A stretch of DNA of 64,000 bases from positions 1 through 64,000 of the forward strand of contig JADHSF010000003.1 in assembly GCA_016777005.1 (NCBI GenBank), read 5' to 3'. The position numbers were made by a program, and so were the translations under genes. The notes below the pieces were generated by a model. That model had not been told where the DNA came from. It saw nothing but the letters and a program-made list of their open reading frames with translations, and ran no database searches. How positions within the stretch are numbered: position 1 is the stretch's first letter; each line of letters begins with the position of its first letter. Below are positions 1 to 64,000 of this stretch, piece by piece. The DNA is from SAR86 cluster bacterium (GTDB taxonomy: Bacteria > Pseudomonadota > Gammaproteobacteria > Magnimaribacterales > Magnimaribacteraceae).

Positions 1-78
<78 letters not shown>

Positions 79-112
79 ACGTATGTGGATCGCGCATCTT
101 ACTAGAAAATAA

Positions 113-898
113 CTATTTACGTAAGGCTTTAACTACCCAAAGTACCGGTCCAGACAGGACATAGCAAAATGCACAGATAGCCAATACAAAGGGAGGATCT
201 ATAGAAATAAGTGCAAATATAAAAACAACAAAAAGCATACTGAAAAAAGGTACTCTCTTTTTTAGCTCTATTTCTTTGAAGCTATAGTAAGGAACATTTA
301 CAACCATTAATAAAGAGACTAAACCAGTCAAGATAGCAGTAAAAGTTGCAAGAATCGCCCCAACCTGTTCTCCCTGAATACCATAAGAACTCATGGCCCA
401 CACAAAATAAACGACCATCCCACTAGCAACTGGGCTTGGCAGCCCCTTAAAATATGTATCTTCTGATCCTATATAGGTATTGAATCGTGCCAGTCTTAAT
501 GCAGCAGCTGCAACATAGAGGAATGAAAACACCCAACCCGCTTGCCCCATAGAGTCTAAACCCCAGAGAAATACTATAATTGCAGGAGCCAAACCAAAGG
601 AAATCACGTCGCACAAGCTGTCATATTGGGCACCAAATAGACTCTGAGAATTTGTTAGTCTTGCTACTCTTCCATCTAAACCATCAAGCATTTGGGCAGC
701 AAAGAGAGCCATCCCTGAAGCTATAAAGTTTCCATTAATTGCCGAAATTATAGAAAAGAACCCAGAAAACAATGAGGCCGTTGTTAAAAGATTTGGGAGT
801 AAATAAATCCCTCTTCTTGTTACCTTCTTACCATCCTCAGAAACCACCTCTTCGTGGTCATCAAAGAGATCTAGACTTTCTTGAGGATCTTCAGACAT
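113..898 (-). CDS. pssA: CDP-diacylglycerol--serine O-phosphatidyltransferase
   Basis: This membrane enzyme makes phosphatidylserine from CDP-diacylglycerol and serine, the first committed step to phosphatidylethanolamine. The CDP-alcohol phosphatidyltransferase signature DGxxAR(x8)GxxxDxxxD is complete: D75, G76, A79, R80, G89, D93, D97. Several hydrophobic segments follow a charged, acidic cytoplasmic N-terminus of about 30 residues. At 261 aa it fits the integral-membrane type II family, not the peripheral E. coli PssA. It follows ilvC by 3 bp, as in the pseudomonad ilvIHC-pssA cluster, so co-transcription with branched-chain amino acid synthesis is likely. Confidence 0.93.
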   Translation of the reverse strand: MSEDPQESLDLFDDHEEVVSEDGKKVTRRGIYLLPNLLTTASLFSGFFSIISAINGNFIASGMALFAAQMLDGLDGRVARLTNSQSLFGAQYDSLCDVISFGLAPAIIVFLWGLDSMGQAGWVFSFLYVAAAALRLARFNTYIGSEDTYFKGLPSPVASGMVVYFVWAMSSYGIQGEQVGAILATFTAILTGLVSLLMVVNVPYYSFKEIELKKRVPFFSMLFVVFIFALISIDPPFVLAICAFCYVLSGPVLWVVKALRK

Positions 899-901
899 AA
901 A

Positions 902-1942
<1,041 letters not shown>

Positions 1943-1946
1943 CTAT

Positions 1947-2426
1947 TTAATTATCTATACTTAAAGTGTTTTTATCAGAAGAGATTCCCAAAGGACCTGA
2001 TCTTACAATCTCAATAGGATTACTGTATGCAGTATCTAGGATTAATTGATCGAGCTCTGAAGATGTTCCAATAATTTGAACATTAACAATCTCTTCGTTA
2101 TTAGAAACTATATTAGTTTCATCAAAAGAATCTTCGGGAAAGGAATCTTTTTTAAATTTGATTAACATCAGTTCTCTTTCTACAAAGTCAGAACTACCAA
2201 GATCAGAAACCATTACAACATCAATTAGTTTATCTAATTGTTTGGTAATCTGCTCTACGACTTGTTCATCTCCTTCAGTGGACATAGTTAATCTCGATAA
2301 AGTAGGATCACTAGTTGGAGCCACCACTAAGGTTTCAATGTTATAACCCCTCTGAGAGAAGAGACCAACAACCCTAGATAGGGCTCCGGGCTGATTTTCC
2401 ATTAATAAAGCTATAACCCTTTTCAT
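1947..2426 (-). CDS. ilvH: Acetolactate synthase small (regulatory) subunit
   Basis: Regulatory subunit of acetohydroxyacid synthase III. The N-terminal ACT domain includes LMENQPGALSRVVGLFSQRG, closely resembling E. coli IlvH, and would carry valine feedback inhibition; a C-terminal ACT-like domain follows. The reading frame opens two codons earlier with TTG-GTG. The ATG at 2426 gives the canonical MKRVIALLMEN start, and its A is shared with the ilvI stop in a TGATG overlap, so translational coupling favours 2426. The product is 159 aa. It acts with the large subunit encoded immediately upstream. Confidence 0.95.
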   Translation of the reverse strand: MKRVIALLMENQPGALSRVVGLFSQRGYNIETLVVAPTSDPTLSRLTMSTEGDEQVVEQITKQLDKLIDVVMVSDLGSSDFVERELMLIKFKKDSFPEDSFDETNIVSNNEEIVNVQIIGTSSELDQLILDTAYSNPIEIVRSGPLGISSDKNTLSIDN

Positions 2427-4171
2427 CACCAAGTTTTCTTATCTTTACCTAGCCACATGTAATCCATGGAGTTACCCGCCTCAAGCATAGGATAAACATG
2501 TTCATTCGGGTCTACATCTACATCCAAGAATACCAATCTATCTTTGAGAGAAATACATTCTTTCATCGCCGATTCTAAATCCTCAAACTTTGCTACCTTG
2601 ATACCAATATGACCATAAGATTCAGCTAAAGCCTTAAAATCTGGCAAAGAATTCTCATAGGTACTTGAAGAATATCTCCCTCCATATTGCATATCTTGCC
2701 ATTGTCTGACCATTCCAAGTGCGGCATTATTTAAATTTATTATCTTTATTGGCAGTCCATATTGAAGACATGTAGATAGTTCTTGGATACACATCTGAAT
2801 ACTTCCCTCGCCAGTAACACAAGCTACAGTTGCGTCGGGATATGCAAGTTGTACTCCCATGGCAGAAGGAAGACCAAATCCCATAGTTCCTAAACCTCCA
2901 GAATTGATCCACTGTCTTGGTTTATCAAAATGATAATACTGAGCGGCAAACATTTGATGTTGTCCTACATCTGAAGTGATAAATGCCTCTCCTTCAGTTT
3001 CTTTATAGAGAGATTGGACAACTTGCTGAGGTAAGATTTTTCCGTTCTGAGGTCCAAGCTCAAGCAAAGAATGATTTAATCCATGAGCATCTCTCCAGTC
3101 AGAAACTTGCTTATTCCAAGCTGATATTTCTTCATGGTTTATTTTGAGATCTCTTCCTTTAATTGCTTGAATGAGCATCGACAGACATTCTTTTGCTGAA
3201 CCCACAATCGGGACATCAGCATGTATTATTTTAGAAACTGAAGCTGGATCTACATCAATATGTATTTTCTTAGCTTGCAGAGAAAATTTCTTGGGATCAT
3301 TGGTGATCCTATCATCAAACCTTGCTCCTACAGCTATGATCAGATCTGCATTATGCATCGCCATATTGGCTTGATAAGTTCCATGCATCCCTAGCATTCC
3401 CATGAATTGAGGATCTGACCCTGGGAAGGCACCCAAGCCCATCAAAGTATTGGTAATAGGAAAGTCTAAAAGCTTAGCAAGCTCGATGAGTTCATCTGAG
3501 GCATCATCTTGTATGACCCCGCCTCCAGAATATATAACCGGTCTTTTGGAGTGCTCAATTAAATCTACTGCTTCTTTTATTCTTGACGAATCACCAGCTT
3601 GTGCTGGCTTGTAAGAACGCATATTTATCTCTAAAGGATAGTTGAATTCAAATTTAAATTCAGGATCAGTGAAATCCTTAGGTACATCTATAACAACCGG
3701 CCCTGGCCTTCCTGTAGTTGCAATATGAAAAGCTTTTTTTACTATTTCTGGAATATCTTCTGCTTTTTGCACCAAGAAACTATGTTTTACTATGGGACGA
3801 GAGACTCCAATCATGTCTGTTTCTTGGAAAGAATCTGTACCTATTAACATTGACTTTACTTGACCTGAAATGACTACGATAGGTGTGGAGTCCATATAAG
3901 CAGTGGCCAGTCCAGTAATAGCATTAGTGGCACCCGGTCCTGAAGTAACCAACGCAACCCCGGGCTTACCCGTTGCCCTTGCATAACCATCTGCAGCATG
4001 GACTGCGCCTTGCTCATGTCTAACCAATATATGCTCGACATGATCTTGATTAAAAATGGCATCGTATATATGCAAAGCTGCTCCACCCGGATAACCGAAC
4101 ATAAGCTCGACCCCCTCTAGATGAAGTGAGTGCAGTAATGCTTCAGCACCAGATTTATAACTATTGTCCAT
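2426..4171 (-). CDS. ilvI: Acetolactate synthase large (catalytic) subunit
   Basis: Thiamine-diphosphate enzyme that condenses pyruvate with pyruvate or 2-oxobutyrate. The catalytic Glu is E53 in RHEQGAVHAADGYA, which separates it from glyoxylate carboligase, where that position is not Glu. The central FAD-binding domain contains GARFDDRITND. The C-terminal ThDP-binding motif reads GEGSIQM...NLNN, with Glu in place of the second residue of the usual GDG, a conservative change. LGMVRQWQDM is typical of IlvI. The length of 581 aa is normal. It is first in the operon, with a candidate promoter in the 91-bp gap upstream. Confidence 0.96.
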   Translation of the reverse strand: MDNSYKSGAEALLHSLHLEGVELMFGYPGGAALHIYDAIFNQDHVEHILVRHEQGAVHAADGYARATGKPGVALVTSGPGATNAITGLATAYMDSTPIVVISGQVKSMLIGTDSFQETDMIGVSRPIVKHSFLVQKAEDIPEIVKKAFHIATTGRPGPVVIDVPKDFTDPEFKFEFNYPLEINMRSYKPAQAGDSSRIKEAVDLIEHSKRPVIYSGGGVIQDDASDELIELAKLLDFPITNTLMGLGAFPGSDPQFMGMLGMHGTYQANMAMHNADLIIAVGARFDDRITNDPKKFSLQAKKIHIDVDPASVSKIIHADVPIVGSAKECLSMLIQAIKGRDLKINHEEISAWNKQVSDWRDAHGLNHSLLELGPQNGKILPQQVVQSLYKETEGEAFITSDVGQHQMFAAQYYHFDKPRQWINSGGLGTMGFGLPSAMGVQLAYPDATVACVTGEGSIQMCIQELSTCLQYGLPIKIINLNNAALGMVRQWQDMQYGGRYSSSTYENSLPDFKALAESYGHIGIKVAKFEDLESAMKECISLKDRLVFLDVDVDPNEHVYPMLEAGNSMDYMWLGKDKKTW

Positions 4172-4212
4172 TAATTTTATTTAAAATTTAACCTTGCTTT
4201 AAGAGGGTGAGC

Positions 4213-4240
4213 ATTTTGACACTACAGGGCTCTAAGTCAA
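4213..4240 (-). promoter_or_regulatory. Candidate sigma-70 promoter for ilvIHC-pssA
   Basis: On the minus strand, TTGACT (4235-4240) and CAAAAT (4213-4218) are separated by 16 bp, and lie 42 bp upstream of the ilvI ATG. The -35 matches the consensus at five of six positions and the -10 at four of six. It occupies the only gap upstream of the operon. No intrinsic terminator or attenuator stem was recognised in the 91 bp. Confidence 0.4.
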
Positions 4241-4262
4241 GAAAACCTTATGTTTTCAAGAT

Positions 4263-5207
4263 TTAGTTAGCTTTAGAAAATGAGAACTTAAAATCTCCAT
4301 CTCTAGATAAAACTATATCTGAAAAGCCTGGGACTTCATCTAAAATATAGTGAGTTAATCTTTCATAATGCATGACAAAGCGATACACCTCTTCCTTGCT
4401 CATGATCTTTTCTTTTAAAGCAGGATCAGTAATAGTTTTAGACAGAGTCTGTTCTTGAATCCACCTGCTTTCATAAACAAATTCCATATTTGGTACTTGA
4501 ATCATTAAAAGAAGATCAAATCTAGAGAATAAAGTTTGATAATCTTTTGCCAGTTCATTATTACTCCACTTGGACCAAATACCATCAGGGTCTTCTTCCC
4601 TCTCAAGCTTATTTAAAGGAGGAAGCCAATTCTCTTCAGGTACAGGTTTTGCTCCTCCACACCAAGCATCAAAAAATATGAAATCTGGTTTTCCTAAATA
4701 TAGGGGCCAGTCTTCTTCGGGATAGTGTTTATCTTCAGGTTTACAAAAGGAAGGTATTTTAGTTTCTGTATCATGATCAGCATTCGATAGCTGCTCAATT
4801 AAATCTAACCCCATAGTTATATCATGGGTACCTGGAACACCTCTTACATAACAAAGAGGATGAACTTCTTCCGATAAAAGACGTCTCTCTTCTTGAGATT
4901 TATAAATGTCATCAATTGAAAAACCCATAGAAGACCGGTCACAGTAATCATTTAGTACCTTTTGTATAAAGAAAGATAAAGAAGTCTTGCCTGACCCTTG
5001 TCCTCCCGTAAAACAAATTAGATAAGGTTTATTTTGTTTTGAAAATTTACTATGTAAATGATAAGCAATGGGGATAACGATTTTTTCTAAAAAATCCTCA
5101 CTTAAATTATCTATTTTCATCTGCTCAGCGAGCTCAAGTAGACCTTCTTTTGAAGCATTTAATAATTCTTGGCAATTAACATCAGATGATTCGGGGAATT
5201 TAATCAT
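4263..5207 (-). CDS. D-glycerate 3-kinase-like P-loop kinase
   Basis: Probable ATP-dependent kinase that converts D-glycerate to 3-phosphoglycerate, of the plant GLYK / yeast Tda10 P-loop family. Walker A is GGQGSGKT at residues 68-75. Family landmarks follow in order: SIDDIY, a Pro/Gly-rich RGVPGTHD, then FFDAWCGGAKP, where GLYK proteins have closely similar sequences. It overlaps the upstream reductase gene by 8 bp, and the reductase's probable product, glycerate, is this enzyme's probable substrate. That context makes glycerate the best guess, but uridine-kinase-like relatives use other substrates. The length of 314 aa suits the family. Confidence 0.8.
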   Translation of the reverse strand: MIKFPESSDVNCQELLNASKEGLLELAEQMKIDNLSEDFLEKIVIPIAYHLHSKFSKQNKPYLICFTGGQGSGKTSLSFFIQKVLNDYCDRSSMGFSIDDIYKSQEERRLLSEEVHPLCYVRGVPGTHDITMGLDLIEQLSNADHDTETKIPSFCKPEDKHYPEEDWPLYLGKPDFIFFDAWCGGAKPVPEENWLPPLNKLEREEDPDGIWSKWSNNELAKDYQTLFSRFDLLLMIQVPNMEFVYESRWIQEQTLSKTITDPALKEKIMSKEEVYRFVMHYERLTHYILDEVPGFSDIVLSRDGDFKFSFSKAN

Positions 5208-6069
5208 TTTTTTTCAATCTCCTTAACAGACTTGAGGTATCCCATCTATTACCGCCCATCTCTTGTATATCTTGATAGAACTTATCTACCAGCTCTGTCA
5301 CCTCTAGAGAAAGACTATTTTTTTTTGCTTCTTCGATGGCAATGCCTAGATCTTTTCTCATATGGTCAACGGCAAATCCATGATCATATTGATCTGAAGA
5401 CATGGTCTCCCAGCGATTAACCATTTGCCAAGATTGTGCAGCGCCCTGTGAAATGACATCAATCACTTCTTTTGTCTCTAATCCAACTTCTTTAGAAAAA
5501 TTTATTCCCTCAGCAAGACCTTGCAATAATCCTGCAATGCAGATTTGATTAACCATTTTAGTTAACTGTCCAGAACCTGAAGGTCCCATTAAGTTTGAAA
5601 ATTTTGAGTAACAAGACATAGTCAAAACAGCTGTTTCGTAGGCCTTTTCATTACCTCCGACCATAATGGTAAGTGTTCCATTTTCGGCCCCGGCTTGTCC
5701 ACCTGAAACAGGTGCATCTATATAGGCAATTTCCTTTTGTAGACAAAGCTCGCTCATTTCTTTTGAAAGAATAGAAGAAGTCGTTGTATGGTCAACAATA
5801 ATACTGCCAGAAACCATTGTATTTAAAATACCCTTTTCTCCAGAAATAACTTCTCTGACATCTTTATCAGCTCCAACACAAATATAGACTTCACTACACA
5901 AACGACCAAGATCTTCAGGACTGCTGACAGTTTTTCCCTCATACACCTCAAGCCATTCTTCTGCTTTTGACTGTGTCCTATTATATACAGCGATAGAATG
6001 GCTCTTTGATAAATGCCCGGCCATAGGGAAACCCATCACACCCAATCCAATAAAACCTTTTAAACTCAT
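5200..6069 (-). CDS. 2-hydroxy-3-oxopropionate (tartronate semialdehyde) reductase family
   Basis: Beta-hydroxyacid dehydrogenase that probably reduces tartronate semialdehyde to D-glycerate. The Rossmann motif GLGVMG spans residues 8-13, and NRT at 30-32 suggests NADP(H) preference. The substrate loop DAPVSGGQAGAENGTL (119-132) and catalytic K171 with N174 are intact. The family also includes 3-hydroxyisobutyrate dehydrogenase. The coupled glycerate kinase downstream (8-bp overlap) tips the call toward the GarR/GlxR activity. Its start overlaps the pgeF stop by 4 bp, so it sits in the rluD-pgeF transcription unit. Confidence 0.82.
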   Translation of the reverse strand: MSLKGFIGLGVMGFPMAGHLSKSHSIAVYNRTQSKAEEWLEVYEGKTVSSPEDLGRLCSEVYICVGADKDVREVISGEKGILNTMVSGSIIVDHTTTSSILSKEMSELCLQKEIAYIDAPVSGGQAGAENGTLTIMVGGNEKAYETAVLTMSCYSKFSNLMGPSGSGQLTKMVNQICIAGLLQGLAEGINFSKEVGLETKEVIDVISQGAAQSWQMVNRWETMSSDQYDHGFAVDHMRKDLGIAIEEAKKNSLSLEVTELVDKFYQDIQEMGGNRWDTSSLLRRLKKND

Positions 6070-6752
6070 TCATCTCTCCAGATAATTGTAAGTAACCTGT
6101 TATTTGTTTGATTTCTTCTATAAGAATAAAATAAATCCTGATTTTCGAATGTACATAGATTCGAATCCTGGACTTCTACATCATACTTTTTTAATATCCT
6201 TTGCGCCTCTCCTTGAAGACTAAATAACCATTTATCTGATCTAATTTTGTTAAAATTTGATAGAGATGCTTTGTCCGAAGATAAGAATGCATCGTAAAAT
6301 ACTTTATCCACTTCATAATACTTCTTAGAAATGGATGGCCCTATCCATGCTGAAAGATGGACTTTATCTTTTGTAAATGAAGAAATACATGACTGAATTA
6401 CTCCAGAAATCAAACCTTTCCATCCCGCATGGATTATCGCAAATGCACTTCCGTCTTGTTTAGATATTGTAATAGGAAGACAGTCTGCTGAAACTGCACT
6501 CAAAACAATGTCATTTGAAGTAGAGATAAGAGCATCAGTAGTTTTTATTGGAGGAGATACAGAGGAGACAGCTTCAACTGAGTGCTTGTGAACTTGATCC
6601 ATATATTGGATAGGTTTGTTTTGATAATTTAAAAAACTCGAAAATAGCTTCTCTTTTTTTGGATCTATAGCATTGTGATCAAAGAATTTTTTAGTAAGTG
6701 TTAAGCACTCTATATTTCTTCCAAGGGGCTCTATTGGTTTGATGAAAAGCAT
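6066..6752 (-). CDS. pgeF: Peptidoglycan editing factor, laccase-domain protein (YfiH/PgeF)
   Basis: Cytoplasmic multicopper-polyphenol-oxidase-fold protein. In enterobacteria PgeF removes wrongly incorporated L-Ser from UDP-MurNAc peptides. The family metal-ligand pattern His...Cys...His is visible: H55 in QVHKH, C91 in ADCLPI and H108 in IIHAGWKG. The length of 228 aa is typical. It follows rluD by 3 bp, the conserved gammaproteobacterial order rluD-yfiH. The clpB gene usually next is absent here and is replaced by the glycerate pair. Confidence 0.92.
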   Translation of the reverse strand: MLFIKPIEPLGRNIECLTLTKKFFDHNAIDPKKEKLFSSFLNYQNKPIQYMDQVHKHSVEAVSSVSPPIKTTDALISTSNDIVLSAVSADCLPITISKQDGSAFAIIHAGWKGLISGVIQSCISSFTKDKVHLSAWIGPSISKKYYEVDKVFYDAFLSSDKASLSNFNKIRSDKWLFSLQGEAQRILKKYDVEVQDSNLCTFENQDLFYSYRRNQTNNRLLTIIWRDE

Positions 6753-6755
6753 AAA

Positions 6756-7703
6756 TTAAGCCTTTAGTATTTCTAAAAGCCTAGCCATATCAGAAGGGAT
6801 TTTTGCTTCAAAAGAAATTGATTTTTGAGTCGCAGGATGTATGAGCTCAAGCTCTTCTGCATGGAGTGCTTGGCGCTTGAACTCAGAAATAGTGGTTTTT
6901 ATCTCTTCGGTTGAACCAGGAGCAAATTGTTTTCTAGCACCGTAGACTGAATCTCCTATTATTGGATAGCCAATATGAGAGAGATGAACACGTATTTGAT
7001 GTGTTCTACCAGTTTCTAAATTTACCTTCAATAGAGCATATCCTTTAAAAGATTCACTGACACTTATTCTGGTGATGGCCTCTTTACCGTTTTGATTTAT
7101 AGCTTGTTTGGTTCTTATTTTTGGATGCCTGCCTATAGGAGCATTAATAGTTTTATTAGAAATTGGAACCCCAACCACGATTGCTAAATAAGTCCTCCTT
7201 ACAGATCTTGCCTTCAGCTGATCTATAAGATTTAAATATGAAGATTCCTTTTTAGCTATAACCATAAGACCAGAGGTATCCTTATCTAAACGATGAACAA
7301 TACCTGCCCTTGGAAGAAAACCAAGGCTGCTATCATGTGCTAAAAGAGCATTGACTAGAGTGCCATCTGGATTTCCAGAACCTGGATGCACTACAAGTCC
7401 TATTGATTTATTAATCACAATAATCTCTTCATCTTCAAAAATAATTTCAAGAGGTATATCTTCTGCCTGGTCGGCGAGTTGGGGTTCTTCCCAAAAATTA
7501 ACTGAAACTGTGTCTTCAAGCATCAGTGCCTGCTTGGGCTTAACTTCCTTACCATTTACAAGCAAATCGCCTTCTTTTATCCATTTTTGGATATGTCCTC
7601 TTGAGTATTCAGAGAATTGCCTAGCGACAACTTGATCTACTCTATATCCCTCATCAGATTCGAGTACCGTGTAATTGAGTGATATCTTTTTTTTCTTTTC
7701 CAT
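6756..7703 (-). CDS. rluD: 23S rRNA pseudouridine(1911/1915/1917) synthase
   Basis: Makes the pseudouridines of 23S rRNA helix 69. An N-terminal S4 RNA-binding domain (about residues 15-75, with SRGHIQKWIKEGDLLVNG) precedes the RluA-type catalytic domain with HRLDKDTSG, whose catalytic Asp is residue 140 from this start. The frame is open to a TTG at 7742, but the conserved protein begins at the ATG of MEKKKKISL (7703), and the upstream codons overlap the divergent bamD control region, so 7703 is preferred. The product is 315 aa. Divergent to bamD, as in most gammaproteobacteria. Confidence 0.92.
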   Translation of the reverse strand: MEKKKKISLNYTVLESDEGYRVDQVVARQFSEYSRGHIQKWIKEGDLLVNGKEVKPKQALMLEDTVSVNFWEEPQLADQAEDIPLEIIFEDEEIIVINKSIGLVVHPGSGNPDGTLVNALLAHDSSLGFLPRAGIVHRLDKDTSGLMVIAKKESSYLNLIDQLKARSVRRTYLAIVVGVPISNKTINAPIGRHPKIRTKQAINQNGKEAITRISVSESFKGYALLKVNLETGRTHQIRVHLSHIGYPIIGDSVYGARKQFAPGSTEEIKTTISEFKRQALHAEELELIHPATQKSISFEAKIPSDMARLLEILKA

Positions 7704-7775
7704 TTTAGAAAAATTGAACCTAACAAACCTTTTTCTGTCCAAGTACTAGTCTGATCTGTAGAATTCGTAGCTTAA

Positions 7776-8648
7776 ATGACAATCGTTCACAATTTTTCTA
7801 AATCTAGCAAGAGAAATCTCAGTATTTTGAGTATTTTTATTTTACTGATTACCCTTGCTTCGTGTTCTTCTAATGAAGAAATGCCCGATGAGAGGCTCAT
7901 AGAGAAAGAGCTTTATGATCAAGCCCAGACAAGACTGAAGAATGGAAGTTACTCAACAGCAATATATAGTTTGGAGGCTCTTGAATCGAGATTTCCATTT
8001 GGTAGATATGCAGAACAAGCCCAAGCAGAACTGATCTATGCCTATTATATGAATGCCCAATTTGAAGCCAGTCAATCTGCATCAGAACGTTTTATTAATC
8101 TTCATCCTAGACATGCGCATACGGGATACGCCTTTTACATGAAGGGCTTAGCTGCGTTTACAGATGATTCGGGTTTGTTCTCAAGATATTTCCAATCTGA
8201 TCTGGCCAAAAGAGAAATTGTAATGGCCCAAACTTCCTTTGATGAATTATCGGACTTCATTTCTAGATACCCAGGAAGCACATATGTTTCTCATGCTCAA
8301 CAAAGGATGATTTATCTAAAAAACCTGTTAGCGAATCATGAAATTTATGTAGCTGACTTTTATATGAAAAGAGGAGCGTACTTAGCAGCTATCGGTAGAG
8401 CTAAGTATGTAATAGAGCACCTGCCTAATACGCCACAAACTCCTTTTGCTCTTTCTATTTTAATAGAGGCTTATGAAATTCTTGGCTACGACGAATTAAG
8501 AACTACCAGCTTAGAAATACTTAACGCAAATTATCCTAACTTCGATTTAGAAAAGAACGAATCAGTCAAAGAACGTTCATGGACTAATGTACTTTCTCTA
8601 GGCTTACTGGGAAAAGAAGACATCAAAAAACCAGAAGCATCTAAATAA
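7776..8648 (+). CDS. bamD: Outer membrane assembly lipoprotein BamD
   Basis: Essential partner of BamA in inserting beta-barrel proteins. A hydrophobic signal ends in lipobox LASC with the lipidated Cys30. TPR-like helices follow: LIEKELYDQAQTRLKNGSYS, ESRFPFGRYAEQAQ, and further repeats through about residue 250. The 290-aa length is slightly above E. coli BamD. The place next to divergent rluD is diagnostic. No Shine-Dalgarno is seen; a TAGAAT element (7759-7764) lies only 11 bp before the ATG, suggesting a very short leader. Confidence 0.95.
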   Translation: MTIVHNFSKSSKRNLSILSIFILLITLASCSSNEEMPDERLIEKELYDQAQTRLKNGSYSTAIYSLEALESRFPFGRYAEQAQAELIYAYYMNAQFEASQSASERFINLHPRHAHTGYAFYMKGLAAFTDDSGLFSRYFQSDLAKREIVMAQTSFDELSDFISRYPGSTYVSHAQQRMIYLKNLLANHEIYVADFYMKRGAYLAAIGRAKYVIEHLPNTPQTPFALSILIEAYEILGYDELRTTSLEILNANYPNFDLEKNESVKERSWTNVLSLGLLGKEDIKKPEASK

Positions 8649-8650
8649 AA

Positions 8651-8854
8651 ATGTGGCAATTTCTGATTCTAGTTTCAGTAATAATATCAATATATATACT
8701 CACTAGAATAAGCAACCAATCTCGTAAGGCTATAAAAGGCAATCAAATAGAAACTGAAATAGTGAAATGTAAGGTATGTAATTTAAATATACCTCAAACA
8801 GAAGCAATTAGAGTCGATGGAGCATGGTGTTGCGCAAAAAAACATATTCATTAA
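8651..8854 (+). CDS. PP0621-like small membrane-anchored Cys/His protein
   Basis: A 67-residue protein with one N-terminal membrane segment (residues 2-18), a short basic linker and a C-terminal cluster: VKCKVCNLNIPQTEA followed by WCCAKKHIH. The CxxC and CC...HxH spacing suggests a small zinc ribbon facing the cytoplasm. It starts 2 bp after bamD, and similar short proteins follow bamD in pseudomonads (the PP0621 family), which supports the call. The function is unknown. Its TAA and the facing gene's TAA share the palindrome TTAA. Confidence 0.78.
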   Translation: MWQFLILVSVIISIYILTRISNQSRKAIKGNQIETEIVKCKVCNLNIPQTEAIRVDGAWCCAKKHIH

Positions 8855-11148
8855 AACCGATATCTTAGTTTAATTGTAAAATTATCAGCCTGGGGATTGT
8901 CCCAAGGTCTTTGATAGAGTTCGCTTAAGCTATCCTCTTCATCAGTGGCAACTATTCTTCCGCCTTTAGAATACACAACGTACAAATATGCCAATGGAAG
9001 AATCTCATATCTGTATCTTATCTGAAAAGCTAAGTCACTCAGAGTAATTGGGTCCAGAGATATTTCCGATGTAGCATTTAGATTTCCATCAAAACTTCCC
9101 AGGTACGCAATAGGATTTCTAGCAGTGAAAGCTACCATCTGAGCTTTTATCCTTAATTCATGCTTGTCATTTTTGAACCATTGCAATCCTGCCACGGTAG
9201 TTCTTTGTTTCTTATCATAGGTGCCTAATAAGTTTCCTTGTAACCAATTTAACCACTTATCTTCTTTATTATGCTGATGATAAATAGAGAAATTTAGGTT
9301 TCCATTGGGAGAGAAATCTATTTTCCCAGAATAGGTTGTTGCCCATCCTAATGTTGGGGCAAATTGATTACCTTGATCACGTTTCACCTCAAAGAAATAA
9401 TTGAAAAAATCTGCAGAGGGTCCTAAATATTGCAGTCTCGCACCGTAGCCAGCTGGCATATTTATAAAGGGTGCAGCTTCATCTCTTCTGGTTATCCAAA
9501 AGTCTTTTCCGGAGGTTCTAAAACTTGATTCAATTTCTATTCTTGAAGTGTTTTGGAAGGTATTAGTTACCTTTAAAGATAGCCCATCATTTGCCCGATC
9601 TCCAGATGCGTTTGTTTGAGTGGAATAACCAAACTCATATTCTCTGGACATGTTTATTGAATCAGTTTGAAAATCATTAACTTTATATTTACTTTGACCG
9701 GCAAGAATAGCCCAGTTATTGGTTACCAAATAACCCATGTCTCCCAAGTCTAAATCCTCATCGAAATAAAAGAACCCAATATCATGAGACAATTTTTTTG
9801 TTGGGGCAGCCACCAGCCTAAACCTGAAACCATTTCCCGTATCTCCGTCTATATTAGAATTAAGTAAAATGGTGGCTATTCTTGTCTTGTCATTTGGTCT
9901 ATATGCCAAATCAAAGGAATGAACGCTTGCGTCCCTTCCCAGCACAGGTCGCTCAACATAAGTCCCTAAATAACCAAGCGAATAATCAGTGCTAGTCTTT
10001 CGTCCCCTTATAGCAAAGAAATCTCTCCCTTGACTAAAATCTTGATCTGCTTCCGAAGCTGCAAGGACACCGAAATCAAAAGACTCTCCTTGTTGTGTAT
10101 ATCTCGCTGCTAAATCAATATCTGATGTCCCAAGTTTTGAGGAAGAGCAGATAGCTTGTAAGTTTTCTGCAAATTTAGAGCAATCATAATCCGGAGCAGC
10201 TCCAATTCTTCTTGTATTAATGACGTAAAAAAATTCGTATCCCTTGACGTTAAATAAAGAATGGTTTTCTGAAAAGAAAGGTCTTTTATCTGAGTAGAAA
10301 GTTTCATTTGCTGTGAAATTAACGACGAGTTCATCACTTTCAACTTGTCCAAAGTCAGGGTTAATGGCTATATTCAATTGCTTACCTGAATCTATTTTCC
10401 AGAAGATCTCTGCTCCTGTTTTTGTATCGACTTCTTCTGAAATCCTATCTTCGGTCACATTTATATAAGGAAAGAAATCTATTTTTGAGATGCTAGAATT
10501 CTTGAATTTCATCTCATTAAATGTAGACATGAACTCATCAGTGTAGGGATTACCTTTTATCGTGGCATTCACCTTGTATGCTCCGACAACCATTCTGTAA
10601 AACCCGAGCCTAACAGTCCTGTAATCTCCACTTTGCACTTTCATGGGTGCTATCGACCAAGGAATAAACATTTCTGCATACCAAACATCTTCGCCTATTG
10701 ATGTTGCAGAGTCCCAATCAGCGTCCCAGTCTGGATTACTTTCGTTCTCATTTTTGTATGTACCATCACCTTTAGATCCACTAACTGAAAGAGAAAAAGA
10801 ATAAGCTGAAATATTATCTCCATCGAAATCTATATTCACACCAACTCTATCTGCATTTGGTCTCTCTAGATCCCTTTCATGCTTATTGGATCTAATGCTT
10901 TCAGTGGATTGATAATTTATAAAACCAAAATAAATACCTTTCTCATCTTCCAGAACTAAAACTTTTTGGTCGTATTTAGGCTCTTCCAAAGTGAATGGAT
11001 ACACCTCATAAAATTTAGTTACTTCTCTAGCCTCATCCCATTCAGCCTCATTGATAATTCCATCTATCAGTATTTCAGAAAAGAAAAATGGACTTAAGAG
11101 AAGAAGGCAAAAGAAAGTTGATAATTGGAGAGTTGACTTTATAGGCAA
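8851..11148 (-). CDS. DUF5916 family protein with CBM9-like domain, copy 1
   Basis: Predicted exported 765-aa protein. A signal sequence (residues 1-24) precedes a CBM9-like sandwich (IDGIINEAEWDEA, WYAEMFIPWSIAPM) to about residue 200. The DUF5916 region follows, with FFPYINVTEDR, AGAEIFWKI, NPDFGQVESDELVVNF and SDKRPFFSENHSLF. The C-terminus KLRYRF ends in Phe after alternating hydrophobic strands, as in outer-membrane barrels. It starts at TTG with GAGGA 7 nt upstream. Last of three tandem paralogues; by eye closest to copy 2. The substrate is unknown: the CBM9 similarity hints at carbohydrate, but no catalytic motif was recognised. Confidence 0.85.
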   Translation of the reverse strand: MPIKSTLQLSTFFCLLLLSPFFFSEILIDGIINEAEWDEAREVTKFYEVYPFTLEEPKYDQKVLVLEDEKGIYFGFINYQSTESIRSNKHERDLERPNADRVGVNIDFDGDNISAYSFSLSVSGSKGDGTYKNENESNPDWDADWDSATSIGEDVWYAEMFIPWSIAPMKVQSGDYRTVRLGFYRMVVGAYKVNATIKGNPYTDEFMSTFNEMKFKNSSISKIDFFPYINVTEDRISEEVDTKTGAEIFWKIDSGKQLNIAINPDFGQVESDELVVNFTANETFYSDKRPFFSENHSLFNVKGYEFFYVINTRRIGAAPDYDCSKFAENLQAICSSSKLGTSDIDLAARYTQQGESFDFGVLAASEADQDFSQGRDFFAIRGRKTSTDYSLGYLGTYVERPVLGRDASVHSFDLAYRPNDKTRIATILLNSNIDGDTGNGFRFRLVAAPTKKLSHDIGFFYFDEDLDLGDMGYLVTNNWAILAGQSKYKVNDFQTDSINMSREYEFGYSTQTNASGDRANDGLSLKVTNTFQNTSRIEIESSFRTSGKDFWITRRDEAAPFINMPAGYGARLQYLGPSADFFNYFFEVKRDQGNQFAPTLGWATTYSGKIDFSPNGNLNFSIYHQHNKEDKWLNWLQGNLLGTYDKKQRTTVAGLQWFKNDKHELRIKAQMVAFTARNPIAYLGSFDGNLNATSEISLDPITLSDLAFQIRYRYEILPLAYLYVVYSKGGRIVATDEEDSLSELYQRPWDNPQADNFTIKLRYRF

Positions 11149-11238
11149 GCGTTTTCCTCGATTTAGTAGATCAGCATTCTAAAGATATAGGAAAAGAATA
11201 GCTATCTGAATTAGCACTTAAAGGGCTTACAGAAGTAA

Positions 11239-13548
11239 TCAGAATCTATACCTAACCTTAACGGTGAAATTGTCTGCTTGAGGATCGTTCCAAGGTCGCT
11301 GATATAGCTTACCTAAGTCATCTTCCTCATCAGTCTCTACGATTCTCCCTCCTTTGGAATACACTACATACAAATAAGCTAAGGGCATAATTTCATATCG
11401 ATATCTTATTTGAAAGGCTAAATCGCTTAAGTTTATTGCAGTCAGTGCAATATCACTTGCATTAAGATCTCCATAAGAGTCTCCTAAAACAGCCTTCGGA
11501 TTTGTTGCTAAGAATGAGACCATTTGAGCCTTTATTCTTAACTCATGCTTATCACCAACAAACCAATTAAAACCTGCAACGGTTGTTCTTTGTTTTTTGG
11601 TATAAACCCCCAAGAGATTATCTTGAAGCCAATTTACCCAACCATCTTCATCTAGATGCTGATAATAGAGTGAAAAGTCAATGTTATCACTCGGTGCAAA
11701 CTCAAGCTGTGTTGCATAAGAAGTAGCAAAACCGGAAGCTGAAGCCCATTGCGAGCCCTTTTCTCTCTTGGCCTCTAGAAAGTAATTAAAAAAGTCTTGA
11801 GAAGGTCCTTTAAAATTTAAAAGAGATCCGTAATTTTCGGGCCTTTTAATAAAAGGAGCTTCTATATTATTTCTTGTAATCCAAAAATCTTTTCCTGAAG
11901 TTCTGTAGAAGTTAGTAAATTCAAAAAAAGAAGTATTTTTGAAAGTAGATTTATAAGTAAGGTAAGTAAAATTCCAAGATTTATCTAAATCAGCATTACC
12001 TTCAACACCTACACCAAACTCAAGCTCGTTTGACTGTAGTATTGAAGTTGCACCAAAGTCTGTAAACTTAAATCCATTCTGCGCTCCTAAGAACATCCAG
12101 TTATTCAACATCTGATAACCCATATCGTTGATATCAATATTTTCATCAAAATAAAAAAGACCAATATCATGCCATCTTCCCTTTTTTGGAGAAGAGGAAA
12201 ACCTCAATCTAAATGCCTCTCCAGAGGAGCTATGGGGATTTACCAAACCTTGATCTATGCTTGAAGTCATGAAAACAGCATTCGTTCTAATTTTATCGGT
12301 TGGATTGTAAATCACATCTACGGCATGGACTTCTGCCTCTCGATCCAGAACAGGTCTTTCGGTATAAGTCCCAATATATCCTACTGATAAATTATCAGTA
12401 TTTTTTCGAGCCCTAACAGAATAAAAATCTCTGCCTTGACTGAATTGCTCATCCGCCTCCGAAGCTCCTAAAAAACCAAAGTCGATGGACTCATTTTGCT
12501 GAGTATATCTTACGGCATAATCTATATCAGAAATTCCTACTTGACTGGATTCACACAAATCTTTAAGAGAATCAGCATAACTTGAGCAGTTATAATCCGG
12601 CGAAGCGCCTATTCTTCTAGTGTTGATAAGATAAAAAAATGTGTAGCCTTTGACATCAAATAGAGAATGATTTTCTGAAAAGAAAGGTCTTTTATCAGAA
12701 TAAAATGTTTCGCTAGAAGTAAAATTTACTACCAGCTCATCACTTTCAACCTGTCCAAAATCAGGGTTGAGAGCTACATTAAGTTGTTTTCCAGCATCTA
12801 TTTTCCAGAATATTTCTGCACCAGCTTTTTTATTTGTTTCAGCCAAAACCCTGTCTTCGGTTAGATTAATGTAAGGAAAGAAATCTAGTTTTGAAACACT
12901 GTAATTATTGAATTCGTATTCATTAAACAAGGATAAGAACTTTTCAGTTCTTGGATTACCTTTGATGGTTGTATTAACTTTAAATTCACCTCTTAACCAC
13001 CTATAGAAAGAAAGCTTAACCTTCCTTTTATCGCCTTGTTGAGATTTCATGGGAGCTATACTCCAAGGTATGAATATTTCTGCATACCAAACACCTTCAC
13101 CTATACTTGTGCCATAACCCCAGTCAGAATCCCAGTCGTAGTTCACTTCATTTTCATTTCTAACGACATTATCAAGAATTGAACCGCCCGCAGAAACAGA
13201 AAAACCATAAGATAAGAGACCATCTCCATCAAAATCAATGGATACACCGACCATATCGGCATTAGCCATTTCGTCATCTCTTTGATGCTTTTGAGTTCTT
13301 ATACTCTCGTTAGATTGATAGGTTATAAAGCCAAAATAAATGCCCTTTTCATCTTCAAGAACCAAGACCTTTTGAGCTCCAGAAGCATCATTTAAAGTAA
13401 AGGGAAGGCTTTCATAATATTTGGTTATCTCATCTGCTTGAGACCATTCCTTTTCATTTAGCTTTCCATCAATAATGAGATCGAAAGAAAAAATGTGTGA
13501 AGATAAAAATACGAAAAGTAGTAATGAAAAAGTAAGCTTCCTATGCAA
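11239..13548 (-). CDS. DUF5916 family protein with CBM9-like domain, copy 2
   Basis: Middle paralogue, 769 aa, with the same architecture. A signal peptide (1-21) is followed by a CBM9-like part beginning IDGKLNEKEWSQA, then FFPYINLTEDR, AGAEIFWKIDAGKQLN, NPDFGQVESDELVVNF, and a barrel-like C-terminal half ending VRYRF. It begins with TTG, preceded by a strong AGGGG ribosome site 7 nt upstream whose G-run can pair with CCCC just before it. The conserved central block is also very similar to copy 1 at the DNA level, pointing to duplication or gene conversion. The function is unknown; transport or binding of a polymer or hydrophobic ligand is only a guess. Confidence 0.85.
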   Translation of the reverse strand: MHRKLTFSLLLFVFLSSHIFSFDLIIDGKLNEKEWSQADEITKYYESLPFTLNDASGAQKVLVLEDEKGIYFGFITYQSNESIRTQKHQRDDEMANADMVGVSIDFDGDGLLSYGFSVSAGGSILDNVVRNENEVNYDWDSDWGYGTSIGEGVWYAEIFIPWSIAPMKSQQGDKRKVKLSFYRWLRGEFKVNTTIKGNPRTEKFLSLFNEYEFNNYSVSKLDFFPYINLTEDRVLAETNKKAGAEIFWKIDAGKQLNVALNPDFGQVESDELVVNFTSSETFYSDKRPFFSENHSLFDVKGYTFFYLINTRRIGASPDYNCSSYADSLKDLCESSQVGISDIDYAVRYTQQNESIDFGFLGASEADEQFSQGRDFYSVRARKNTDNLSVGYIGTYTERPVLDREAEVHAVDVIYNPTDKIRTNAVFMTSSIDQGLVNPHSSSGEAFRLRFSSSPKKGRWHDIGLFYFDENIDINDMGYQMLNNWMFLGAQNGFKFTDFGATSILQSNELEFGVGVEGNADLDKSWNFTYLTYKSTFKNTSFFEFTNFYRTSGKDFWITRNNIEAPFIKRPENYGSLLNFKGPSQDFFNYFLEAKREKGSQWASASGFATSYATQLEFAPSDNIDFSLYYQHLDEDGWVNWLQDNLLGVYTKKQRTTVAGFNWFVGDKHELRIKAQMVSFLATNPKAVLGDSYGDLNASDIALTAINLSDLAFQIRYRYEIMPLAYLYVVYSKGGRIVETDEEDDLGKLYQRPWNDPQADNFTVKVRYRF

Positions 13549-13555
13549 TATATAT

Positions 13556-13567
13556 CCCCTAATGGGG
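13556..13567 (-). promoter_or_regulatory. Small GC hairpin over the ribosome site of DUF5916 copy 2
   Basis: CCCC and GGGG flank a 4-nt loop in the 42-bp gap upstream of copy 2. On the mRNA the GGGG arm is the ribosome-binding site, so the hairpin could limit initiation at the TTG start. The stem is only four G-C pairs, so the effect is uncertain. Confidence 0.3.
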
Positions 13568-13590
13568 TTGTAGTTTATAGATAGAGGGGG

Positions 13591-15870
13591 CTAAAATCTA
13601 TATCTAAGCTTCACAGTAAAATTTTCATCGGAAGGATCGTTCCAAGGTCTTCTGTAGAGGTTTGAAAGATCATCCTCTTCATCATTAAGAGAAACTCGAC
13701 CGCCCTTAGAATAGACTAAGTAAAGATAAGAAAGGGGCATGATTTCATATCTATACCTAATCTGAAATGCTAATTCGCTTATTGTGATAGGTGAGATAGA
13801 GATATTTGTTGGAGTTAACTTTCCTTTTTGATCTCCCAGAAAGGGAGTAGGATTTCTTCCAGTGAATGCTACAAGTTGAGCTTTTATTCTTAACTCGTGT
13901 TTATTGTTTTTAAACCACTCAAGTTCAAAAACGCTTGTTCTCTGTTTTCTTTCATAAGTAGCCAAGAGATTATCATCTAGCCAATTTAGCCAATTTTTTT
14001 CATCGGAATGATTATAGGACATGTTGAATGACAAGTTATCGCGAGGCATAAACTTGATAAAGGCTCTAGAAGAGTTTTTCCAACTTATCCCTGGAGAGTG
14101 CTCACTACCCTTACCTCTTTCAAACCTCAGACTGTAAATATATTTTGGCTTTCGTGGACCTGTAAATTCTATATAACCCCCCATCCCTTTGGGCATATCG
14201 ATATATGGGGCCAAAGAGGACCCTCTAGTGATTCTTGTATTTCTACCCGTACTTCTATAAAAAATTTCAGTTTTTACTTCGGACAGATCGATGAAATTTG
14301 TCTCAACTTTTAAAGCAAAGTTTGAAGATTCCCGAACTGTATCGGCATTAAATTTAGATCCATAACCAATCTCAAATAATCGAGATCTAAGAATAGACCC
14401 CTCTGAAAATCTTGTCTTTTTAAATTGGGTCCTACCATTAAACATTAAACGGTCATTTAATATGAGGTATCCCATATCATTAAGATCAAGCTGATCATCA
14501 TAGAAATTTATGCCTATACCAGAGGAAAAGTCTTGATCAGGATTGAACGAATAACCCAGCGTTAAACCGAAGCCGTCTTTATTATTTGCGTTTGAATGCA
14601 TCAAATTACCATTCATTCTGTGGACTTCAGATGGAAGATACGTAAAGTCCACTGAATTAACTTGGGCGTTCGTACCTAAAACAGGCTTATCAACATATGT
14701 ACCTAAATAACCATATTTAAAGTCATTAACCTTTGTATTGAGCCTTAGTGCATAAAAATCTCTACCTTGCGAAAATTTTTCATCCCTTTCAGATGCACTC
14801 ATAAAACCAAAATCTACTTCACCTTTTTGTGTATATTTCAAAGCAAAATCTATCTCACTTGTTTCTGCCTGAGTTTCTTCGCAATAATCCTCTAGATCAC
14901 CTTGTACTTCACAATCATAATCAGGTCTTCCACCTATCCTTCTCGTATTAATGATTCTATGCATCCGATCACTTACATCGAACATACTATTATTTTCAGC
15001 AAAGAATGGTCTCTTATCCGAATAGAAGGTTTCAAAAGCAGAGAAATTCACAACAACTTCATCGCTCTCAACTTGTCCAAAATCTGGATTCAATGTGAGG
15101 TTGAGCTGTTTACTTGTATTAATTTTCCAAAAAATTTCAGCTCCTGCTTTTGAGATTTGATCTGAATTAGCAATATCTTCAGTTAGGGTTGTATAGGGGA
15201 AAAAATCTAGTTTAGCTACTGAGTAGTTATTAAACTGATATTCGTCAAAAACAGATAAATAGACATTCTCATAGACGCTTCCTTTGATAGTTGAAAAGCC
15301 TCTTCCAATACCCATAAGCATCCTGTAAAAAGCCATTTTTACTTTTCTTTTTTCACCTGCTTGAGTTTTCATTGAGGCAATTGACCAAGGTATAAAAGTC
15401 TCTGAATACCAAACTCCGTCCTTAACCGAAGCGGCAGATTGCCAATCTGCATCCCAATCCCAATTTCTTTCCTTTTCGTCTGTTACTGTTGCATCACCGA
15501 CTGAACCGCTAGAAGAGATAAAAAAGTTATAACCTTCAATGCCATCACCATCAAAATCGATTACTATTCCATTTTTATCGGATAATGATCGCTCTTGGTC
15601 GCGCAAGTGATTATTTATTCTCATCGTTTCGTTGGTCTGGTAGTTTTTAAAACCAAAATACAGGCCATTCTCAGACTCAATAATCAATATTTGCGTTTTG
15701 TATTCGTTTACTTCTCTTAGAGAATATGGGTAAACCTCATAAAACTTATCAATCACTTGAGCTTTTTGCCATTCTGCCTCATCGAGCAAACCATCAATTT
15801 TTATCTCTGATTTAAGAGAAAATGACAATACCAAACTCAGGATAAGACCTGTAAGTTTAAAATAGCGCAT
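13591..15870 (-). CDS. DUF5916 family protein with CBM9-like domain, copy 3
   Basis: First-transcribed and most divergent paralogue, 759 aa. A signal peptide (1-21) leads into IDGLLDEAEWQKA, then WYSETFIPWSIASM, FFPYTTLTED, AGAEIFWKI, NPDFGQVESDEVVVNF and SDKRPFFAENNSMF. The C-terminal RYRYEIMPLSYLYLVYSKGG and terminal LRYRF are shared by all three copies, supporting a common outer-membrane barrel. The ATG directly follows the TAA of the DUF4399 gene, with no gap, so the two are translationally linked. An acidic DFDGDG stretch in the CBM9-like part could bind calcium (inference). Confidence 0.85.
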   Translation of the reverse strand: MRYFKLTGLILSLVLSFSLKSEIKIDGLLDEAEWQKAQVIDKFYEVYPYSLREVNEYKTQILIIESENGLYFGFKNYQTNETMRINNHLRDQERSLSDKNGIVIDFDGDGIEGYNFFISSSGSVGDATVTDEKERNWDWDADWQSAASVKDGVWYSETFIPWSIASMKTQAGEKRKVKMAFYRMLMGIGRGFSTIKGSVYENVYLSVFDEYQFNNYSVAKLDFFPYTTLTEDIANSDQISKAGAEIFWKINTSKQLNLTLNPDFGQVESDEVVVNFSAFETFYSDKRPFFAENNSMFDVSDRMHRIINTRRIGGRPDYDCEVQGDLEDYCEETQAETSEIDFALKYTQKGEVDFGFMSASERDEKFSQGRDFYALRLNTKVNDFKYGYLGTYVDKPVLGTNAQVNSVDFTYLPSEVHRMNGNLMHSNANNKDGFGLTLGYSFNPDQDFSSGIGINFYDDQLDLNDMGYLILNDRLMFNGRTQFKKTRFSEGSILRSRLFEIGYGSKFNADTVRESSNFALKVETNFIDLSEVKTEIFYRSTGRNTRITRGSSLAPYIDMPKGMGGYIEFTGPRKPKYIYSLRFERGKGSEHSPGISWKNSSRAFIKFMPRDNLSFNMSYNHSDEKNWLNWLDDNLLATYERKQRTSVFELEWFKNNKHELRIKAQLVAFTGRNPTPFLGDQKGKLTPTNISISPITISELAFQIRYRYEIMPLSYLYLVYSKGGRVSLNDEEDDLSNLYRRPWNDPSDENFTVKLRYRF

Positions 15871-16263
15871 TTAATCTATAACAGTGATATTTATTTTTTT
15901 TGAGATTATCGGGGAATCATGGGGAGTATGCGTCATATCTCCAAGAACAAGTTGCATAGAATAGTTACCTGGCAATAACTCAATAAGTGATTCAGTCTGC
16001 CCTCCACCAAAATGGATATGGTTTGGTGAAGAAGGAATAGATTTCTTAAAATCTATTTTGTCTACATCAATCAATAGATGATGATGTCCTGTGTTCTCTC
16101 TATCGGTTCCGGCTGGAGCTATACCTTTTCCAGAAAGTCCAAACTGGACAAGAAACGGTGACTGCACTTGGTCTCCATCATTGAGGTTAATAAAGTAGAC
16201 CTTTGCTTCAGAAGAAATAAAAGAAGATAAAAAAAGAAATAAGGAGAAGATAAAATGTTTCAT
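15871..16263 (-). CDS. DUF4399 periplasmic protein
   Basis: A 130-residue exported protein with a signal peptide (1-20) and a small beta-sandwich-like core. Three conserved His groups stand out: GHHHLLID (H60-H62), NHIHFGGGQTE (H82, H84) and GDMTHTPH (H112, H115). This is the signature of the DUF4399 family, whose function is not established; the His clusters suggest metal binding. It abuts the downstream DUF5916 gene and lies 1 bp after the flavin reductase gene, so the five genes probably form one operon and the protein may serve the DUF5916 proteins in the periplasm. Confidence 0.82.
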   Translation of the reverse strand: MKHFIFSLFLFLSSFISSEAKVYFINLNDGDQVQSPFLVQFGLSGKGIAPAGTDRENTGHHHLLIDVDKIDFKKSIPSSPNHIHFGGGQTESLIELLPGNYSMQLVLGDMTHTPHDSPIISKKINITVID

Positions 16264-16264
16264 A

Positions 16265-16741
16265 TTAATTTAAGTACTTACCTGATCCGTAGAGAAGCGG
16301 TTGAAGATCACTGTTATTCAATACCTTTGAAACTCTGCCAATCACAATCGTATGACTAGAATGATCTATTAAATCTGTACATTCACAAAATAAAGCAGAT
16401 AAGGATTCTTGATTATAAATATAACTGCCGTCTTCATTCCAGGCATTATTCTGAAACCTTTTTTCGCCCTCTTCAATATTACTGCATATTTCTGCTATAT
16501 CTTTCTGCTCACTGGATAATGTGTTAATACAAAAAGAAGAATCAACTGAAATAATGCCATGAATCGAAGCTTCTTTATTGATGCATACAAGCATGGAAGG
16601 AGGGTCTACAGACAATGATGTAACAGATATTGCGGTCATAGCATGTCTTGCGATATCCGATTTAGCAGAGATAACACACACAGTTGATGTTGAACCACGC
16701 ATGGAAGTTAAGAAGTTTTTCTTGAGATCTGATTCTTTCAT
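16265..16741 (-). CDS. Flavin reductase family protein (FMN-binding split barrel)
   Basis: Resembles the NAD(P)H:flavin oxidoreductase partners of two-component monooxygenases (HpaC/RutF type). Family features are an N-terminal MRGSTSTVCVISAK, the flavin-contact segment AMTAISVTSLSVDPPSMLVCIN, and FCINTLSSEQ. The 158-aa length fits. It is the first gene of the minus-strand operon leading into DUF4399 and three DUF5916 genes, and it is divergent from rsmD. No monooxygenase partner is encoded nearby, so its electron acceptor is unknown; a cytoplasmic flavin reductase upstream of exported proteins is unexplained. Confidence 0.82.
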   Translation of the reverse strand: MKESDLKKNFLTSMRGSTSTVCVISAKSDIARHAMTAISVTSLSVDPPSMLVCINKEASIHGIISVDSSFCINTLSSEQKDIAEICSNIEEGEKRFQNNAWNEDGSYIYNQESLSALFCECTDLIDHSSHTIVIGRVSKVLNNSDLQPLLYGSGKYLN

Positions 16742-16766
16742 TTAGAATAAAGCCTCTAGTCAAACA

Positions 16767-16795
16767 TTGTTACTAATGGCTTCAAAAAGCATAAT
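16767..16795 (+). promoter_or_regulatory. Candidate sigma-70 promoter for rsmD
   Basis: TTGTTA (16767-16772) and CATAAT (16790-16795) are spaced 17 bp apart. The expected transcription start, about 16802, lies only a few bases before the rsmD ATG at 16805, and no ribosome-binding site is present, implying a nearly leaderless mRNA. Confidence 0.5.
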
Positions 16796-16804
16796 ATTGT
16801 TCAT

Positions 16805-17368
16805 ATGGTAAAAAGACAAGCAGCAACAAGAATTATTGGTGGGAAATATAAAGGAACTAAACTAGTATTTAAGCCAAACAAGACGCTGCGACCAACAGAA
16901 AGCAAGACTAAAGAAACTCTTTTTAATTGGCTTCTAAATGATTTAGATAAAAAAAAATGCTTAGATATGTTTGCTGGGACAGGTTCACTTGGACTAGAGG
17001 CTATTTCAAGAGGAGCTAGTAATGTTGTTTTCATCGAGAAACAATTAAAACTTTCACAATTAATTATTGATATCACTAAAAGACTTAAAATAGAAAAAGT
17101 GTCTAGAGTAATAAATACAAACTCAATTTCATTTGATTATAAAACTTTGAAACAGAAGTTTGATGTCATTTTTCTAGATCCCCCATTTCATGAAAATCTT
17201 ATTCCAAAGTCTTTAGAAGTAATTTGCAACCAAAATCTTTTAAATGTAGGAGGGTTAATCTATGTTGAATGTGAAAAGGATTTAAAATTAGATCTTTCTA
17301 AATTCAATCTAACTGCATTGAAGGAATCCAAAGGTGGGGAAACGAAATACTATTTATATGAAGGCTAG
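16805..17368 (+). CDS. rsmD: 16S rRNA (guanine(966)-N2)-methyltransferase
   Basis: SAM-dependent methyltransferase of 16S rRNA G966. The N-terminal RIIGGKYKGTKL and RPTESKTKETLFNWL are family signatures. The SAM-binding motif is LDMFAGTGSLGLEA, and the catalytic N6/N2-type motif is DPPF in FLDPPFHENL. The length of 187 aa is normal. In many gammaproteobacteria it neighbours ftsY or coaD; here it is followed by a small membrane protein whose ATG lies inside its last codons. Confidence 0.94.
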   Translation: MVKRQAATRIIGGKYKGTKLVFKPNKTLRPTESKTKETLFNWLLNDLDKKKCLDMFAGTGSLGLEAISRGASNVVFIEKQLKLSQLIIDITKRLKIEKVSRVINTNSISFDYKTLKQKFDVIFLDPPFHENLIPKSLEVICNQNLLNVGGLIYVECEKDLKLDLSKFNLTALKESKGGETKYYLYEG

Positions 17369-17603
17369 GTTATTACTATTTCTAATATTCTTTTCAACAC
17401 TCACAATAGTATTAACTAATGGGAAATCAACTCTCTTTGCATCTCAGAGTCTTATCATATTAAACAAAACAATCATCTTAAATTCTGAAATGATAATAAG
17501 CTTAATTGTTTTAACAACATTAATTGGTGTGTTAATACTAGGGATAATAGATAAAGTATTTTTTTCACGGAAGGAAAAAAAGAATATCGAGAAAAGCGAG
17601 TAA
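17358..17603 (+). CDS. Small two-helix membrane protein of unknown function
   Basis: An 81-residue protein with two predicted membrane helices (about residues 3-20 and 38-60) and a lysine-rich cytoplasmic tail. The frame is open from a GTG at 17334, but the ATG at 17358 gives a sensible membrane-protein N-terminus and overlaps the rsmD stop by 11 bp. The topology recalls the N-terminal region of HemY or the LapA family, but no motif settles it. Its stop lies 2 bp from the facing rho stop. Confidence 0.6.
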   Translation: MKARLLLFLIFFSTLTIVLTNGKSTLFASQSLIILNKTIILNSEMIISLIVLTTLIGVLILGIIDKVFFSRKEKKNIEKSE

Positions 17604-17605
17604 AA

Positions 17606-18865
17606 CTATTTCCTTTTCATTGACTCAAAGAATTCGGCATTAGTTTTATAATCTTTAAGCTTATCTAATACCCACTCCATAGCAGCGGTGTCGTCCATTT
17701 CATTGAGAAGCTTTCTCAATACAGTGATATTCCTTAGTTCAGTATCAGAGGTAAGGAGGTCTTCCCTTCTGGTACCAGTCTTTCTGACATTGATAGCCGG
17801 AAATACTCTCTTTTCTGCAATCTTTCTATCAAGATTTATCTCTGAGTTACCAGTGCCTTTAAACTCTTCGAATATCACTTCGTCCATTCTTGAACCTGTA
17901 TCAATTAAAGCAGTTGCGATAATGGACAAACTTCCACCACCTTCAATATTTCTAGCAGCACCAAAGAACCTTTTCGGTTTTTGCAATGCATTTGCATCTA
18001 CACCACCGGTCAAGATCTTTCCTGAAGCAGCTTGAGTTGAGTTGTAAGCTCTTGCAAGACGAGTAATAGAATCAAGAAGGATAACTACATCATGCTTGTG
18101 TTCAACTAATCTTCTGGCTTTGTTAATTGCCATCTCAGCAACCTGAACATGACGAGTAGGAGCTTCATCAAAAGTACTTGCAATGACCTCTCCCTTGACT
18201 GAGCGTTTCATTTCTGTAACTTCTTCAGGCCTTTCATCTACAAGCAGGACCATAATTTTACATTCTGGATTATTGCGTTCTATTGAGTGAGCTATACTTT
18301 GAAGTAGTAATGTTTTTCCCGCCTTGGGTGGCGATACTATTAAAGACCTCTGCCCTTTACCCGTTGGCGCAGTAAGATCAATGACTCTAGAAGATAGATC
18401 TTCGGTGCTGCCAGTGCCTAATTCGAAAAGCATTCTCTCATCAGGAAAAAGAGGCGTTAGATTTTCAAAGGATGGTTTATTTTTAGTTTTGTCCGGTTCT
18501 TCGTAGTTAATTTCTTCAATTTTCAAAATTGCAAAGTATCTCTCACCATCTTTGGGTGATCTAATTTTTCCTTTGATCGTATCTCCCGTTCTCAGACCAA
18601 AACGTCTAATTTGACTCGGAGAAACATATATATCATCAGGGCCTGCCAAATAAGAGGCATCCGGTGATCTTAGAAAACCAAAACCATCTTGAAGAATTTC
18701 GAGGACTCCTTCGCCTTCGATATCTTCACCACTCTTGGCTTTGCTTTTAAGTATTCCAAATATTATATCTTGTCTTTTTGCTCGAGAAGCATTTTCTACT
18801 CCACAGTCTTCGCCCAGAGTAATGAGCTCTTCAACGGGCATTCTTTTTAGTTCTATTAGTTGCAT
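17606..18865 (-). CDS. rho: Transcription termination factor Rho
   Basis: Hexameric RNA-dependent ATPase that terminates transcription. It has the N-terminal helical Rho_N domain ([18 protein letters not shown]), the cold-shock-like RNA-binding domain with [13 protein letters not shown], Walker A SPPKAGKT, Walker [17 protein letters not shown], and the R-loop region [14 protein letters not shown]. The 419-aa length is canonical. It lies 91 bp downstream of trxA on the same strand, the usual trxA-rho order. The leader holds two small hairpins. Rho may carry extra weight here because most convergent genes lack space for intrinsic terminators. Confidence 0.97.
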
Positions 18866-18899
18866 GAATAAGGATTAGTGCGTGAATGAAGGGGTTGAC

Positions 18900-18936
18900 C
18901 GAAGAAACTTCGATAAGCCAATACTAACCTTGTTAG
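18900..18936 (-). promoter_or_regulatory. Two short hairpins in the rho leader
   Basis: Between trxA and rho are two perfect 5-bp stems with 3-nt loops: 18900-18912 (CGAAG/CTTCG) and 18924-18936 (CTAAC/GTTAG). Neither is followed by a T-run, so they are not classical terminators. rho leaders are autoregulated in other bacteria; a role here is inference. Confidence 0.3.
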
Positions 18937-18956
18937 AAATTAGAGTCTAGTGTTTT

Positions 18957-19277
18957 CTATATGTTAGATTCAATAAAATCCGTTAATTGAGTTTTACTTA
19001 GAGCTCCCACCTGTTGTGCTATCAGTTCACCACCTTTAAAAATTGCCAAAGTGGGAATACTCATGACATTCTGTTGAGCTGCTGAATTCTGATTTGCATC
19101 CACATCCAATTTGCCAACCTTTAATTTATCTGAAAATTCTATAGCCAATTCTTCGACAATTGGTCCAACCATCTTGCAAGGCCCGCACCATGTAGCCCAA
19201 TAGTCTACTAATACAGGTTTATCGGATGCATTAACTTCTGTCTCGAAATTATCATCTGTCAATGTGACAACATTCAT
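18957..19277 (-). CDS. trxA: Thioredoxin
   Basis: Cytoplasmic dithiol reductant. The active site WCGPC occupies residues 30-34 within DYWATWCGPCKMVGP, with the buried Asp (residue 25), the cis-Pro loop MSIPTLAIF and the C-terminal helix all present. The 106-aa length is standard. A strong AAGGAG ribosome site lies 6 nt upstream, and a good promoter lies about 60-80 bp upstream. It precedes rho, a conserved pairing. Confidence 0.97.
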   Translation of the reverse strand: MNVVTLTDDNFETEVNASDKPVLVDYWATWCGPCKMVGPIVEELAIEFSDKLKVGKLDVDANQNSAAQQNVMSIPTLAIFKGGELIAQQVGALSKTQLTDFIESNI

Positions 19278-19332
19278 AGGTACTCCTTGGAATTTGTAAA
19301 TGGGTTTTTAGTTAGAATCATTATCCGTATAC

Positions 19333-19361
19333 ATTATTAGGTCTAAACTAAAAATTTTCAA
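19333..19361 (-). promoter_or_regulatory. Candidate sigma-70 promoter for trxA-rho
   Basis: On the minus strand, TTGAAA (19356-19361) and AATAAT (19333-19338) are separated by exactly 17 bp, each matching the consensus at five of six positions. It lies just past the ilvD stop, so trxA-rho can be transcribed independently of ilvD. Confidence 0.55.
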
Positions 19362-19372
19362 CACCCAAAAGA

Positions 19373-21046
19373 TTATTTTTTAGTTGTAACAGCGCCTTCA
19401 GATGCAGAGGTAACCAAAGATCTATACTTATCTAAAACCCCGCCTTCTTCATCAGCAACCGGACAAACCCAAATATCTTTTCTTTTTTTGATTTCCTGCT
19501 CAGATAAATCAAGATTTATTAAATTTGTTTCAGCATCAATAGAGATAAAATCACCATCTTTTATAAAAGCGATTGGCCCCCCATCGAATGCTTCCGGTGT
19601 GATGTGACCCACCACAAAACCATGTGTACCTCCTGAGAATCTACCATCAGTCAGAAATGCAACTTTGTCTCCCAACCCTTTGCCCATAATTGCAGAAGTA
19701 GGACTGAGCATCTCTCTCATTCCAGGGGCCCCTCTAGGTCCTTCATATCTGATCACTAGAACATCACCTTCGGTGACTTGATTAGATAAAATACCTTGCA
19801 TAGCAGATTCCTCAGAGTCATAGACTTTTGCTTTCCCTTCGAACCTTAAACCTTCTTTACCTGATATCTTAGCGACTGCACCTTGTGGTGCTAAATTTCC
19901 GTAAAGTATTCTCAAATGGCTATCAGCTTTTATGGGATTTCCTACTTCTCTAACAATTTCTTGATTGGCAGGATAAGTGTCACAGTTCGATAGATTTTCT
20001 TCTAAAGACTTTCCTGTAACAGTCATTTGACTGCCATCAATTAAACCCTCTTCCAGCATGCCTTTCATCAAAGGTACAATGCCTCCAATTTCAATCAATT
20101 CAGACATAAGAAAATTTCCACTAGGTCTCAAATCAGCCAAAACAGGAGTTCTTTTTCCTATTCTTTCAAAATCATTTAAATTCAAATTAACTTTTGCCTC
20201 ATGGGCTATTGCAAGTAAATGTAAGACGGCATTGGTAGATCCACCCAATGCTATGACTACCGCAATTGCATTTTCGAAAGCAGCTTTAGTCATAATATCT
20301 CTGGGTTTTATATCCTCTGTTATCAAATGCATCATCGCCTCACCTGCGCTCAATGAGTCATCTAATTTACTAGATGAAATAGCTTCCTGTGCTGAACTAT
20401 TAGGTAAGCTCATTCCCAATGCTTCAATGGCTGAAGCCATAGTATTTGCGGTGTACATTCCTCCACAAGATCCCGGTCCAGGAATAGCTGAAGATTCAAT
20501 ATCCAAAAGTTCAATATCTGACAATGAACCTTCTGAATGTTTCCCAACAGCCTCGAATACAGATACTACGTCAGTTCTATTCAATCCTGGTTTGATACTT
20601 CCACCATAAACAAAGATTGAAGGTCTATTTAGCCTCGCCATTGCCATCAAACAAGCTGGCATATTCTTATCACAACCGCCTATTGTGATGAGACCATCAA
20701 ATCCCTGACCACCAACAACTGTTTCAATTGAGTCTGCAATAACTTCCCTTGATACAAGAGAATATCTCATCCCTTTCGTGCCCATTGATATTCCATCTGA
20801 AACAGTAATAGTATTAAATATAACTGCCTTAGATCCTACTGAATTTGCTCCTAGAGCAGCAGATTCGGCAAGCTTATCTATATGCATATTACATGGCGTC
20901 ACCATACTCCATGTAGAAGCTATACCAACTTGTGGCTTCTTAAAGTCTTCCGATTCAAAGCCTACTGCCCGCAACATGGCCCTAGAGGGTGCCTGTTCTG
21001 GACCGTCAACTATCTCAGAAGAATATTTTCTTTTATCTTTTGACAT
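19373..21046 (-). CDS. ilvD: Dihydroxy-acid dehydratase
   Basis: Fe-S enzyme that dehydrates dihydroxy acids to the 2-oxo acid precursors of valine and isoleucine, completing the pathway begun by ilvIHC at 0.9-4.2 kb. Cluster-ligand cysteines are visible: C52 (TPCNMHI), C125 ([10 protein letters not shown]) and the Cys of [15 protein letters not shown]. At 557 aa and with the GSCGGM form, it resembles the shorter plant/mycobacterial-type enzymes reported to carry a [2Fe-2S] cluster more than the 616-aa E. coli form (inference). It is separated from yejF by 37 bp. Confidence 0.95.
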
Positions 21047-21083
21047 AAATTAATTATAAATTACAAATCTATCAACTTATAGC

Positions 21084-22676
21084 TTAGGCTATCGAAGCGG
21101 CTAATAGTTCTTTTGTATATTCGTGCATTGGAGACTCAAATAATTCTTCTGTTAAACCTTCTTCAACAATATTTCCGTCTTTCATTACATAAACACGGTC
21201 AGATAAGAATCTGATCACTTTCAAATCATGACTAATGCAAAGGTAGGCAAGTCCGAGTCTAGACTGTAGACCCTTCAAGAGATCTAGTATCTGCATTTGA
21301 ATAGAAACATCTAAAGCAGATGTTGGTTCGTCTAGTAAGATCAATTTAGGTTCCAATATTATTGCTCTTGCAATAGCCACTCTTTGCCTTTGTCCTCCAG
21401 AAAGCTCATGAGGAAATCGCGAAAATGATGATGGATCTAATTCAACATCTTTTAGAGCTTTTAATATCTTTTCATTTCTACTTGATTTACTCAGAGATGG
21501 TTCATGCACTTTAAGGCCTTCACCAATAATCTCTCCAATTGTCATCCTAGGAGAAAGAGATCCAAAAGGATCTTGAAAGACTATTTGAAAATCCTTTTTA
21601 TACTTTCTTGTTTCACTAGTACTTAACTTATTGATATCTTTGTTATCAAAAACTATTAGCCCATCGGACTCTTCAATTCCAAGCAGAGCTCTTGCTAAAG
21701 AAGATTTACCAGAGCCAGATTCTCCCACTAGTCCAGTCGTTGTCCCAGAAAATATATTAATGTCTACTTTTTTGACTGCATTCAAATATTCGGTAACCTG
21801 ACCAAGAAAATTTTTCTTAATCGGATAATTAATATCAACGTTTTTAGCCTCTAGAAGGATAGCTTCTTGTTTATTTTCAGATTCTTTTTTTCCAGGAATA
21901 GAATTCAAAAGCTTTATAGTATAAGGGTGCTTAGGATTATCAAATAAAGCTTTTACTTCTCCGGATTCAACTATTTTTCCATCTTTCATAACGCAAACTT
22001 CGTCAGAAAATCTTTTAACTATATTGAGATCATGGGTGATGAAGAGTATCGACATACCAAATTCTGATTGAAGCTCAGATAACAATTCAAGTAATGCTTT
22101 CTCAACAGTGACATCAAGAGCCGTAGTGGGTTCATCGGCAATTAAGAGTTCTGGTTCATTCGCCAGAGCCATCGCGATCATAATTCTTTGCCTCTGACCT
22201 CCAGATAATTGATGCGGATATGAGTCAACTTTTTTTTCTGGGTCAGGAATCTTAACCTTTTTGAGAAGATCTAAGGTCCTTTCTCTAGCTTTATCTGTAC
22301 TCAATTTTCTGTGAATTATCAGCGTCTCATCTATTTGAAAACCAACTTTCTGATAAGGATTCAAAGATGTCATAGGCTCTTGAAAGATCATTGATACTTT
22401 ATTTCCCCTTAAAGAAGTCAAAAACTTTTTAGGAGAGTCGAGGATTTCTTTATCTTCAAATTTTATCGAAGCATCTGCAGAATACCTTACAGTTCCTTCG
22501 GGCAGGAGTTGAAGTATTGATAAAGCAGTAACTGATTTTCCAGAACCTGATTCGCCAACAATGGAGAGGGTCTTTCCTTTTTCAATAGCAAAAGAAATAT
22601 TATCGACTGCCCTAAAGATTTTATCTTTAGATTCAAAGTCTACGATGAGATTATTTACTTCTATTATGTTACCCAC
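21084..22676 (-). CDS. Tandem ABC transporter ATPase, YejF-type (peptide/nickel family)
   Basis: A fusion of two OppD/OppF-like ATPase domains in 530 aa. Domain 1 has Walker A GESGSGKS (41-48) and signature LSGGQRQR before LLIADEPTTALD; domain 2 repeats GESGSGKS and LSGGQRQR before LILLDEPTSALD. Both look catalytically intact. YejF energises uptake of microcin-C-like peptides with YejABE, but no permease or binding-protein gene is nearby. It starts at GTG, overlapping the copper chaperone gene by 8 bp, so the two are probably co-translated. The substrate is unknown. Confidence 0.88.
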   Translation of the reverse strand: MGNIIEVNNLIVDFESKDKIFRAVDNISFAIEKGKTLSIVGESGSGKSVTALSILQLLPEGTVRYSADASIKFEDKEILDSPKKFLTSLRGNKVSMIFQEPMTSLNPYQKVGFQIDETLIIHRKLSTDKARERTLDLLKKVKIPDPEKKVDSYPHQLSGGQRQRIMIAMALANEPELLIADEPTTALDVTVEKALLELLSELQSEFGMSILFITHDLNIVKRFSDEVCVMKDGKIVESGEVKALFDNPKHPYTIKLLNSIPGKKESENKQEAILLEAKNVDINYPIKKNFLGQVTEYLNAVKKVDINIFSGTTTGLVGESGSGKSSLARALLGIEESDGLIVFDNKDINKLSTSETRKYKKDFQIVFQDPFGSLSPRMTIGEIIGEGLKVHEPSLSKSSRNEKILKALKDVELDPSSFSRFPHELSGGQRQRVAIARAIILEPKLILLDEPTSALDVSIQMQILDLLKGLQSRLGLAYLCISHDLKVIRFLSDRVYVMKDGNIVEEGLTEELFESPMHEYTKELLAASIA

Positions 22677-23106
22677 GAGTCTGTACTAAAAAATTAAAAT
22701 TAATTGAGTCTCCATCAATTAATGAGAATGAACAAGGGAGATATTTGGAGTCAAATCCATTTAACCCCCAAAACATTATATGTTTTCCCCCCGGTACAAA
22801 AATGGTACTAGATTGAGATTCTAAAATAACAGAATCAGGCTTTGTCATCTTCATTAAACCCTCAGCATTGATTGTAGTTTCATGAATCTCTGCCCTTATT
22901 GGAGAGCAATCAATTGAGAGTATCTCAATATTTTCATCTGACTTATTGACGATACTTAAATATCCGCTTGTCATCATGGATCCTTTTAAGGGTACATATA
23001 AATGAGCATCCTTTATAATAAGTTTAACAGGGGATATTTCGGCGCAGCTTATAACAATGAAAGAAAAGGTAATTACAAAAAAAACTTTAAAAAATTTATT
23101 ATTCAT
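22669..23106 (-). CDS. PCu(A)C family copper chaperone, lipoprotein
   Basis: Periplasmic Cu(I) chaperone that supplies the CuA site of cytochrome c oxidase in studied bacteria. A signal sequence ends in a probable lipobox VISC with Cys21, so it is likely membrane-anchored. The copper motif His...Met...HxM is seen as H75, M85/M87, H109 and M111 (KHIMFWGL), with 21 residues between M87 and H109 as in the family. Its first 50 bp overlap head-to-head with the nDsbD gene on the other strand. Confidence 0.87.
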   Translation of the reverse strand: MNNKFFKVFFVITFSFIVISCAEISPVKLIIKDAHLYVPLKGSMMTSGYLSIVNKSDENIEILSIDCSPIRAEIHETTINAEGLMKMTKPDSVILESQSSTIFVPGGKHIMFWGLNGFDSKYLPCSFSLIDGDSINFNFLVQTRG

Positions 23107-23527
23107 TACTTATTGTGTATTCCATATTGTAAATATTTCTGCTGAACAAAGCTTTTTAAGTGAATTATCAAAAGAAAAAATTCCTTCAGCTGATGAGGCA
23201 TTTATTTTTGAGGCCTACAGGGAACAACATTCAGGCATCATACTGTCATGGGTCATGAAAGAAAACTGCTTTCTTTACAAAGATAAATTTGAAATTTCCG
23301 TAACGCCTTCATCTAATTTATCAATTAAGACCTTGGGGGAAGCTAAAAGAATAGACGATATTTATTTTGGAGAGGTAGACGTTTACTTCAATTCAGTTAG
23401 GAAAGAATTAAACTTTGAACTTGGTAGTGAATTTATAAATATTTCCTATCAGGGATGTAATGCTCAAGGGTTTTGCTATCCAGTCATTACTAAAAGAATT
23501 GATATGAAAGAAATAGATTATTTATAA
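23057..23527 (+). CDS. Stand-alone DsbD N-terminal domain (nDsbD-like)
   Basis: A periplasmic immunoglobulin-fold thiol domain equal to only the alpha domain of DsbD. A signal peptide (about residues 1-29) precedes a region that aligns with E. coli nDsbD: ADEAFIFEAY, ENCFLYKDKFEI, YFGEVDVY. The redox pair is C134 and C140 in YQGCNAQGFCYP, the same six-residue spacing as C103/C109. The eight-helix membrane domain and thioredoxin domain are missing, and only 58 bp separate its stop from aroQ. In pseudomonads full-length dsbD precedes aroQ-accBC, so this looks like a shortened remnant that kept its reading frame. Confidence 0.85.
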   Translation: MKEKVITKKTLKNLLFITYCVFHIVNISAEQSFLSELSKEKIPSADEAFIFEAYREQHSGIILSWVMKENCFLYKDKFEISVTPSSNLSIKTLGEAKRIDDIYFGEVDVYFNSVRKELNFELGSEFINISYQGCNAQGFCYPVITKRIDMKEIDYL

Positions 23528-23585
23528 TTTTACCTTTTTTTTTAATTTCATTTAAAATCGTCCAAAATCTACAAATTTCATTGAT

Positions 23586-24023
23586 ATGACTAAATACATG
23601 CTACTTAATGGACCAAACTTAAATCTCTTAGGTACTAGAGAACCTGAGATTTATGGTTCAGAAACATTACAAGACATAGAAACAAACCTACTTGCTATAG
23701 CTAAAGAAGAGAATTGTGATCTCATTTGTCATCAAAGTAATGCTGAACATGAGCTTGTAGATTTAGTTCATTCAGCAAGAGAAGAGGAAGTTAAATGTAT
23801 AATTATCAATCCAGGAGCGCTTACTCATAGCAGCATCGCTCTTAGGGATGCATTATCTGGTGTAGGCATACCATTTATAGAAATACACATCTCTAATATC
23901 TACGCTAGAGAAGATTTCAGACAAGTGTCATATTTATCAGATATTGCTCAGGGCGTTATTTCTGGTTTAGGGATTGAAGGATATGAGCTAGCTTTAAAAA
24001 CAGCTTTTAAAAAGTTTAAATAA
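23586..24023 (+). CDS. aroQ: 3-dehydroquinate dehydratase, type II
   Basis: Shikimate-pathway dodecameric enzyme that converts 3-dehydroquinate to 3-dehydroshikimate. Family motifs are LNGPNLNLLGTREPEIYG, with the catalytic Arg and Tyr, NPGALTHSSIALRDAL and EIHISNIYAREDFR. The 145-aa length is typical. It starts the conserved aroQ-accB-accC cluster and is followed by accB after 10 bp. Confidence 0.97.
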   Translation: MTKYMLLNGPNLNLLGTREPEIYGSETLQDIETNLLAIAKEENCDLICHQSNAEHELVDLVHSAREEEVKCIIINPGALTHSSIALRDALSGVGIPFIEIHISNIYAREDFRQVSYLSDIAQGVISGLGIEGYELALKTAFKKFK

Positions 24024-24033
24024 GGGGAGAAAA

Positions 24034-24480
24034 ATGGATATAAGAAAAGTAAAAAAACTAATAGAAATGTTAGAGAATTCAAATTTAGAGGAAATCGAAA
24101 TTCAAGAAGGAGAAGAATCTGTAAGACTTGTTAAAAGCCATGGGGCGACTCAGGCAACAGCCCAATCAATTATCTTACCGCAAGAAGCTTCAGTTCAAGC
24201 TAGCGAAGATAGCAACCAAGGAGATGATGAAATTCTTAAAGAAGGAAATTTAATTAACTCCCCTATGGTTGGAACTTTTTATGCGTCGGCGTCTCCGGGA
24301 GCGAAACCATTTATTTCAGTTGGAGATCTAGTGGCCGAGGGTGATGTAGTTTGCATAGTAGAAGCCATGAAAATGATGAATGAGATCAAATCTGAATTTT
24401 CAGGAACTGTACTTTCTGTAAATGTAGAAAATTCAGAGCCAGTAGAATATGGTCAATCTCTTTTTGAAATTTCTAAATAA
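24034..24480 (+). CDS. accB: Biotin carboxyl carrier protein of acetyl-CoA carboxylase
   Basis: Carries biotin between the carboxylase and transferase of acetyl-CoA carboxylase, the committed step of fatty acid synthesis. The biotinylated lysine is K113 in EAMKMMNE. An N-terminal helix, a flexible Gln/Ala/Ser-rich linker (35-65), and the biotinyl domain with thumb-like [18 protein letters not shown] follow one another. The ribosome site GGGGAG is adjacent. Its TAA overlaps the accC ATG (TAATG). Confidence 0.97.
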
Positions 24481-25814
24481 TGATTAATAAACTTTTAATC
24501 GCCAATAGAGGTGAAATAGCTTTACGTATTTTGAGGGCAGCAAAAGAGTTAAAGATACCTACAGTTGCAGCTTACTCCGAAGCAGACAAAGATCTGATGC
24601 ATGTCAAGATGGCAGATGAATCTATTTGTATTGGTCCAGCCGACTCTACTCAGAGTTATTTAAATATTCCAGCAATAATTAGTGCTATGGAACTTTCGGG
24701 TGCCGATGGCGTTCATCCAGGATACGGTTTTCTATCTGAAAACCCTGACTTTGCAGAAAAAGTTGAGAAGAGTGGCTTCGATTTTGTTGGTCCCCCTGCA
24801 TCTGTAATAAGAATGATGGGTAATAAGATTTCAGCAAAGGAATTTGCTTTGAATTCTGGTTTACCTATAGTTCCAGGTTCAAGTGGACCAATAGGTCAAG
24901 ATACACATAAAAAAGCTGAAGAAATTGGATACCCTGTAATAATAAAAGCAGCCTCAGGCGGCGGCGGAAGAGGTATGAGGATAGTTTATTCTGCAGATGA
25001 ATTAGATAATGCAATTGAGCTAACACAGCAAGAATCAGCAGTCGCTTTTGGTGATTCAACTGTTTATCTTGAGAAATTCCTTGAAAGTCCTAGACACATA
25101 GAAGTTCAAGTTTTAGCCGACAGGCACGGGAATGTCCTTCATTTGGGAGATAGGGACTGTTCGATGCAAAGAAGGCATCAGAAGGTTATCGAAGAAGCTC
25201 CTGCTATGGGAATCAAAGAAAATAAAAGACAAGAAATATATGCTCAATGTATAGAGGCTTGTCGTCAATTAAATTATACGAGTGCAGGAACTTTTGAATT
25301 TTTATATGAAAATGATAATTTTTACTTCATAGAGATGAATACAAGAATCCAAGTTGAGCATCCTGTAACGGAAAGTGTTACTGGGCTTGATTTAGTTAAA
25401 CTTCAATTAAGGATTGCCAGAGATGAAGAGTTAAAAATTAAACAAGATGATATTGTCCTTAAAGGTCATGCTATTGAATGCAGAATAAATGCTGAAAACT
25501 CAGAAACTTATTTGCCTTCACCAGGTAAAATCCTTGAATATCATGCACCAGGAGGTATTGGAGTAAGAATGGACTCGCATTTATATAAAGATTACACGGT
25601 TCCTCCTTACTATGATTCACTTATTGCTAAAGTGATATGCAGGGCAAATGATAGAGAAGATGCAAGAGCAAGACTAGAAAGAGCATTAGATGAAATGTAC
25701 GTTTTAGGAATAGATACAAATTTAGACATGCATAGAAAGTTGATTAAAGATCCCAACTTCATAAATGGAACTTTCAATATAAATTATCTGGAAAACCTCA
25801 ATAAGGATAAATAA
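24480..25814 (+). CDS. accC: Biotin carboxylase subunit of acetyl-CoA carboxylase
   Basis: ATP-grasp enzyme that carboxylates biotin on AccB. It begins [19 protein letters not shown], with the Gly-rich ATP-lid [10 protein letters not shown], the catalytic region [17 protein letters not shown] and the C-terminal carboxylase domain with [10 protein letters not shown]. The 444-aa length is normal. It is translationally coupled to accB by a 1-bp overlap and is followed by leuS after 2 bp, so fatty acid and leucyl-tRNA synthesis genes may share a transcript. Confidence 0.97.
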
Positions 25815-25816
25815 AA

Positions 25817-28264
25817 ATGTCAGAACAAGATCTTCCTTATGAACCGGGAGACATTGAAGAAGAGGTTCAGCGATATTGGCTAGAAAATGAGACCTTTTCT
25901 GTTACAGAGGATCCTAGTAAAGAAAAATTCTTCTGTTTAAGTATGTTCCCATATCCAAGCGGATCTATTCACATGGGTCACGTAAGGAACTATTCAATTG
26001 GAGACGCTATTAGTAGGTTCCATAGAATGCTCGGGAAAAATGTGCTTCAGCCTATGGGCTGGGATGCTTTTGGCCTTCCAGCTGAGAATGCAGCCATCAC
26101 CAATGAAGTACAACCTTCTGAATGGACTCTTGAAAACATCAAGAGCATGAAAAAACAACTCACCAGGCTGGGCTTTGCCTATGACTGGAAAAGGGAGTTT
26201 GCGACATCAGATGCCAATTATTATAAGTGGGAACAATGGTTCTTCCAGCAAATGCTTGAAAAAGGTCTTGCCTATCAAGAAGAAGCTGAAGTTAATTGGG
26301 ATCCTGTTGACCAAACTGTTCTAGCAAATGAACAGGTTATAGATGGAAAAGGATGGAGGTCAGGGGCAGATGTTGAGAAGAAGAGACTAAAGCAATGGTT
26401 TCTAAAGATTACAGACTATGCAGAAGAACTTCTTGAAGGAACAGATAAATTAGAAGGCTGGCCTGAGCAAGTAAAGGTCCAACAAAAAAACTGGATAGGT
26501 AAGTCCGAGGGGATGAATTTTAGTTTTCAAGTGAAAGACAGTAAAGAAGCAATAAGCGTTTTTACGACAAGACCCGATACTATAATGGGTGTTTCATTTA
26601 TCGCAATATCCACTTCTCATTCCTTATGTACAGGTCTTGCATCTGAAAGAAGTGATATCAATACATTTATTGAAAAACAAAATAAAGTTAAGCAATCTGA
26701 AGCCGATTTTGCAAAACAAGAAAAAGAAGGTCTATTTACAGGCTTATATGCAGTTCATCCTTTCACTAAAGAAGAAATCCCTATTTGGATAGCAAATTTT
26801 GTTCTTAGTGACTATGGGTCTGGAGCCTTAATGGCAGTACCAGCGCATGATCAAAGGGATTTTGAATTTGCTACAAAATATAACTTACCTATTTTAAGAG
26901 TAATTCAGAATGATCGTGATGCAGAAGACCCCGAAGAAGCGATCTCTGAAAAAAATGTACTCATCAATTCATACGAATTTGATGGATTAAGTTTTGATGA
27001 AGCATTTCTGGCAATCGAAGAAAAAGCTAAAGAACTCAACTGTGGTAGTAGAGAGACGAACTTTAGACTTAGAGACTGGGGTGTATCAAGGCAAAGGTAT
27101 TGGGGAACTCCCATTCCTGTTGTAACTGACGGTGAAAGCAATTATGTGGCTTATGATCTACCTGTCGAACTGCCTAGTAAAGTTGAATTTAAAGGGGTTA
27201 GTTCTCCATTGAAGGATATGCCTGAATTTCTGGAAGTAACGCAAGATGGGAAAGATCTCATCAGAGAAACTGATACATTTGATACTTTTTTTGAATCTTC
27301 ATGGTACTACGCTAGATTTGCAAGTTTCGATAGTAATGAATCTATGCTGGATGACAGAGCTAAATACTGGCTTCCTGTTGATCAGTATATTGGGGGTATT
27401 GAACATGCCGTTCTTCATCTCCTTTATTCAAGATTCTTTTTTAGATGCATGAGAGATATGGGCTTAGTTGATGGAGATGAGCCTTTTGACAATCTTCTTT
27501 GCCAAGGGATGGTTTTAAAAGATGGAGCCAAGATGTCAAAATCAAAGGGCAATACCGTTGACCCTCAAGGTTTAATAGAAAAATATGGTGCAGATACAGT
27601 AAGACTCTTTGTAATGTTTGCAGCCCCTCCGGAACAATCTTTGGAGTGGTCAGATCAAGGAGTACAAGGTGCCCATAGATTCATCAACAGAATTTGGAGA
27701 TTAGTCAATAAACATATTGACTCTGGAGTTCCTGAAAACAAAGAAATAATGTCTTCTGATGAGAAGGTAAAAAAAGTACGATCAAAGACTCATAAAACTC
27801 TCGCAAAAGTGAAAGACGACTATATGAGGAGACATAGCTTTAATACTGCTATTGCATCAGTAATGGAGCTCTCCAATGAGATTCCTAAAGAATTTTTAGA
27901 GACGCAAGCCGATCAAAGAATGCGTGCAACTGCTCATGAGGCAATTGAATCAATTCTTTTAATGCTCGCCCCCATCACACCTCATTTATGCCAACATCTA
28001 TGGTGGCAACTTCATCCTTCAGAATCAATTGTAGATAAGAAATGGCCTGAGGCTGAGAAGACACTTTTAGAAGACGATACTCTTAATATTGCCATTCAAA
28101 TTAATGGCAAGCTCAGATCTGCGATTGAGATCAATAAAAATACTTCTGAAGAAGAAGTGAAGTCAACTGCACTTTTGGATGATAAAGTAAAAAAATATTT
28201 AGAGGACAAAGAAGTCAGAAAGATAATCTATGTTCCTGGGAAAATTCTCAATATCGTTTTATGA
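25817..28264 (+). CDS. leuS: Leucyl-tRNA synthetase
   Basis: Class Ia synthetase. Signature HIGH is present as HMGH in SGSIHMGHVRNYSIGD and KMSKS in GAKMSKSKGNTVDP. The CP1 editing domain includes FTTRPDTIMGVSF and GSGALMAVPAHDQRD. At 815 aa it is somewhat shorter than E. coli LeuS (860). It leads the gammaproteobacterial leuS-lptE-holA operon, with a 4-bp overlap into lptE. Confidence 0.97.
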   Translation: MSEQDLPYEPGDIEEEVQRYWLENETFSVTEDPSKEKFFCLSMFPYPSGSIHMGHVRNYSIGDAISRFHRMLGKNVLQPMGWDAFGLPAENAAITNEVQPSEWTLENIKSMKKQLTRLGFAYDWKREFATSDANYYKWEQWFFQQMLEKGLAYQEEAEVNWDPVDQTVLANEQVIDGKGWRSGADVEKKRLKQWFLKITDYAEELLEGTDKLEGWPEQVKVQQKNWIGKSEGMNFSFQVKDSKEAISVFTTRPDTIMGVSFIAISTSHSLCTGLASERSDINTFIEKQNKVKQSEADFAKQEKEGLFTGLYAVHPFTKEEIPIWIANFVLSDYGSGALMAVPAHDQRDFEFATKYNLPILRVIQNDRDAEDPEEAISEKNVLINSYEFDGLSFDEAFLAIEEKAKELNCGSRETNFRLRDWGVSRQRYWGTPIPVVTDGESNYVAYDLPVELPSKVEFKGVSSPLKDMPEFLEVTQDGKDLIRETDTFDTFFESSWYYARFASFDSNESMLDDRAKYWLPVDQYIGGIEHAVLHLLYSRFFFRCMRDMGLVDGDEPFDNLLCQGMVLKDGAKMSKSKGNTVDPQGLIEKYGADTVRLFVMFAAPPEQSLEWSDQGVQGAHRFINRIWRLVNKHIDSGVPENKEIMSSDEKVKKVRSKTHKTLAKVKDDYMRRHSFNTAIASVMELSNEIPKEFLETQADQRMRATAHEAIESILLMLAPITPHLCQHLWWQLHPSESIVDKKWPEAEKTLLEDDTLNIAIQINGKLRSAIEINKNTSEEEVKSTALLDDKVKKYLEDKEVRKIIYVPGKILNIVL

Positions 28265-28758
28265 AGGTTTCATCTTTTATTTGTTTAAAATCAATTTTTG
28301 CAATCACTTTTCTTTTAAGTTCTTGTGGGTATGAATTAAGAACTTATTCTAATTCTATTGTTAACCAAGCCATTCAATTAATTGCATCCGACTCAACTCT
28401 TAATATTGAATTAGAAAATCAACTCAGTCTAGGACATAACTTAGCTACATCTCAAGACTCTAAATCTGCCATCTCAATCAAAGTATTGCAACATGACATT
28501 AAACGCTTTGTTGGTTCCAGTGGTTCTGGAGCGAGAACAACACAAGTCAGACTAGATTATAAAATTATTTATACTGTTGAAATAAATAGCAAAACTCAAA
28601 AAGAGTATTTGTTTGAAGACACTCGTTACGTTGATTTTAATCAATCTGATTTACTTGCCTTTGAAGCCGAAGAAGAAATATCAACCAAAGATTTCATCGG
28701 GAAGAGCATAAGAAACATGGAATTCATTATTTCATCCTTACTAAATGAAACTAAGTAA
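28261..28758 (+). CDS. lptE: LPS-assembly lipoprotein LptE
   Basis: Outer-membrane lipoprotein that plugs the LptD barrel during LPS export. The signal peptide ends at lipobox LSSC (Cys22) followed by GYELR, the characteristic start of mature LptE. The remaining 140 residues are poorly conserved, as usual for the family. Position between leuS and holA, with overlaps on both sides (4 bp and 14 bp), makes the call firm. Confidence 0.9.
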   Translation: MKVSSFICLKSIFAITFLLSSCGYELRTYSNSIVNQAIQLIASDSTLNIELENQLSLGHNLATSQDSKSAISIKVLQHDIKRFVGSSGSGARTTQVRLDYKIIYTVEINSKTQKEYLFEDTRYVDFNQSDLLAFEAEEEISTKDFIGKSIRNMEFIISSLLNETK

Positions 28759-29716
28759 GGCTCATTTCTATAAGGATACTGAAAAAAACTTTCAAAGCAC
28801 ATATTCGTTTTTTGCGGATGAGTCTATTCAAATTTCTGAGTTAACGGATCACGTTATTAAAATTAGTAAATCCAAAGGATTTGAAGAGAAGCAAACGCAT
28901 ATTATTACAAAGGACTCAGATTGGGCTTTCCTTAGTTCAGAAAATGAGAATCTTGATTTATTTGGATCAAAAAAAATTATAGAGATTAAACTCTTAGGAA
29001 CCGGACCTGGAAACAAGGGATCGAAAGCAATCAAAGATTACTGTTTATCTCCAGATCAGAGCAAATTACTTATCGTGCATGCTGAAAGGTTAGACAAAAA
29101 ACAACAAACTAGTGCATGGGCAAAAGCCTTAGAATCTAGCGGGGTTCTTATCGTGGAGCCTCCAATTAATAAAAACTCTATGCCAGGTTGGATAAAAGGA
29201 AAATCACAGGATCTCAACATAAATATTACTGAAGAGGCTATTCATCTTTTAGCAGAAAAAACGGAAGGTAATTTATTAGCAACTTCTCAGGAGCTGATGA
29301 AGCTAGTATTACTTTTTCCAGGTCAAGACATCTCTATCGATGACATGGAAGAATCAATTTCAAATGCTTCAAAATTTGGTATTTTTGATCTTTCTAATTC
29401 TTTTTTGACAGGCAATAAAAAAAGAACGGTCAGGATTATAGAGACGCTTAAAGCAGAAGGTACACAGCCTCCCCTGATTCTTTGGGCTTTATCAAAAGAA
29501 ATAAATAATTTATACAAAGTTATTGAAGATGGTTCTTCTAAGAACATATGGGGTCCAAGATATTATCTAGATTTGTTATCAGATAAGGCAAATAAAATGC
29601 CTAGAACCAAAATAACAAAGTCTCTTAAAGATATTGCCGAGATCGATGCTGCCATAAAAGGTCTCTCTGATAAAAGTCCCTGGCAATCTATTAGAGATTT
29701 GGCTTTATATTTTTAG
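28745..29716 (+). CDS. holA: DNA polymerase III subunit delta
   Basis: Clamp-loader subunit that opens the beta sliding clamp. The 323-aa protein has the AAA-like layout of HolA: an N-terminal fold starting MKLSKAHF, a region with LLIVHAERLDKKQQTSAWAK, and a C-terminal helical collar with PLILWALSKEINNLY. The divergent N-terminal residues are typical of this family. It overlaps lptE by 14 bp, and its stop is 2 bp from the facing dat stop. Confidence 0.92.
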   Translation: MKLSKAHFYKDTEKNFQSTYSFFADESIQISELTDHVIKISKSKGFEEKQTHIITKDSDWAFLSSENENLDLFGSKKIIEIKLLGTGPGNKGSKAIKDYCLSPDQSKLLIVHAERLDKKQQTSAWAKALESSGVLIVEPPINKNSMPGWIKGKSQDLNINITEEAIHLLAEKTEGNLLATSQELMKLVLLFPGQDISIDDMEESISNASKFGIFDLSNSFLTGNKKRTVRIIETLKAEGTQPPLILWALSKEINNLYKVIEDGSSKNIWGPRYYLDLLSDKANKMPRTKITKSLKDIAEIDAAIKGLSDKSPWQSIRDLALYF

Positions 29717-29718
29717 CT

Positions 29719-30549
29719 TCAAATCAATTTTAAAACTTTGTACCAAATTGAATCTTCAAGATTCTTGCTCGGTAAAGTATATTCATCTATCTTTGAAACA
29801 GGCTGCACTTCCTTGGTAGAACTTGTCATCCATACCTCTTCTGCAGCCAGGAATTTCTCCATAGATATTTCTATTTCGTGAACATCGATGCCATTATTTC
29901 TCATTTCTTTAATTAAGTAACCGCGCGTAATTCCTGGGAGAATGTTCTGATCTAATGAAGGCGTTAAGACTTTACCTTTATGAAAAATAAACACATTCGA
30001 TTTTGAACCTTCATTAATAATTCCATCTTTATGAAAGATAATCTCATCGACCTTTGGCTTGTTTGGGTTATTAATCGGCAAAGTATTTCCTAGAAGAGCT
30101 ATAGTCTTGATATCACATCTATGCCATCTAATATCTTCCTCTAGTCTTACTTTTATGCCTTCTTGGTTAGGGTCTATCCTATAAGGATTTTTTTGAAGCT
30201 CTTGAGAGGTGACTAAAACTGTTGGTTGCATTTTCTTCTCTACAGCATGAGCTCTTACTTCATCGACACCCCTAGTAACCTGAATATAAAAAGATTGATT
30301 TAAGAATTTATTTTTTTTCTGAAGCTCAAGTAAAATCTTATCTAAATTTTTAATCTCATCTGTAAGAGGAATAAAAGTTAATTCCAAAGAAGCCTTTAAC
30401 CTTTTTAAATGTTCCTCAAAGAGGAATAATCGATTGTTATAACAAGGAATCACCTCATAGACGCCATCACCGAAAGTAAATCCTCTGTCTAAGGGGGAAA
30501 TTCTTGCCTCGTCTTCCTTTAGTATTTGACCGTTAAGATATACCCACAT
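29719..30549 (-). CDS. dat: D-amino acid aminotransferase (class IV)
   Basis: PLP enzyme of the branched-chain/D-alanine aminotransferase fold. Landmarks are YLNGQILKEDEARISPLDRGFTFGDGVYE, the PLP-lysine region in DIKTIALLGNTL, and INEGSKSNVFIF. Members with this length and location after dacA are normally annotated as D-alanine transaminase, making D-glutamate or D-alanine for peptidoglycan; IlvE activity cannot be excluded and would matter because no other ilvE is in the window. It starts 9 bp after dacA. Confidence 0.82.
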   Translation of the reverse strand: MWVYLNGQILKEDEARISPLDRGFTFGDGVYEVIPCYNNRLFLFEEHLKRLKASLELTFIPLTDEIKNLDKILLELQKKNKFLNQSFYIQVTRGVDEVRAHAVEKKMQPTVLVTSQELQKNPYRIDPNQEGIKVRLEEDIRWHRCDIKTIALLGNTLPINNPNKPKVDEIIFHKDGIINEGSKSNVFIFHKGKVLTPSLDQNILPGITRGYLIKEMRNNGIDVHEIEISMEKFLAAEEVWMTSSTKEVQPVSKIDEYTLPSKNLEDSIWYKVLKLI

Positions 30550-30558
30550 CCGGTTTTA

Positions 30559-31725
30559 TTATTCTTCTATCAGGAATTGATAAGTAAGTAACTTGATATT
30601 AGACCAGGCTCTGCCAAAGAACCCCAAGGCAATGACGTCTTGCATCGCTATGAGATCTACAGAGGCTAGAGAATCACCATCCAGAATTAAATCAACTTTT
30701 CCGACTACTTGACCTTTCGCTATAGGGGCTTGAAGATAATCATTAAGTTCAATCCTCGGCTCTACTCTAGGAAAATCTCTAGGAGAAAGAGTTAGAAACA
30801 AGTCTTCAGATGAAGACAAATTAACTGCTTCATCTTCCCCTCCCCAAACTTGTTCATTGATAAGGACAGATTCAGCCTCAAGAACCCTCTTTGTTCTATA
30901 GTATCTAAAGCCATAGTCGAGGAGCCTTCTATTATCTGTCAACCTAGCCTTTTCGGTAGAACTTCTTAAAGTAACGGCTATTAATCTTGTGTCATTTCTT
31001 ACCCCTGAAGATACTAAGCAAAATCCAGCACTTTCTGTATGTCCAGTTTTAACTCCATCAACAGTTTCGTCTTGCCATAGAAGACTATTCCTATTTCTTT
31101 GCTTGATCTCATTATAAGTAAAATATTTTTCTTTATAGAGGCTGTAATGATCAGGAAATTTATCTATTAGGTTTTTGGTCAAAAGTGCCAAATCTCTTGC
31201 TGATGAAAAATGCTCTGGGTCCGGCCAACCACTTACATTTTTAAACTGCGTATTTTCCATACCTAACTCTTTTGCATATAACTGCATTAGGTCAACAAAA
31301 CCTTCTTCAGAAACTGCTACATGCTCTGCTATTGCACAACTGGCATCATTACCAGACTGAATAACCATGCCTTTGATTAGATCTGAAAGCAATACTCTAG
31401 TGCCTTCTAGTATAAACATTTTAGAGCCGCCCTTTCTCCAGCATTCTTCGCTTATAAATACTTCGTCTTCAAGGCTAACAAAGCCTTTTGATATCTGATC
31501 TACTACTACATAGCCTGTCATTACTTTAGTAATACTTGCGGGCTCTATCCTCTCATCAGCACCACTTTCTGCCAAAATCCTTCCAGAAACTGAATCTATT
31601 AGAATATAGTTTGTTGCGTTCAGAGATGGTGGTTTAGGGATAAAACTTTCTTCTGCACCAATTAAGCTTACAAAACAAGTAAGAAATAACCACAGAACTG
31701 AAGTAAATTTAAAAAATATTTTCAT
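30559..31725 (-). CDS. dacA: D-alanyl-D-alanine carboxypeptidase (PBP5/6 family)
   Basis: Periplasmic penicillin-binding protein that trims pentapeptide side chains. Active-site motifs are SITK in EPASITKVMTG, SGN in IQSGNDASC and KTG in VDGVKTGHTESAG. A C-terminal beta domain and a terminal amphipathic segment (RAWSNIKLLTYQFLI) would anchor it to the inner membrane. The frame extends upstream to 31848, but the signal peptide begins at the ATG at 31725, 1 bp after the mltB stop. That gives 388 aa, close to E. coli DacA. Confidence 0.94.
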   Translation of the reverse strand: MKIFFKFTSVLWLFLTCFVSLIGAEESFIPKPPSLNATNYILIDSVSGRILAESGADERIEPASITKVMTGYVVVDQISKGFVSLEDEVFISEECWRKGGSKMFILEGTRVLLSDLIKGMVIQSGNDASCAIAEHVAVSEEGFVDLMQLYAKELGMENTQFKNVSGWPDPEHFSSARDLALLTKNLIDKFPDHYSLYKEKYFTYNEIKQRNRNSLLWQDETVDGVKTGHTESAGFCLVSSGVRNDTRLIAVTLRSSTEKARLTDNRRLLDYGFRYYRTKRVLEAESVLINEQVWGGEDEAVNLSSSEDLFLTLSPRDFPRVEPRIELNDYLQAPIAKGQVVGKVDLILDGDSLASVDLIAMQDVIALGFFGRAWSNIKLLTYQFLIEE

Positions 31726-31726
31726 T

Positions 31727-32701
31727 TTATAAGTATTGAGATAAAACATTGCTAAGTTCATAAACAGCCATGACATAAAGCTTACTGCGATTGTAACTTG
31801 ATAAAGAGTTATAGTTATCGAAACCAAGCCAGTATTCGTAACCTTCACTTAGCTCTAAGGAAATGGGTACAAACTTCAGGTTTCCAGGAATTGCTTCACT
31901 GGTCTCCAATCCAAGCTTTCCTAAATCTATAGTTGTCATATATGGCTTAAAAGTTGATTTTATAGACTCGTTTTGATTTACGACTATTGCTTTAATTGCA
32001 ATTGGAGTATTGGGCTTCCACTTACCTTTTTTATTTAAAAAATTCGCTACACTTCCAATCGCATCGACAGGATTGTTTAAAATATCTCTGACTCCATCTT
32101 GATCAAAATCTACAGCATAGTCTCTATAGCTGTCTGGCATAAATTGACCATACCCCATTGCTCCAGCTATTGAACCTTTGATCTCTTCTGGATTAAATTG
32201 TTCTTCTTTACTGAGTAATAAAAATTCTTCTAACTGTATTTTAAAAAATTTTGATCTTCTGGGATAATCGAAAGCTAGGGTAGATAGAGAATCTATAACT
32301 CTTATGTTACCTTTTATTCTGCCATATCTGGTTTCTATTCCAATTATTGATGCAATAATTTCAGCCGGGACACCATATATGCTTTCGGCTCTTTTTAGGT
32401 CCTGTTTGTGTGAGGATATGAATTCTTTACCTGCAGCAATTCTTGACTCAGTAACCATAATCTCTTTGTATCTAGACCATGTCATTGTGCCTTCGGGCTG
32501 TCTATCCATTATTCTTATAACTCTTTCTTGGAGCAGAGCATTCGCAAAAATAGACTCAAGATAAGATGTATCAAAATCATGTTTTTTTGACATGTACTTA
32601 ATAAAGTCACTAACATCTTCCCGCGAAGAATAGTCAGCGTAGATTGCTTGGAATGAAGAAAAGGTTAGAGAAAATATTATGGCAACTTTTTTTAAATTCA
32701 T
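31727..32701 (-). CDS. mltB: Membrane-bound lytic murein transglycosylase B family
   Basis: Cleaves the glycan strand of peptidoglycan. The catalytic Glu lies in IIGIETRYGRIKG, with family motifs AFDYPRRSKFF, GSIAGAMGYGQFMPDSY and DFDQDGVRDI. The frame runs upstream to 32875, but that part overlaps mrdB; the ATG at 32701 begins a signal peptide (NLKKVAIIFSLTFSSFQAIYA) and leaves 324 aa. No lipobox is visible, so unlike E. coli MltB it may be soluble in the periplasm. Order mrdB-mltB-dacA is conserved. Confidence 0.92.
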   Translation of the reverse strand: MNLKKVAIIFSLTFSSFQAIYADYSSREDVSDFIKYMSKKHDFDTSYLESIFANALLQERVIRIMDRQPEGTMTWSRYKEIMVTESRIAAGKEFISSHKQDLKRAESIYGVPAEIIASIIGIETRYGRIKGNIRVIDSLSTLAFDYPRRSKFFKIQLEEFLLLSKEEQFNPEEIKGSIAGAMGYGQFMPDSYRDYAVDFDQDGVRDILNNPVDAIGSVANFLNKKGKWKPNTPIAIKAIVVNQNESIKSTFKPYMTTIDLGKLGLETSEAIPGNLKFVPISLELSEGYEYWLGFDNYNSLSSYNRSKLYVMAVYELSNVLSQYL

Positions 32702-32703
32702 AA

Positions 32704-33819
32704 CTATATTTTCTTTGTAGAAAGAATAACTCCAAATGCCAATAAATGAACAACTATTGAAGTTCCTCCTTGGCTTATTAAGGGTAAAGGCACTCCAACG
32801 ACTGGGATTATACCTATAACCATAAGGACATTGATTAAAATAAATAAAAGAAAAATGAAGCCTAAAGAGCAGCATGCCAACCTTTCGAATCTTGACTCTG
32901 CGGAATAACCGATTTTAAAAATTCTCCATATAATTATTCCATAAATCAAAAAAAGCAGGCTTATGCCGATTAAACCAAATTCTTCACCGATTACTGAAAA
33001 AATAAAATCTGAATGGCTTTCTGGAATAAAATCCAGTTGGCTTTGTGTGCCCTCGAGATAGCCTTTTCCATATAAGCCTCCAGAACCAATAGCTGTTTGT
33101 GACTGAGCTATATTCCAGCCTGTACCCAAGGGATCAGCATCTGGATCTAACAAGGTTAAAACCCTTTCTTGTTGATATGGACGCAAACCAGACCATATAA
33201 ATGGTGCAGAAACTATCAATAAACCAAAATAAGAAGCGATGATTTTGAAAGGCAAACCTGCTAAATATATTGGTATGAGACCTGAAGTGAGAACAATTAT
33301 TGCCGTACCTAAATCAGGTTGTTTATAGACAAAGATTGCACAAGTTAAAGAGGCCCCAGAAGTCACTAACCAGTCCGATAATTGAGGCTTTATTTCTTTT
33401 CTGCATAAGTAAGCCACTAAAGATAAAGGTAGTATTAATCTTATAATTTCAGATGGCTGAAAGGAAAAGAAACCAAAATCTATCCATCGACTTGTTTCAT
33501 AGCCTTTTGCAGGAACTATTAACACATACATAAGGAGGAATAACCCCAGCCAATAAGAATGCATTAATAAATTTTTATATGAATTTGGCCTGAGATGAGA
33601 AACAAAAACCATCAGAATTAAACCACCACAAATATAAATCATTTGGCGGTAAACCATAGACATAGACTGTCCGCTGGCACTGTAGAGCATAAAAAGACCA
33701 AAAGATAAAACGCCAACTAATGAAAAGAAAAGAATTAAATCCTTAACGATGAAGACCAAAGGATTAAATCTGCTTGATAAAGGTTTATTTATGGAGTAAT
33801 CGAGAGGACTTCTACTCAT
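32704..33819 (-). CDS. mrdB: Rod shape-determining protein RodA (SEDS glycosyltransferase)
   Basis: Polytopic peptidoglycan polymerase of the elongasome. The 371-aa protein has about ten membrane helices and SEDS signatures such as DLGTAIIVL, QSQTAIGSGGLYGKGY and FIPESHSDFIFSVIGEEFGLIG, plus PLPLISQGGTS. It works with the PBP2 encoded just upstream, whose stop it overlaps by 8 bp. Normal length; it follows the standard mrdA-mrdB order. Confidence 0.95.
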   Translation of the reverse strand: MSRSPLDYSINKPLSSRFNPLVFIVKDLILFFSLVGVLSFGLFMLYSASGQSMSMVYRQMIYICGGLILMVFVSHLRPNSYKNLLMHSYWLGLFLLMYVLIVPAKGYETSRWIDFGFFSFQPSEIIRLILPLSLVAYLCRKEIKPQLSDWLVTSGASLTCAIFVYKQPDLGTAIIVLTSGLIPIYLAGLPFKIIASYFGLLIVSAPFIWSGLRPYQQERVLTLLDPDADPLGTGWNIAQSQTAIGSGGLYGKGYLEGTQSQLDFIPESHSDFIFSVIGEEFGLIGISLLFLIYGIIIWRIFKIGYSAESRFERLACCSLGFIFLLFILINVLMVIGIIPVVGVPLPLISQGGTSIVVHLLAFGVILSTKKI

Positions 33820-35653
33820 TTGGTTTAAATTTCAGTTGATAGTTTTCTATAAGCTTTTGAGCTATTGGGGCAGCTACTGCACTACCAGATTCTCCATTTT
33901 CAACAATAACTACGACAGCTAAATTTGGGTTTGGAATTGGTCCATAACTGGCAAATAAGGCATGATCTCGATTTTTAATATTTTCCCGAACACCTTGATA
34001 TTCTTCTCTAACTGTCAGTTCTTGATCGGTTAAGCTTTTTATTTGTGCTGTTCCAGTTTTACCGGCAATCTTAACTCCTTTATCTCTAAAAAGATTATGA
34101 GCTGTTCCGTTCCGAGAGTTAATCACCGCAATCATGGAACTTTCAATGATCTCCCAGTGAATTTCTTTTTCTAATTCAACATCCATCAACAATTCTGGTT
34201 TGTATTCTTGTATATTCGAATTACTTATTAATCGAGGTTTATATATTTTTCCTTTTGTAGCGATTGCTGAAATCGATGACACCAGCTGAAGAGGAGTAGA
34301 TGTAATATAACCCTGACCAATACCAATGTTTATGGTATCGCCCACAAACCAGGCTTCTCCAATAGTACCTAATTTCCAATTTCTTGTAGGCAATGTACTC
34401 TTTGTTTCGTTAAAAAGGTCTATTCCGGTAATGTCTCCAAATCCAAATTTATTTAAAAAGCTTGAAATCCTATCCACGGTCAATTGAGAAGAGAGTTCAT
34501 AAAAATATACATCTGAAGATTCTACGATAGCTTTTCTTAGATTTACTTTTCCATGTCCTTCTTCTTTCCAACCTCTGTACTTTCTTCCATCTTCTTTAAT
34601 TTGAAAAAAACCTTTATCTTCAATGATTGTTTTGGGGGTAACAACCCCCTCCTCTAACCCCAATAGTCCTATGAAAGGCTTGATTGTTGATGCTGGCGGA
34701 TATGATCCTGAAATTACTCTATTAAAAAAAGGAGCTTGATCCTTAAAAACCTTACTGAAAGGCATACCTTTCTCTGAACCGTTTAAAATATTCGGATTAT
34801 AGTCAGGAGAACTTACAAGAGCTTTTATGTATCCAGTATTTGGGTCAATTGCAATAATTGCCCCTCTCCGGTCAGCCAACTCTTCTCTAGCAATCCTTTG
34901 TAACTGTAAATCTAGTGTTAAAGTTAAATTTGAAGGTCGTTTAGGAAGGATTCTTTCAAGTTCTCTTATCTTTTTACCAAAGACATCAACTTCTATGGCA
35001 CTTGTACCTGGAAATCCTCTGAGAGATTTCTCATAAACTCTTTCGAGCCCTACCTTGCCAATCAAAGAATCAGATAAATATTTTTCAGTTGAAAAATCAA
35101 TCTCGTCGTCTCTAGTTATCCTCCCCATGTGCCCTACTACATGTGAAAAAAGATTTTTATGAGGTAAGAATCTTCTCAGGCTAGTTTCAAGTTTAATATT
35201 TGGTAGAGAGTTTTTATAAAGCTCATATTTTGCTAGTTCCTTTTCATTTAAATTATCAACTAGCCATATTTTCTCTTTAGATTCTCCTTTATAGGATAAG
35301 TATGAAACTTTGGGCCTGTCTTGAAGTACTTTTTCATGTAGCAGTTCTATTTGAGCCCCAGAAGACTCAATAAATTTGCGATTTATATAAATACCTTGAA
35401 AAACTATATTTTCTGCAATGATTGTTCCGTCTTGCAACTGGATTAATCCCCTTGAAGGAAACAAAGGCATATTGATAATTCTATTTCTATCTGATTCAGT
35501 TACATAATCATTATTATCTAGAATAGTTAATTGAATTATTTTAGATAACCCAACTAAAATCAAAAAAGAAATAATTACTAGTACTATGCGCGATCTAGAC
35601 TTTAAAGATTGAATTTCTTTTTCATCTTTCTTTAAATCTTGGATTATCTTCAT
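33812..35653 (-). CDS. mrdA: Penicillin-binding protein 2 (elongation transpeptidase)
   Basis: Class B PBP that cross-links lateral-wall peptidoglycan. It has a single N-terminal membrane anchor (residues 22-42), a pedestal domain, and a transpeptidase domain with active-site STIK in YPPASTIKPF, SSD in VESSDVYFYELS and KTG in IAGKTGTAQIK. At 613 aa the length is typical. It follows rlmH after 5 bp in the nadD-rsfS-rlmH-mrdA-mrdB order common in gammaproteobacteria. Confidence 0.96.
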   Translation of the reverse strand: MKIIQDLKKDEKEIQSLKSRSRIVLVIISFLILVGLSKIIQLTILDNNDYVTESDRNRIINMPLFPSRGLIQLQDGTIIAENIVFQGIYINRKFIESSGAQIELLHEKVLQDRPKVSYLSYKGESKEKIWLVDNLNEKELAKYELYKNSLPNIKLETSLRRFLPHKNLFSHVVGHMGRITRDDEIDFSTEKYLSDSLIGKVGLERVYEKSLRGFPGTSAIEVDVFGKKIRELERILPKRPSNLTLTLDLQLQRIAREELADRRGAIIAIDPNTGYIKALVSSPDYNPNILNGSEKGMPFSKVFKDQAPFFNRVISGSYPPASTIKPFIGLLGLEEGVVTPKTIIEDKGFFQIKEDGRKYRGWKEEGHGKVNLRKAIVESSDVYFYELSSQLTVDRISSFLNKFGFGDITGIDLFNETKSTLPTRNWKLGTIGEAWFVGDTINIGIGQGYITSTPLQLVSSISAIATKGKIYKPRLISNSNIQEYKPELLMDVELEKEIHWEIIESSMIAVINSRNGTAHNLFRDKGVKIAGKTGTAQIKSLTDQELTVREEYQGVRENIKNRDHALFASYGPIPNPNLAVVVIVENGESGSAVAAPIAQKLIENYQLKFKPNE

Positions 35654-35658
35654 CGTTT

Positions 35659-36126
35659 CTATCTATGATAAGGATGATTTTGGGTTATAGACCATACTCT
35701 AAACATTTGCTCTATAACTAATACTGGAACAATGGAATGTGGAAAAGTTAGATTAGATAAAGACCAGCAGAAATCACTCTGTTTTATTACCTTCCTGCTC
35801 AAACCGTCAGGACCGCCGATGATAAAAGAAATATCTCTGGAAGTTGCCACCCAATTATCAAAATTGACCCTTAATTTATCAGAGCTTGGGTTTGATCCTT
35901 CCTTGTCTAGAGAAATAATCAGATCTCCTTTTTTAACTTTTGACAGAAGTAATGCACTTTCTTCTTCAACCACACTAGGAATATTATAGTTTCTTGATCT
36001 GAGAACTGGCTTACACCCAGTCCAGGTTATATTTATTGATTTATTAAATTTTGATTCATAAGAATTAAAAGCTCTTTGTGTCCATTCAGGTCTGCTTGAC
36101 TCTATTGAAATAAGATTTATTTTCAT
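35659..36126 (-). CDS. rlmH: 23S rRNA (pseudouridine(1915)-N3)-methyltransferase
   Basis: SPOUT-fold enzyme that methylates pseudouridine 1915, a base formed by RluD, also encoded in this window. The knotted SAM site shows as SFIIGGPDGLSRKV, and the family C-terminus LSNLTFPHSIVPVLVIEQMFRVWSI ends in NHPYHR. The 155-aa length is canonical. Its ATG shares an A with the rsfS stop (TAATG). Confidence 0.96.
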   Translation of the reverse strand: MKINLISIESSRPEWTQRAFNSYESKFNKSINITWTGCKPVLRSRNYNIPSVVEEESALLLSKVKKGDLIISLDKEGSNPSSDKLRVNFDNWVATSRDISFIIGGPDGLSRKVIKQSDFCWSLSNLTFPHSIVPVLVIEQMFRVWSITQNHPYHR

Positions 36127-36449
36127 TAAAGATCTGGATCCCAGAGACTTTCTAAATCATAAAATTCTCTAGCATCTGAGGACATCAAATGAACGATTAC
36201 ATCTCCCGCATCTACAAGCAGCCAATCACCTCCACCTTGACCCTCTATTTTCAGCCCAGAAACTTTATCTCCCTTTAGGCCTTCTATGACCTTTTCACTC
36301 ATTGAATTAATATGCCTATCAGATGTACCAGAGGCTATGACCATAAAATCAGTGAGAGAGCTGATCTTTTTTACGTTGATGGCAATAGGATCAACTGCTT
36401 TGATATCTTCTAAAGTTGAAATAATTTTATTTTTTAGTTTTATAGTCAT
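36126..36449 (-). CDS. rsfS: Ribosomal silencing factor RsfS
   Basis: Binds ribosomal protein uL14 and blocks subunit joining under starvation. The 107-aa sequence shows the family core: DIKAVDPIAINV, DFMVIASGTSDRHINSM, GQGGGDWLLVDAGDVIVHLM and FYDLESLW. It lies between nadD (5 bp) and rlmH (1-bp overlap), the standard order. Confidence 0.95.
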   Translation of the reverse strand: MTIKLKNKIISTLEDIKAVDPIAINVKKISSLTDFMVIASGTSDRHINSMSEKVIEGLKGDKVSGLKIEGQGGGDWLLVDAGDVIVHLMSSDAREFYDLESLWDPDL

Positions 36450-36454
36450 TAGTA

Positions 36455-37096
36455 TTATTGGTAAAGATTTTTTTCCTTTATTAAATTATAAACATCATGG
36501 TTGAGGAACTTGGATACGTCCTTTTTAGTTGAAATCATATCTCTTATTTCTGTAGACGTAATCATTATAGGGTCAATGGAAAGAAGAAGGATCTTGCAAG
36601 TTTGATCTTCTAATTCCTCTACGCTAATAACCTGTCTTTCTTTGAGTAATTTTCCAGCAACAGAATCTTCTGCTATTGGGCAATCTGGTCTCATAAGAAC
36701 AATAAGATTGACCTCTGCCAAGAATTCTTCATATTTATACCAAGTATCTATATTAGAAAAAGAATCGGAGCCCATTATCCAAATCAAATTATCATCAGGA
36801 TTTTCTTTTTTTAGCTCTTTAAAAGTTGATAGACCATAAGAAGGACTTTCTTTTATTATCTCCCTTTTATCGATATGTACTAATTCAATGTGTTGAAGAG
36901 CCAACTCGGTCATAAGAAGTTTATTCTCTAAATTAATCCCCTTTGCCTTATGGGGCGGATTACCATTAGGAATAACTATCAACTCGTCTAACTGAATTAA
37001 TTTCAAAAAGTTTTCTATAATAAGAGTGTGGCCATTATGAATAGGATCGAATGTTCCACCGAAGACACCAATCAGCTTTTTATGAACTTTCTTCAA
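36455..37096 (-). CDS. nadD: Nicotinate-nucleotide adenylyltransferase
   Basis: Transfers AMP to nicotinate mononucleotide in NAD synthesis. The nucleotidyltransferase motif GVFGGTFDPIHNGHTLI is at the N-terminus; the second signature appears as ITSTEIRDM near the C-terminus, corresponding to the family ISSTxIR. The length of 213 aa is normal. Its start overlaps the proA stop by 4 bp. In E. coli nadD follows holA; here it sits on the opposite strand about 7 kb away. Confidence 0.94.
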   Translation of the reverse strand: MKKVHKKLIGVFGGTFDPIHNGHTLIIENFLKLIQLDELIVIPNGNPPHKAKGINLENKLLMTELALQHIELVHIDKREIIKESPSYGLSTFKELKKENPDDNLIWIMGSDSFSNIDTWYKYEEFLAEVNLIVLMRPDCPIAEDSVAGKLLKERQVISVEELEDQTCKILLLSIDPIMITSTEIRDMISTKKDVSKFLNHDVYNLIKEKNLYQ

Positions 37097-38361
37097 ATTC
37101 CTCTTAATTGTGAATTCCCAATCACGATAAATTTCTGAGACGTTAACCCTTCAAGACCAACTGGACCTCTAGCATGAATTTTGTCGGTTGATATTCCAAC
37201 TTCTGCCCCGAGACCATATTCAAAACCATCTGCCCAACAAGTTGGAAGATTATGCATGACGGAGCTAGAATCTACATTCTTAAAGAATACAGCTACGGCA
37301 TCTTGATCCTCTGCAATAATAGAATCTGTATGATTAGATCCGTACATTTGAATGTGATCAACCGCTTCAATTAAATTTTCAACAATTTTTATGGATAAAA
37401 TTGGGCCGAGATACTCAGTAGACCAATCTTCTTCTGTAGCTTCTCTAGCATCTATTACTTCTAATGTTTTTTTACAGCCTCTTAGCTCTACGCCTTTATT
37501 TAAAAATTCTATACTTAATTTCGGTAATACTATTTTTGCCATTTCGCTATGAACTAGCAAGGTCTCCATAGCCCCACATATCCCATATCTATATGTTTTT
37601 GCATTCAAAGTAATAGCTTCTGCTTTTTCAAGATTTGCGCTTTTGTCTATGTAAACATGACAAATTCCGTCTAGATGCTTGATTACTGGCACTCGCGATT
37701 CTTCGGATATTAGCTTGACTAAGCCCTTTCCGCCCCTTGGAATAATCACATCAAGGTATGAGTCTAAATGAAGTAATGTTTTCACAGCCTCTCTATCAGT
37801 TGTTTCTACCAGCTGGATACATTCTTTTGGAAGCCCTGATAATTCAAGACCTTTCTGCAAGCAATTCCAAATGATCTTGTTTGATGAGATTGCTTCTGAA
37901 CCTCCTCTTAAAATACATGCATTACCAGACTTTAAACAAAGAGCTGCTGCATCTGCAGTAACATTGGGTCTTGATTCATAAATAATTCCTACTACACCTA
38001 AGGGCACTCGCATCTTGCTGACTTTAATACCAGAAGGTGTTGGATCCATATCAGTCATTTCTCCAATCGGGTCAGGTAGTTCAGAGACTACTTTTAATCC
38101 AGAAATCATTGAATCGATTCTTGCATCATTCAATTCGAGTCTATCAATTAAAGCAGATCCGATAGATTTTTCTTTAGCAGCTTCTAAATCTTTTTTATTT
38201 TCTTCGAGGATTTCACTTCTTCTTGACTCTATTTCTGAGGAAATGAGCATTAGGGCTTCATTCTTCATCTCTTCTGAAGCTTGCGAAAGGACCTTTGAGG
38301 CTTGTTTTGCTTCAGCGCCCAACTTATCCATATATAGATTTATTTCTTTACTCTGTAACAT
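37093..38361 (-). CDS. proA: Gamma-glutamyl phosphate reductase
   Basis: NADPH-dependent enzyme of proline synthesis that reduces glutamyl-5-phosphate to the semialdehyde. The aldehyde-dehydrogenase-fold motifs include YESRPNVTADAAALCLKSGNACILRGG and the catalytic Cys in YRYGICGAMETLL; the C-terminal ARGPVGLEGLTS matches the ProA family. The length of 422 aa is typical. The partner proB is not in the window. It heads the nadD-rsfS-rlmH-mrdAB-mltB-dacA-dat transcription unit. Confidence 0.96.
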   Translation of the reverse strand: MLQSKEINLYMDKLGAEAKQASKVLSQASEEMKNEALMLISSEIESRRSEILEENKKDLEAAKEKSIGSALIDRLELNDARIDSMISGLKVVSELPDPIGEMTDMDPTPSGIKVSKMRVPLGVVGIIYESRPNVTADAAALCLKSGNACILRGGSEAISSNKIIWNCLQKGLELSGLPKECIQLVETTDREAVKTLLHLDSYLDVIIPRGGKGLVKLISEESRVPVIKHLDGICHVYIDKSANLEKAEAITLNAKTYRYGICGAMETLLVHSEMAKIVLPKLSIEFLNKGVELRGCKKTLEVIDAREATEEDWSTEYLGPILSIKIVENLIEAVDHIQMYGSNHTDSIIAEDQDAVAVFFKNVDSSSVMHNLPTCWADGFEYGLGAEVGISTDKIHARGPVGLEGLTSQKFIVIGNSQLRGI

Positions 38362-38405
38362 TGTGGAATATTCTACCTAAGTATCTAAGCATTCAAAGAG
38401 TAAAG

Positions 38406-39008
38406 ATGATTGAATTTAATGAAATAATTTTTTGGCTTGAGGAAAATCCTCAGTGGATTGCCATAGGAATAATTGGAGCTTCTTTTATAGAATCTTTTGC
38501 CCTAGTGGGGATTATTGTTCCAGGAGTTGTATTGTTAGCAATTATATCTGGGCTAGCTTCTGCTTCTTTGAGTATTTATGAGGTAGTTCTGATTGCGTAT
38601 TTTTCAAGTTTACTTTCTGATGTTGCTAGTTTTTTTATAGGACTTAGTTTAAAAAAATCAATACACAAGATCTGGCCATTTACCAAATATCCTGATTTAT
38701 CAAATCAAGGAAAAAGCTTTTTTAAGAAATATGGGATAGTAGGACTATTTATTGGAAAATTTATTGGTCCTATTAGGCCACTACTTCCAATAACTGCTGG
38801 TACTTTGGATATGGAGATAAGGAAATTCTTTTTAATTGAAATATTCTCATGTTTCATTTGGGCTTTGGTTTATACCATTCCGGGATACTATGGCGCACAA
38901 ATGATGGTATCTGAAAACAATCCTTTAAATTCATTTGGTTTTTGGATTGGTCTTGTTGTCTTATTTGTACTTATAAGATACTTTAGTAAAAAATATAAAA
39001 TGTTATGA
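38406..39008 (+). CDS. DedA family membrane protein
   Basis: Polytopic inner-membrane protein of the DedA/SNARE-associated family; members have been linked to polyprenyl-phosphate or lipid flipping and membrane potential. Family landmarks are FIESFALVGIIVPGVVLL and GKFIGPIRPLLPITAGTLDM. The frame opens at 38295, inside proA, but the ATG at 38406 follows a weak AAAGAG ribosome site and gives a normal 200-aa protein. Its TGA overlaps the next gene's ATG (ATGA), coupling it to the carotenoid oxygenase. Confidence 0.88.
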   Translation: MIEFNEIIFWLEENPQWIAIGIIGASFIESFALVGIIVPGVVLLAIISGLASASLSIYEVVLIAYFSSLLSDVASFFIGLSLKKSIHKIWPFTKYPDLSNQGKSFFKKYGIVGLFIGKFIGPIRPLLPITAGTLDMEIRKFFLIEIFSCFIWALVYTIPGYYGAQMMVSENNPLNSFGFWIGLVVLFVLIRYFSKKYKML

Positions 39009-40405
39009 CTGAACTATACCCTGACCACCCCAATTTAAGAGGTAACTACGCTCCTCTAAGAATGGAATGCGATATCGAAGATTTAATAATTGAAGGAGAA
39101 GTTCCAAAAGAATTATTTGGTAGTTACTATAGAAATGGTCCTGATCCGCAATTTCCACCCATGGGAGGTGATTATCATTGGTTCGCAGGTGACGGAATGA
39201 TTCATGCTTTTCATTTCGATAATGGCAAAATATCCTATTTAAATCGATGGGCTCAAACCTCAAAATGGAAGCAAGAAAGAAAAGCTGGAAGAGCACTTAT
39301 TAATTCACTTAATCCCATGGAGCCAGATCCTGAATTTAGTTTTGAAGGTGAGGATGGAACTGCAAATACAAATATTGTATTCCATTCAGGAAAGCTTTTA
39401 GCCCTGGAAGAAGGCCATAAACCTTTTGAACTAGACCCTCTCACACTGGAATCAAAAGGGGCTTGGAATTATCAAGGCAAATTAGATTCTGCCATGACAG
39501 CTCACCCTAAGGTCGATCCAATAACGGGTGATATGATAGGTTTCAGCTATGGATTTGGTGTTAATAAAATGAGTTATTTTGTTATTAACTCCAAAGGAGT
39601 CTTAACAACCTTTTCAGAGTTCGAAACTCCATATTCAAGCATGGTACATGACTTCATAGTGACTACTAAACATATTATCTTCCCAATATTTCCTTTGATT
39701 ATTGACTTTAAGCTAATTGCAGAAGGTAAATCGCCTTTGGCGTGGGATGCTAACAGAGCAAGCCAAATAGGCATTATGCCTAGAGATGGAACAGTAAAAG
39801 ATATTAAATGGATAGAGAGTGATCCTTGTTACGTTTTTCATCCCATGAATGCCTATGAAGAAGAAGGGAAAATAATCGCGGATATGATGCAGTTTGAAGA
39901 GGCACCTATGTTTCCTCATCTTGACGGATCTCGACCTGACCTAAAAAAAGGCGAAGCCCGATTAAATAGATGGGAAATTGATATAAGTTCTAGTGCGGGA
40001 TCTATTAAAAAACAATATCTTGATGAAAGTATTGGCGAATTTCCAAGATTAGACGAAAGAAAGTCCATGTCTAAGCACAAATATGGTTACTATGCTTCTA
40101 ATGATGGCAAATCTCCCAAAGGGGTAAGTTTTAATTCTATTTCTAGCTATGATTTTGAAACAGGCTATAAAGATACTTTCACCCTGACGGAATTTGATGC
40201 TGTTGGTGAACCTATTTTTGTTCCCAAGAATCAAAATTCAGATGAAGGACAAGGCTTCTTAATCGCATTAGCTTATCTCGGAAAAGAGAATAGATCTGAT
40301 CTTATGGTATTCGACGCTGAAAATATATCGAACGGTCCACTTGCCAGAGCTATGTTGCCTCATCGAATTCCTTATGGGTTTCATGGAAACTGGAGACAGG
40401 GTTAA
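39005..40405 (+). CDS. Carotenoid cleavage / lignostilbene dioxygenase family (RPE65-like)
   Basis: Iron(II) seven-bladed propeller oxygenase that cleaves double bonds of carotenoids, apocarotenoids or stilbenes. The four iron-ligand histidines are in place: H167 (MTAHPK), H215 (MVHDF), H279 (VFHPMN) and H460 (GFHGNW). The N-terminus has YYRNGPDPQF and HWFAGDGMIHAF, typical of the family. At 466 aa it is a full-length enzyme without an export signal. The substrate cannot be read from sequence; retinal-type cleavage is usually done by the unrelated Blh in proteorhodopsin bacteria. Coupled to DedA upstream. Confidence 0.9.
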   Translation: MTELYPDHPNLRGNYAPLRMECDIEDLIIEGEVPKELFGSYYRNGPDPQFPPMGGDYHWFAGDGMIHAFHFDNGKISYLNRWAQTSKWKQERKAGRALINSLNPMEPDPEFSFEGEDGTANTNIVFHSGKLLALEEGHKPFELDPLTLESKGAWNYQGKLDSAMTAHPKVDPITGDMIGFSYGFGVNKMSYFVINSKGVLTTFSEFETPYSSMVHDFIVTTKHIIFPIFPLIIDFKLIAEGKSPLAWDANRASQIGIMPRDGTVKDIKWIESDPCYVFHPMNAYEEEGKIIADMMQFEEAPMFPHLDGSRPDLKKGEARLNRWEIDISSSAGSIKKQYLDESIGEFPRLDERKSMSKHKYGYYASNDGKSPKGVSFNSISSYDFETGYKDTFTLTEFDAVGEPIFVPKNQNSDEGQGFLIALAYLGKENRSDLMVFDAENISNGPLARAMLPHRIPYGFHGNWRQG

Positions 40406-41005
40406 CTAACCTCCTAATTTCTTAATTACATCTTTGAGGTAGTCTAATTTATCTAGGGTGTTTTCCAGCTCTAAGATAGTTTGCTTTTCTAGTGGAGTTA
40501 GAGGAAGAATACTCGCAAGAACATAGCAAACACTTTTTGAGCTATTTAAATCTAAATCTAAATTAAGTTTCTTAATCTCCGGATGACTAGTCACTTCTTT
40601 AGCCGTATCCCATAGATCTGAGAATCTTGGGTCTAAAGATAAATCATCATTATCATCTTCTTGAACAATAGAGATTTTTCCCAGGAGCAGCTCATCTGTT
40701 TGTTTCCATCTTTCGGATATCTTGATCTTTTCTTTACCTTGGACTGTTATTCCAAGTAATCCATTTTCTAATTGATTAAAATCAACAATTTCTACATAAG
40801 TTGCTATGTCATGAAGATTCGGTAAACCTCCAACTTCTTGATCATCTTCAGGTTTAGCTAATACAATACAAAAACCTTCTGAATTGCTTAAACAACTCTT
40901 AATCATGTCTATGTATCTTGGTTCAAATATCTGTAAAGGAAGATATGCCCCGGGTAAAACATTTATTGTCAAAGGAAATAAAGGTGCTGTTGTTAATCTA
41001 GTCAT
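40406..41005 (-). CDS. Lon N-terminal (substrate-binding) domain protein
   Basis: A 199-residue protein equal to the N-terminal LON domain without ATPase or protease parts. Conserved features are APLFPLTINVLPGAYLPLQIFEPRYIDMI near the start and a C-terminal helical bundle ending LENTLDKLDYL. Stand-alone LON-domain proteins are widespread in proteobacteria, with no settled role. It overlaps mpl by 8 bp, and its stop directly abuts the stop of the facing oxygenase gene. Confidence 0.86.
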   Translation of the reverse strand: MTRLTTAPLFPLTINVLPGAYLPLQIFEPRYIDMIKSCLSNSEGFCIVLAKPEDDQEVGGLPNLHDIATYVEIVDFNQLENGLLGITVQGKEKIKISERWKQTDELLLGKISIVQEDDNDDLSLDPRFSDLWDTAKEVTSHPEIKKLNLDLDLNSSKSVCYVLASILPLTPLEKQTILELENTLDKLDYLKDVIKKLGG

Positions 41006-42353
41006 TTCTGTACCTCTCTAAGAGGTCTCTTGGAAGTCCATCAAAATCACCATTTGACATAATGATCAGAATATCCTTTTTTAAAATCATTGACTCAAAA
41101 TCATTTATAAAAACATTATTACTATCTAGTTTTGCTGATTTATTTGGCAATGATTCAACTAAACTCTCAATATGAGAGCGATCTTCGCTTTTCCAATAGA
41201 CTTTATCGGCTGAATTTACAGCCTCAGATAATCTATCATCATGAAAACCAGATTTCATAGTATTAGAACGTAATTCTATTGCCACAGTCAGCCTATGGTC
41301 TGGATATTTTTTTTTAATACCTTCGATAGTAGTTTGTATGGCGGTAGGATGATGAGCAAAGTCCTCGATAATAATCAGTTCATCCGTATGAAGTAAAATA
41401 TCCTGACGTTTAGCCACACCTTTAAATTTCTGTAGAGAGCTTATAGAATCTTTTAACGAAACTCCATAATGATCAGCTGCAAGAACAGCCACCATGGCAT
41501 TTCTTGCGTTATGCTCACCTAACATTTTCCAATCTATCTCCATTTCCTGATTTCTAATCCCCAATAAAGGTTTTTGTACATCGTCGTAAATATTTAATGA
41601 ATTTTCGTGTTTTCCATTAAAGTCGTAAGTTATCAAGTTACTCCAGCAACCTAAATCTAAGACTGTCGTAATATTTGAATCGTCAGATGGGTAAATAATA
41701 TTTGCCTCTTCTTTTAAGGTTCTGATTAGGTTGTGAAACTCTTTAAAAATATACGAAATATCGGGAAAGATATCAGCATGATCATATTCAAGGTTATTTA
41801 TAATTAAAGTATCAGGCTTGTAATGAATGAATTTAGATCTCTTGTCAAAGAACGCTGTATCGTATTCATCTGCTTCGATTACAAATATTTCGCTTGAACC
41901 TTTTCTTGCTGACTTAGGAAAATCTTTTGGCTTTCCAGCTATTAAATAGCCTACATCTATTCCTTGATCTTCAAAAATATATGCAAGCATTGCTGTTGTA
42001 GTTGTCTTGCCATGAGTACCTGAAACTGCAATTACTTTTTTATCCTTCAAAATGTTCTTATAAAGCCATTCAGGTCCAGAAATAAGATTTGCTTGATTAG
42101 AAAGAAGATACTCTAAGGCAGGGTTCCCTCTTGATATAGAGTTTCCAATAACATAACAATCTGCATCAGGTAATATGTTGGCATCATAGCCTTCCATGAT
42201 CTCAATGCCCATTTCTCTAAGGTGATCTGACATTGGAGGATATATATTAGTATCGCAACCACTAATATCAAGACCTTCTTCTTTACCTAGTAATGCTAGT
42301 CCTCCCATAAAGGTACCGCAAATACCAAGTATATGGACTTTATCTTTTGCCAT
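40998..42353 (-). CDS. mpl: UDP-N-acetylmuramate:L-Ala-gamma-D-Glu-meso-DAP ligase
   Basis: Recycles murein tripeptide by ligating it to UDP-MurNAc. Mur-ligase features are the N-terminal HILGICGTFMGGLA, ATP loop SGTHGKTTTTAML (112-119 core), the EADEYDTAFFD segment and the C-terminal DFAHHPTAI. These distinguish Mpl from MurC. At 451 aa it has family length. It fits with dacA, mltB and pgeF in this window as wall-turnover genes. Confidence 0.94.
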   Translation of the reverse strand: MAKDKVHILGICGTFMGGLALLGKEEGLDISGCDTNIYPPMSDHLREMGIEIMEGYDANILPDADCYVIGNSISRGNPALEYLLSNQANLISGPEWLYKNILKDKKVIAVSGTHGKTTTTAMLAYIFEDQGIDVGYLIAGKPKDFPKSARKGSSEIFVIEADEYDTAFFDKRSKFIHYKPDTLIINNLEYDHADIFPDISYIFKEFHNLIRTLKEEANIIYPSDDSNITTVLDLGCWSNLITYDFNGKHENSLNIYDDVQKPLLGIRNQEMEIDWKMLGEHNARNAMVAVLAADHYGVSLKDSISSLQKFKGVAKRQDILLHTDELIIIEDFAHHPTAIQTTIEGIKKKYPDHRLTVAIELRSNTMKSGFHDDRLSEAVNSADKVYWKSEDRSHIESLVESLPNKSAKLDSNNVFINDFESMILKKDILIIMSNGDFDGLPRDLLERYRND

Positions 42354-42414
42354 GATTCATTATAACTATCAAGAATGATTACAAGATAGAATTGTTTTCA
42401 AGTATTATGCGATT

Positions 42415-43671
42415 ATGAAGGCCAAAAATGCTATATATGCTCAGTCTGGAGGAGTAACCTCAGTCATCAATGCAACTGCAGGAGGAGTCATTGAAGCGGC
42501 CCGAAAGTCTAAACGTATCAACAAATTATTTGCTGGAAAGAATGGTATTCGAGGTCTTCTCAGGGAAGACATCATAGATACAAGTATCGAAGATATTATT
42601 CAGATTAAAAAGCTTCAGCACACACCTGGAGGAATTTTTGGTTCATGTAGACATAAGCTAAAAGATCCCTCAAGCAATAAGAAAGAATACGAAAGATTGA
42701 TTGAGGTGTTTAGGGCGCATGATATAGGTTACTTTTTTTACAATGGTGGTGGAGATTCGCAAGATACTACAAATAAGATTTCTCAATTCACTATAGATGC
42801 AGGGTTCCCAGTTAATTGTATAGGCATCCCTAAAACAGTAGATAATGACCTGCCATATACTGATAACTGTCCAGGTTTTGGTTCTGTTGCTAAATATGTT
42901 GCCACATCTGTCAGAGAAGCCTCTTTAGATGTTGAGAGTATGTCCGAAAGTTCTACTAAAGTTTTCATCATGGAAGTCATGGGAAGACATGCAGGATGGA
43001 TAGCGGCATCTTCAGGATTAGCTCAGGACAAAAATAATTCTGCCCCCCATATTATATTGCTTCCAGAAGTACCTTTTTATAAAGCTAAATTTTTGAAGAG
43101 AGTTAAAGATACTATAAAAAAACATGGTTTCTGCGTAATTGTAGTTTCTGAAGGAGCTCGTTTTAAAAATGGAGAATTTATTGCTGATGCCGGAACTGTA
43201 GACTCATTTGGTCATAAACAACTTGGAGGAGTTGCTCCTACTATCGCAGGAATGATCAAAGATAGTTTAGGGCTTAAATATCACTGGGCTGTTTCTGATT
43301 ATCTTCAAAGAGCTGCAAGACATATTTCTTCAAAAACTGATGTTGATCAAGCTTATGCTGTAGGAAAAGCGGCTGTTCAATTTGCCCTTTCTGGAGAAAA
43401 TGCAGTAATGCCTATAATTAAAAGGACTAGCTCAAACCCATATAGTTGGAAAATAGACAAAGTGAAACTATCGCAAGTGGCTAATGTAGAGAAAAAACTT
43501 CCCCAAAAATTTATTTCTAAAAATGGTTTTGGAGTTACTGAAGCTTGCAAAAATTATTTAAGACCTTTGATTCAGGGTGAAGCTTACCCTCCTTATAAAG
43601 ATGGTGTAATAGAAACAGCTTCTTTGAAGAACAAACTGGTGAAGAAAAAACTTAAAACGTTTAAAGTTTAA
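42415..43671 (+). CDS. Pyrophosphate-dependent 6-phosphofructokinase
   Basis: Reversible PPi-linked phosphorylation of fructose 6-phosphate. The nucleotide-site motif is GGGDSQDT (111-118), and the catalytic segment reads PKTVDNDL (139-146), where the Lys marks PPi rather than ATP use. MEVMGRHAGWIAA supports the family. The 418-aa length fits PPi-PFK. There is no ribosome-binding site, and a TATTAT element ends 6 bp before the ATG, suggesting a leaderless message. It is divergent from mpl, and its stop overlaps the facing gene's stop. Confidence 0.9.
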   Translation: MKAKNAIYAQSGGVTSVINATAGGVIEAARKSKRINKLFAGKNGIRGLLREDIIDTSIEDIIQIKKLQHTPGGIFGSCRHKLKDPSSNKKEYERLIEVFRAHDIGYFFYNGGGDSQDTTNKISQFTIDAGFPVNCIGIPKTVDNDLPYTDNCPGFGSVAKYVATSVREASLDVESMSESSTKVFIMEVMGRHAGWIAASSGLAQDKNNSAPHIILLPEVPFYKAKFLKRVKDTIKKHGFCVIVVSEGARFKNGEFIADAGTVDSFGHKQLGGVAPTIAGMIKDSLGLKYHWAVSDYLQRAARHISSKTDVDQAYAVGKAAVQFALSGENAVMPIIKRTSSNPYSWKIDKVKLSQVANVEKKLPQKFISKNGFGVTEACKNYLRPLIQGEAYPPYKDGVIETASLKNKLVKKKLKTFKV

Positions 43672-44849
43672 TTCAGAACTTTAAATTCCATTTCAGCTCT
43701 TTTAAGCCTGTCAATTAGGACTTCTCCCAACCCAACTGCGGATGTAAGTACTCCACCATATTCGCTTCCTCCAGGAAGATCATCAGACCTAGCAAGAGCT
43801 AAAGCAGATTCACAAACCATCTTTCCTGTGGATTTATATCCAGGATCTCCTGATCCATACATCGAACATATCTTTCTTTCATTATCTTCAGAATAAGCCA
43901 CGAAAGTTGCCCTGAACCAACCATTATCTTGGGTTTCTTGACTTGGCCCCTCTCCTGGTTTTAAAAGAAAAGGTCTAACCAGTCGCTTTAACGGAGTACC
44001 TATTACTATAAAGGCAAGTATTGACCCATAAGATGCTAGCCTTGCCATTCGTTTAGTAGAAAATAGGCCATGTTCGCCGAAAGTAAAATTCCTTCCATAG
44101 GATTTTTGATTCTGTTCCATTAAAGCAGCAGACCTCCTCACAACTCTAGTATTGGCTACGGCCATCATGCCTATACCGCTCCAACCCTCAATTCCTTCAA
44201 CCTGCTCGATGACAAATCCATCCTTAGATTTTTCCCGCTGATCTTCAGTTACTGTTTCATCAGGGTTTAAAACAAAAGGGTCTCTCATCTCCTTGCTTAG
44301 CCCGTCCATTGTAAAAATAGTTTCAGTAGTTCCACCAGAAGCCCCGCCTTGTGCTTGATGATATACATCCACTCTAGAGACTGGCTTATCAAATTGAGAG
44401 ATGGTAAAAAATGTTCCGAGATCTGATGGTATAGAATCGTAACCACAAGAAGGAATAATTCTAATTCCTTTTGAGGCTGCTTCTGCATGATGTTTTTCTA
44501 TCAAACCTCTGACCCAGTGATTTTCACCAGTTATATCTGTGTAATGAGTTTCATTTTCAACACAAGCTTGTACCAGTAAAGATCCGTATCTTGCAAATGG
44601 TCCTGCCGTCGATAAAACGACTTTAGTTTGACCCGTCAAAGTTCTTAATGAATCTATATCTCCGCCATCCGCAACAACAACATCACAATTAAGATTAAAG
44701 TCAGATTTTATTTGCTCTAATTTCTCTTTACTTCTTCCTCCTATAGCCCAAACAAGATCAGCATAATTATCTCTTAAATACTTACAACAAATCTGACCAG
44801 TGAAACCAGTAGCTCCATAAACAATTATTTCGTATTTTTTTTCCATCAT
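43668..44849 (-). CDS. Saccharopine dehydrogenase-like / trans-acting enoyl reductase family
   Basis: A 393-aa NAD(P)-binding protein beginning EIIVYGATGFTGQICCKYL, the Rossmann GxTGFTG signature. SCGYDSIPSDLGTFF and the C-terminal region are characteristic of the saccharopine-dehydrogenase-like group that includes mycobacterial trans-acting enoyl reductase. A hydrophobic patch near residues 265-285 suggests membrane association. The true substrate is probably an acyl or lipid chain, not saccharopine. It overlaps the upstream hotdog thioesterase gene by 4 bp. Confidence 0.8.
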   Translation of the reverse strand: MMEKKYEIIVYGATGFTGQICCKYLRDNYADLVWAIGGRSKEKLEQIKSDFNLNCDVVVADGGDIDSLRTLTGQTKVVLSTAGPFARYGSLLVQACVENETHYTDITGENHWVRGLIEKHHAEAASKGIRIIPSCGYDSIPSDLGTFFTISQFDKPVSRVDVYHQAQGGASGGTTETIFTMDGLSKEMRDPFVLNPDETVTEDQREKSKDGFVIEQVEGIEGWSGIGMMAVANTRVVRRSAALMEQNQKSYGRNFTFGEHGLFSTKRMARLASYGSILAFIVIGTPLKRLVRPFLLKPGEGPSQETQDNGWFRATFVAYSEDNERKICSMYGSGDPGYKSTGKMVCESALALARSDDLPGGSEYGGVLTSAVGLGEVLIDRLKRAEMEFKVLN

Positions 44850-45253
44850 TTTTTTAGTATTTTTCCAACTCCTCCAAAAGTAATTATAGTCTCACCACCC
44901 ACAGTTATATCACCTTCTGAGAAACCTAGGGATTTACCTATCTTTTTGGGCCTACAACGTATTAATAACATGCTTCCTATTGGGGCAGGTGCTAAGAATT
45001 CAGTATGGAAACTAACAGTAGTTACAAGACTGTTTCTGTCTTGCATCATAGATGAAGTCATACAAAAATCAGCTAATGCCATCAGGGCTCCTCCGTGTGC
45101 TGAATCATAAAAATTACTATGGTCTTCTTTAGCAAAGAAAATCATGAATAATTCATTGTCGTCTTTTTTGTAAAATCCAGGACCCATGTTTTCAATATGA
45201 GGTTGAGGGATTTTAAGCTCTTTAAAGCCTTCAGGTATTTCTTGATCTGTCAT
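44846..45253 (-). CDS. PaaI-type hotdog thioesterase
   Basis: A 135-aa hotdog-fold protein. The motif DSAHGGALMALADFCM matches the PaaI/YbgC-type acyl-CoA thioesterase signature around the long central helix, and TTVSFHTEFLAPAPIG forms the following strand. It would hydrolyse short or aromatic acyl-CoA esters. It is coupled by a 4-bp overlap to the saccharopine-dehydrogenase-like gene and is divergent from the CoA-transferase gene, suggesting a shared acyl-CoA pathway. Confidence 0.82.
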   Translation of the reverse strand: MTDQEIPEGFKELKIPQPHIENMGPGFYKKDDNELFMIFFAKEDHSNFYDSAHGGALMALADFCMTSSMMQDRNSLVTTVSFHTEFLAPAPIGSMLLIRCRPKKIGKSLGFSEGDITVGGETIITFGGVGKILKK

Positions 45254-45320
45254 ACCTTGATTATAATCCCTAGAGGCTTGAAATAAATGTAGAAATTTAA
45301 GTATTAAGGAAGTAACTGTT

Positions 45321-46505
45321 ATGAGTGGAATTTTAGAAGGTGTAAAGGTTTTAGATTTTGGAAGATATATTGCGGGGCCTTTTTGTGGAGCTCTATTAGC
45401 AGACTACGGAGCTGAGGTGATTAGGATAGAGAGAGTTAGTGGCAGCGAGGATAGATTTGTAACTCCTGTAACTCAAGATGGCCAAGGAGCAATGTTTCTG
45501 CAGCTGAATAGAAATAAACTGGGCTTAACGCTAAATCCAACAAAAGAAGAAGGTAAGGAAATAGTTAAGAGATTGGTTAAGCGTTCGGATATTGTCATTG
45601 CAAATCTTCCAGAACCAACTTTGAAATCAATGGGTTTAGATTATGAAAATCTTAAATCTATAAATCCAAGTATTATCCTTACTTCTAATACGGCTTTTGG
45701 AACAACTGGTCCTTACTCGGAAAGAGTGGGATTCGATGGCGTAGCTCAAGCAATGTCAGGTGCAATGGATATGACAGGGGGCTCTGAACAACCAACTAAG
45801 GCCTACGCACCATATGTAGATTTTTGTAGTGCATCTTTGGCAGCTTTTGGAACACTACTGGCCTTCATCGAGAGACAGAAAACAGGCAAGGGTCAAAGAG
45901 TCCAAACGTCTTTATTACAGACCGCGTTAACTACTACTAACAGCCTTTTAATAGAACAAGAAATATTGAATGTAAATCGATCTGCCTCAATGAATAGAGC
46001 TCAGACCTCTGGCCCTTCAGATACCTTTAAAACAAAAGATGGTTGGATACTTGTTCAGACTGTTGGTCAGCCTCTTTTTGAACGATGGGTTCATTTAATG
46101 GGAGAAGATGAATGGTTGAATGATGAGAAATTTAAGGATGATTTGAGCAGAGGAGAAAATGGTCATCTTATAAGTGAGAGAATGTCAAAATGGTGTGAAG
46201 AAAAAACTTCTCAAGAAGCAATTAAAGAATTAGAAAAATTCAGGATACCTGTTGGGGAGGTATTAAAGGCAAGTGAAACGCTAAATGAGGAGCATATTAC
46301 GAAGAATGGATCATTTATAAAAATGGAATATCCAACTATGGATAAGTCTTTTTCGGTTGTTGGACCGGCTGTAGAACTATCCGAAAATCCAGGTAAAATT
46401 AAGTTAAGATCACCAGAGCTAGGAGAGCATAACCAAGAAATTTTGACTAGTCTTGGCTACAACCAAGAAGAAATAGACGAATTAAAACTAAATAGAATTA
46501 TCTAG
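45321..46505 (+). CDS. CaiB/BaiF family CoA-transferase
   Basis: Class III CoA-transferase that moves CoA between carboxylic acids through an aspartyl intermediate. The N-terminal LDFGRYIAGPFCGALLADYGAEVI is diagnostic, and the catalytic Asp is D167 in YVDFCSASLAAFGT. The length of 394 aa is typical. A ribosome site AAGGAAG precedes the ATG. It is followed after 9 bp by an acyl-CoA dehydrogenase gene, so it probably activates the acid that the dehydrogenase oxidises (alpha-methylacyl-CoA racemase is a related alternative). Confidence 0.9.
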   Translation: MSGILEGVKVLDFGRYIAGPFCGALLADYGAEVIRIERVSGSEDRFVTPVTQDGQGAMFLQLNRNKLGLTLNPTKEEGKEIVKRLVKRSDIVIANLPEPTLKSMGLDYENLKSINPSIILTSNTAFGTTGPYSERVGFDGVAQAMSGAMDMTGGSEQPTKAYAPYVDFCSASLAAFGTLLAFIERQKTGKGQRVQTSLLQTALTTTNSLLIEQEILNVNRSASMNRAQTSGPSDTFKTKDGWILVQTVGQPLFERWVHLMGEDEWLNDEKFKDDLSRGENGHLISERMSKWCEEKTSQEAIKELEKFRIPVGEVLKASETLNEEHITKNGSFIKMEYPTMDKSFSVVGPAVELSENPGKIKLRSPELGEHNQEILTSLGYNQEEIDELKLNRII

Positions 46506-46514
46506 GAGAAACAG

Positions 46515-47678
46515 ATGGACTTTAAACTTTCAGAACAACAACAAGAACTGCAACAAACTGCAAGAAATTTTGCTCAAAAGGAGATGACTGAAGTTGCTCA
46601 TTCCATAGAACAAACCAGTGAACCGCTCTCCAAAGAGTGGTTAAAAAAATATGCAGATATGGGGTTTTTAGGTATAAATGTTTCAGAGAACTACGGGGGA
46701 TTGGGTTTATCCAATCTTGATGCTCTTTTGGTCATGGAAGAATTTGCTAAGATATCATCTGCAGTTGCCTTTCCTATATTTGAGAGTTGTGTTGGTCCAG
46801 TAAAGGCCATAGAACATTTTGCTTCAGAAGAATTAAAAAATAAGATAATTCCTGAAGTGTGCAAAGGAAATATTGTTGTGGCTGTATCTATGTCTGAACC
46901 CAATGCTGGATCCGCACTTACTGATCTGACAACCAAAGCGGAGATTAACGGCAATAAGATAATACTTAACGGAACAAAAAGATGGTGTTCAGGGGGAGGT
47001 CACTCTGAAGGTTATGTTGTTTATTGCAGAATGTCAGACGAACCTGGAGCAAATGGTATAGGTGCTGTTTATGTCGAAAAAGATACAAAAGGATTAAGCT
47101 TCGGTCAACAAGAAAGCTTGATGGGATGGAATGGTATTCCTTCAGCTGATATTTACTTTGATAATGTTGAGTTGCCAATAGAAAATATAATTGTTGAAGC
47201 AAACGGAGGCTTCAAAAAATTAATGGAAGCTTTCGATTTAGAAAGATGTGGGAATGCTACCATGTGCTTAGGTCAAGCCTCTGGTGCACTAGAAAGTGCA
47301 ATTGAATATGTACAAGAAAGAGAACAATTTGGTAAACAAATTGTAGAATTCCAAGCTGTTCAAATGAAATTAGCGGAAATGGCTATGAAAGTTGAAGCTT
47401 CAAGGCTGCTTATACAGAGAGCTGCTCATAATGCCCAAGAAGGCTTTCCAAGTATATTTGAGTCAAGTGTTGGAAAATGCTTTTCTAATGAAACAGCAAG
47501 AGAAGTAGTCGCATCTGCAATGCAACTTATGGGTGGATACGGATTTAATAAAGAATACACTATGGAAAGAAAATACAGAGATGTATGGGGCTGGGGTATT
47601 GCAGGAGGAACCATAGATATCCAAAAAATTAACATCACATCAGCTATGGTAGGAAAACGATTTAATCAAAGAAAATAG
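46515..47678 (+). CDS. Acyl-CoA dehydrogenase
   Basis: FAD enzyme that introduces the alpha-beta double bond in acyl-CoA. It shows the three-domain layout: an N-terminal helical domain, a middle FAD domain with VAVSMSEPNAGSALTDL and RWCSGGGHSEGY, and a C-terminal domain with REQFGKQIVEFQAVQMKLAEM and QLMGGYGFNKEYTMERKYRD. The length of 387 aa is normal. It pairs with the CoA-transferase upstream. The substrate chain is unknown. Confidence 0.92.
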   Translation: MDFKLSEQQQELQQTARNFAQKEMTEVAHSIEQTSEPLSKEWLKKYADMGFLGINVSENYGGLGLSNLDALLVMEEFAKISSAVAFPIFESCVGPVKAIEHFASEELKNKIIPEVCKGNIVVAVSMSEPNAGSALTDLTTKAEINGNKIILNGTKRWCSGGGHSEGYVVYCRMSDEPGANGIGAVYVEKDTKGLSFGQQESLMGWNGIPSADIYFDNVELPIENIIVEANGGFKKLMEAFDLERCGNATMCLGQASGALESAIEYVQEREQFGKQIVEFQAVQMKLAEMAMKVEASRLLIQRAAHNAQEGFPSIFESSVGKCFSNETAREVVASAMQLMGGYGFNKEYTMERKYRDVWGWGIAGGTIDIQKINITSAMVGKRFNQRK

Positions 47679-48161
47679 CTATTTTAATTCTTGTATTATC
47701 CTTTCAAGATTATTTACTAAATCATCTTTCTCATCTTCGGTAAGAAAGTCACCTATTGGTACTCTCTCACCCTTTGAAGTCACAACTATATGTGCCGGGT
47801 ACCATGGATGCTCTGGTCGTTCAACGGAAACGGAAGACCACATTCTATAATATTCCCAAACTTGATTAATCTTCCCCTCTCCTTTTTCTATCTTTAACTT
47901 TTCTTTGGTAAGTGTTATCACTTCTTGTTTATATGTTTTTTTCATAACCAAATAAACACAGATGCCTACAAATAAAACCTCAAGCCCTGCAAATGGTAAA
48001 ATCATTGTTGCTCCTGCAAATGCAAACCCAATACCAATAGATAAGCATGTAAAAGCTATAATGAAGATAAATAATAGACTAGACTTCCAATCAGTAGATT
48101 GGTTAGGTCGAAGTAATATACTATGAGTACACTCTTCAGAGTTAGTTTCGATTTTGACCAT
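47679..48161 (-). CDS. DUF2244 family membrane protein
   Basis: A 160-aa integral membrane protein with two adjacent hydrophobic helices (about residues 28-72) and a soluble C-terminal part with WEYYRMWSSVSVE and VVTSKGERVPIGDFLTEDEK. The family is widespread in proteobacteria, often near cytochrome oxidase genes, and has no established function. Its stop abuts the stop of the facing acyl-CoA dehydrogenase gene (TAGCTA). The argD promoter's -35 overlaps its start. Confidence 0.82.
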   Translation of the reverse strand: MVKIETNSEECTHSILLRPNQSTDWKSSLLFIFIIAFTCLSIGIGFAFAGATMILPFAGLEVLFVGICVYLVMKKTYKQEVITLTKEKLKIEKGEGKINQVWEYYRMWSSVSVERPEHPWYPAHIVVTSKGERVPIGDFLTEDEKDDLVNNLERIIQELK

Positions 48162-48181
48162 ATAAAAAGGGTATCTATAAT
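48154..48181 (+). promoter_or_regulatory. Sigma-70 promoter for argD
   Basis: TTGACC (48154-48159) and a perfect TATAAT (48176-48181) are spaced 16 bp apart. The predicted start is about 23 nt before the argD ATG. This is the best consensus match seen in the window. It overlaps the first codons of the divergent DUF2244 gene. Confidence 0.65.
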
Positions 48182-48210
48182 ACTACTGTCTTACTTAGTA
48201 GACCTCTCAA

Positions 48211-49404
48211 ATGAAAGAAAATAGTAAAAATAATCAGTTAAGGGAAATGTATGACAATGTTATGTTGCCAAATTATGCTCCTGCTTTCTTTGTACCTGAA
48301 TCCGCAAAAGGCTCCAAGTTGTGGGATAAGGATAACAAAGAATACATAGATTTTGGAGGTGGTATAGCAGTTAATTCATTAGGACATGCTCATCCTAGAT
48401 TAATTGAGGTACTTACAAAACAAGCTCAAAAAGTATGGCATTTGAGTAATTATCTTACAAATGAACCAGCCATTAACTTGGCAAAACAGCTCACTGAGCT
48501 AACTTTTGCAGATAATGTTTTCTTTAGTAATTCCGGTTCTGAAGCCAATGAAGCTGCGATAAAAATAGCCCGAAAATATCATGCCTCGAAAAACAGTCCA
48601 AGAAATGAGATTGTTTCCTTTGAGGGTTCATTTCATGGCAGGTCATTATTAAATATTTCTCTTGGTGGCACAGAAATGCATAAAAAAGGATTTGAACCCT
48701 TAATGCCTGGAATTAAGCATGGAGTGTTTAATCACTTAGCTGGATTGGAAAAACTTATCACAGACAAAACTGCTGCAGTAATTATTGAACCCGTCCAAGG
48801 TGAAGCTGGTGTTTACGCTGCAACAAAAGAGTTTATGCAAAAAATAAGGGCTTTAACTTTAGAACAAGGAGCTTTATTAATTATTGATGAAGTTCAAAGC
48901 GGAGTTGGCAGAATGGGAAGTCTTTATGGTTACATGCATTATGAGGTTGAACCTGACATCGTAACCTCTGCAAAAGGATTAGGTGGCGGGATGCCAATAG
49001 GGGCAACTTTGACGACAAAATTAATAGGAGAAAGTATGCAACCAGGAACACATGGTTCTACTTTTGGAGGAAATCCTATGGCTTGTGCTGTAGCTAATGA
49101 AGTATTGAAAATTATCAATGATCTAGGGTTCCTAGAAGAAGTGCGCAGAAAAGAGAAACTCTTTACAGAGTTACTCGAAGATCTTAACAAAGAAAAAAAG
49201 GTATTTTCTGGAATTAGGTCAGAGGGCTTATGGATAGGTTGTGATTTAACAAACGCAGATTCTGGCGATATCATCAATAGATCTTATGATAGAGGTTTAA
49301 TAATGGTATCTGCCGGACCTAAGTGTCTTAGGCTTGCTCCAGCCTTGAACATAACCGATGATGAGATCAAAGAAGGAATTGAAATACTGAAAACAGTTTT
49401 TTAG
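48211..49404 (+). CDS. argD: Acetylornithine aminotransferase
   Basis: Class III PLP aminotransferase of arginine (and possibly lysine) synthesis. PLP and substrate motifs are NSGSEANEAAIKIARKY, EPVQGEAGVY, IIDEVQSGVGRMG and the Schiff-base lysine in TSAKGLGGGMPIGA. The length of 397 aa is normal. The N-terminus NYAPAFFVPESAKG resembles ArgD rather than GABA or ornithine aminotransferases. It is followed by an aldo/keto reductase gene after 10 bp. Confidence 0.92.
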   Translation: MKENSKNNQLREMYDNVMLPNYAPAFFVPESAKGSKLWDKDNKEYIDFGGGIAVNSLGHAHPRLIEVLTKQAQKVWHLSNYLTNEPAINLAKQLTELTFADNVFFSNSGSEANEAAIKIARKYHASKNSPRNEIVSFEGSFHGRSLLNISLGGTEMHKKGFEPLMPGIKHGVFNHLAGLEKLITDKTAAVIIEPVQGEAGVYAATKEFMQKIRALTLEQGALLIIDEVQSGVGRMGSLYGYMHYEVEPDIVTSAKGLGGGMPIGATLTTKLIGESMQPGTHGSTFGGNPMACAVANEVLKIINDLGFLEEVRRKEKLFTELLEDLNKEKKVFSGIRSEGLWIGCDLTNADSGDIINRSYDRGLIMVSAGPKCLRLAPALNITDDEIKEGIEILKTVF

Positions 49405-49414
49405 GGGAATTATT

Positions 49415-50383
49415 ATGAAATATAGAAATTTAGGAAAGTCAGGTCTAAAAGTATCTGAATTATCATTTGGATCATGGGTCACTTTTAACAAACAAGTTGA
49501 TACTGGTCTTGCTGAGAGAATGTTTGGCACATGTCTAGATGCAGGAATTAATTTTTTTGATAATGCGGAAGGCTACGAAAGAGGTGAGTCTGAAGTTGTA
49601 ATGGGCAAGGCATTGAAAGCGCTTGATAGGTCAAGAGATTCCTATTGTGTTTCATCTAAAGTTTTTTTTGGAGCAAAAATAAATCCTTTACCAACTCAAA
49701 TTGGTTTAAGCAGGAAGCATATTACCGAAGCTTGTCACCAAGCTATGCAGAGACTTCAAGTTGATTATCTAGATATGTACTTTTGCCACAGGGCAGATCC
49801 TGAAACACCTATAAGCGAAACAGTTTGGGCGATGCATAATCTGGTCATGCAAGGAAAAGTTTTATATTGGGGTACATCTGAATGGACAGCAGAACAAATA
49901 GCAGAAGCTTATGAATTTGCTTACTCGAATCATCTTACGCCTCCGTCTATGGAGCAGCCTCAATACAACTTATTAGACAGGGAAAGGTTTGAGAATGAGT
50001 ATGGATCTCTTTATGAAAAATATGGTCTTGGAACGACTATTTGGTCTCCTTTAGCCTCAGGTGCACTTACAGGGAAATACCTTGAAGGAATACCTGATGG
50101 ATCCAGGGCCTCGCTTGAAGGATACGAGTGGTTAAAGAAAAGTATGGTTGAATCCGATAGAGGACAGGACAGAATGAAACGAGTCACTTCGTTAGTGCCA
50201 ATAGCCGAAAAACTCAATGTTAGTATGTCGAACCTTGCAATTGCTTGGTGTCTTCTGAACAAAAATGTTTCTACAGTAATCTTAGGGGCCTCTAAACTTG
50301 AACAACTAGAAGAAAATTTATCCAGTCCAGATATTCTTCCTCTATTAGAGGATAGTATTCAAGAAGAGTTACTAAATATTTAG
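49415..50383 (+). CDS. Aldo/keto reductase (voltage-gated potassium channel beta-like / YghZ type)
   Basis: NADPH-dependent (alpha/beta)8 reductase of 322 aa. Catalytic tetrad positions are visible: Asp in FFDNAEGYERGESE, Tyr in the same segment, Lys in CVSSKVFF and His in YFCHRADPETP. The opening MKYRNLGKSGLKVSELSFG is typical of the AKR6/7/14 group. Its physiological substrate is unknown; methylglyoxal or aldehyde detoxification is common. The ribosome site AGGGGA precedes the ATG. Its stop overlaps the facing thioesterase stop by 4 bp. Confidence 0.87.
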   Translation: MKYRNLGKSGLKVSELSFGSWVTFNKQVDTGLAERMFGTCLDAGINFFDNAEGYERGESEVVMGKALKALDRSRDSYCVSSKVFFGAKINPLPTQIGLSRKHITEACHQAMQRLQVDYLDMYFCHRADPETPISETVWAMHNLVMQGKVLYWGTSEWTAEQIAEAYEFAYSNHLTPPSMEQPQYNLLDRERFENEYGSLYEKYGLGTTIWSPLASGALTGKYLEGIPDGSRASLEGYEWLKKSMVESDRGQDRMKRVTSLVPIAEKLNVSMSNLAIAWCLLNKNVSTVILGASKLEQLEENLSSPDILPLLEDSIQEELLNI

Positions 50384-50841
50384 ATCTTCAGCCTAAGATC
50401 AAAATCTAGGTCACCCGTTAAAGCATGATCTGCTAACATTCCATTTAGGTGTGCGATAGTTTCCTCATTCATTTCGCATGATTTTCTAGTATTCATATCT
50501 ACATGAATAAGGACATTCTCTGAGATAGCACATGCATCTCCAGCCTTATTAAAGATGACACCCCCATAATGGATTAACTTCGGTTTGACGGCAAAGTATC
50601 TAAAACCTGGAAAAGCTATCTCACCCTTTCTCATTTCTTTTAAATACCTAATATTCATTTCCAAGGTAAAGAAAGAAAAACCTTTCTCAAAGTAATTCGA
50701 TGAAAAACCTAATGAAGCATAGAAAGGAAACTCATCTTCAAAAATTTGAGCATAGTAAAGTACATTCATATGCTCATTGAGATCGCACATTTCTTCGGTA
50801 ATAAGTACTTCATTTCCCAGATAGGGGAATTTATCTTTCAT
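50380..50841 (-). CDS. 4HBT-type acyl-CoA thioesterase
   Basis: A 153-aa hotdog-fold protein. The conserved Asp-His region DLNEHMNVLYYAQIFEDEF resembles the active-site block of 4-hydroxybenzoyl-CoA thioesterase-like proteins (D-x-N-x-H-x-N). A later strand segment reads FTLEMNIRYLKEM. It has a strong AAAGGAG ribosome site. The substrate is unknown. It sits between the aldo/keto reductase and topoisomerase IV genes and appears to be its own transcription unit. Confidence 0.78.
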   Translation of the reverse strand: MKDKFPYLGNEVLITEEMCDLNEHMNVLYYAQIFEDEFPFYASLGFSSNYFEKGFSFFTLEMNIRYLKEMRKGEIAFPGFRYFAVKPKLIHYGGVIFNKAGDACAISENVLIHVDMNTRKSCEMNEETIAHLNGMLADHALTGDLDFDLRLKI

Positions 50842-50890
50842 CTTCTACTCCTTTAAAATAGCCTCAATCTTTGTTAAATTTTTATCTAAA

Positions 50891-53137
50891 TTAAGTTTGG
50901 TTGATTTGATTTGAAATAACCTCTATTGCATCAACTTTTCTAAAACCTTTAGGTAAAAAATTACCTCTTCTGCCTCTATTACCTAAGAAATTTTCTAGGT
51001 CCTTGAATTTGATTGTAAAATGTCTTTTGCCACTAATCAATTTCAGCTCTCTTCCCTCTCCCATAACTCCAATTTCCTGAAGAAACTCCTCTCCAGAATC
51101 AAAATTTGCTTTTGGGATGCCTATAATCTTATTGCCCTTACCTCTTGCTAATTGAGGAAGTTCTGAATGTGGAAAGACGAGCATTCTTCCTTGGTTAGTA
51201 ATAGCAGTTATTAAGTCCTCTTCACCTGTAATGATGCCTGGTGGAAGTACAGCGGCATTAGCCTGAACTCTGATAGCAGCTTTTCCAGATTTATTCTTTG
51301 TCTGGAGATCACCCAAATTAGCTATAAAGCCATAGCCAGAGGAAGTGGCCAAGATAATCTTTGTTTCATTAGGACCAGAGATTACACCTGCAAAAGTTTC
51401 TCCTGACTCAGCATTGAGTTTTCCAGTTAAAGGTTCTCCTTGTCCTCTTGCCGAAGGAAGAGAATGACAAGGCAAGGTATAGGCCTTTCCTTTCGAATCG
51501 AAGAAAACTGCATTTTGATTATTTCGAGATGGCGCTGAAGCAAAGTAACCATCACCTTCTCTGTAATTTAAGGATTCAGGATCAATATCATGACCTTTAG
51601 CTGCCCTGACCCAACCTCTTTTAGAAAGCACAACAGTAACTGGGTCAGAAGATATGAGCTCTGTTTCATCAAAGGCAGTAGCCTCTTCTCTTGAAACTAT
51701 TGGGCTATTTCTTTCATCTCCATATATTTCTGAATCTGCTATGAGCTCTTTTTTAATTAAAGTTTTAAGTCTTGTCTTAGAGCCTAATAATTTCTCTAAT
51801 TCTTTTCTTTCTGAATCAAGATTACCCTGTTCTTCTTTAATTTTTATCTCTTCAAGTTTCGCAAGCTGTCTTAATCTTATTTCTAGAATGGCATCAACCT
51901 GAATAATGCTTAGTTTAAATTTTTTTTGTAAAACTTTTTTGGGCTCATCTTCGTTACGAATGATGCTAATTACCTCATCAATATTAAGATAGATGACTAA
52001 AAGCCCTTCTAGGATATGCAACCTATCTAGAACCCAATCAAGCCTATACTGGAGCCTCCTCGTAACAGTCTGCAATCTAAATGTTAACCATTCCTTAAGA
52101 ACCAGTTTTATATCTCGAGTTTGAGGCTTTCCATTCAAGCCTATCAGATTCATGTTCACTCTATAGTTTTTTTGAAGATCAGTAGTTGCAAATAAGTGAT
52201 TCATTACGGCATCTTTATCGACTCTATTAGATTTAGGAACTAGAACTAATCGAGTTGGGTTTTCTTCATCGCTTTCATCTCTTAAATCCACAATCATAGG
52301 AAGTTTTTTTCCATCCATCTGCGAAGCTATTTGCTCAAGGATCTTTGAACTAGATGTCTGGTGAGGTAGAGCATTTATAACGATCTCTCCATTTTCTATA
52401 TCATAAGTGGCTCTCATCCTTATAGACCCTCTTCCTGTTTTGTAGATTTCTTTTAAGTCTTCTTCTGAAGAAATTATTTCAGCTTTAGTAGGAAAATCTG
52501 GCCCTGGAATAATGTTATATAATTCTTCAACTGTGACTTTTGGTTCATCTAGTATTTTTATGCAAGCATTTACAATTTCATTTAAGTTATGCGGAGGTAT
52601 ATCTGTAGCCATGCCCACAGCGATACCAGTGGCCCCATTCAATAATAAGTTAGGCAATCTAGCTGGAAGAACAGAAGGTTCTAATAGAGTTCCATCAAAA
52701 TTGCTTGTCCAATCAACAGTACCTTGACCAAGTTCCTCAAGAAGACTCTTAGCATATGGAGATAAACGACATTCTGTATACCTCATTGCAGCGAAAGACT
52801 TCGGATCATCAATTGAACCCCAGTTACCTTGACCATCTATCAATGGATATCTTGTAGAAAAAGACTGGGAAAGAAGCACCATGGCCTCATAAGCTGCAGT
52901 ATCTCCATGAGGATGAAATTTACCTATTACATCTCCGACAGTTCTAGCACTTTTTTTGTATTTTGCAGCTGAACTTAAACCAAGTTCAGACATAGCATAA
53001 ATTATTCTTCTCTGAACGGGCTTCAGTCCATCTCCGATGTTAGGAAGTGCTCTATCCAAAATGACATACATTGAGTAATCAAGATAAGCCTTTTCACTAA
53101 ACTGACTTAGTGGCTGTTGTTCAAGTTTCTCAGACAT
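50891..53137 (-). CDS. parC: DNA topoisomerase IV subunit A
   Basis: Decatenates daughter chromosomes. The catalytic Tyr lies in [14 protein letters not shown]; the N-terminal winged helix includes [28 protein letters not shown]. The position equivalent to E. coli ParC Ser80 is Thr here, while the Glu four residues later is kept. The C-terminal domain has degenerate beta-pinwheel blades and no GyrA box, which together with 748 aa supports ParC over GyrA. Its start overlaps the parE stop by 8 bp. Confidence 0.94.
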
Positions 53138-55016
53138 TTGCTAAATTTCCTTTATCTTCGAGCCATTCCTTGCGATCTTGTGATCGTTTTTTAGATAAGA
53201 GCATATCAACCATTTGAGAAGATTTGTCTCCATTTTGGATAGTAAGTTGAACTAGCCTCCTGGCCCCAGGGAGCATAGTGGTTTCTCTGAGTTGAGATGC
53301 ATTCATCTCACCTAAACCTTTAAAACGTTGAACTTCTATTTTAGTTCTTTTATTTTTCTTCTGAAGTTGGTCTACGAGTTTGTCTTTTTCAACATCATCC
53401 AGTGCATAGTGAACATCTTTACCTTGATCTACTCTATAGAGAGGCGGCATTGACACATACACCCTTCCGTCTTCGACTAAAGGTCTAAAGTGTTTTAGAA
53501 AAAGAGCACACAAAAGCGTAGCTATATGTAGTCCATCCGAGTCTGCATCGGCGAGTATACATACTTTGCCATATCTCAACCCTTCAAGGTTATTGCTACC
53601 TGGTTCAACACCTAATGCGATAGCAATATTATTCACTTCTTGAGAAGCCAGGACCTCACTGACATCTACTTCCCAGGTATTCATAATCTTTCCCTTAAGG
53701 GGAAGGATGGCTTGAAAAGTTCTATCTCTAGCTCTCTTTGCAGAACCGCCTGCAGATTCTCCTTCTACTAAGAATAGTTCTCCTTGCTCGGGATCATTAC
53801 TAGTGCAGTCAGTAAGCTTACCTGGCAAGGCAGGCCCTGATATGATTCTCTTCCTATCTACTTTCTTATTACTTTTCTGCCGTACTTGAGCATTAGCAAT
53901 ACAAATTTCTGCGATAGTTTCGCCTTCTTCTGTATGCTGATTAAGCCATAAACTAAAAGAATCTTTAATAATTTGCGATGAGACACTGGTAAATTCTTTG
54001 GATGAAAGCCTTTCTTTAGTTTGTCCCGTGAATTGAGGATCTTTTACCTTGGCAGAGATTATAGAGCTACAATTTAACCAAATATCATCAGCTGTGAGCT
54101 TTACTCCTCTTGGAATGAGATTTCTAAAATCACAAAATTCTTTAAGAGCTTCTGTAAGACCAGATCTTGTGCCATTAACATGCGTCCCACCTTGAGAAGT
54201 GGGTATTAAATTAACGTAACTCTCTGATATAGGATCGGCTATACCCTGTACCCATTGCAATGCCCAAGTAAGACCTCCCTCTTCTGATAAGAACTCTCCT
54301 TCAAAAGGATCTGCAGGAACTACCTCTCCGCCTATGTTCGAAGAAGATAGGTAAGAAGCAAGACCTTCTAAAAAGCACCAAGTTTCAGAGTTTCCGGTAT
54401 TTTCATCTTTAAAAGATATTTTAAGCCCCGGAGAAAGAACCGCTTTAGCTTTTAAGGCTGCGGTTAGCTGAGAAACTGATATCTTTGGATTATCAAAATA
54501 TTGAGGATCTGGTAAGAAAGTAACCTTAGTGCCCGTATTTTTCTGACCTACTGTATCTATTGGTTTTAATTCTGTCTTTTTTTCACTGTTCTCAAAACGT
54601 ATATGATATTTATTTCCGTCTCTTCTTATTTCTGCCTCGAGATGAAGAGACAAAGCGTTAACCACTGAAACTCCAACGCCATGAAGACCACCTGAGAATT
54701 TATAGTCTTCATTGGAGAATTTTGCACCAGCATGTAATCGAGTAAATATTAATTCTACTGCTGGAACTCCTTCTTCGGGGTGGATATCGACAGGCATACC
54801 CCTTCCATCATCCTCTACGCTTAGGGATCCATCTTTATTTAAGCAAACATCTATTTTGGAAGCGTAGCCACCTAAAGCTTCATCAATACTATTGTCTATA
54901 ACTTCTAGGGCTAAATGATTGGGCCTAGAAGTTTCAGTGTACATTCCAGGCCTTTTTTTGACCGGATCAAGTCCTGAAAGGACTTCAATCGACTTTGCAG
55001 TATATTCTCTAGTCAT
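53130..55016 (-). CDS. parE: DNA topoisomerase IV subunit B
   Basis: ATPase subunit of topoisomerase IV. GHKL ATP-binding motifs are [30 protein letters not shown] and [16 protein letters not shown]; the TOPRIM region has [17 protein letters not shown] and [16 protein letters not shown]. At 628 aa and without the gyrase-specific insert it is ParE. It is transcribed with parC from the gap at 55017-55079, divergent to a lipoprotein gene. Confidence 0.95.
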
Positions 55017-55079
55017 GTTTTCTATATTATAACCTGTGGTAACAAAACTGAGTTACTAGAAATCAAAATAAAATTAAAC

Positions 55080-56129
55080 ATGAAGACATATTCCTTATTA
55101 ACCCTTTTGACTTTAATATTTGGTTGCAGTGAAATAGAGACAAATGTGGAAATAGAAATAATTCGCATTATTGATAAACCAATCATTCCTCCTCTTCTTA
55201 CAGAAGAGATTGGAGATAATGTACAAGGTCCATCTTTAATCAAAGCTCCTACGTGGTTAAAAAACAGCCTGGGAAAGTATTATTTATACTTTGCGGACCA
55301 TAAAGGTGACAGAATTAAATTAGCTTATTCTGATAGTTTAATTGGACCATGGACAGTACATTTTGGAGGGACACTAAATCTTCAGGATTCATATTTTCTT
55401 AAAGAGACGCCTGATATTCCTGTAGATTTTGATATTGAATCTCTTGAATCAAGGGAAGTACATCCAGACCTTATAAATCATATACCTAAAAAAATTGATG
55501 ATCTCACCATTCCACACATTGCTTCTCCAGATGCTCACGTTGATGATTCTAATGAAAGAATAATTATGTATTATCATGGTTTAGATGAATTTGGGATTCA
55601 AAGAACCAGGGTAGCAACATCTAAAGATGGAATTCATTTTACTGCTAGAAAAAAAATTGTAGGTTGGCCTTATTTTAGAAAATTTACTTATAAGAATAAT
55701 AATTACGCACTTTCAATGCCTGGAGTTATCTATAAGAATATTGGCGATATAGAAGATTTCACGATTGTTAATCAAGTTATGGAAGAAAATACCAGACATT
55801 CAGCTGTGTTAGTTAAAGGTGATAAATTATTAATTTTCTATACCAGAAAAGGAGATTCACCAGAAAGAATATTATTGACTACTTTAGATCTCACTAAGCC
55901 CTCTCCTTTATGGAAGGTATCTAAACCAATTGAAGTTTTGAAACCCGAAAAGGAATGGGAAGGAGCTTCATTGCCCCTTTATAAATCCGTACAAAGTGCA
56001 ATTAACGTGCCAGTCAATCAATTAAGAGATCCGGCAATCTATTCTGAGAATGGAAAAAATTACCTGCTTTACTCAATTCGCGGTGAAAACGGTATTGGTA
56101 TAGTAGAATTTTCTATAAAAAAATTATAA
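55080..56129 (+). CDS. Lipoprotein with five-bladed beta-propeller (GH43/GH32-like)
   Basis: A 349-aa exported lipoprotein: signal peptide to lipobox IFGC with Cys16, then repeated propeller-like blocks such as YYLYFADHKGDRIKLAYSDS, IIMYYHGLDEFGIQRTRVATS, LLIFYTRKGDSPERILL and LRDPAIYSENGKNYLLYS. These resemble the five-bladed folds of glycoside hydrolase families 43, 32 and 117. Acidic candidates occur in the blades (for example RDPAIY), but no catalytic triad can be assigned. It might hydrolyse or bind marine polysaccharide at the outer membrane. The 3' end is followed by a phased repeat. Confidence 0.72.
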   Translation: MKTYSLLTLLTLIFGCSEIETNVEIEIIRIIDKPIIPPLLTEEIGDNVQGPSLIKAPTWLKNSLGKYYLYFADHKGDRIKLAYSDSLIGPWTVHFGGTLNLQDSYFLKETPDIPVDFDIESLESREVHPDLINHIPKKIDDLTIPHIASPDAHVDDSNERIIMYYHGLDEFGIQRTRVATSKDGIHFTARKKIVGWPYFRKFTYKNNNYALSMPGVIYKNIGDIEDFTIVNQVMEENTRHSAVLVKGDKLLIFYTRKGDSPERILLTTLDLTKPSPLWKVSKPIEVLKPEKEWEGASLPLYKSVQSAINVPVNQLRDPAIYSENGKNYLLYSIRGENGIGIVEFSIKKL

Positions 56130-56139
56130 AAACACTTAT

Positions 56140-56168
56140 TTCACAAGGTTTTCACAAAATATTCACAA
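56140..56168 (+). repeat. Three TTCACAA repeats with exact 11-bp period
   Basis: TTCACAA occurs at 56140-56146, 56151-56157 and 56162-56168, each separated by 4 bp (GGTT, then AATA). The 11-bp period puts the copies on one face of the helix. They lie between the lipoprotein stop and a 39-codon gene, followed by AT-rich sequence. The pattern looks like an array of protein-binding sites. Confidence 0.7.
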
Positions 56169-56234
56169 AATTTATATACATTAATAAATTTCAATGATAT
56201 AGTTCTCGCAGTTTTTAACCCAGTACATAAAATA

Positions 56235-56354
56235 ATGAAAAAAATAGAAAGAACAGCCAAGAAAGTAACAGAAGTAATACTACCTACTTTATATCTAGCA
56301 CCTATGGTTATAGGAGCATACGGCTTTATATCTTTAGTTCAATGGACCAGTTAA
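56235..56354 (+). CDS. Possible 39-residue single-pass membrane protein
   Basis: ATG to TAA encodes 39 residues: a basic start (MKKIERTAKKV) and one hydrophobic helix (about 14-36). It lies in an otherwise empty 221-bp gap downstream of the phased repeats. Its TAA shares TTAA with the facing gene's stop, the same junction type seen at other real convergent pairs here, which supports it. There is no clear ribosome-binding site. The function is unknown. Confidence 0.45.
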   Translation: MKKIERTAKKVTEVILPTLYLAPMVIGAYGFISLVQWTS

Positions 56355-56797
56355 CTCTCGGACTGTTGTAAAAGGCCTACCAAATCGCTCACCTTCCTTC
56401 TTCCGTGCATAGCTCTCATAAGCGTGTAAGACGCTTTAAGCCCCTCGGTATCTCCATTTCCTTCTAGAACTATCATTTGTCTATCCAATAGTCCTCTTAG
56501 AATCTGGTTATCAGTATCCATAAGACTAATATCTTGTATTTCACTAGTTACTTCGTAACCATATTCACTGATGTCATCCTCATCTAGATTAGTAAATTTT
56601 AAAAGCCATTCTAGGATATCTGCATTTTCTTGGTTTAAAGATGAACTTGAGTCATTAAACTTCATCGCGGAAATCAAAATGATAGCCCCCCAAGAACTTA
56701 ATCTTGATTTTTCATATTCATCATCTATGAGAGGGCTAAATCTATTAATGATCTCTTGTGCGGCGTTTAGAAGTGCTATATTGATATCTGGTTTCAT
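56351..56797 (-). CDS. Small helical protein coupled to phosphotransferase (LvaB/DUF6285-like?)
   Basis: A 148-residue, acidic, apparently all-helical cytoplasmic protein starting MKPDINIALLNAAQEIINRF. No enzyme motif is visible. Its ATG overlaps the stop of the phosphotransferase gene by 4 bp, so the two are produced together. In Pseudomonas the levulinate operon encodes kinase LvaA and a small partner, LvaB, needed for its activity; this gene holds the same position. Family membership is inferred from context and size, not from a recognised motif. Confidence 0.55.
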   Translation of the reverse strand: MKPDINIALLNAAQEIINRFSPLIDDEYEKSRLSSWGAIILISAMKFNDSSSSLNQENADILEWLLKFTNLDEDDISEYGYEVTSEIQDISLMDTDNQILRGLLDRQMIVLEGNGDTEGLKASYTLMRAMHGRRKVSDLVGLLQQSES

Positions 56798-57798
56798 AAC
56801 CTATCCTCCAAAAAATCTAAAATCACTTCAAGATGAATATCACCTGGTATCCATGCAGAAAATAAGTTTATAGGATCTATATTTTTACCAGATTTGAACT
56901 CATTCCCAGCTGAAATCCAAATAGCCATACCTTTTATCGCTGCAAAAAGCTCCCACCATTCAAGATCTTTACGGTCTAGATTGATATTACTTGAATTTTG
57001 CCATATCTCTATAGCCTGTTCTTTTTCTATTAGATATGCAGGGCGCTCTTTATCTTGCCAACTCCATATTGGTGAAAGTGCCCAAGCTAAATCTTCTAAA
57101 GGATTGCCTAAATGAGCCATCTCCCAATCAAGAATCCCTGTAATTTGATTTTCTAGATAGAGAAAATTTCCACTTCTATAATCTCCATGAACCATCGTAA
57201 TTCTTTCAGGTTCCTTCGGAGGATTCTTATATAGACTTCTAATTCCGGCTTCTAATATGGGCTCTACACCTATAGAATCTTCATGTACCACCTTAGCCCA
57301 TTTATCAAGTTCATTTTTCCAACAGGGTTCTTTTAGTTCACTTAGAAAGCTTTTAAAAATATCTTCTTGAATTTCTTTTTTTGCTATTTCTCCAAGAATA
57401 GACCAAAACTGTTCACCTAGCTCGACTTCATGAGGTGAATAAACATTTGGTGTGAAGGGACTTGCAGCTGCGCCTTGTAACTCTTTCATCAACATAAATG
57501 GCGCACCTAAGATATCACTATCCTCAGACATATCTAACAGGACCGGAACTGGAACACTACTATCTTGGTAAGCAGAATATGCTAAATATTCAGTTTTTTG
57601 ATCAGTTTCTATTAAGGAGCTATCTTGCGTAACTCTTAGGATTAATCGCTCAATCTTATTTACATCATGACCAACTTCTATTTTATAAGTTTCTCTACTT
57701 GCTCCTCCAAATATCCTTTCAAAGCTAAGTAATATGCATTCTTTCTCAATAAGTTTTGAGTAGTAGCTTAAGAATAAAGAAGAAAGTTCCTCCGGCAT
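56794..57798 (-). CDS. APH-family phosphotransferase (ACAD10/11- or LvaA-like kinase)
   Basis: A 334-aa kinase of the aminoglycoside-phosphotransferase fold. The nucleotide loop region is FGGASRETYKIE (30-41), the catalytic loop HGDYRSGNFL (204-213, with D206 and N211) and the Mg-binding DWE at 224-226 in GILDWEMAHLGNPLEDLAW. This subtype is the one fused to acyl-CoA dehydrogenase in ACAD10/11 or acting as LvaA, which phosphorylates hydroxyacyl-CoA, and is unlike antibiotic-resistance APHs. It lies in an operon behind a P450, which could supply the hydroxyl. Confidence 0.83.
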   Translation of the reverse strand: MPEELSSLFLSYYSKLIEKECILLSFERIFGGASRETYKIEVGHDVNKIERLILRVTQDSSLIETDQKTEYLAYSAYQDSSVPVPVLLDMSEDSDILGAPFMLMKELQGAAASPFTPNVYSPHEVELGEQFWSILGEIAKKEIQEDIFKSFLSELKEPCWKNELDKWAKVVHEDSIGVEPILEAGIRSLYKNPPKEPERITMVHGDYRSGNFLYLENQITGILDWEMAHLGNPLEDLAWALSPIWSWQDKERPAYLIEKEQAIEIWQNSSNINLDRKDLEWWELFAAIKGMAIWISAGNEFKSGKNIDPINLFSAWIPGDIHLEVILDFLEDRL

Positions 57799-57802
57799 GA
57801 CT

Positions 57803-58891
57803 TTATACGTCTAATAAACCTTCAAAACCACTTGGAGAATGAGGACCGAACATGAGTTGTTCTAGCACTCCAATACCTTTATGAGATATATCTCCATCAA
57901 CCATCTCGAAATCGCATATAGCCTGTATATGAAGAAAAGGAGGATCATGAGGATCATCACCAAGATCATAAGAATCGTAATGAGATTGGTTTTCTCCATG
58001 AAACATTCCATGTCCCCATTCTGGGTGCATATACCCTAAGCCACACATATAAATATGGTATTTTGGAGTTAAAGACCATGAAACCATAATCCCATCTTCT
58101 TTTTCAGCAGTAAAATTAGCTTTAGTAATTCTTCTAGATCCTGATTTATACTCAATTATCTTGTCCAAATTATATAACTTATTACTAGATTCTTTATTTT
58201 GTTGCACACAATGGCTATTTGTTGCCCTTCCCATCTCATCATCGACAAAATAAAGATGCGAAGAGTGATTAGAAAAATTCGCTGGAGCCCATAACCAATA
58301 GAATTGTGGTAATTTCATAGATGGCATCATTTGGGTATCTGCCGAACCTACTGGCCTGATGCCCCACGATCTGTCTCGGGTTCCTAAGAAATCTTCCTTC
58401 GAAATGATAATCTCTTTTCCTTTAAACCTTATTGCTCCATTCCAAGAGCCATGTTGAGTCATTCTAGTAGAGTCCATTGACACTCTAGGTCCGTTCTTAA
58501 TTATCATCCTTGGCTCTTCCATAGGCTCGAACCTTCCCATGAAAGAAATATCAGCAGAAATTTCTTTTTCTTTGTCTTCTAGTAAAATCTTTAATTCTTT
58601 GAGAGGTTCAATAATTTCAATTCTAAAATTCCCTACTTGCATATCAAGTCTTTCTTGATTGAGTAAATCAGAATATCGAAAGTTATGCTGAATCCCATCC
58701 AAAACCAAAACAAAACTAGCGTCTTTTACATTTAGATTTGGGTAAACGCAAAATGCCGCTCCAAAGAAAATACTTCCATCCTCGCTATAACCATTAAAAA
58801 AATATCTATCATAAAAATTTCTTTCTGTTCCTACCTCTGCAATCGGAGAAGGGAGTTGGTGGATTGGAAAATCGTCGGCTTTAGAAATCAT
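57803..58891 (-). CDS. CrtC/AttH lipocalin-like protein of unknown function (DUF7064/7065-type?)
   Basis: A 362-aa protein with beta-rich repeats and no signal peptide. SDEV-like acidic and aromatic blocks, RDRSWGIRPVG (about 171-181) and FYWLWAPANFSNHSSHLYF recall two-domain lipocalin-like proteins of the CrtC (carotenoid hydratase) and tocopherol-cyclase type that occur beside lipid- and steroid-catabolic genes in actinobacteria and gammaproteobacteria. No catalytic residue can be assigned. It is 2 bp after the P450 gene and 4 bp before the kinase gene, so it probably handles the same hydrophobic substrate. Confidence 0.6.
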   Translation of the reverse strand: MISKADDFPIHQLPSPIAEVGTERNFYDRYFFNGYSEDGSIFFGAAFCVYPNLNVKDASFVLVLDGIQHNFRYSDLLNQERLDMQVGNFRIEIIEPLKELKILLEDKEKEISADISFMGRFEPMEEPRMIIKNGPRVSMDSTRMTQHGSWNGAIRFKGKEIIISKEDFLGTRDRSWGIRPVGSADTQMMPSMKLPQFYWLWAPANFSNHSSHLYFVDDEMGRATNSHCVQQNKESSNKLYNLDKIIEYKSGSRRITKANFTAEKEDGIMVSWSLTPKYHIYMCGLGYMHPEWGHGMFHGENQSHYDSYDLGDDPHDPPFLHIQAICDFEMVDGDISHKGIGVLEQLMFGPHSPSGFEGLLDV

Positions 58892-58893
58892 AA

Positions 58894-60132
58894 TTATAAG
58901 CTTACCTTTAAATCTGAAATCCCTGCCAGAAAGTTTGAAGGAATCCTGACTGGTTGAGAAGTTGTATGAATATTTGGAAAACGAGCTAATAGTTCTTCAA
59001 ATAATATTCTTATTTGCATATGACCTAATCTATTACCCAAACATAAATGTTCACCGGCACCAAAAGCAAGATGTTTCTTTGCATTTTCTCTATCAACCTT
59101 AAAAAGATCACCGTCAGTAAAGATATCTTCATCTCTGTTTGCTGACCCGTACCACATGACTACCTTATCTCCTTTTTTTATGTCTTGTCCTCTAATATTA
59201 GTATCTTTCATAGCAGTTCTTCTAAAGTAAATTACTGAGGTAACCCATCTCAGCATTTCATCAGTTGCATTTGATACTAAAGAAGGATCTTTCAAAAGTT
59301 TATTTCTTTCTTCAGGATTTTCTGTAAGTGCCATAATCCCACCCGTGAGTGTGTTGCGTGTAGTTTCGTTTCCAGCTATAACCATTAATAGAAAAAAACC
59401 ATCCAACAGCTCAGGTGGTAACTCTCCACCTTCAATTTTTGTATTGGCGACTACGCTCATTAAGTCATCAGTTGGATTTTTTCTTCTTTCTTCAATCATA
59501 TCTCTTCCCATCTTGAAGAGTTCCATATAATTGACCCAAATTTGAAAGGCATTCTCAGGATCTTGCTGGATAGAGGCATCTGTGAGGTTGTTTACCAAAT
59601 CACGTATTTTTGGTCTATCAGATTCAGGAATACCCATCATTTCACAAAGTACCCACAATGGAAGTTGCTCTGATATTTCTGTGACAAAGTTAAAATCGCT
59701 TTTACCCTCTACATTTTCAAGAAGTTCTCTGATTTTAAGTCGCATGTCACTTTCAAGATTTCGTATAGCTTTGGGCGTAAAACTAGGGGCAACCATTTTT
59801 CTATAAATCTGATGATCGGGTGGATCCATGCCTATCATATTTCCAATTATCGCAGCAACAGCTGAGGGATCTACTACTGCCGGATCACCCATACTCATTA
59901 AGTGACCTCCAGCAGCTGAAGAGAAGGTAAGAGGATCTTTGGATACTCTCACTATATCTTCATGCTTTGTCAGTGCCCAGAATCCAGGCTCGAAATCTAG
60001 ACTTTCTTCATGCCAGTATATTGGTGCTTCTTGGCGTAATCTTTTAAATAAATCAAAGGGCTGACCATCTATGAAACTTTCCCACTTATCCAGTTCACAT
60101 ATCTGACCAATATCATAAATGGGCTTTGGCAT
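58894..60132 (-). CDS. Cytochrome P450
   Basis: A soluble 412-aa monooxygenase. The heme loop is FGAGEHLCLG with Cys364, the I-helix oxygen motif AGNETTR (253-259) and the K-helix ExxR is EMLR (292-295). The B-C region with IGMDPPDHQIYRKMVAPSF resembles bacterial CYPs of the sterol or alkane-hydroxylating CYP125/142/153 type, but the subfamily needs a comparison. No ferredoxin or reductase gene is adjacent. It is the second gene of a five-gene operon, 2 bp after the peroxiredoxin. Confidence 0.93.
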   Translation of the reverse strand: MPKPIYDIGQICELDKWESFIDGQPFDLFKRLRQEAPIYWHEESLDFEPGFWALTKHEDIVRVSKDPLTFSSAAGGHLMSMGDPAVVDPSAVAAIIGNMIGMDPPDHQIYRKMVAPSFTPKAIRNLESDMRLKIRELLENVEGKSDFNFVTEISEQLPLWVLCEMMGIPESDRPKIRDLVNNLTDASIQQDPENAFQIWVNYMELFKMGRDMIEERRKNPTDDLMSVVANTKIEGGELPPELLDGFFLLMVIAGNETTRNTLTGGIMALTENPEERNKLLKDPSLVSNATDEMLRWVTSVIYFRRTAMKDTNIRGQDIKKGDKVVMWYGSANRDEDIFTDGDLFKVDRENAKKHLAFGAGEHLCLGNRLGHMQIRILFEELLARFPNIHTTSQPVRIPSNFLAGISDLKVSL

Positions 60133-60134
60133 TT

Positions 60135-60617
60135 TTATAGCTGTTCGAGCACTGTTTCAGCAGAACTGATGTCTAGGCCTGGACCTGACTCGACGTTAAG
60201 CACAGATACAACTCCGTCATCAATAATCATTGCATATCTTTGTGACCTGGTTCCTAAACCAAAACCTCTACCATCCATCTCCAGCCCAATCGCAGCCGTG
60301 AATTCACCATTGCCATCCGATAGCATGAGAACATCTTCTCCAACATTCCTATCATCACCCCAAGCTTTCATAACGAATGGATCGTTTACCGAAACGCAAG
60401 CTACGACATCAACACCTTTAGCTTTGAGCTCTTTATTTTTTTCGATAAAACCCGGTAAGTGTTGAGCGCTGCATGTTGGAGTGAACGCTCCAGGGACAGC
60501 GAATAAAACCAGCTTTTTTCCTGCCGATAACTCAGTCATCGAGACTGGTTTTGGGCCTTCAGCAGTCATTGTTGTTAGATTAGTTGCAGGTAAGGTATCA
60601 CCAACTTGTATAGTCAT
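60135..60617 (-). CDS. Peroxiredoxin, Prx5 type
   Basis: Thiol peroxidase of the Prx5 family. The peroxidatic Cys lies in PGAFTPTCSAQHLPGF, and the GLGTRSQRYAMIIDDGVV block is typical. The frame is open from a TTG at 60629, but the ATG at 60617 has GGAG upstream and gives the standard MTIQVGDTLPA start, 160 aa. As first gene of the P450 operon it may clear peroxides from uncoupled P450 turnover (inference). Confidence 0.92.
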   Translation of the reverse strand: MTIQVGDTLPATNLTTMTAEGPKPVSMTELSAGKKLVLFAVPGAFTPTCSAQHLPGFIEKNKELKAKGVDVVACVSVNDPFVMKAWGDDRNVGEDVLMLSDGNGEFTAAIGLEMDGRGFGLGTRSQRYAMIIDDGVVSVLNVESGPGLDISSAETVLEQL

Positions 60618-60662
60618 TTGTTTCTCCAAAATAAAATTACCATTATAGGCTAAGAATTAATT

Positions 60663-60690
60663 TTGTTGCGTATCAATGAGGTGTTATAGT
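60663..60690 (+). promoter_or_regulatory. Candidate promoter for the tolC-like gene
   Basis: TTGTTG (60663-60668) and TATAGT (60685-60690) are 16 bp apart. The expected start is near 60697. An ATG at 60676 falls inside the promoter, which favours translation from 60706 or 60718. Confidence 0.35.
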
Positions 60691-60705
60691 AGAGTAATAC
60701 ACCTA

Positions 60706-62052
60706 ATGAAATTTAATATGAATTCAATCCGAAGCCTCTCTCTATCTGTCAGTTTAATTCTAATAATACTTGCAAGTCCAATAAGAGGAGAAAATCTATA
60801 CGATGTCTACGAGTTGGCACTCAAAAATGATCCGCTTTTAAGGGCAGCCGAAGCTACCTATAGAGCTGGAAAAGAAAATAAAGCTCAGGGAATAGCTGGT
60901 CTTTTACCTACTCTTAGCATAGGTGGCAGCACAAACTGGAACGAGTATAGAATCGAAGAACAATTACAAGATCAATACAACTCTAACTCTTACTACGGCA
61001 ATATAAATCAACCAATATTCAGACTAGATAAGTGGTTTCAGTTTGAAAGAGGTTCAGCCTTATCAGAAAGTGCTGAAGCTGAGTTTGCCTACCAACAACA
61101 AGAGACAATGATTAGAGTTGCATCAGCTTATTTTAATGTCTTGAATTCTTTTGATAATCTCAATGCAGCACAAGCTGAAGAGAAAGCTATACAAAGACAA
61201 AAAGATTTAGCTAAAAAAAGATTTGATGTAGGGCTTGCAGCAATAACAGAAGTTCAAGAAACTCAAGCTGCATATGATTTAACAATTGTTTCGCGAATTT
61301 CACGTCAAGCTCAACTTGATTCTGCTCAAGAAACACTAACTTCAATTATAGGAAGAGACATTTCACTTCTTTCTCCTCTGTCTGATAATTTTGAGATATC
61401 CCTACCTGATCCATTGGATCGCGAAAGCTGGGTATCGCTGGGTTTAAAAAATAATTATCAATTAAAATCTGCAAAGCTTCAGAGAGATGCCGCTCAAGCG
61501 TCTGCTAGAGCATCTGCTTCAAATCATCTTCCACAAATAGATCTTGTAGGAAGGATCTCTCAAAGTACTTCTAAACAAGGAAAATTTGGTGGTTTCATTC
61601 AAAACCCTTTATTTGGAATTGAACAAGACACAAGGCAATATTCTATACAGTTTAATCTTCCTTTATTTGCCGGCGGTGCTATTAGTTCAGCCAGAAGGCA
61701 AGCTTACGCAAACTATGATCGATCTAAAGAACAAGCTATTTATACAGAGAGATCAACTATAAGAGATGTGAGATCTAATCATTTCGGCGTTCAAACACAA
61801 GTTGCAAATGTAACTGCTAGAAAACAAGCTCTTGCTTCTGCAGAATCAGCTCTAAAGGCTACTGAAGTTGGATATGAAGTAGGAACAAGAAATACAGTTG
61901 ATTTATTAGATGCACAAAAAAGACTCTTTCAAGCACAAAGAGATTATTCAGGTTCGAGATATGAATACATTATTTCTATGTTAAGACTAAAAGCATCCGT
62001 TGGTTCACTGAACCCTAATGATCTTTTGAATATTAGCAGTCAAATGGAATAA
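60706..62052 (+). CDS. tolC: TolC family outer membrane efflux/secretion channel
   Basis: Trimeric outer-membrane channel protein. A signal peptide (NSIRSLSLSVSLILIILASPIRG) precedes YDVYELALKNDPLLRAAEA, the TolC start. Two repeated halves with long coiled-coil helices follow (AKKRFDVGLAAITEVQETQAAYDL and GYEVGTRNTVDLLDAQKRLFQAQRDY). The length is about 450 aa. Three in-frame ATGs exist (60676, 60706, 60718); 60706 is chosen because a promoter covers the first. No inner-membrane pump or adaptor is encoded next to it, so it may serve several systems, as in E. coli. Confidence 0.9.
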   Translation: MKFNMNSIRSLSLSVSLILIILASPIRGENLYDVYELALKNDPLLRAAEATYRAGKENKAQGIAGLLPTLSIGGSTNWNEYRIEEQLQDQYNSNSYYGNINQPIFRLDKWFQFERGSALSESAEAEFAYQQQETMIRVASAYFNVLNSFDNLNAAQAEEKAIQRQKDLAKKRFDVGLAAITEVQETQAAYDLTIVSRISRQAQLDSAQETLTSIIGRDISLLSPLSDNFEISLPDPLDRESWVSLGLKNNYQLKSAKLQRDAAQASARASASNHLPQIDLVGRISQSTSKQGKFGGFIQNPLFGIEQDTRQYSIQFNLPLFAGGAISSARRQAYANYDRSKEQAIYTERSTIRDVRSNHFGVQTQVANVTARKQALASAESALKATEVGYEVGTRNTVDLLDAQKRLFQAQRDYSGSRYEYIISMLRLKASVGSLNPNDLLNISSQME

Positions 62053-62072
62053 CGTCATAGAGAAAGTGAACA

Positions 62073-63158
62073 ATGAATAAAATAAAGGTCTTAACTTTTT
62101 TAACTATTTCACTTTTGAGCTTCTTATCTTTTTCTTACGAAGTAAAAGAAGGTGTGCTTAGAACTCCAGATGATAGGTTTGAAAATCTTGAAAATTATCC
62201 TTTTAAGCCTAACTATATGATGATCGATGGTCTTAGAATCCATTATCTTGATGAAGGACCTAATGATGCTGACCCGATAATTCTTTTCCATGGAGAGCCG
62301 ACATGGAGTTATCTATTTAGAAAAATGATTCCTGTTCTTACTGAAGCAGGCTATAGGGTTGTAGTACCTGACATGGTTGGCTTTGGTAAGTCTGACAAAT
62401 TTGAATCTAAGTATGACTATAGCTATCAACATCATATCGAAGTAATGAAGGAGCTTATCAAGAGATTAGACCTCAAAAATGCTACTCATTTTGGTCAGGA
62501 TTGGGGAGGTCTTGTTGGGTTGAGGGTTGTTGCCGAAATGCCAAATAGATTTTCTCAAGTTGTGGTCTCAAATACTGGTATGGTATCAAGAGAAGGAATA
62601 AGCGCCTGGTTTATGCAACGCCTAGTTGAGTTAACAGTATGGTGGAATGGACCCATTACTTATAAAGAACTTATATTAGCTGCACAAGAATCCCTGAATA
62701 CCGATAGCCCTACTCCTAGTTCGGCAACTTCAATGTTCTCTAAATGGATGGCATATTCTTACTATTCTGAAGATATGGATATAGTAGGAATAATTGAAAA
62801 CTTTGGTCAATTAAATCTTTCAGAAGAAGAAAAGAGAGCTTACGAAGCACCCTATCCTTCTGGGAAATATAAAGCTGGAGCTCATGTCTGGCCTTACTTA
62901 ATTCCAACTCAACTGCAAGAAAATGAAAAATACTGGAAAGAGGTTTATGAGGAATGGGATAAGCCTTTTCTTGTTGCTTTTGGAAGTGAAGAAAGAATAA
63001 CTATTAGAATGAAAGACGATTTTTTAAATCGCATCCCCAACCCAACAGTAATAACTTTAGATGGTGTAGGGCATTTTGTGCAAGAAGAGATGGGTCCAGA
63101 ATTAGCTCAAATCATAATTAACTTTATTGAAGGAAAAAAGGTTTCAGATTTAATCTAA
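62073..63158 (+). CDS. Exported haloalkane dehalogenase-like alpha/beta hydrolase
   Basis: Closest by eye to HLD-I enzymes such as DhlA: VLRTPDDRFENLENYPFKPNY, oxyanion motif HGEPTWSYLFRKMIP (73-87), nucleophile D143 with halide-binding W144 in GQDWGG, a second halide Trp candidate W225, and catalytic H334 in GVGHFVQEE. The catalytic-acid position of HLD-I (Asp in GMKD of DhlA) is E307 here, in GSEERI. Residues 1-21 form a signal peptide, unusual for this mostly cytoplasmic family. The length is 361 aa. It follows tolC by 20 bp. Confidence 0.84.
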   Translation: MNKIKVLTFLTISLLSFLSFSYEVKEGVLRTPDDRFENLENYPFKPNYMMIDGLRIHYLDEGPNDADPIILFHGEPTWSYLFRKMIPVLTEAGYRVVVPDMVGFGKSDKFESKYDYSYQHHIEVMKELIKRLDLKNATHFGQDWGGLVGLRVVAEMPNRFSQVVVSNTGMVSREGISAWFMQRLVELTVWWNGPITYKELILAAQESLNTDSPTPSSATSMFSKWMAYSYYSEDMDIVGIIENFGQLNLSEEEKRAYEAPYPSGKYKAGAHVWPYLIPTQLQENEKYWKEVYEEWDKPFLVAFGSEERITIRMKDDFLNRIPNPTVITLDGVGHFVQEEMGPELAQIIINFIEGKKVSDLI

Positions 63159-63203
63159 CTCTCTAATTAATCGGGCCGATAACTTTTAAAAACCTTTTTT
63201 TAT

Positions 63204-64000
63204 TTATTTACTTAATCCTCTCTTAAGAGCTAAAGTAAAATCCTCTCGGTAGCGCTTTGCCAACTCTGATGTCTCTATTTGTTGAAAAGCATGACATGCT
63301 CCCGCATAAATAACTAAGTCACAAGAAACGCCAGCACTCATTAGTTTCTTCGCATAATCTATATTCTCATCTCTAAAAAGATCAAGAGACGCCGTGAACA
63401 TCCAAGTTGGTGGAAGGCCTTCAAATTGATCTAATCTCCCCGGTACTTGAGGTGCCTCTCTGCTGGCGTTTGCAAGGTAGCAGTCCCAAGCATATTGGTT
63501 AAATTCTCTGGTCCAAACAAATTCTCCTACCAGAGGATCTCCAAACTGTTCACTAGAACCAGTCCTGTCATCCAGCATTGGGTAAGTGAGAGACTGCCAA
63601 CAAACTTCATAATCTCCTTCATCCCTTGCTTTAATTGCTAAAGCCGCTGCCAAACCTCCTCCAGCACTTTCTCCGCCTATACCTATCCTTTTTCGATCAA
63701 TCTCTAGATGTTCAGAATTTTCATGCAACCATGCCAAAGCCGCATAACAATCATCTAAGGGAGCTGGAATCGGGAACTCCGGAGCAAGACGATAGTCAAC
63801 AGAAATAATTACAACGCCTATATCAGCAGCTAATAATAAATTTTGTGTATCCGAACCCTCAGGTGATCCGATTATATAACCTCCTCCATGTATATGAAGA
63901 TAACCTGGACCTGCGAGATCTTCTCTATCATTGGGAACATAGAGAAGACAACGTACATCTGGCCCATTATCTTGGGGGACTAGAATCTCTGTTCGTTTTA
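63204..64000 (-). CDS. HSL-family alpha/beta hydrolase (esterase), 5' end beyond the window
   Basis: The frame stays open to the window edge, so only the C-terminal 265 codons are seen. The oxyanion motif HGGG (in YLHIHGGGYIIGSP) lies about 65 residues before the nucleophile elbow GESAGG in GIGGESAGGGLAAAL, the hormone-sensitive-lipase arrangement. The acid (in SLDLFRDENIDYA) and His (in GACHAFQQ) follow. It probably hydrolyses short acyl or aryl esters. A TTG at 63737 is not the start, because the HGGG motif lies upstream of it. It converges with the dehalogenase gene across a 45-bp gap. Confidence 0.88.
   Translation of the reverse strand, partial: KRTEILVPQDNGPDVRCLLYVPNDREDLAGPGYLHIHGGGYIIGSPEGSDTQNLLLAADIGVVIISVDYRLAPEFPIPAPLDDCYAALAWLHENSEHLEIDRKRIGIGGESAGGGLAAALAIKARDEGDYEVCWQSLTYPMLDDRTGSSEQFGDPLVGEFVWTREFNQYAWDCYLANASREAPQVPGRLDQFEGLPPTWMFTASLDLFRDENIDYAKKLMSAGVSCDLVIYAGACHAFQQIETSELAKRYREDFTLALKRGLSK

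Follow-up and report, generated by a model that had tools for sequence, protein, structure and literature searches.

Allele exchange at a fixed DUF5916 slot of SAR86 bacteria points to a changeable outer-membrane channel

What is the function of three large DUF5916 proteins encoded side by side in a SAR86 genome, and do the two smaller genes beside them belong to the same system? SAR86 bacteria are among the commonest bacteria of the surface ocean, and to our knowledge their interaction with dissolved organic matter and predators is poorly known. The window analysed here (the whole stretch of DNA, 64,000 nucleotides long) contains the following features of the locus, with its edges:

7776..8648, plus strand: bamD, conserved far edge of the slot
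8851..11148, minus strand: DUF5916 paralogue A, 765 aa, TTG start, C-terminus KLRYRF; signal peptide, CBM9-type domain, barrel predicted from homology with C
11239..13548, minus strand: DUF5916 paralogue B, 769 aa, TTG start behind AGGGG, C-terminus KVRYRF
13591..15870, minus strand: DUF5916 paralogue C, 759 aa, ATG start, C-terminus KLRYRF; position of the exchanged alleles
13603..15213, minus strand: predicted barrel of C, 24 strands, model residues 220-756
15223..15807, minus strand: CBM9-type domain of C, model residues 22-216
15871..16263, minus strand: DUF4399 protein, 130 aa, signal peptide, predicted Ig/FnIII-like sandwich, invariant His
16265..16741, minus strand: flavin reductase, 158 aa, PF01613, signal peptide not seen
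16805..17368, plus strand: rsmD-like gene, PF03602, conserved near edge of the slot

The initial annotation had described three tandem DUF5916 paralogues, a DUF4399 gene and a flavin reductase gene on one strand, and its order and coordinates proved exact, as did three details: the DUF4399 stop adjoins the ATG of C with no gap, 1 bp separates the flavin reductase and DUF4399 genes, and all three paralogues end in Phe. The gaps between the five genes are 1, 0, 42 and 90 bp, a spacing that makes a single operon plausible. A promoter scan of the locus gave fewer sites than shuffled sequence, and an intergenic hairpin over the ribosome-binding site of B is not kept among relatives. Among the relatives, ATG starts 22 of 26 first DUF5916 copies and TTG starts 18 of 24 downstream copies. 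Past bamD lies a small reading frame (8651-8854), for which a strict pattern matched 2 of 26 loci in relatives.

Paralogues A, B and C score 94.8, 101.2 and 100.3 bits, respectively, against PF19313 (Pfam curated cut-off 22.6); the only other Pfam match was one row below its cut-off, and TonB-dependent plug and barrel domains are absent. Identity is 50% between A and C, 48% between B and C, and 61% between A and B; within the genus, A is found only in genomes G000, G001 and G014. PDFGQ and KRPFF-type motifs are conserved across 78 aligned members (75 of 85 full-length DUF5916 rows and the three proteins of the window), and a tree built without fragments depicts old and diverse proteins. DUF5916 is near-universal in the SAR86 order (38 of 41 genomes), where it is arrayed and exchanged at one slot, but sparse in the class (19 of 369 genomes overall; 15 of 365 outside SAR86). 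Literature searches found no publication naming DUF5916 or dealing with this SAR86 locus, and those on CBM9 fused to a barrel returned unrelated papers only. Sequence searches of the PDB gave no match with C and one chance-level row with the DUF5916 profile.

An AlphaFold2 model of C (pLDDT 89.6, pTM 0.84), made for this one paralogue from 78 sequences and without a membrane, has a CBM9 domain and, after it, a barrel of 24 strands. Residues 22-216 share the fold of CBM9 structures 7nwn (Z 17.5, rmsd 2.8, 161 residues aligned) and 1i82_A (Z 17.4) and contain five invariant Trp, but in C the domain is fused to an outer-membrane barrel and not to a xylanase. CBM9 was matched by fold alone: a Pfam search to E = 1, which can miss distant members, returned no CBM9 row. 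Residues 221-759 match the MtrB-type barrel 6r2q_B over the whole barrel (Z 16.9, rmsd 4.7, 416 residues aligned, 11% identity); MtrB has 26 strands, whereas 24 were counted in the model of C. As in outer-membrane barrels, the strand number is even, inner turns are short (2-8 residues), outer loops range from 2 to 79 residues, and the protein ends in Phe; the long loop that is a hallmark of the family spans residues 261-339. Strand alternation of the barrel is 2.11 versus 1.12 for shuffled sequence, a value reached by none of 500 shuffles, and 12 of the 24 strands, taken singly, lie above the 90th percentile of shuffles. The paralogues are predicted to be outer-membrane proteins with a signal peptide, a CBM9 domain and a large barrel. 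An earlier barrel and CBM9-like reading is thereby supported for C by the model and its fold matches; for A, a barrel is predicted from homology with C. The important surface function also proposed for them is reasonable, because these predicted outer-membrane barrels are near-universal in the order yet sparse in the class.

In family f1, rsmD and bamD form the edges of the slot in all 18 loci that lie on one contig; DUF5916 is present there in three copies in 6 loci, two in 10 and one in 2. In families f2 and f4, DUF5916 is located away from the slot. The chief new finding is allele exchange at this slot, whole genes being replaced between relatives. For example, two close relatives with a median identity of 96% over 289 reciprocal best hits share only 57% identity in the first DUF5916 gene, the lowest of 281 syntenic best-hit pairs. 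Nucleotide identity is 55-66% inside this gene versus 92-98% in most flanking windows, and the replaced tract begins, on the 5' side, some 140 nt inside the gene and stops at the gene's 3' end. In another pair, a three-gene array lies opposite a two-gene array, with edges within the gene ends. Synonymous sites are saturated inside the gene (dS about 2, versus 0.26-0.27 for Rho and BamD). Across 16 of the 19 genus genomes (G002 and G012, with no DUF5916 match, and G007, with its near side off the contig, were left out), the identity of the first gene correlates with that of the flanks at a Pearson coefficient of 0.19, versus 0.91-0.96 for six flank genes (120 or 91 pairs); flavin reductase and DUF4399 evolve along with the flanks, and DUF5916 does not. 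Between distant species, C can be the conserved gene, at 91% identity where flavin reductase is 65% identical; between genera, a dispersed DUF5916 copy is 86-89% identical, Rho 86-87% and flavin reductase 38-47%. The compared genomes include draft assemblies, and G005 is a single contig of 1.59 Mb.

Six closely related swapping genomes hold three discrete allele classes. LptD, used as a control, is 90-97% identical in all 15 pairs of these genomes. TonB receptors, a second control (best 30 loci), are uneven, with pairs either near 30% or at 80-100%; we provisionally read the former as missing orthologues and not swaps, and some TonB receptors vary too, since the remaining pairs span 80-100%. 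With diverged alleles and recombination edges at an unchanged slot and function, the DUF5916 locus resembles replacement flexible genomic islands, for which PMC4033161 describes the same position and function, diverged content, homologous recombination and a surface-exposed product, with synonymous-substitution peaks at the boundaries. The SAR86 unit is smaller than a multi-gene island, comprising single genes or arrays of two to three barrels. Gene replacement at a fixed slot points to a changeable cell-surface channel, and we lean slightly towards reading the locus as an exchangeable outer-membrane channel of SAR86, likely for glycan-type ligands.

A serious but less probable alternative, to which we assign a clear minority chance, is that DUF5916 is a recognition target of phages or protists, so that exchange was selected for altered sensitivity and transport is secondary. 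Replacement islands of aquatic microbes typically encode surface structures and are explained by such attack, according to PMC4033161; the coexistence of discrete allele classes in close genomes and the top rank of the first gene in divergence would fit. However, the predicted outer loops of C are not hypervariable (variability of loops, strands and turns 0.62, 0.67 and 0.58), the CBM9 domain is as variable as the outer loops, and dN/dS of 0.04-0.11 within allele classes indicates purifying selection. A simple phage-receptor arms race is therefore unsupported. No DUF5916 relative was found in viral contigs or phage records, which bears on carriage alone and not on recognition.

It is improbable that flavin reductase, a metal-binding DUF4399 protein and DUF5916 act jointly, for instance to take up and reduce a metal or cofactor. 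The tight spacing speaks for joint action, as do the invariant His of DUF4399 and the placing of its gene, which separates flavin reductase from DUF5916 in 20 of 22 f1 genomes (those with the flavin-reductase side visible) and 2 of 5 f3 genomes. Against this, three SAR86 genomes (G026, G028 and G034) carry flavin reductase-DUF4399 at the same rsmD/bamD slot without DUF5916, neither gene occurs near DUF5916 in any of 40 loci outside SAR86, flavin reductase and DUF5916 are both missing from the 1.5 kb around each of 30 DUF4399 loci sampled from the class, and only the two small genes follow the flanks in evolution. The link thus holds only within part of SAR86, and the initial view of the five genes as one functional set is not supported. 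Flavin reductase (PF01613, E 1.7e-29) and DUF4399 are probably neighbours of DUF5916 by position, with another role. The DUF4399 protein (PF14347, 115.9 bits, cut-off 28, E 1.1e-33) is rightly called His-rich, with 8 His in 130 aa, and five positions (H60, H61, H62, H84 and H112) never vary across the 42 sequences aligned; from these residues metal loading is possible, with no tie to DUF5916. Its function cannot be named from its fold, because the Ig/FnIII-like match (best Z 9.5) is too generic; a PDB sequence search gave one weak row. Pfam searches of DUF5916 neighbours (44 of 79 SAR86 or unplaced, 80 of 90 non-SAR86) revealed, among the 25 commonest families, no recurring partner apart from local synteny, and no recurring glycan enzyme or transporter. 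Local synteny beside DUF5916 includes 5-formyltetrahydrofolate cyclo-ligase, threonine dehydratase and a SET-domain protein; the dispersed copy is flanked by FAD-oxidoreductase and tyrosine-phosphatase genes, which offer no clear clue.

An ordinary vertical paralogue family that evolves fast without exchange would suit the age and diversity of DUF5916 proteins, but it is very improbable, being contradicted, unless the assemblies are wrong, by synonymous saturation confined to the gene, by sharp edges and by higher identity between distant species than expected. Hardly any weight falls on an electron conduit, in which an MtrB-like barrel and a heme-binding DOMON-like domain would pass electrons across the outer membrane in a flavin-linked manner: it was suggested by MtrB as the best barrel match, by the N-domain match to ethylbenzene dehydrogenase subunit 2ivf_C (Z 14.0), which we take to be heme-bearing, and by the nearby flavin reductase, and was rejected for the lack of CxxCH in the five proteins and of a conserved heme ligand in the CBM9-type domain (no conserved His; only Met167, at 0.91), while the 64-kb window holds no heme partner and no protein of at least 100 aa with two or more CxxCH, and MtrB family matches in G000, G005 and G015 are marginal, that in G005 lying inside a TonB receptor.

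If the locus is an exchangeable outer-membrane channel, each DUF5916 protein would be secreted and then form a large outer-membrane barrel of some 24 strands, its N-terminal CBM9 domain lying on the periplasmic side, as an N-in topology implies. The conserved 79-residue loop past the third strand may fold back on the barrel. The barrel would probably let selected ligands through, oligosaccharide-like or other polyhydroxylated molecules that the CBM9 domain would receive from the pore; the ligands are probably glycans, and the paralogues are possibly specialised copies for related ligands. A barrel so large and loop-filled could instead serve export or assembly. Flavin reductase-DUF4399 would have occupied the rsmD/bamD slot first and DUF5916 joined later, since some relatives have the pair there without DUF5916. 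Homologous recombination between conserved gene ends swaps in a deeply diverged allele, of one gene or the entire array, with start and neighbours retained, as the identity profiles show. The ATG at the DUF4399 stop suggests that the first copy is translationally coupled to DUF4399, and the TTG starts of most downstream copies suggest weaker expression of these. Exchange would alter the ligand spectrum or surface identity and keep the channel itself. More tentatively, and with less than even confidence, we propose a cassette slot for a new channel class that joins 24 barrel strands to a built-in periplasmic CBM9 domain; recombination at conserved gene ends would swap the ligand-recognising allele between species and genera and leave the coupled start in place.

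Surface variability in SAR86 has a precedent in a hypervariable outer-membrane region of SAR86 IIIa, which has been compared with islands proposed to affect how cells interact with predators and phages (PMC3569297). It encodes glycosyltransferases and the like, and the DUF5916 locus does not appear in that report (PMC3569297). A core, exchangeable barrel family offers a concrete target, in that single-cell genomes could serve to pair its alleles with substrates or phages. Having a fold and a topology for DUF5916 would also help many annotations, because the family is widespread beyond SAR86 and has no function described in the literature searched. If the more tentative cassette reading is true, a streamlined bacterium has a way to switch substrate or surface type gene by gene.

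Five genes on the minus strand of the window, which belongs to a 1.2 Mb draft genome (51 contigs, 82.6% complete), run in the order flavin reductase, DUF4399, C, B and A. The last three are DUF5916 paralogues:

13591-15870, minus strand: C, the first DUF5916 gene, nearest DUF4399
11239-13548, minus strand: B
8851-11148, minus strand: A

The flavin reductase and DUF4399 genes are separated by 1 base, the ATG of C directly abuts the DUF4399 stop, and gaps of 42 bp (C-B) and 90 bp (B-A) follow. The gene set, order and families given in the initial annotation were confirmed, with the family profile search assigning PF19313 to A, B and C, PF14347 to DUF4399 and PF01613 to the flavin reductase, whose NCBIfam reductase matches all lie far under the cut-offs. 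In B and A, codons 1-20 contain no ATG; both use a TTG start preceded by a good ribosome-binding site. When the window (starts at 11148 and 13548) and relatives' loci are taken together, downstream copies start with TTG in 18/24 cases and first copies with ATG in 22/26. A 67-aa plus-strand reading frame (8651-8854), 3' of bamD, is convergent with A and overlaps its stop by four bases; its end is zinc-ribbon-like (CxxC...CC...H).

In close relatives, divergent first DUF5916 genes are the result of replacement. Among 18 close pairs (genomes of one genus with RsmD identity of at least 90%), this gene is only 57-63% identical in 12, while its flanks are 87-100% identical. Six genomes fall into three allele classes (G005 and G016; G010 and G015; G008 and G017), and in G016 versus G017 the last gene also differs, with three copies versus two. 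Identity of the first gene is hardly correlated with that of the flanks (Pearson 0.19, 120 genome pairs), the last gene gives 0.52 (91 pairs), and six flank genes give 0.91-0.96. As a control, G015 and G005 share a median identity of 96% (289 reciprocal best hits over 299 kb), and the lowest of their 281 syntenic best hits is the first DUF5916 gene at 57%; LptD stays at 90-97% identity in every one of the 15 pairs that the six genomes form. The sole other syntenic gene below 70% between G015 and G005 encodes a 241-aa probable lipoprotein (61%; G015:C1:16714-17436).

Fast protein change does not account for the divergence, because the synonymous distance between G005 and G015 is about 2 for C versus 0.27 for BamD and 0.26 for Rho. 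Nucleotide identity is 55-66% within the gene, 0.80 in the first segment compared and 92-98% in most flanking segments. The 5' edge lies about 140 nt into the gene and the 3' edge at the gene end (G015 versus G005 and G016); for G016 versus G017, one edge falls just within the first gene and the other some 60 nt short of the last gene's end. Recombination inside the 5' end would keep the start site and signal peptide, so that any incoming allele could be expressed immediately.

The DUF5916 tree contains C, B, A and dispersed types, the A-type being confined to G000, G001 and G014. Transfer is also indicated in the opposite sense, by similar alleles in distant relatives. Between G000 and G013, C is 91% identical, compared with 65% for flavin reductase, 71% for DUF4399, 66% for RsmD and 56% for PgeF, and the synonymous difference is 0.59 for C versus 0.77 for Rho. 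In 37/101 distant pairs, the identity of C is more than 10 points above that of flavin reductase, a count that is an upper limit since slower protein change may account for part of it. Genus g6 and five genomes of genus g1 share the dispersed type at 86-89% identity (Rho 86-87%, BamD 58-61%, flavin reductase 38-47%); it lies in the rsmD-bamD slot in g6 and elsewhere in the five. These dispersed copies are at loci L040, L043, L048, L050 and L055; in L048 the copy adjoins FAD-oxidoreductase and Y_phosphatase3 genes.

The four family codes of the order (f1-f4) are consistent with the four SAR86 families of PMC11582366. In all 18 f1 loci whole on one contig, DUF5916 lies between rsmD-flavin reductase and bamD-rluD, with three copies in 6, two in 10 and one in 2. 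DUF4399 separates flavin reductase from DUF5916 in 20/22 f1 genomes with the flavin-reductase side visible and in 2/5 f3 genomes; f2 and f4 genomes having DUF5916 carry it away from the slot. One genome (G026) has rsmD, flavin reductase, DUF4399 and bamD without DUF5916, and in G028 and G034 other genes fill its place. In G028 (f2; L193 7507-12252), a TetR regulator, a membrane-fusion protein and an RND pump lie between DUF4399 and bamD. Within the class, 19/369 genomes have DUF5916 and 83/369 have DUF4399. Outside SAR86, the linkage of DUF5916, DUF4399 and flavin reductase was found at 0/40 DUF5916 loci (L121-L125, L127-L161) and 0/30 DUF4399 loci. Neighborhood conservation holds only within part of SAR86, and the five-gene set is thus a local SAR86 arrangement; its earlier reading as one functional surface system is mostly not borne out.

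The barrel topology proposed earlier is supported by the model of C (alignment of 78 proteins from the window and relatives; mean pLDDT 89.6, pTM 0.84), in which a CBM9 domain and a 24-strand barrel are predicted, the strands being counted on the secondary-structure line. Residues 22-216 resemble CBM9 modules (7nwn, with 161 residues aligned at rmsd 2.8 and Z 17.5). For residues 221-759 the best match is the MtrB barrel (416 aligned at rmsd 4.7 and Z 16.9), followed by pilus ushers and TonB receptors. Modeled inner turns have 2-8 residues and outer loops 2-79, and hydrophobic alternation in the strands is 2.11 versus 1.12 when shuffled (reached in 0/500 shuffles). Within the mature protein, model confidence is lowest in a part of the longest outer loop (261-339), which carries the family hallmark motifs. 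In the CBM9 domain, five Trp are invariant across the 78 sequences. DUF4399 is predicted to form an Ig/FnIII-like sandwich (mean pLDDT 78) with only generic best matches; across 42 sequences, five His are invariant and two more are conserved at 93% and 83%. A lead for its function comes from PMC13311259, where a Phaeobacter DUF4399 protein is predicted to complex with a DoxX-family protein.

The whole DUF5916 protein is clearly under constraint, with dN/dS of 0.04-0.11 within allele classes of A, B and C. Loop-focused diversification was considered and not borne out: among 18 C alleles, outer loops (mean pairwise identity 0.62) are no more variable than strands (0.67) or inner turns (0.58), with CBM9 at 0.68.

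DUF5916 is a protein class without a described function in the literature searched. Beyond gene content, slot, allele exchange and constraint, which are shown, we propose that the CBM9 domain would be periplasmic, the loop turned inward and the ligand glycan-like, that C may be coupled to DUF4399, and that the downstream TTG-started copies are probably more weakly expressed. The role of allele exchange may lie either in the range of ligands or in surface identity. The point of interest is the exchange locus itself, a known phenomenon in a new form.

Follow-up and report, generated by a model that had tools for sequence, protein, structure and literature searches.

A conserved SAR86 operon with a P450, a 25-phosphosteroid lyase homologue and a kinase as a candidate ATP-dependent dehydration module

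Five minus-strand ORFs, at 56351-60629 in the ORF list of the 64-kb window (the whole stretch of DNA that was analysed), form an operon that is read here, with somewhat better than even confidence, as a P450-fed, ATP-dependent dehydration module. Gene 3 of this operon, treated in an earlier sequence-only reading as an accessory CrtC-like/lipocalin gene, is judged by homology to encode the key enzyme, a putative phosphate-eliminating lyase. Gene content, gene order, homology, conserved motifs and the fusions of kinase with small protein in relatives are direct observations and are presented below, followed by the mechanism proposed from them.

Results

Organization and conservation of the operon

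Successive gaps between the first four genes (Table 1) measure 2, 2 and 4 bp, and the last two genes overlap by 4 bp. This arrangement agrees with the sequence-only reading except for the start of the peroxiredoxin gene, whose ORF begins with TTG at 60629, the ATG at 60617 being internal to it. Genes 1, 2 and 4 were assigned by Pfam search to Redoxin, p450 and APH, respectively, and the same search gave no family for genes 3 (the lyase homologue) and 5 (the small protein). The motifs reported earlier as intact were confirmed for both the P450 (I-helix AGNETT, ExxR as EMLR, and the heme Cys loop FGAGEHLCLG), which belongs to the P450 family, and the kinase (HGDYRSGN...DWE).

Table 1. Genes of the SAR86 operon in the window, listed in the direction of transcription
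Gene	Product	Coordinates	Strand	Evidence
1	Peroxiredoxin (Redoxin/Prx5-like), first gene	60135..60629	-	Pfam Redoxin 3.3e-40
2	Cytochrome P450	58894..60132	-	Pfam p450 3e-28
3	25-Phosphosteroid-lyase homologue (NCBIfam Rv3169 family, CrtC/lipocalin-like)	57803..58891	-	9fzn/9g2i 4.9e-43
4	APH-superfamily small-molecule kinase, lyase-associated clade	56794..57798	-	Pfam APH 1.7e-27
5	All-helical 148-aa putative kinase partner, distant LvaB/DUF6285 superfamily	56351..56797	-	AlphaFold model, fusions in relatives, hhalign

The host genome comprises 1.2 Mb in 51 contigs, and its named relatives are SAR86 cluster bacteria. The order and strand of the five genes were kept, with small or negative gaps, in 27/27 loci of the same SAR86 family that were free of contig ends (three further loci were cut), and the five genes are therefore a real conserved operon and not a chance arrangement. 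Conservation of gene order in relatives, the lack of which would have counted against the sequence-only reading, is thus confirmed, and so is the earlier view of P450, kinase and small protein as a single conserved unit. The loci of this family are flanked by parE/parC on one side and by tolC on the other, and the small gene was detected in 32 of the 35 genomes of the family. The peroxiredoxin gene was found in all the uncut loci, with the FxPxC motif in each of the 27 SAR86 copies, and its product probably guards against peroxide from P450 uncoupling.

Two neighbouring genes of the window were also recorded. A haloalkane dehalogenase-family hydrolase with a signal-peptide-like N-terminus (62073-63158; 324 bits, cut-off 265) is often operon-linked in relatives, and a GH43/GH130-like protein with a lipoprotein-like N-terminus (55080-56129), located between parE and the operon, is present in most, not all, relatives.

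Gene 3 as a 25-phosphosteroid lyase homologue

The product of gene 3 is a member of the Rv3169 family (NCBIfam NF053593; 357 bits, cut-off 150) and matched the PDB entries 9fzn/9g2i and 9g4c, deposited as 25-phosphosteroid lyase (25-PSL), at an E-value of 4.9e-43, with 79 identical residues in 197 aligned ones (40%) over approximately the first 200 residues. An accessory role for this gene is not borne out by this match, and gene 3 is proposed as the phosphate-eliminating enzyme of the operon. The entry 9g4c carries Asn where 9fzn has the Asp of the GSRDRSWG motif, which lies within the aligned stretch, and Asp173 in GTRDRSWG of the window lyase aligns with this position; from this mutant deposit we infer that the Asp of the RDRSWG motif is an active-site residue. 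R172, D173, S175, W176, G177 and R179 were invariant across 14 diverse members of the lyase family. In the lyase tree, 25-PSL (a partial sequence, on a tree with long branches) grouped with the lyase of locus L102, outside the clade of the window lyase, and the substrate may therefore differ from that of 25-PSL. Elsewhere in the host genome, a weak lyase paralogue matching DUF7064/DUF7065 (L112:7374-8387, G000:C11) is located between QueG-like and luciferase-like genes.

The cytochrome P450

The nearest solved structures of the P450 by PDB search were CYP125MRCA, CYP126, CYP153 and CYP124 (325, 266, 255 and 245 bits, respectively), the first being an ancestral reconstruction, a type of sequence that tends to score high. 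Some enzymes of this group hydroxylate sterols or long alkyl chains. The site of attack in P450s near CYP125/124/153 is often a terminal carbon rather than a tertiary one, which counts against the tertiary hydroxylation proposed below. The P450 gene is directly upstream of the lyase gene in all 27 uncut SAR86 loci and is among the most conserved genes there. P450s near lyases elsewhere (L195, L197, L199 and L103) were of other subfamilies and only 26-36% identical to the operon P450, so the operon link of the P450 appears specific to this SAR86 family; regular P450-lyase adjacency seems, as far as seen, to be limited to it. The second P450 of the host genome (442 aa; L225, G000:C21:20-4851) is located near a Rieske oxygenase, a zinc peptidase and a photolyase-related gene, and this Rieske oxygenase gave weak scores against the named models.

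The kinase and the acyl-CoA dehydrogenase route

The 18 kinases found together with a lyase and a small-protein relative, the operon kinase included, formed one clade (100/99), whereas the kinases preceding DUF6285 genes (LvaA-type) formed a separate one (96/96). Other, more distant kinases also adjoin lyases in some genomes. In the PDB, the operon kinase matched ACAD11, putative-ACAD kinase structures and 3ats, which we take to be Rv3168 of Mycobacterium tuberculosis; the match to 9fsg, by our guess the 25-HSK structure, was weak (25 bits).

In the sequence-only reading, an LvaA/LvaB-type kinase acted on hydroxyacyl-CoAs and an acyl-CoA dehydrogenase (ACAD), at 46515-47678 or another, stripped the phosphate. 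The APH superfamily in common, the matches to ACAD11 and putative-ACAD kinase structures and the distant DUF6285 kinship of the small protein agree with this route, which is nevertheless regarded as very unlikely on three grounds. The operon kinase is outside the LvaA-type clade, a phosphate lyase homologue is located between the P450 and the kinase, and ACAD, APH-type kinase and DUF6285 genes stand in tandem, with a 1-bp stop/start overlap, on another contig of this genome (G000:C8:599-3147, L113). The last set is the real LvaC/LvaA/LvaB-like set of the genome, and the ACAD at 46515 is only 25% identical to its ACAD. No ACAD partner (for the LvaC or ACAD10-11 step) was found within the five-gene operon. 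Since a homologue of a phosphate-removing lyase is in the operon itself, the ACAD at 46515 need not be invoked, and this homologue together with the set elsewhere speaks against it as the eliminating partner. Hydroxyacyl-CoA as the kinase substrate found no support in this analysis, and the operon kinase is proposed to act on tertiary alcohols.

The small protein and its relation to DUF6285

The AlphaFold model of the small protein was all helical with five helices (pLDDT 81). Foldseek gave no PDB fold match for this model, and no solved structure related to DUF6285 was found. An LvaB-like identity had been suggested for the small protein, with an HMM comparison against DUF6285 as the check. 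In this comparison the protein had no match in Pfam, PF19802 (DUF6285) included, and a SAR86-only profile had no similarity to DUF6285 (hhalign 0.2%). The link surfaced only once relatives from the named genomes had joined the profile: the SAR86 profile matched that of the relatives at 99.2% (hhalign), and the latter matched DUF6285 at 94.9% (hhalign; E 4.4e-8, 100 columns in order), the best E-value among 100 column-scrambled or reversed control profiles being 0.098. Because the link runs via intermediates, and single relatives reached 12 bits at most against the Pfam DUF6285 model, only superfamily rank is assigned, and the small protein is, by profile comparison, a distant DUF6285 superfamily relative and not a family member. 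The suggested LvaB likeness thus stands as a remote kinship through relatives and fails as a direct match.

DUF6285 is presumably the family of LvaB, as the sequence-only reading also had it. The gene order ACAD-kinase-DUF6285 and kinase-DUF6285 fusions accord with this; at L132:337-1797 and L133:1441-2802, an APH-type kinase is naturally fused to a DUF6285 domain at its C-terminus. LvaA pulled down LvaB in the work of Rand et al. (2017), as far as this is relayed in PMC6692424. In three Sphingomonas (L183, L186 and L187) the kinase carries a relative of the small protein at its C-terminal end, and these gene fusions suggest that the small protein is likely a kinase partner. In the predicted structure of a natural fusion of this kind, the pLDDT of the small domain was near 55-60, and the model is therefore uninformative on docking. 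At L102:7430-7918, a 162-aa gene overlaps the end of a lyase-adjacent kinase gene; it occupies the position of the small gene, with undetectable profile similarity.

Lyase-kinase-small protein trios in other bacteria

Scanning of the named genomes with the lyase profile gave 80 loci, and outside the SAR86 family the lyase, the kinase and a small-protein relative occurred together in 21/73 loci. The bearers of these trios were Sphingomonadaceae, Hyphomonadaceae, Caulobacterales, Rhodobiaceae, Pseudomaricurvus and Desulfobacteria. Among 199 genomes sampled from the family to which one fusion-bearing Sphingomonas belongs, 25 had a kinase of the trio type, in most cases followed by a small gene. 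Some trios adjoin CoA-transferase/ECH/thiolase-type or ACAD/P450 genes (as read from ORFs and labels).

Most trios, those of Desulfobacteria included, have no P450 nearby. This favours a reading in which kinase and lyase serve as a dehydration module of general use, acting on a lipid alcohol that is imported or produced elsewhere, and the P450 performs a separate step, e.g. terminal hydroxylation of the same lipid before or after; the terminal hydroxylases among the nearest P450 structures point the same way. With the P450 immediately upstream of the lyase in 27/27 loci, and among their most conserved genes, this reading is considered rather unlikely, and a P450 that feeds the kinase and lyase is preferred.

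A biosynthetic module, desaturating a cellular lipid (isoprenoid, carotenoid or secondary metabolite) and not a food molecule, would suit a conserved core gene set in streamlined genomes and a lyase of the CrtC-like fold family (the latter from the earlier reading and general knowledge). The neighbours of the alphaproteobacterial trios include beta-oxidation-type genes, however, and the sole characterised member is catabolic (PMC8449060), so that biosynthesis is given little credence.

Several further loci were recorded. Two were found in Desulfobacteria, L158 (lyase) and L162 (whole trio), and the lyase of L158 adjoins an aldehyde ferredoxin oxidoreductase, which fits oxygen-free use. At L141, L143 and L144, in other genomes labelled SAR86/OCS116, a closely related lyase occurs together with a different, divergent kinase without the HxDxRxxN motif, followed by a gene of 127-131 aa; L143 and L144 also carry a 155-aa gene.

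Discussion

Proposed mechanism and substrate

The hydroxylate-then-phosphorylate-then-eliminate chemistry of the sequence-only reading remains, in outline, the best reading, with the lyase homologue in place of an ACAD as the eliminating enzyme. The three enzymes would act in the order P450, kinase and lyase on one substrate, a sterol side chain or another isoprenoid lipid. The P450 would hydroxylate a hydrophobic substrate at an unactivated carbon, probably a tertiary one; the kinase, with the small LvaB-superfamily protein holding or stabilising it, would phosphorylate the new hydroxyl; and the 25-PSL-like lyase would eliminate the phosphate via the conserved Asp of GTRDRSWG, leaving an alkene. 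The net result would be that an inert alkyl chain is desaturated at the expense of O2 and ATP and thereby exposed to further oxidation.

The likeliest guess is a substrate whose tertiary carbon is of a sterol-like or isoprenoid type, because steroids are what the sole characterised lyase acts on and the operon P450 is near lipid hydroxylases. A firm sterol claim is weakened by the position of 25-PSL outside the window lyase clade and by a search of 37 genomes for HsaD, which marks steroid ring breakdown, in which no orthologue exceeded the cut-off. The wider proposal, that the trio is a widespread unnamed dehydration system of Proteobacteria and Desulfobacterota and that the SAR86 P450 feeds it for aerobic desaturation of sterol-like or isoprenoid lipids, is made tentatively and given slightly less than an even chance.

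SAR86 is one of the commonest bacterial groups of the ocean. If the proposal is true, the phosphorylate-then-eliminate chemistry of anaerobic cholesterol degradation reaches aerobic surface-ocean SAR86, with a P450 replacing the molybdenum hydroxylase. A testable function would also be provided for the 'Rv3169 family', for an unnamed family of small proteins and for a kinase clade annotated merely as aminoglycoside phosphotransferase-like. In a survey of 2016, steroid pathway genes were found in three SAR86 genomes, and no Cyp125/Cyp142 orthologues in Proteobacteria (PMC4810484); the SAR86 operon is a candidate for the side-chain entry step of steroid degradation.

Comparison with known systems

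CYP125 and CYP124, among the nearest solved structures of the operon P450 by PDB similarity rank, are lipid hydroxylases that act on terminal carbons. The adjacent locus numbers of Rv3168 (an APH-like kinase) and Rv3169 (the founder of the lyase family) in M. tuberculosis parallel the kinase and lyase of the operon. The LvaA/LvaB/LvaC system for levulinate and ACAD10/ACAD11 resemble the operon in an APH-type kinase with a small helical partner and in phosphate as the leaving group, whereas the SAR86 operon has another kinase clade, another eliminating enzyme and no CoA-thioester context.

In Sterolibacterium denitrificans, 25-HSK phosphorylates the tertiary C25-OH of steroids and a lyase yields the delta-24 alkene (PMC8449060, PMC11061730); in 2021 this lyase was still unidentified, with no candidate near the kinase gene (PMC8449060). 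The SAR86 operon resembles this 25-HSK/25-PSL cascade in its lyase, which is homologous to 25-PSL and has the conserved motif in common with it, in its APH-superfamily kinase and in the phosphorylate-then-eliminate logic, a likeness at the level of homology. In S. denitrificans the alcohol is made by a Mo hydroxylase without O2 and the kinase gene has no lyase candidate nearby, whereas in SAR86 the P450, the kinase, the lyase and the small partner are encoded in one operon.
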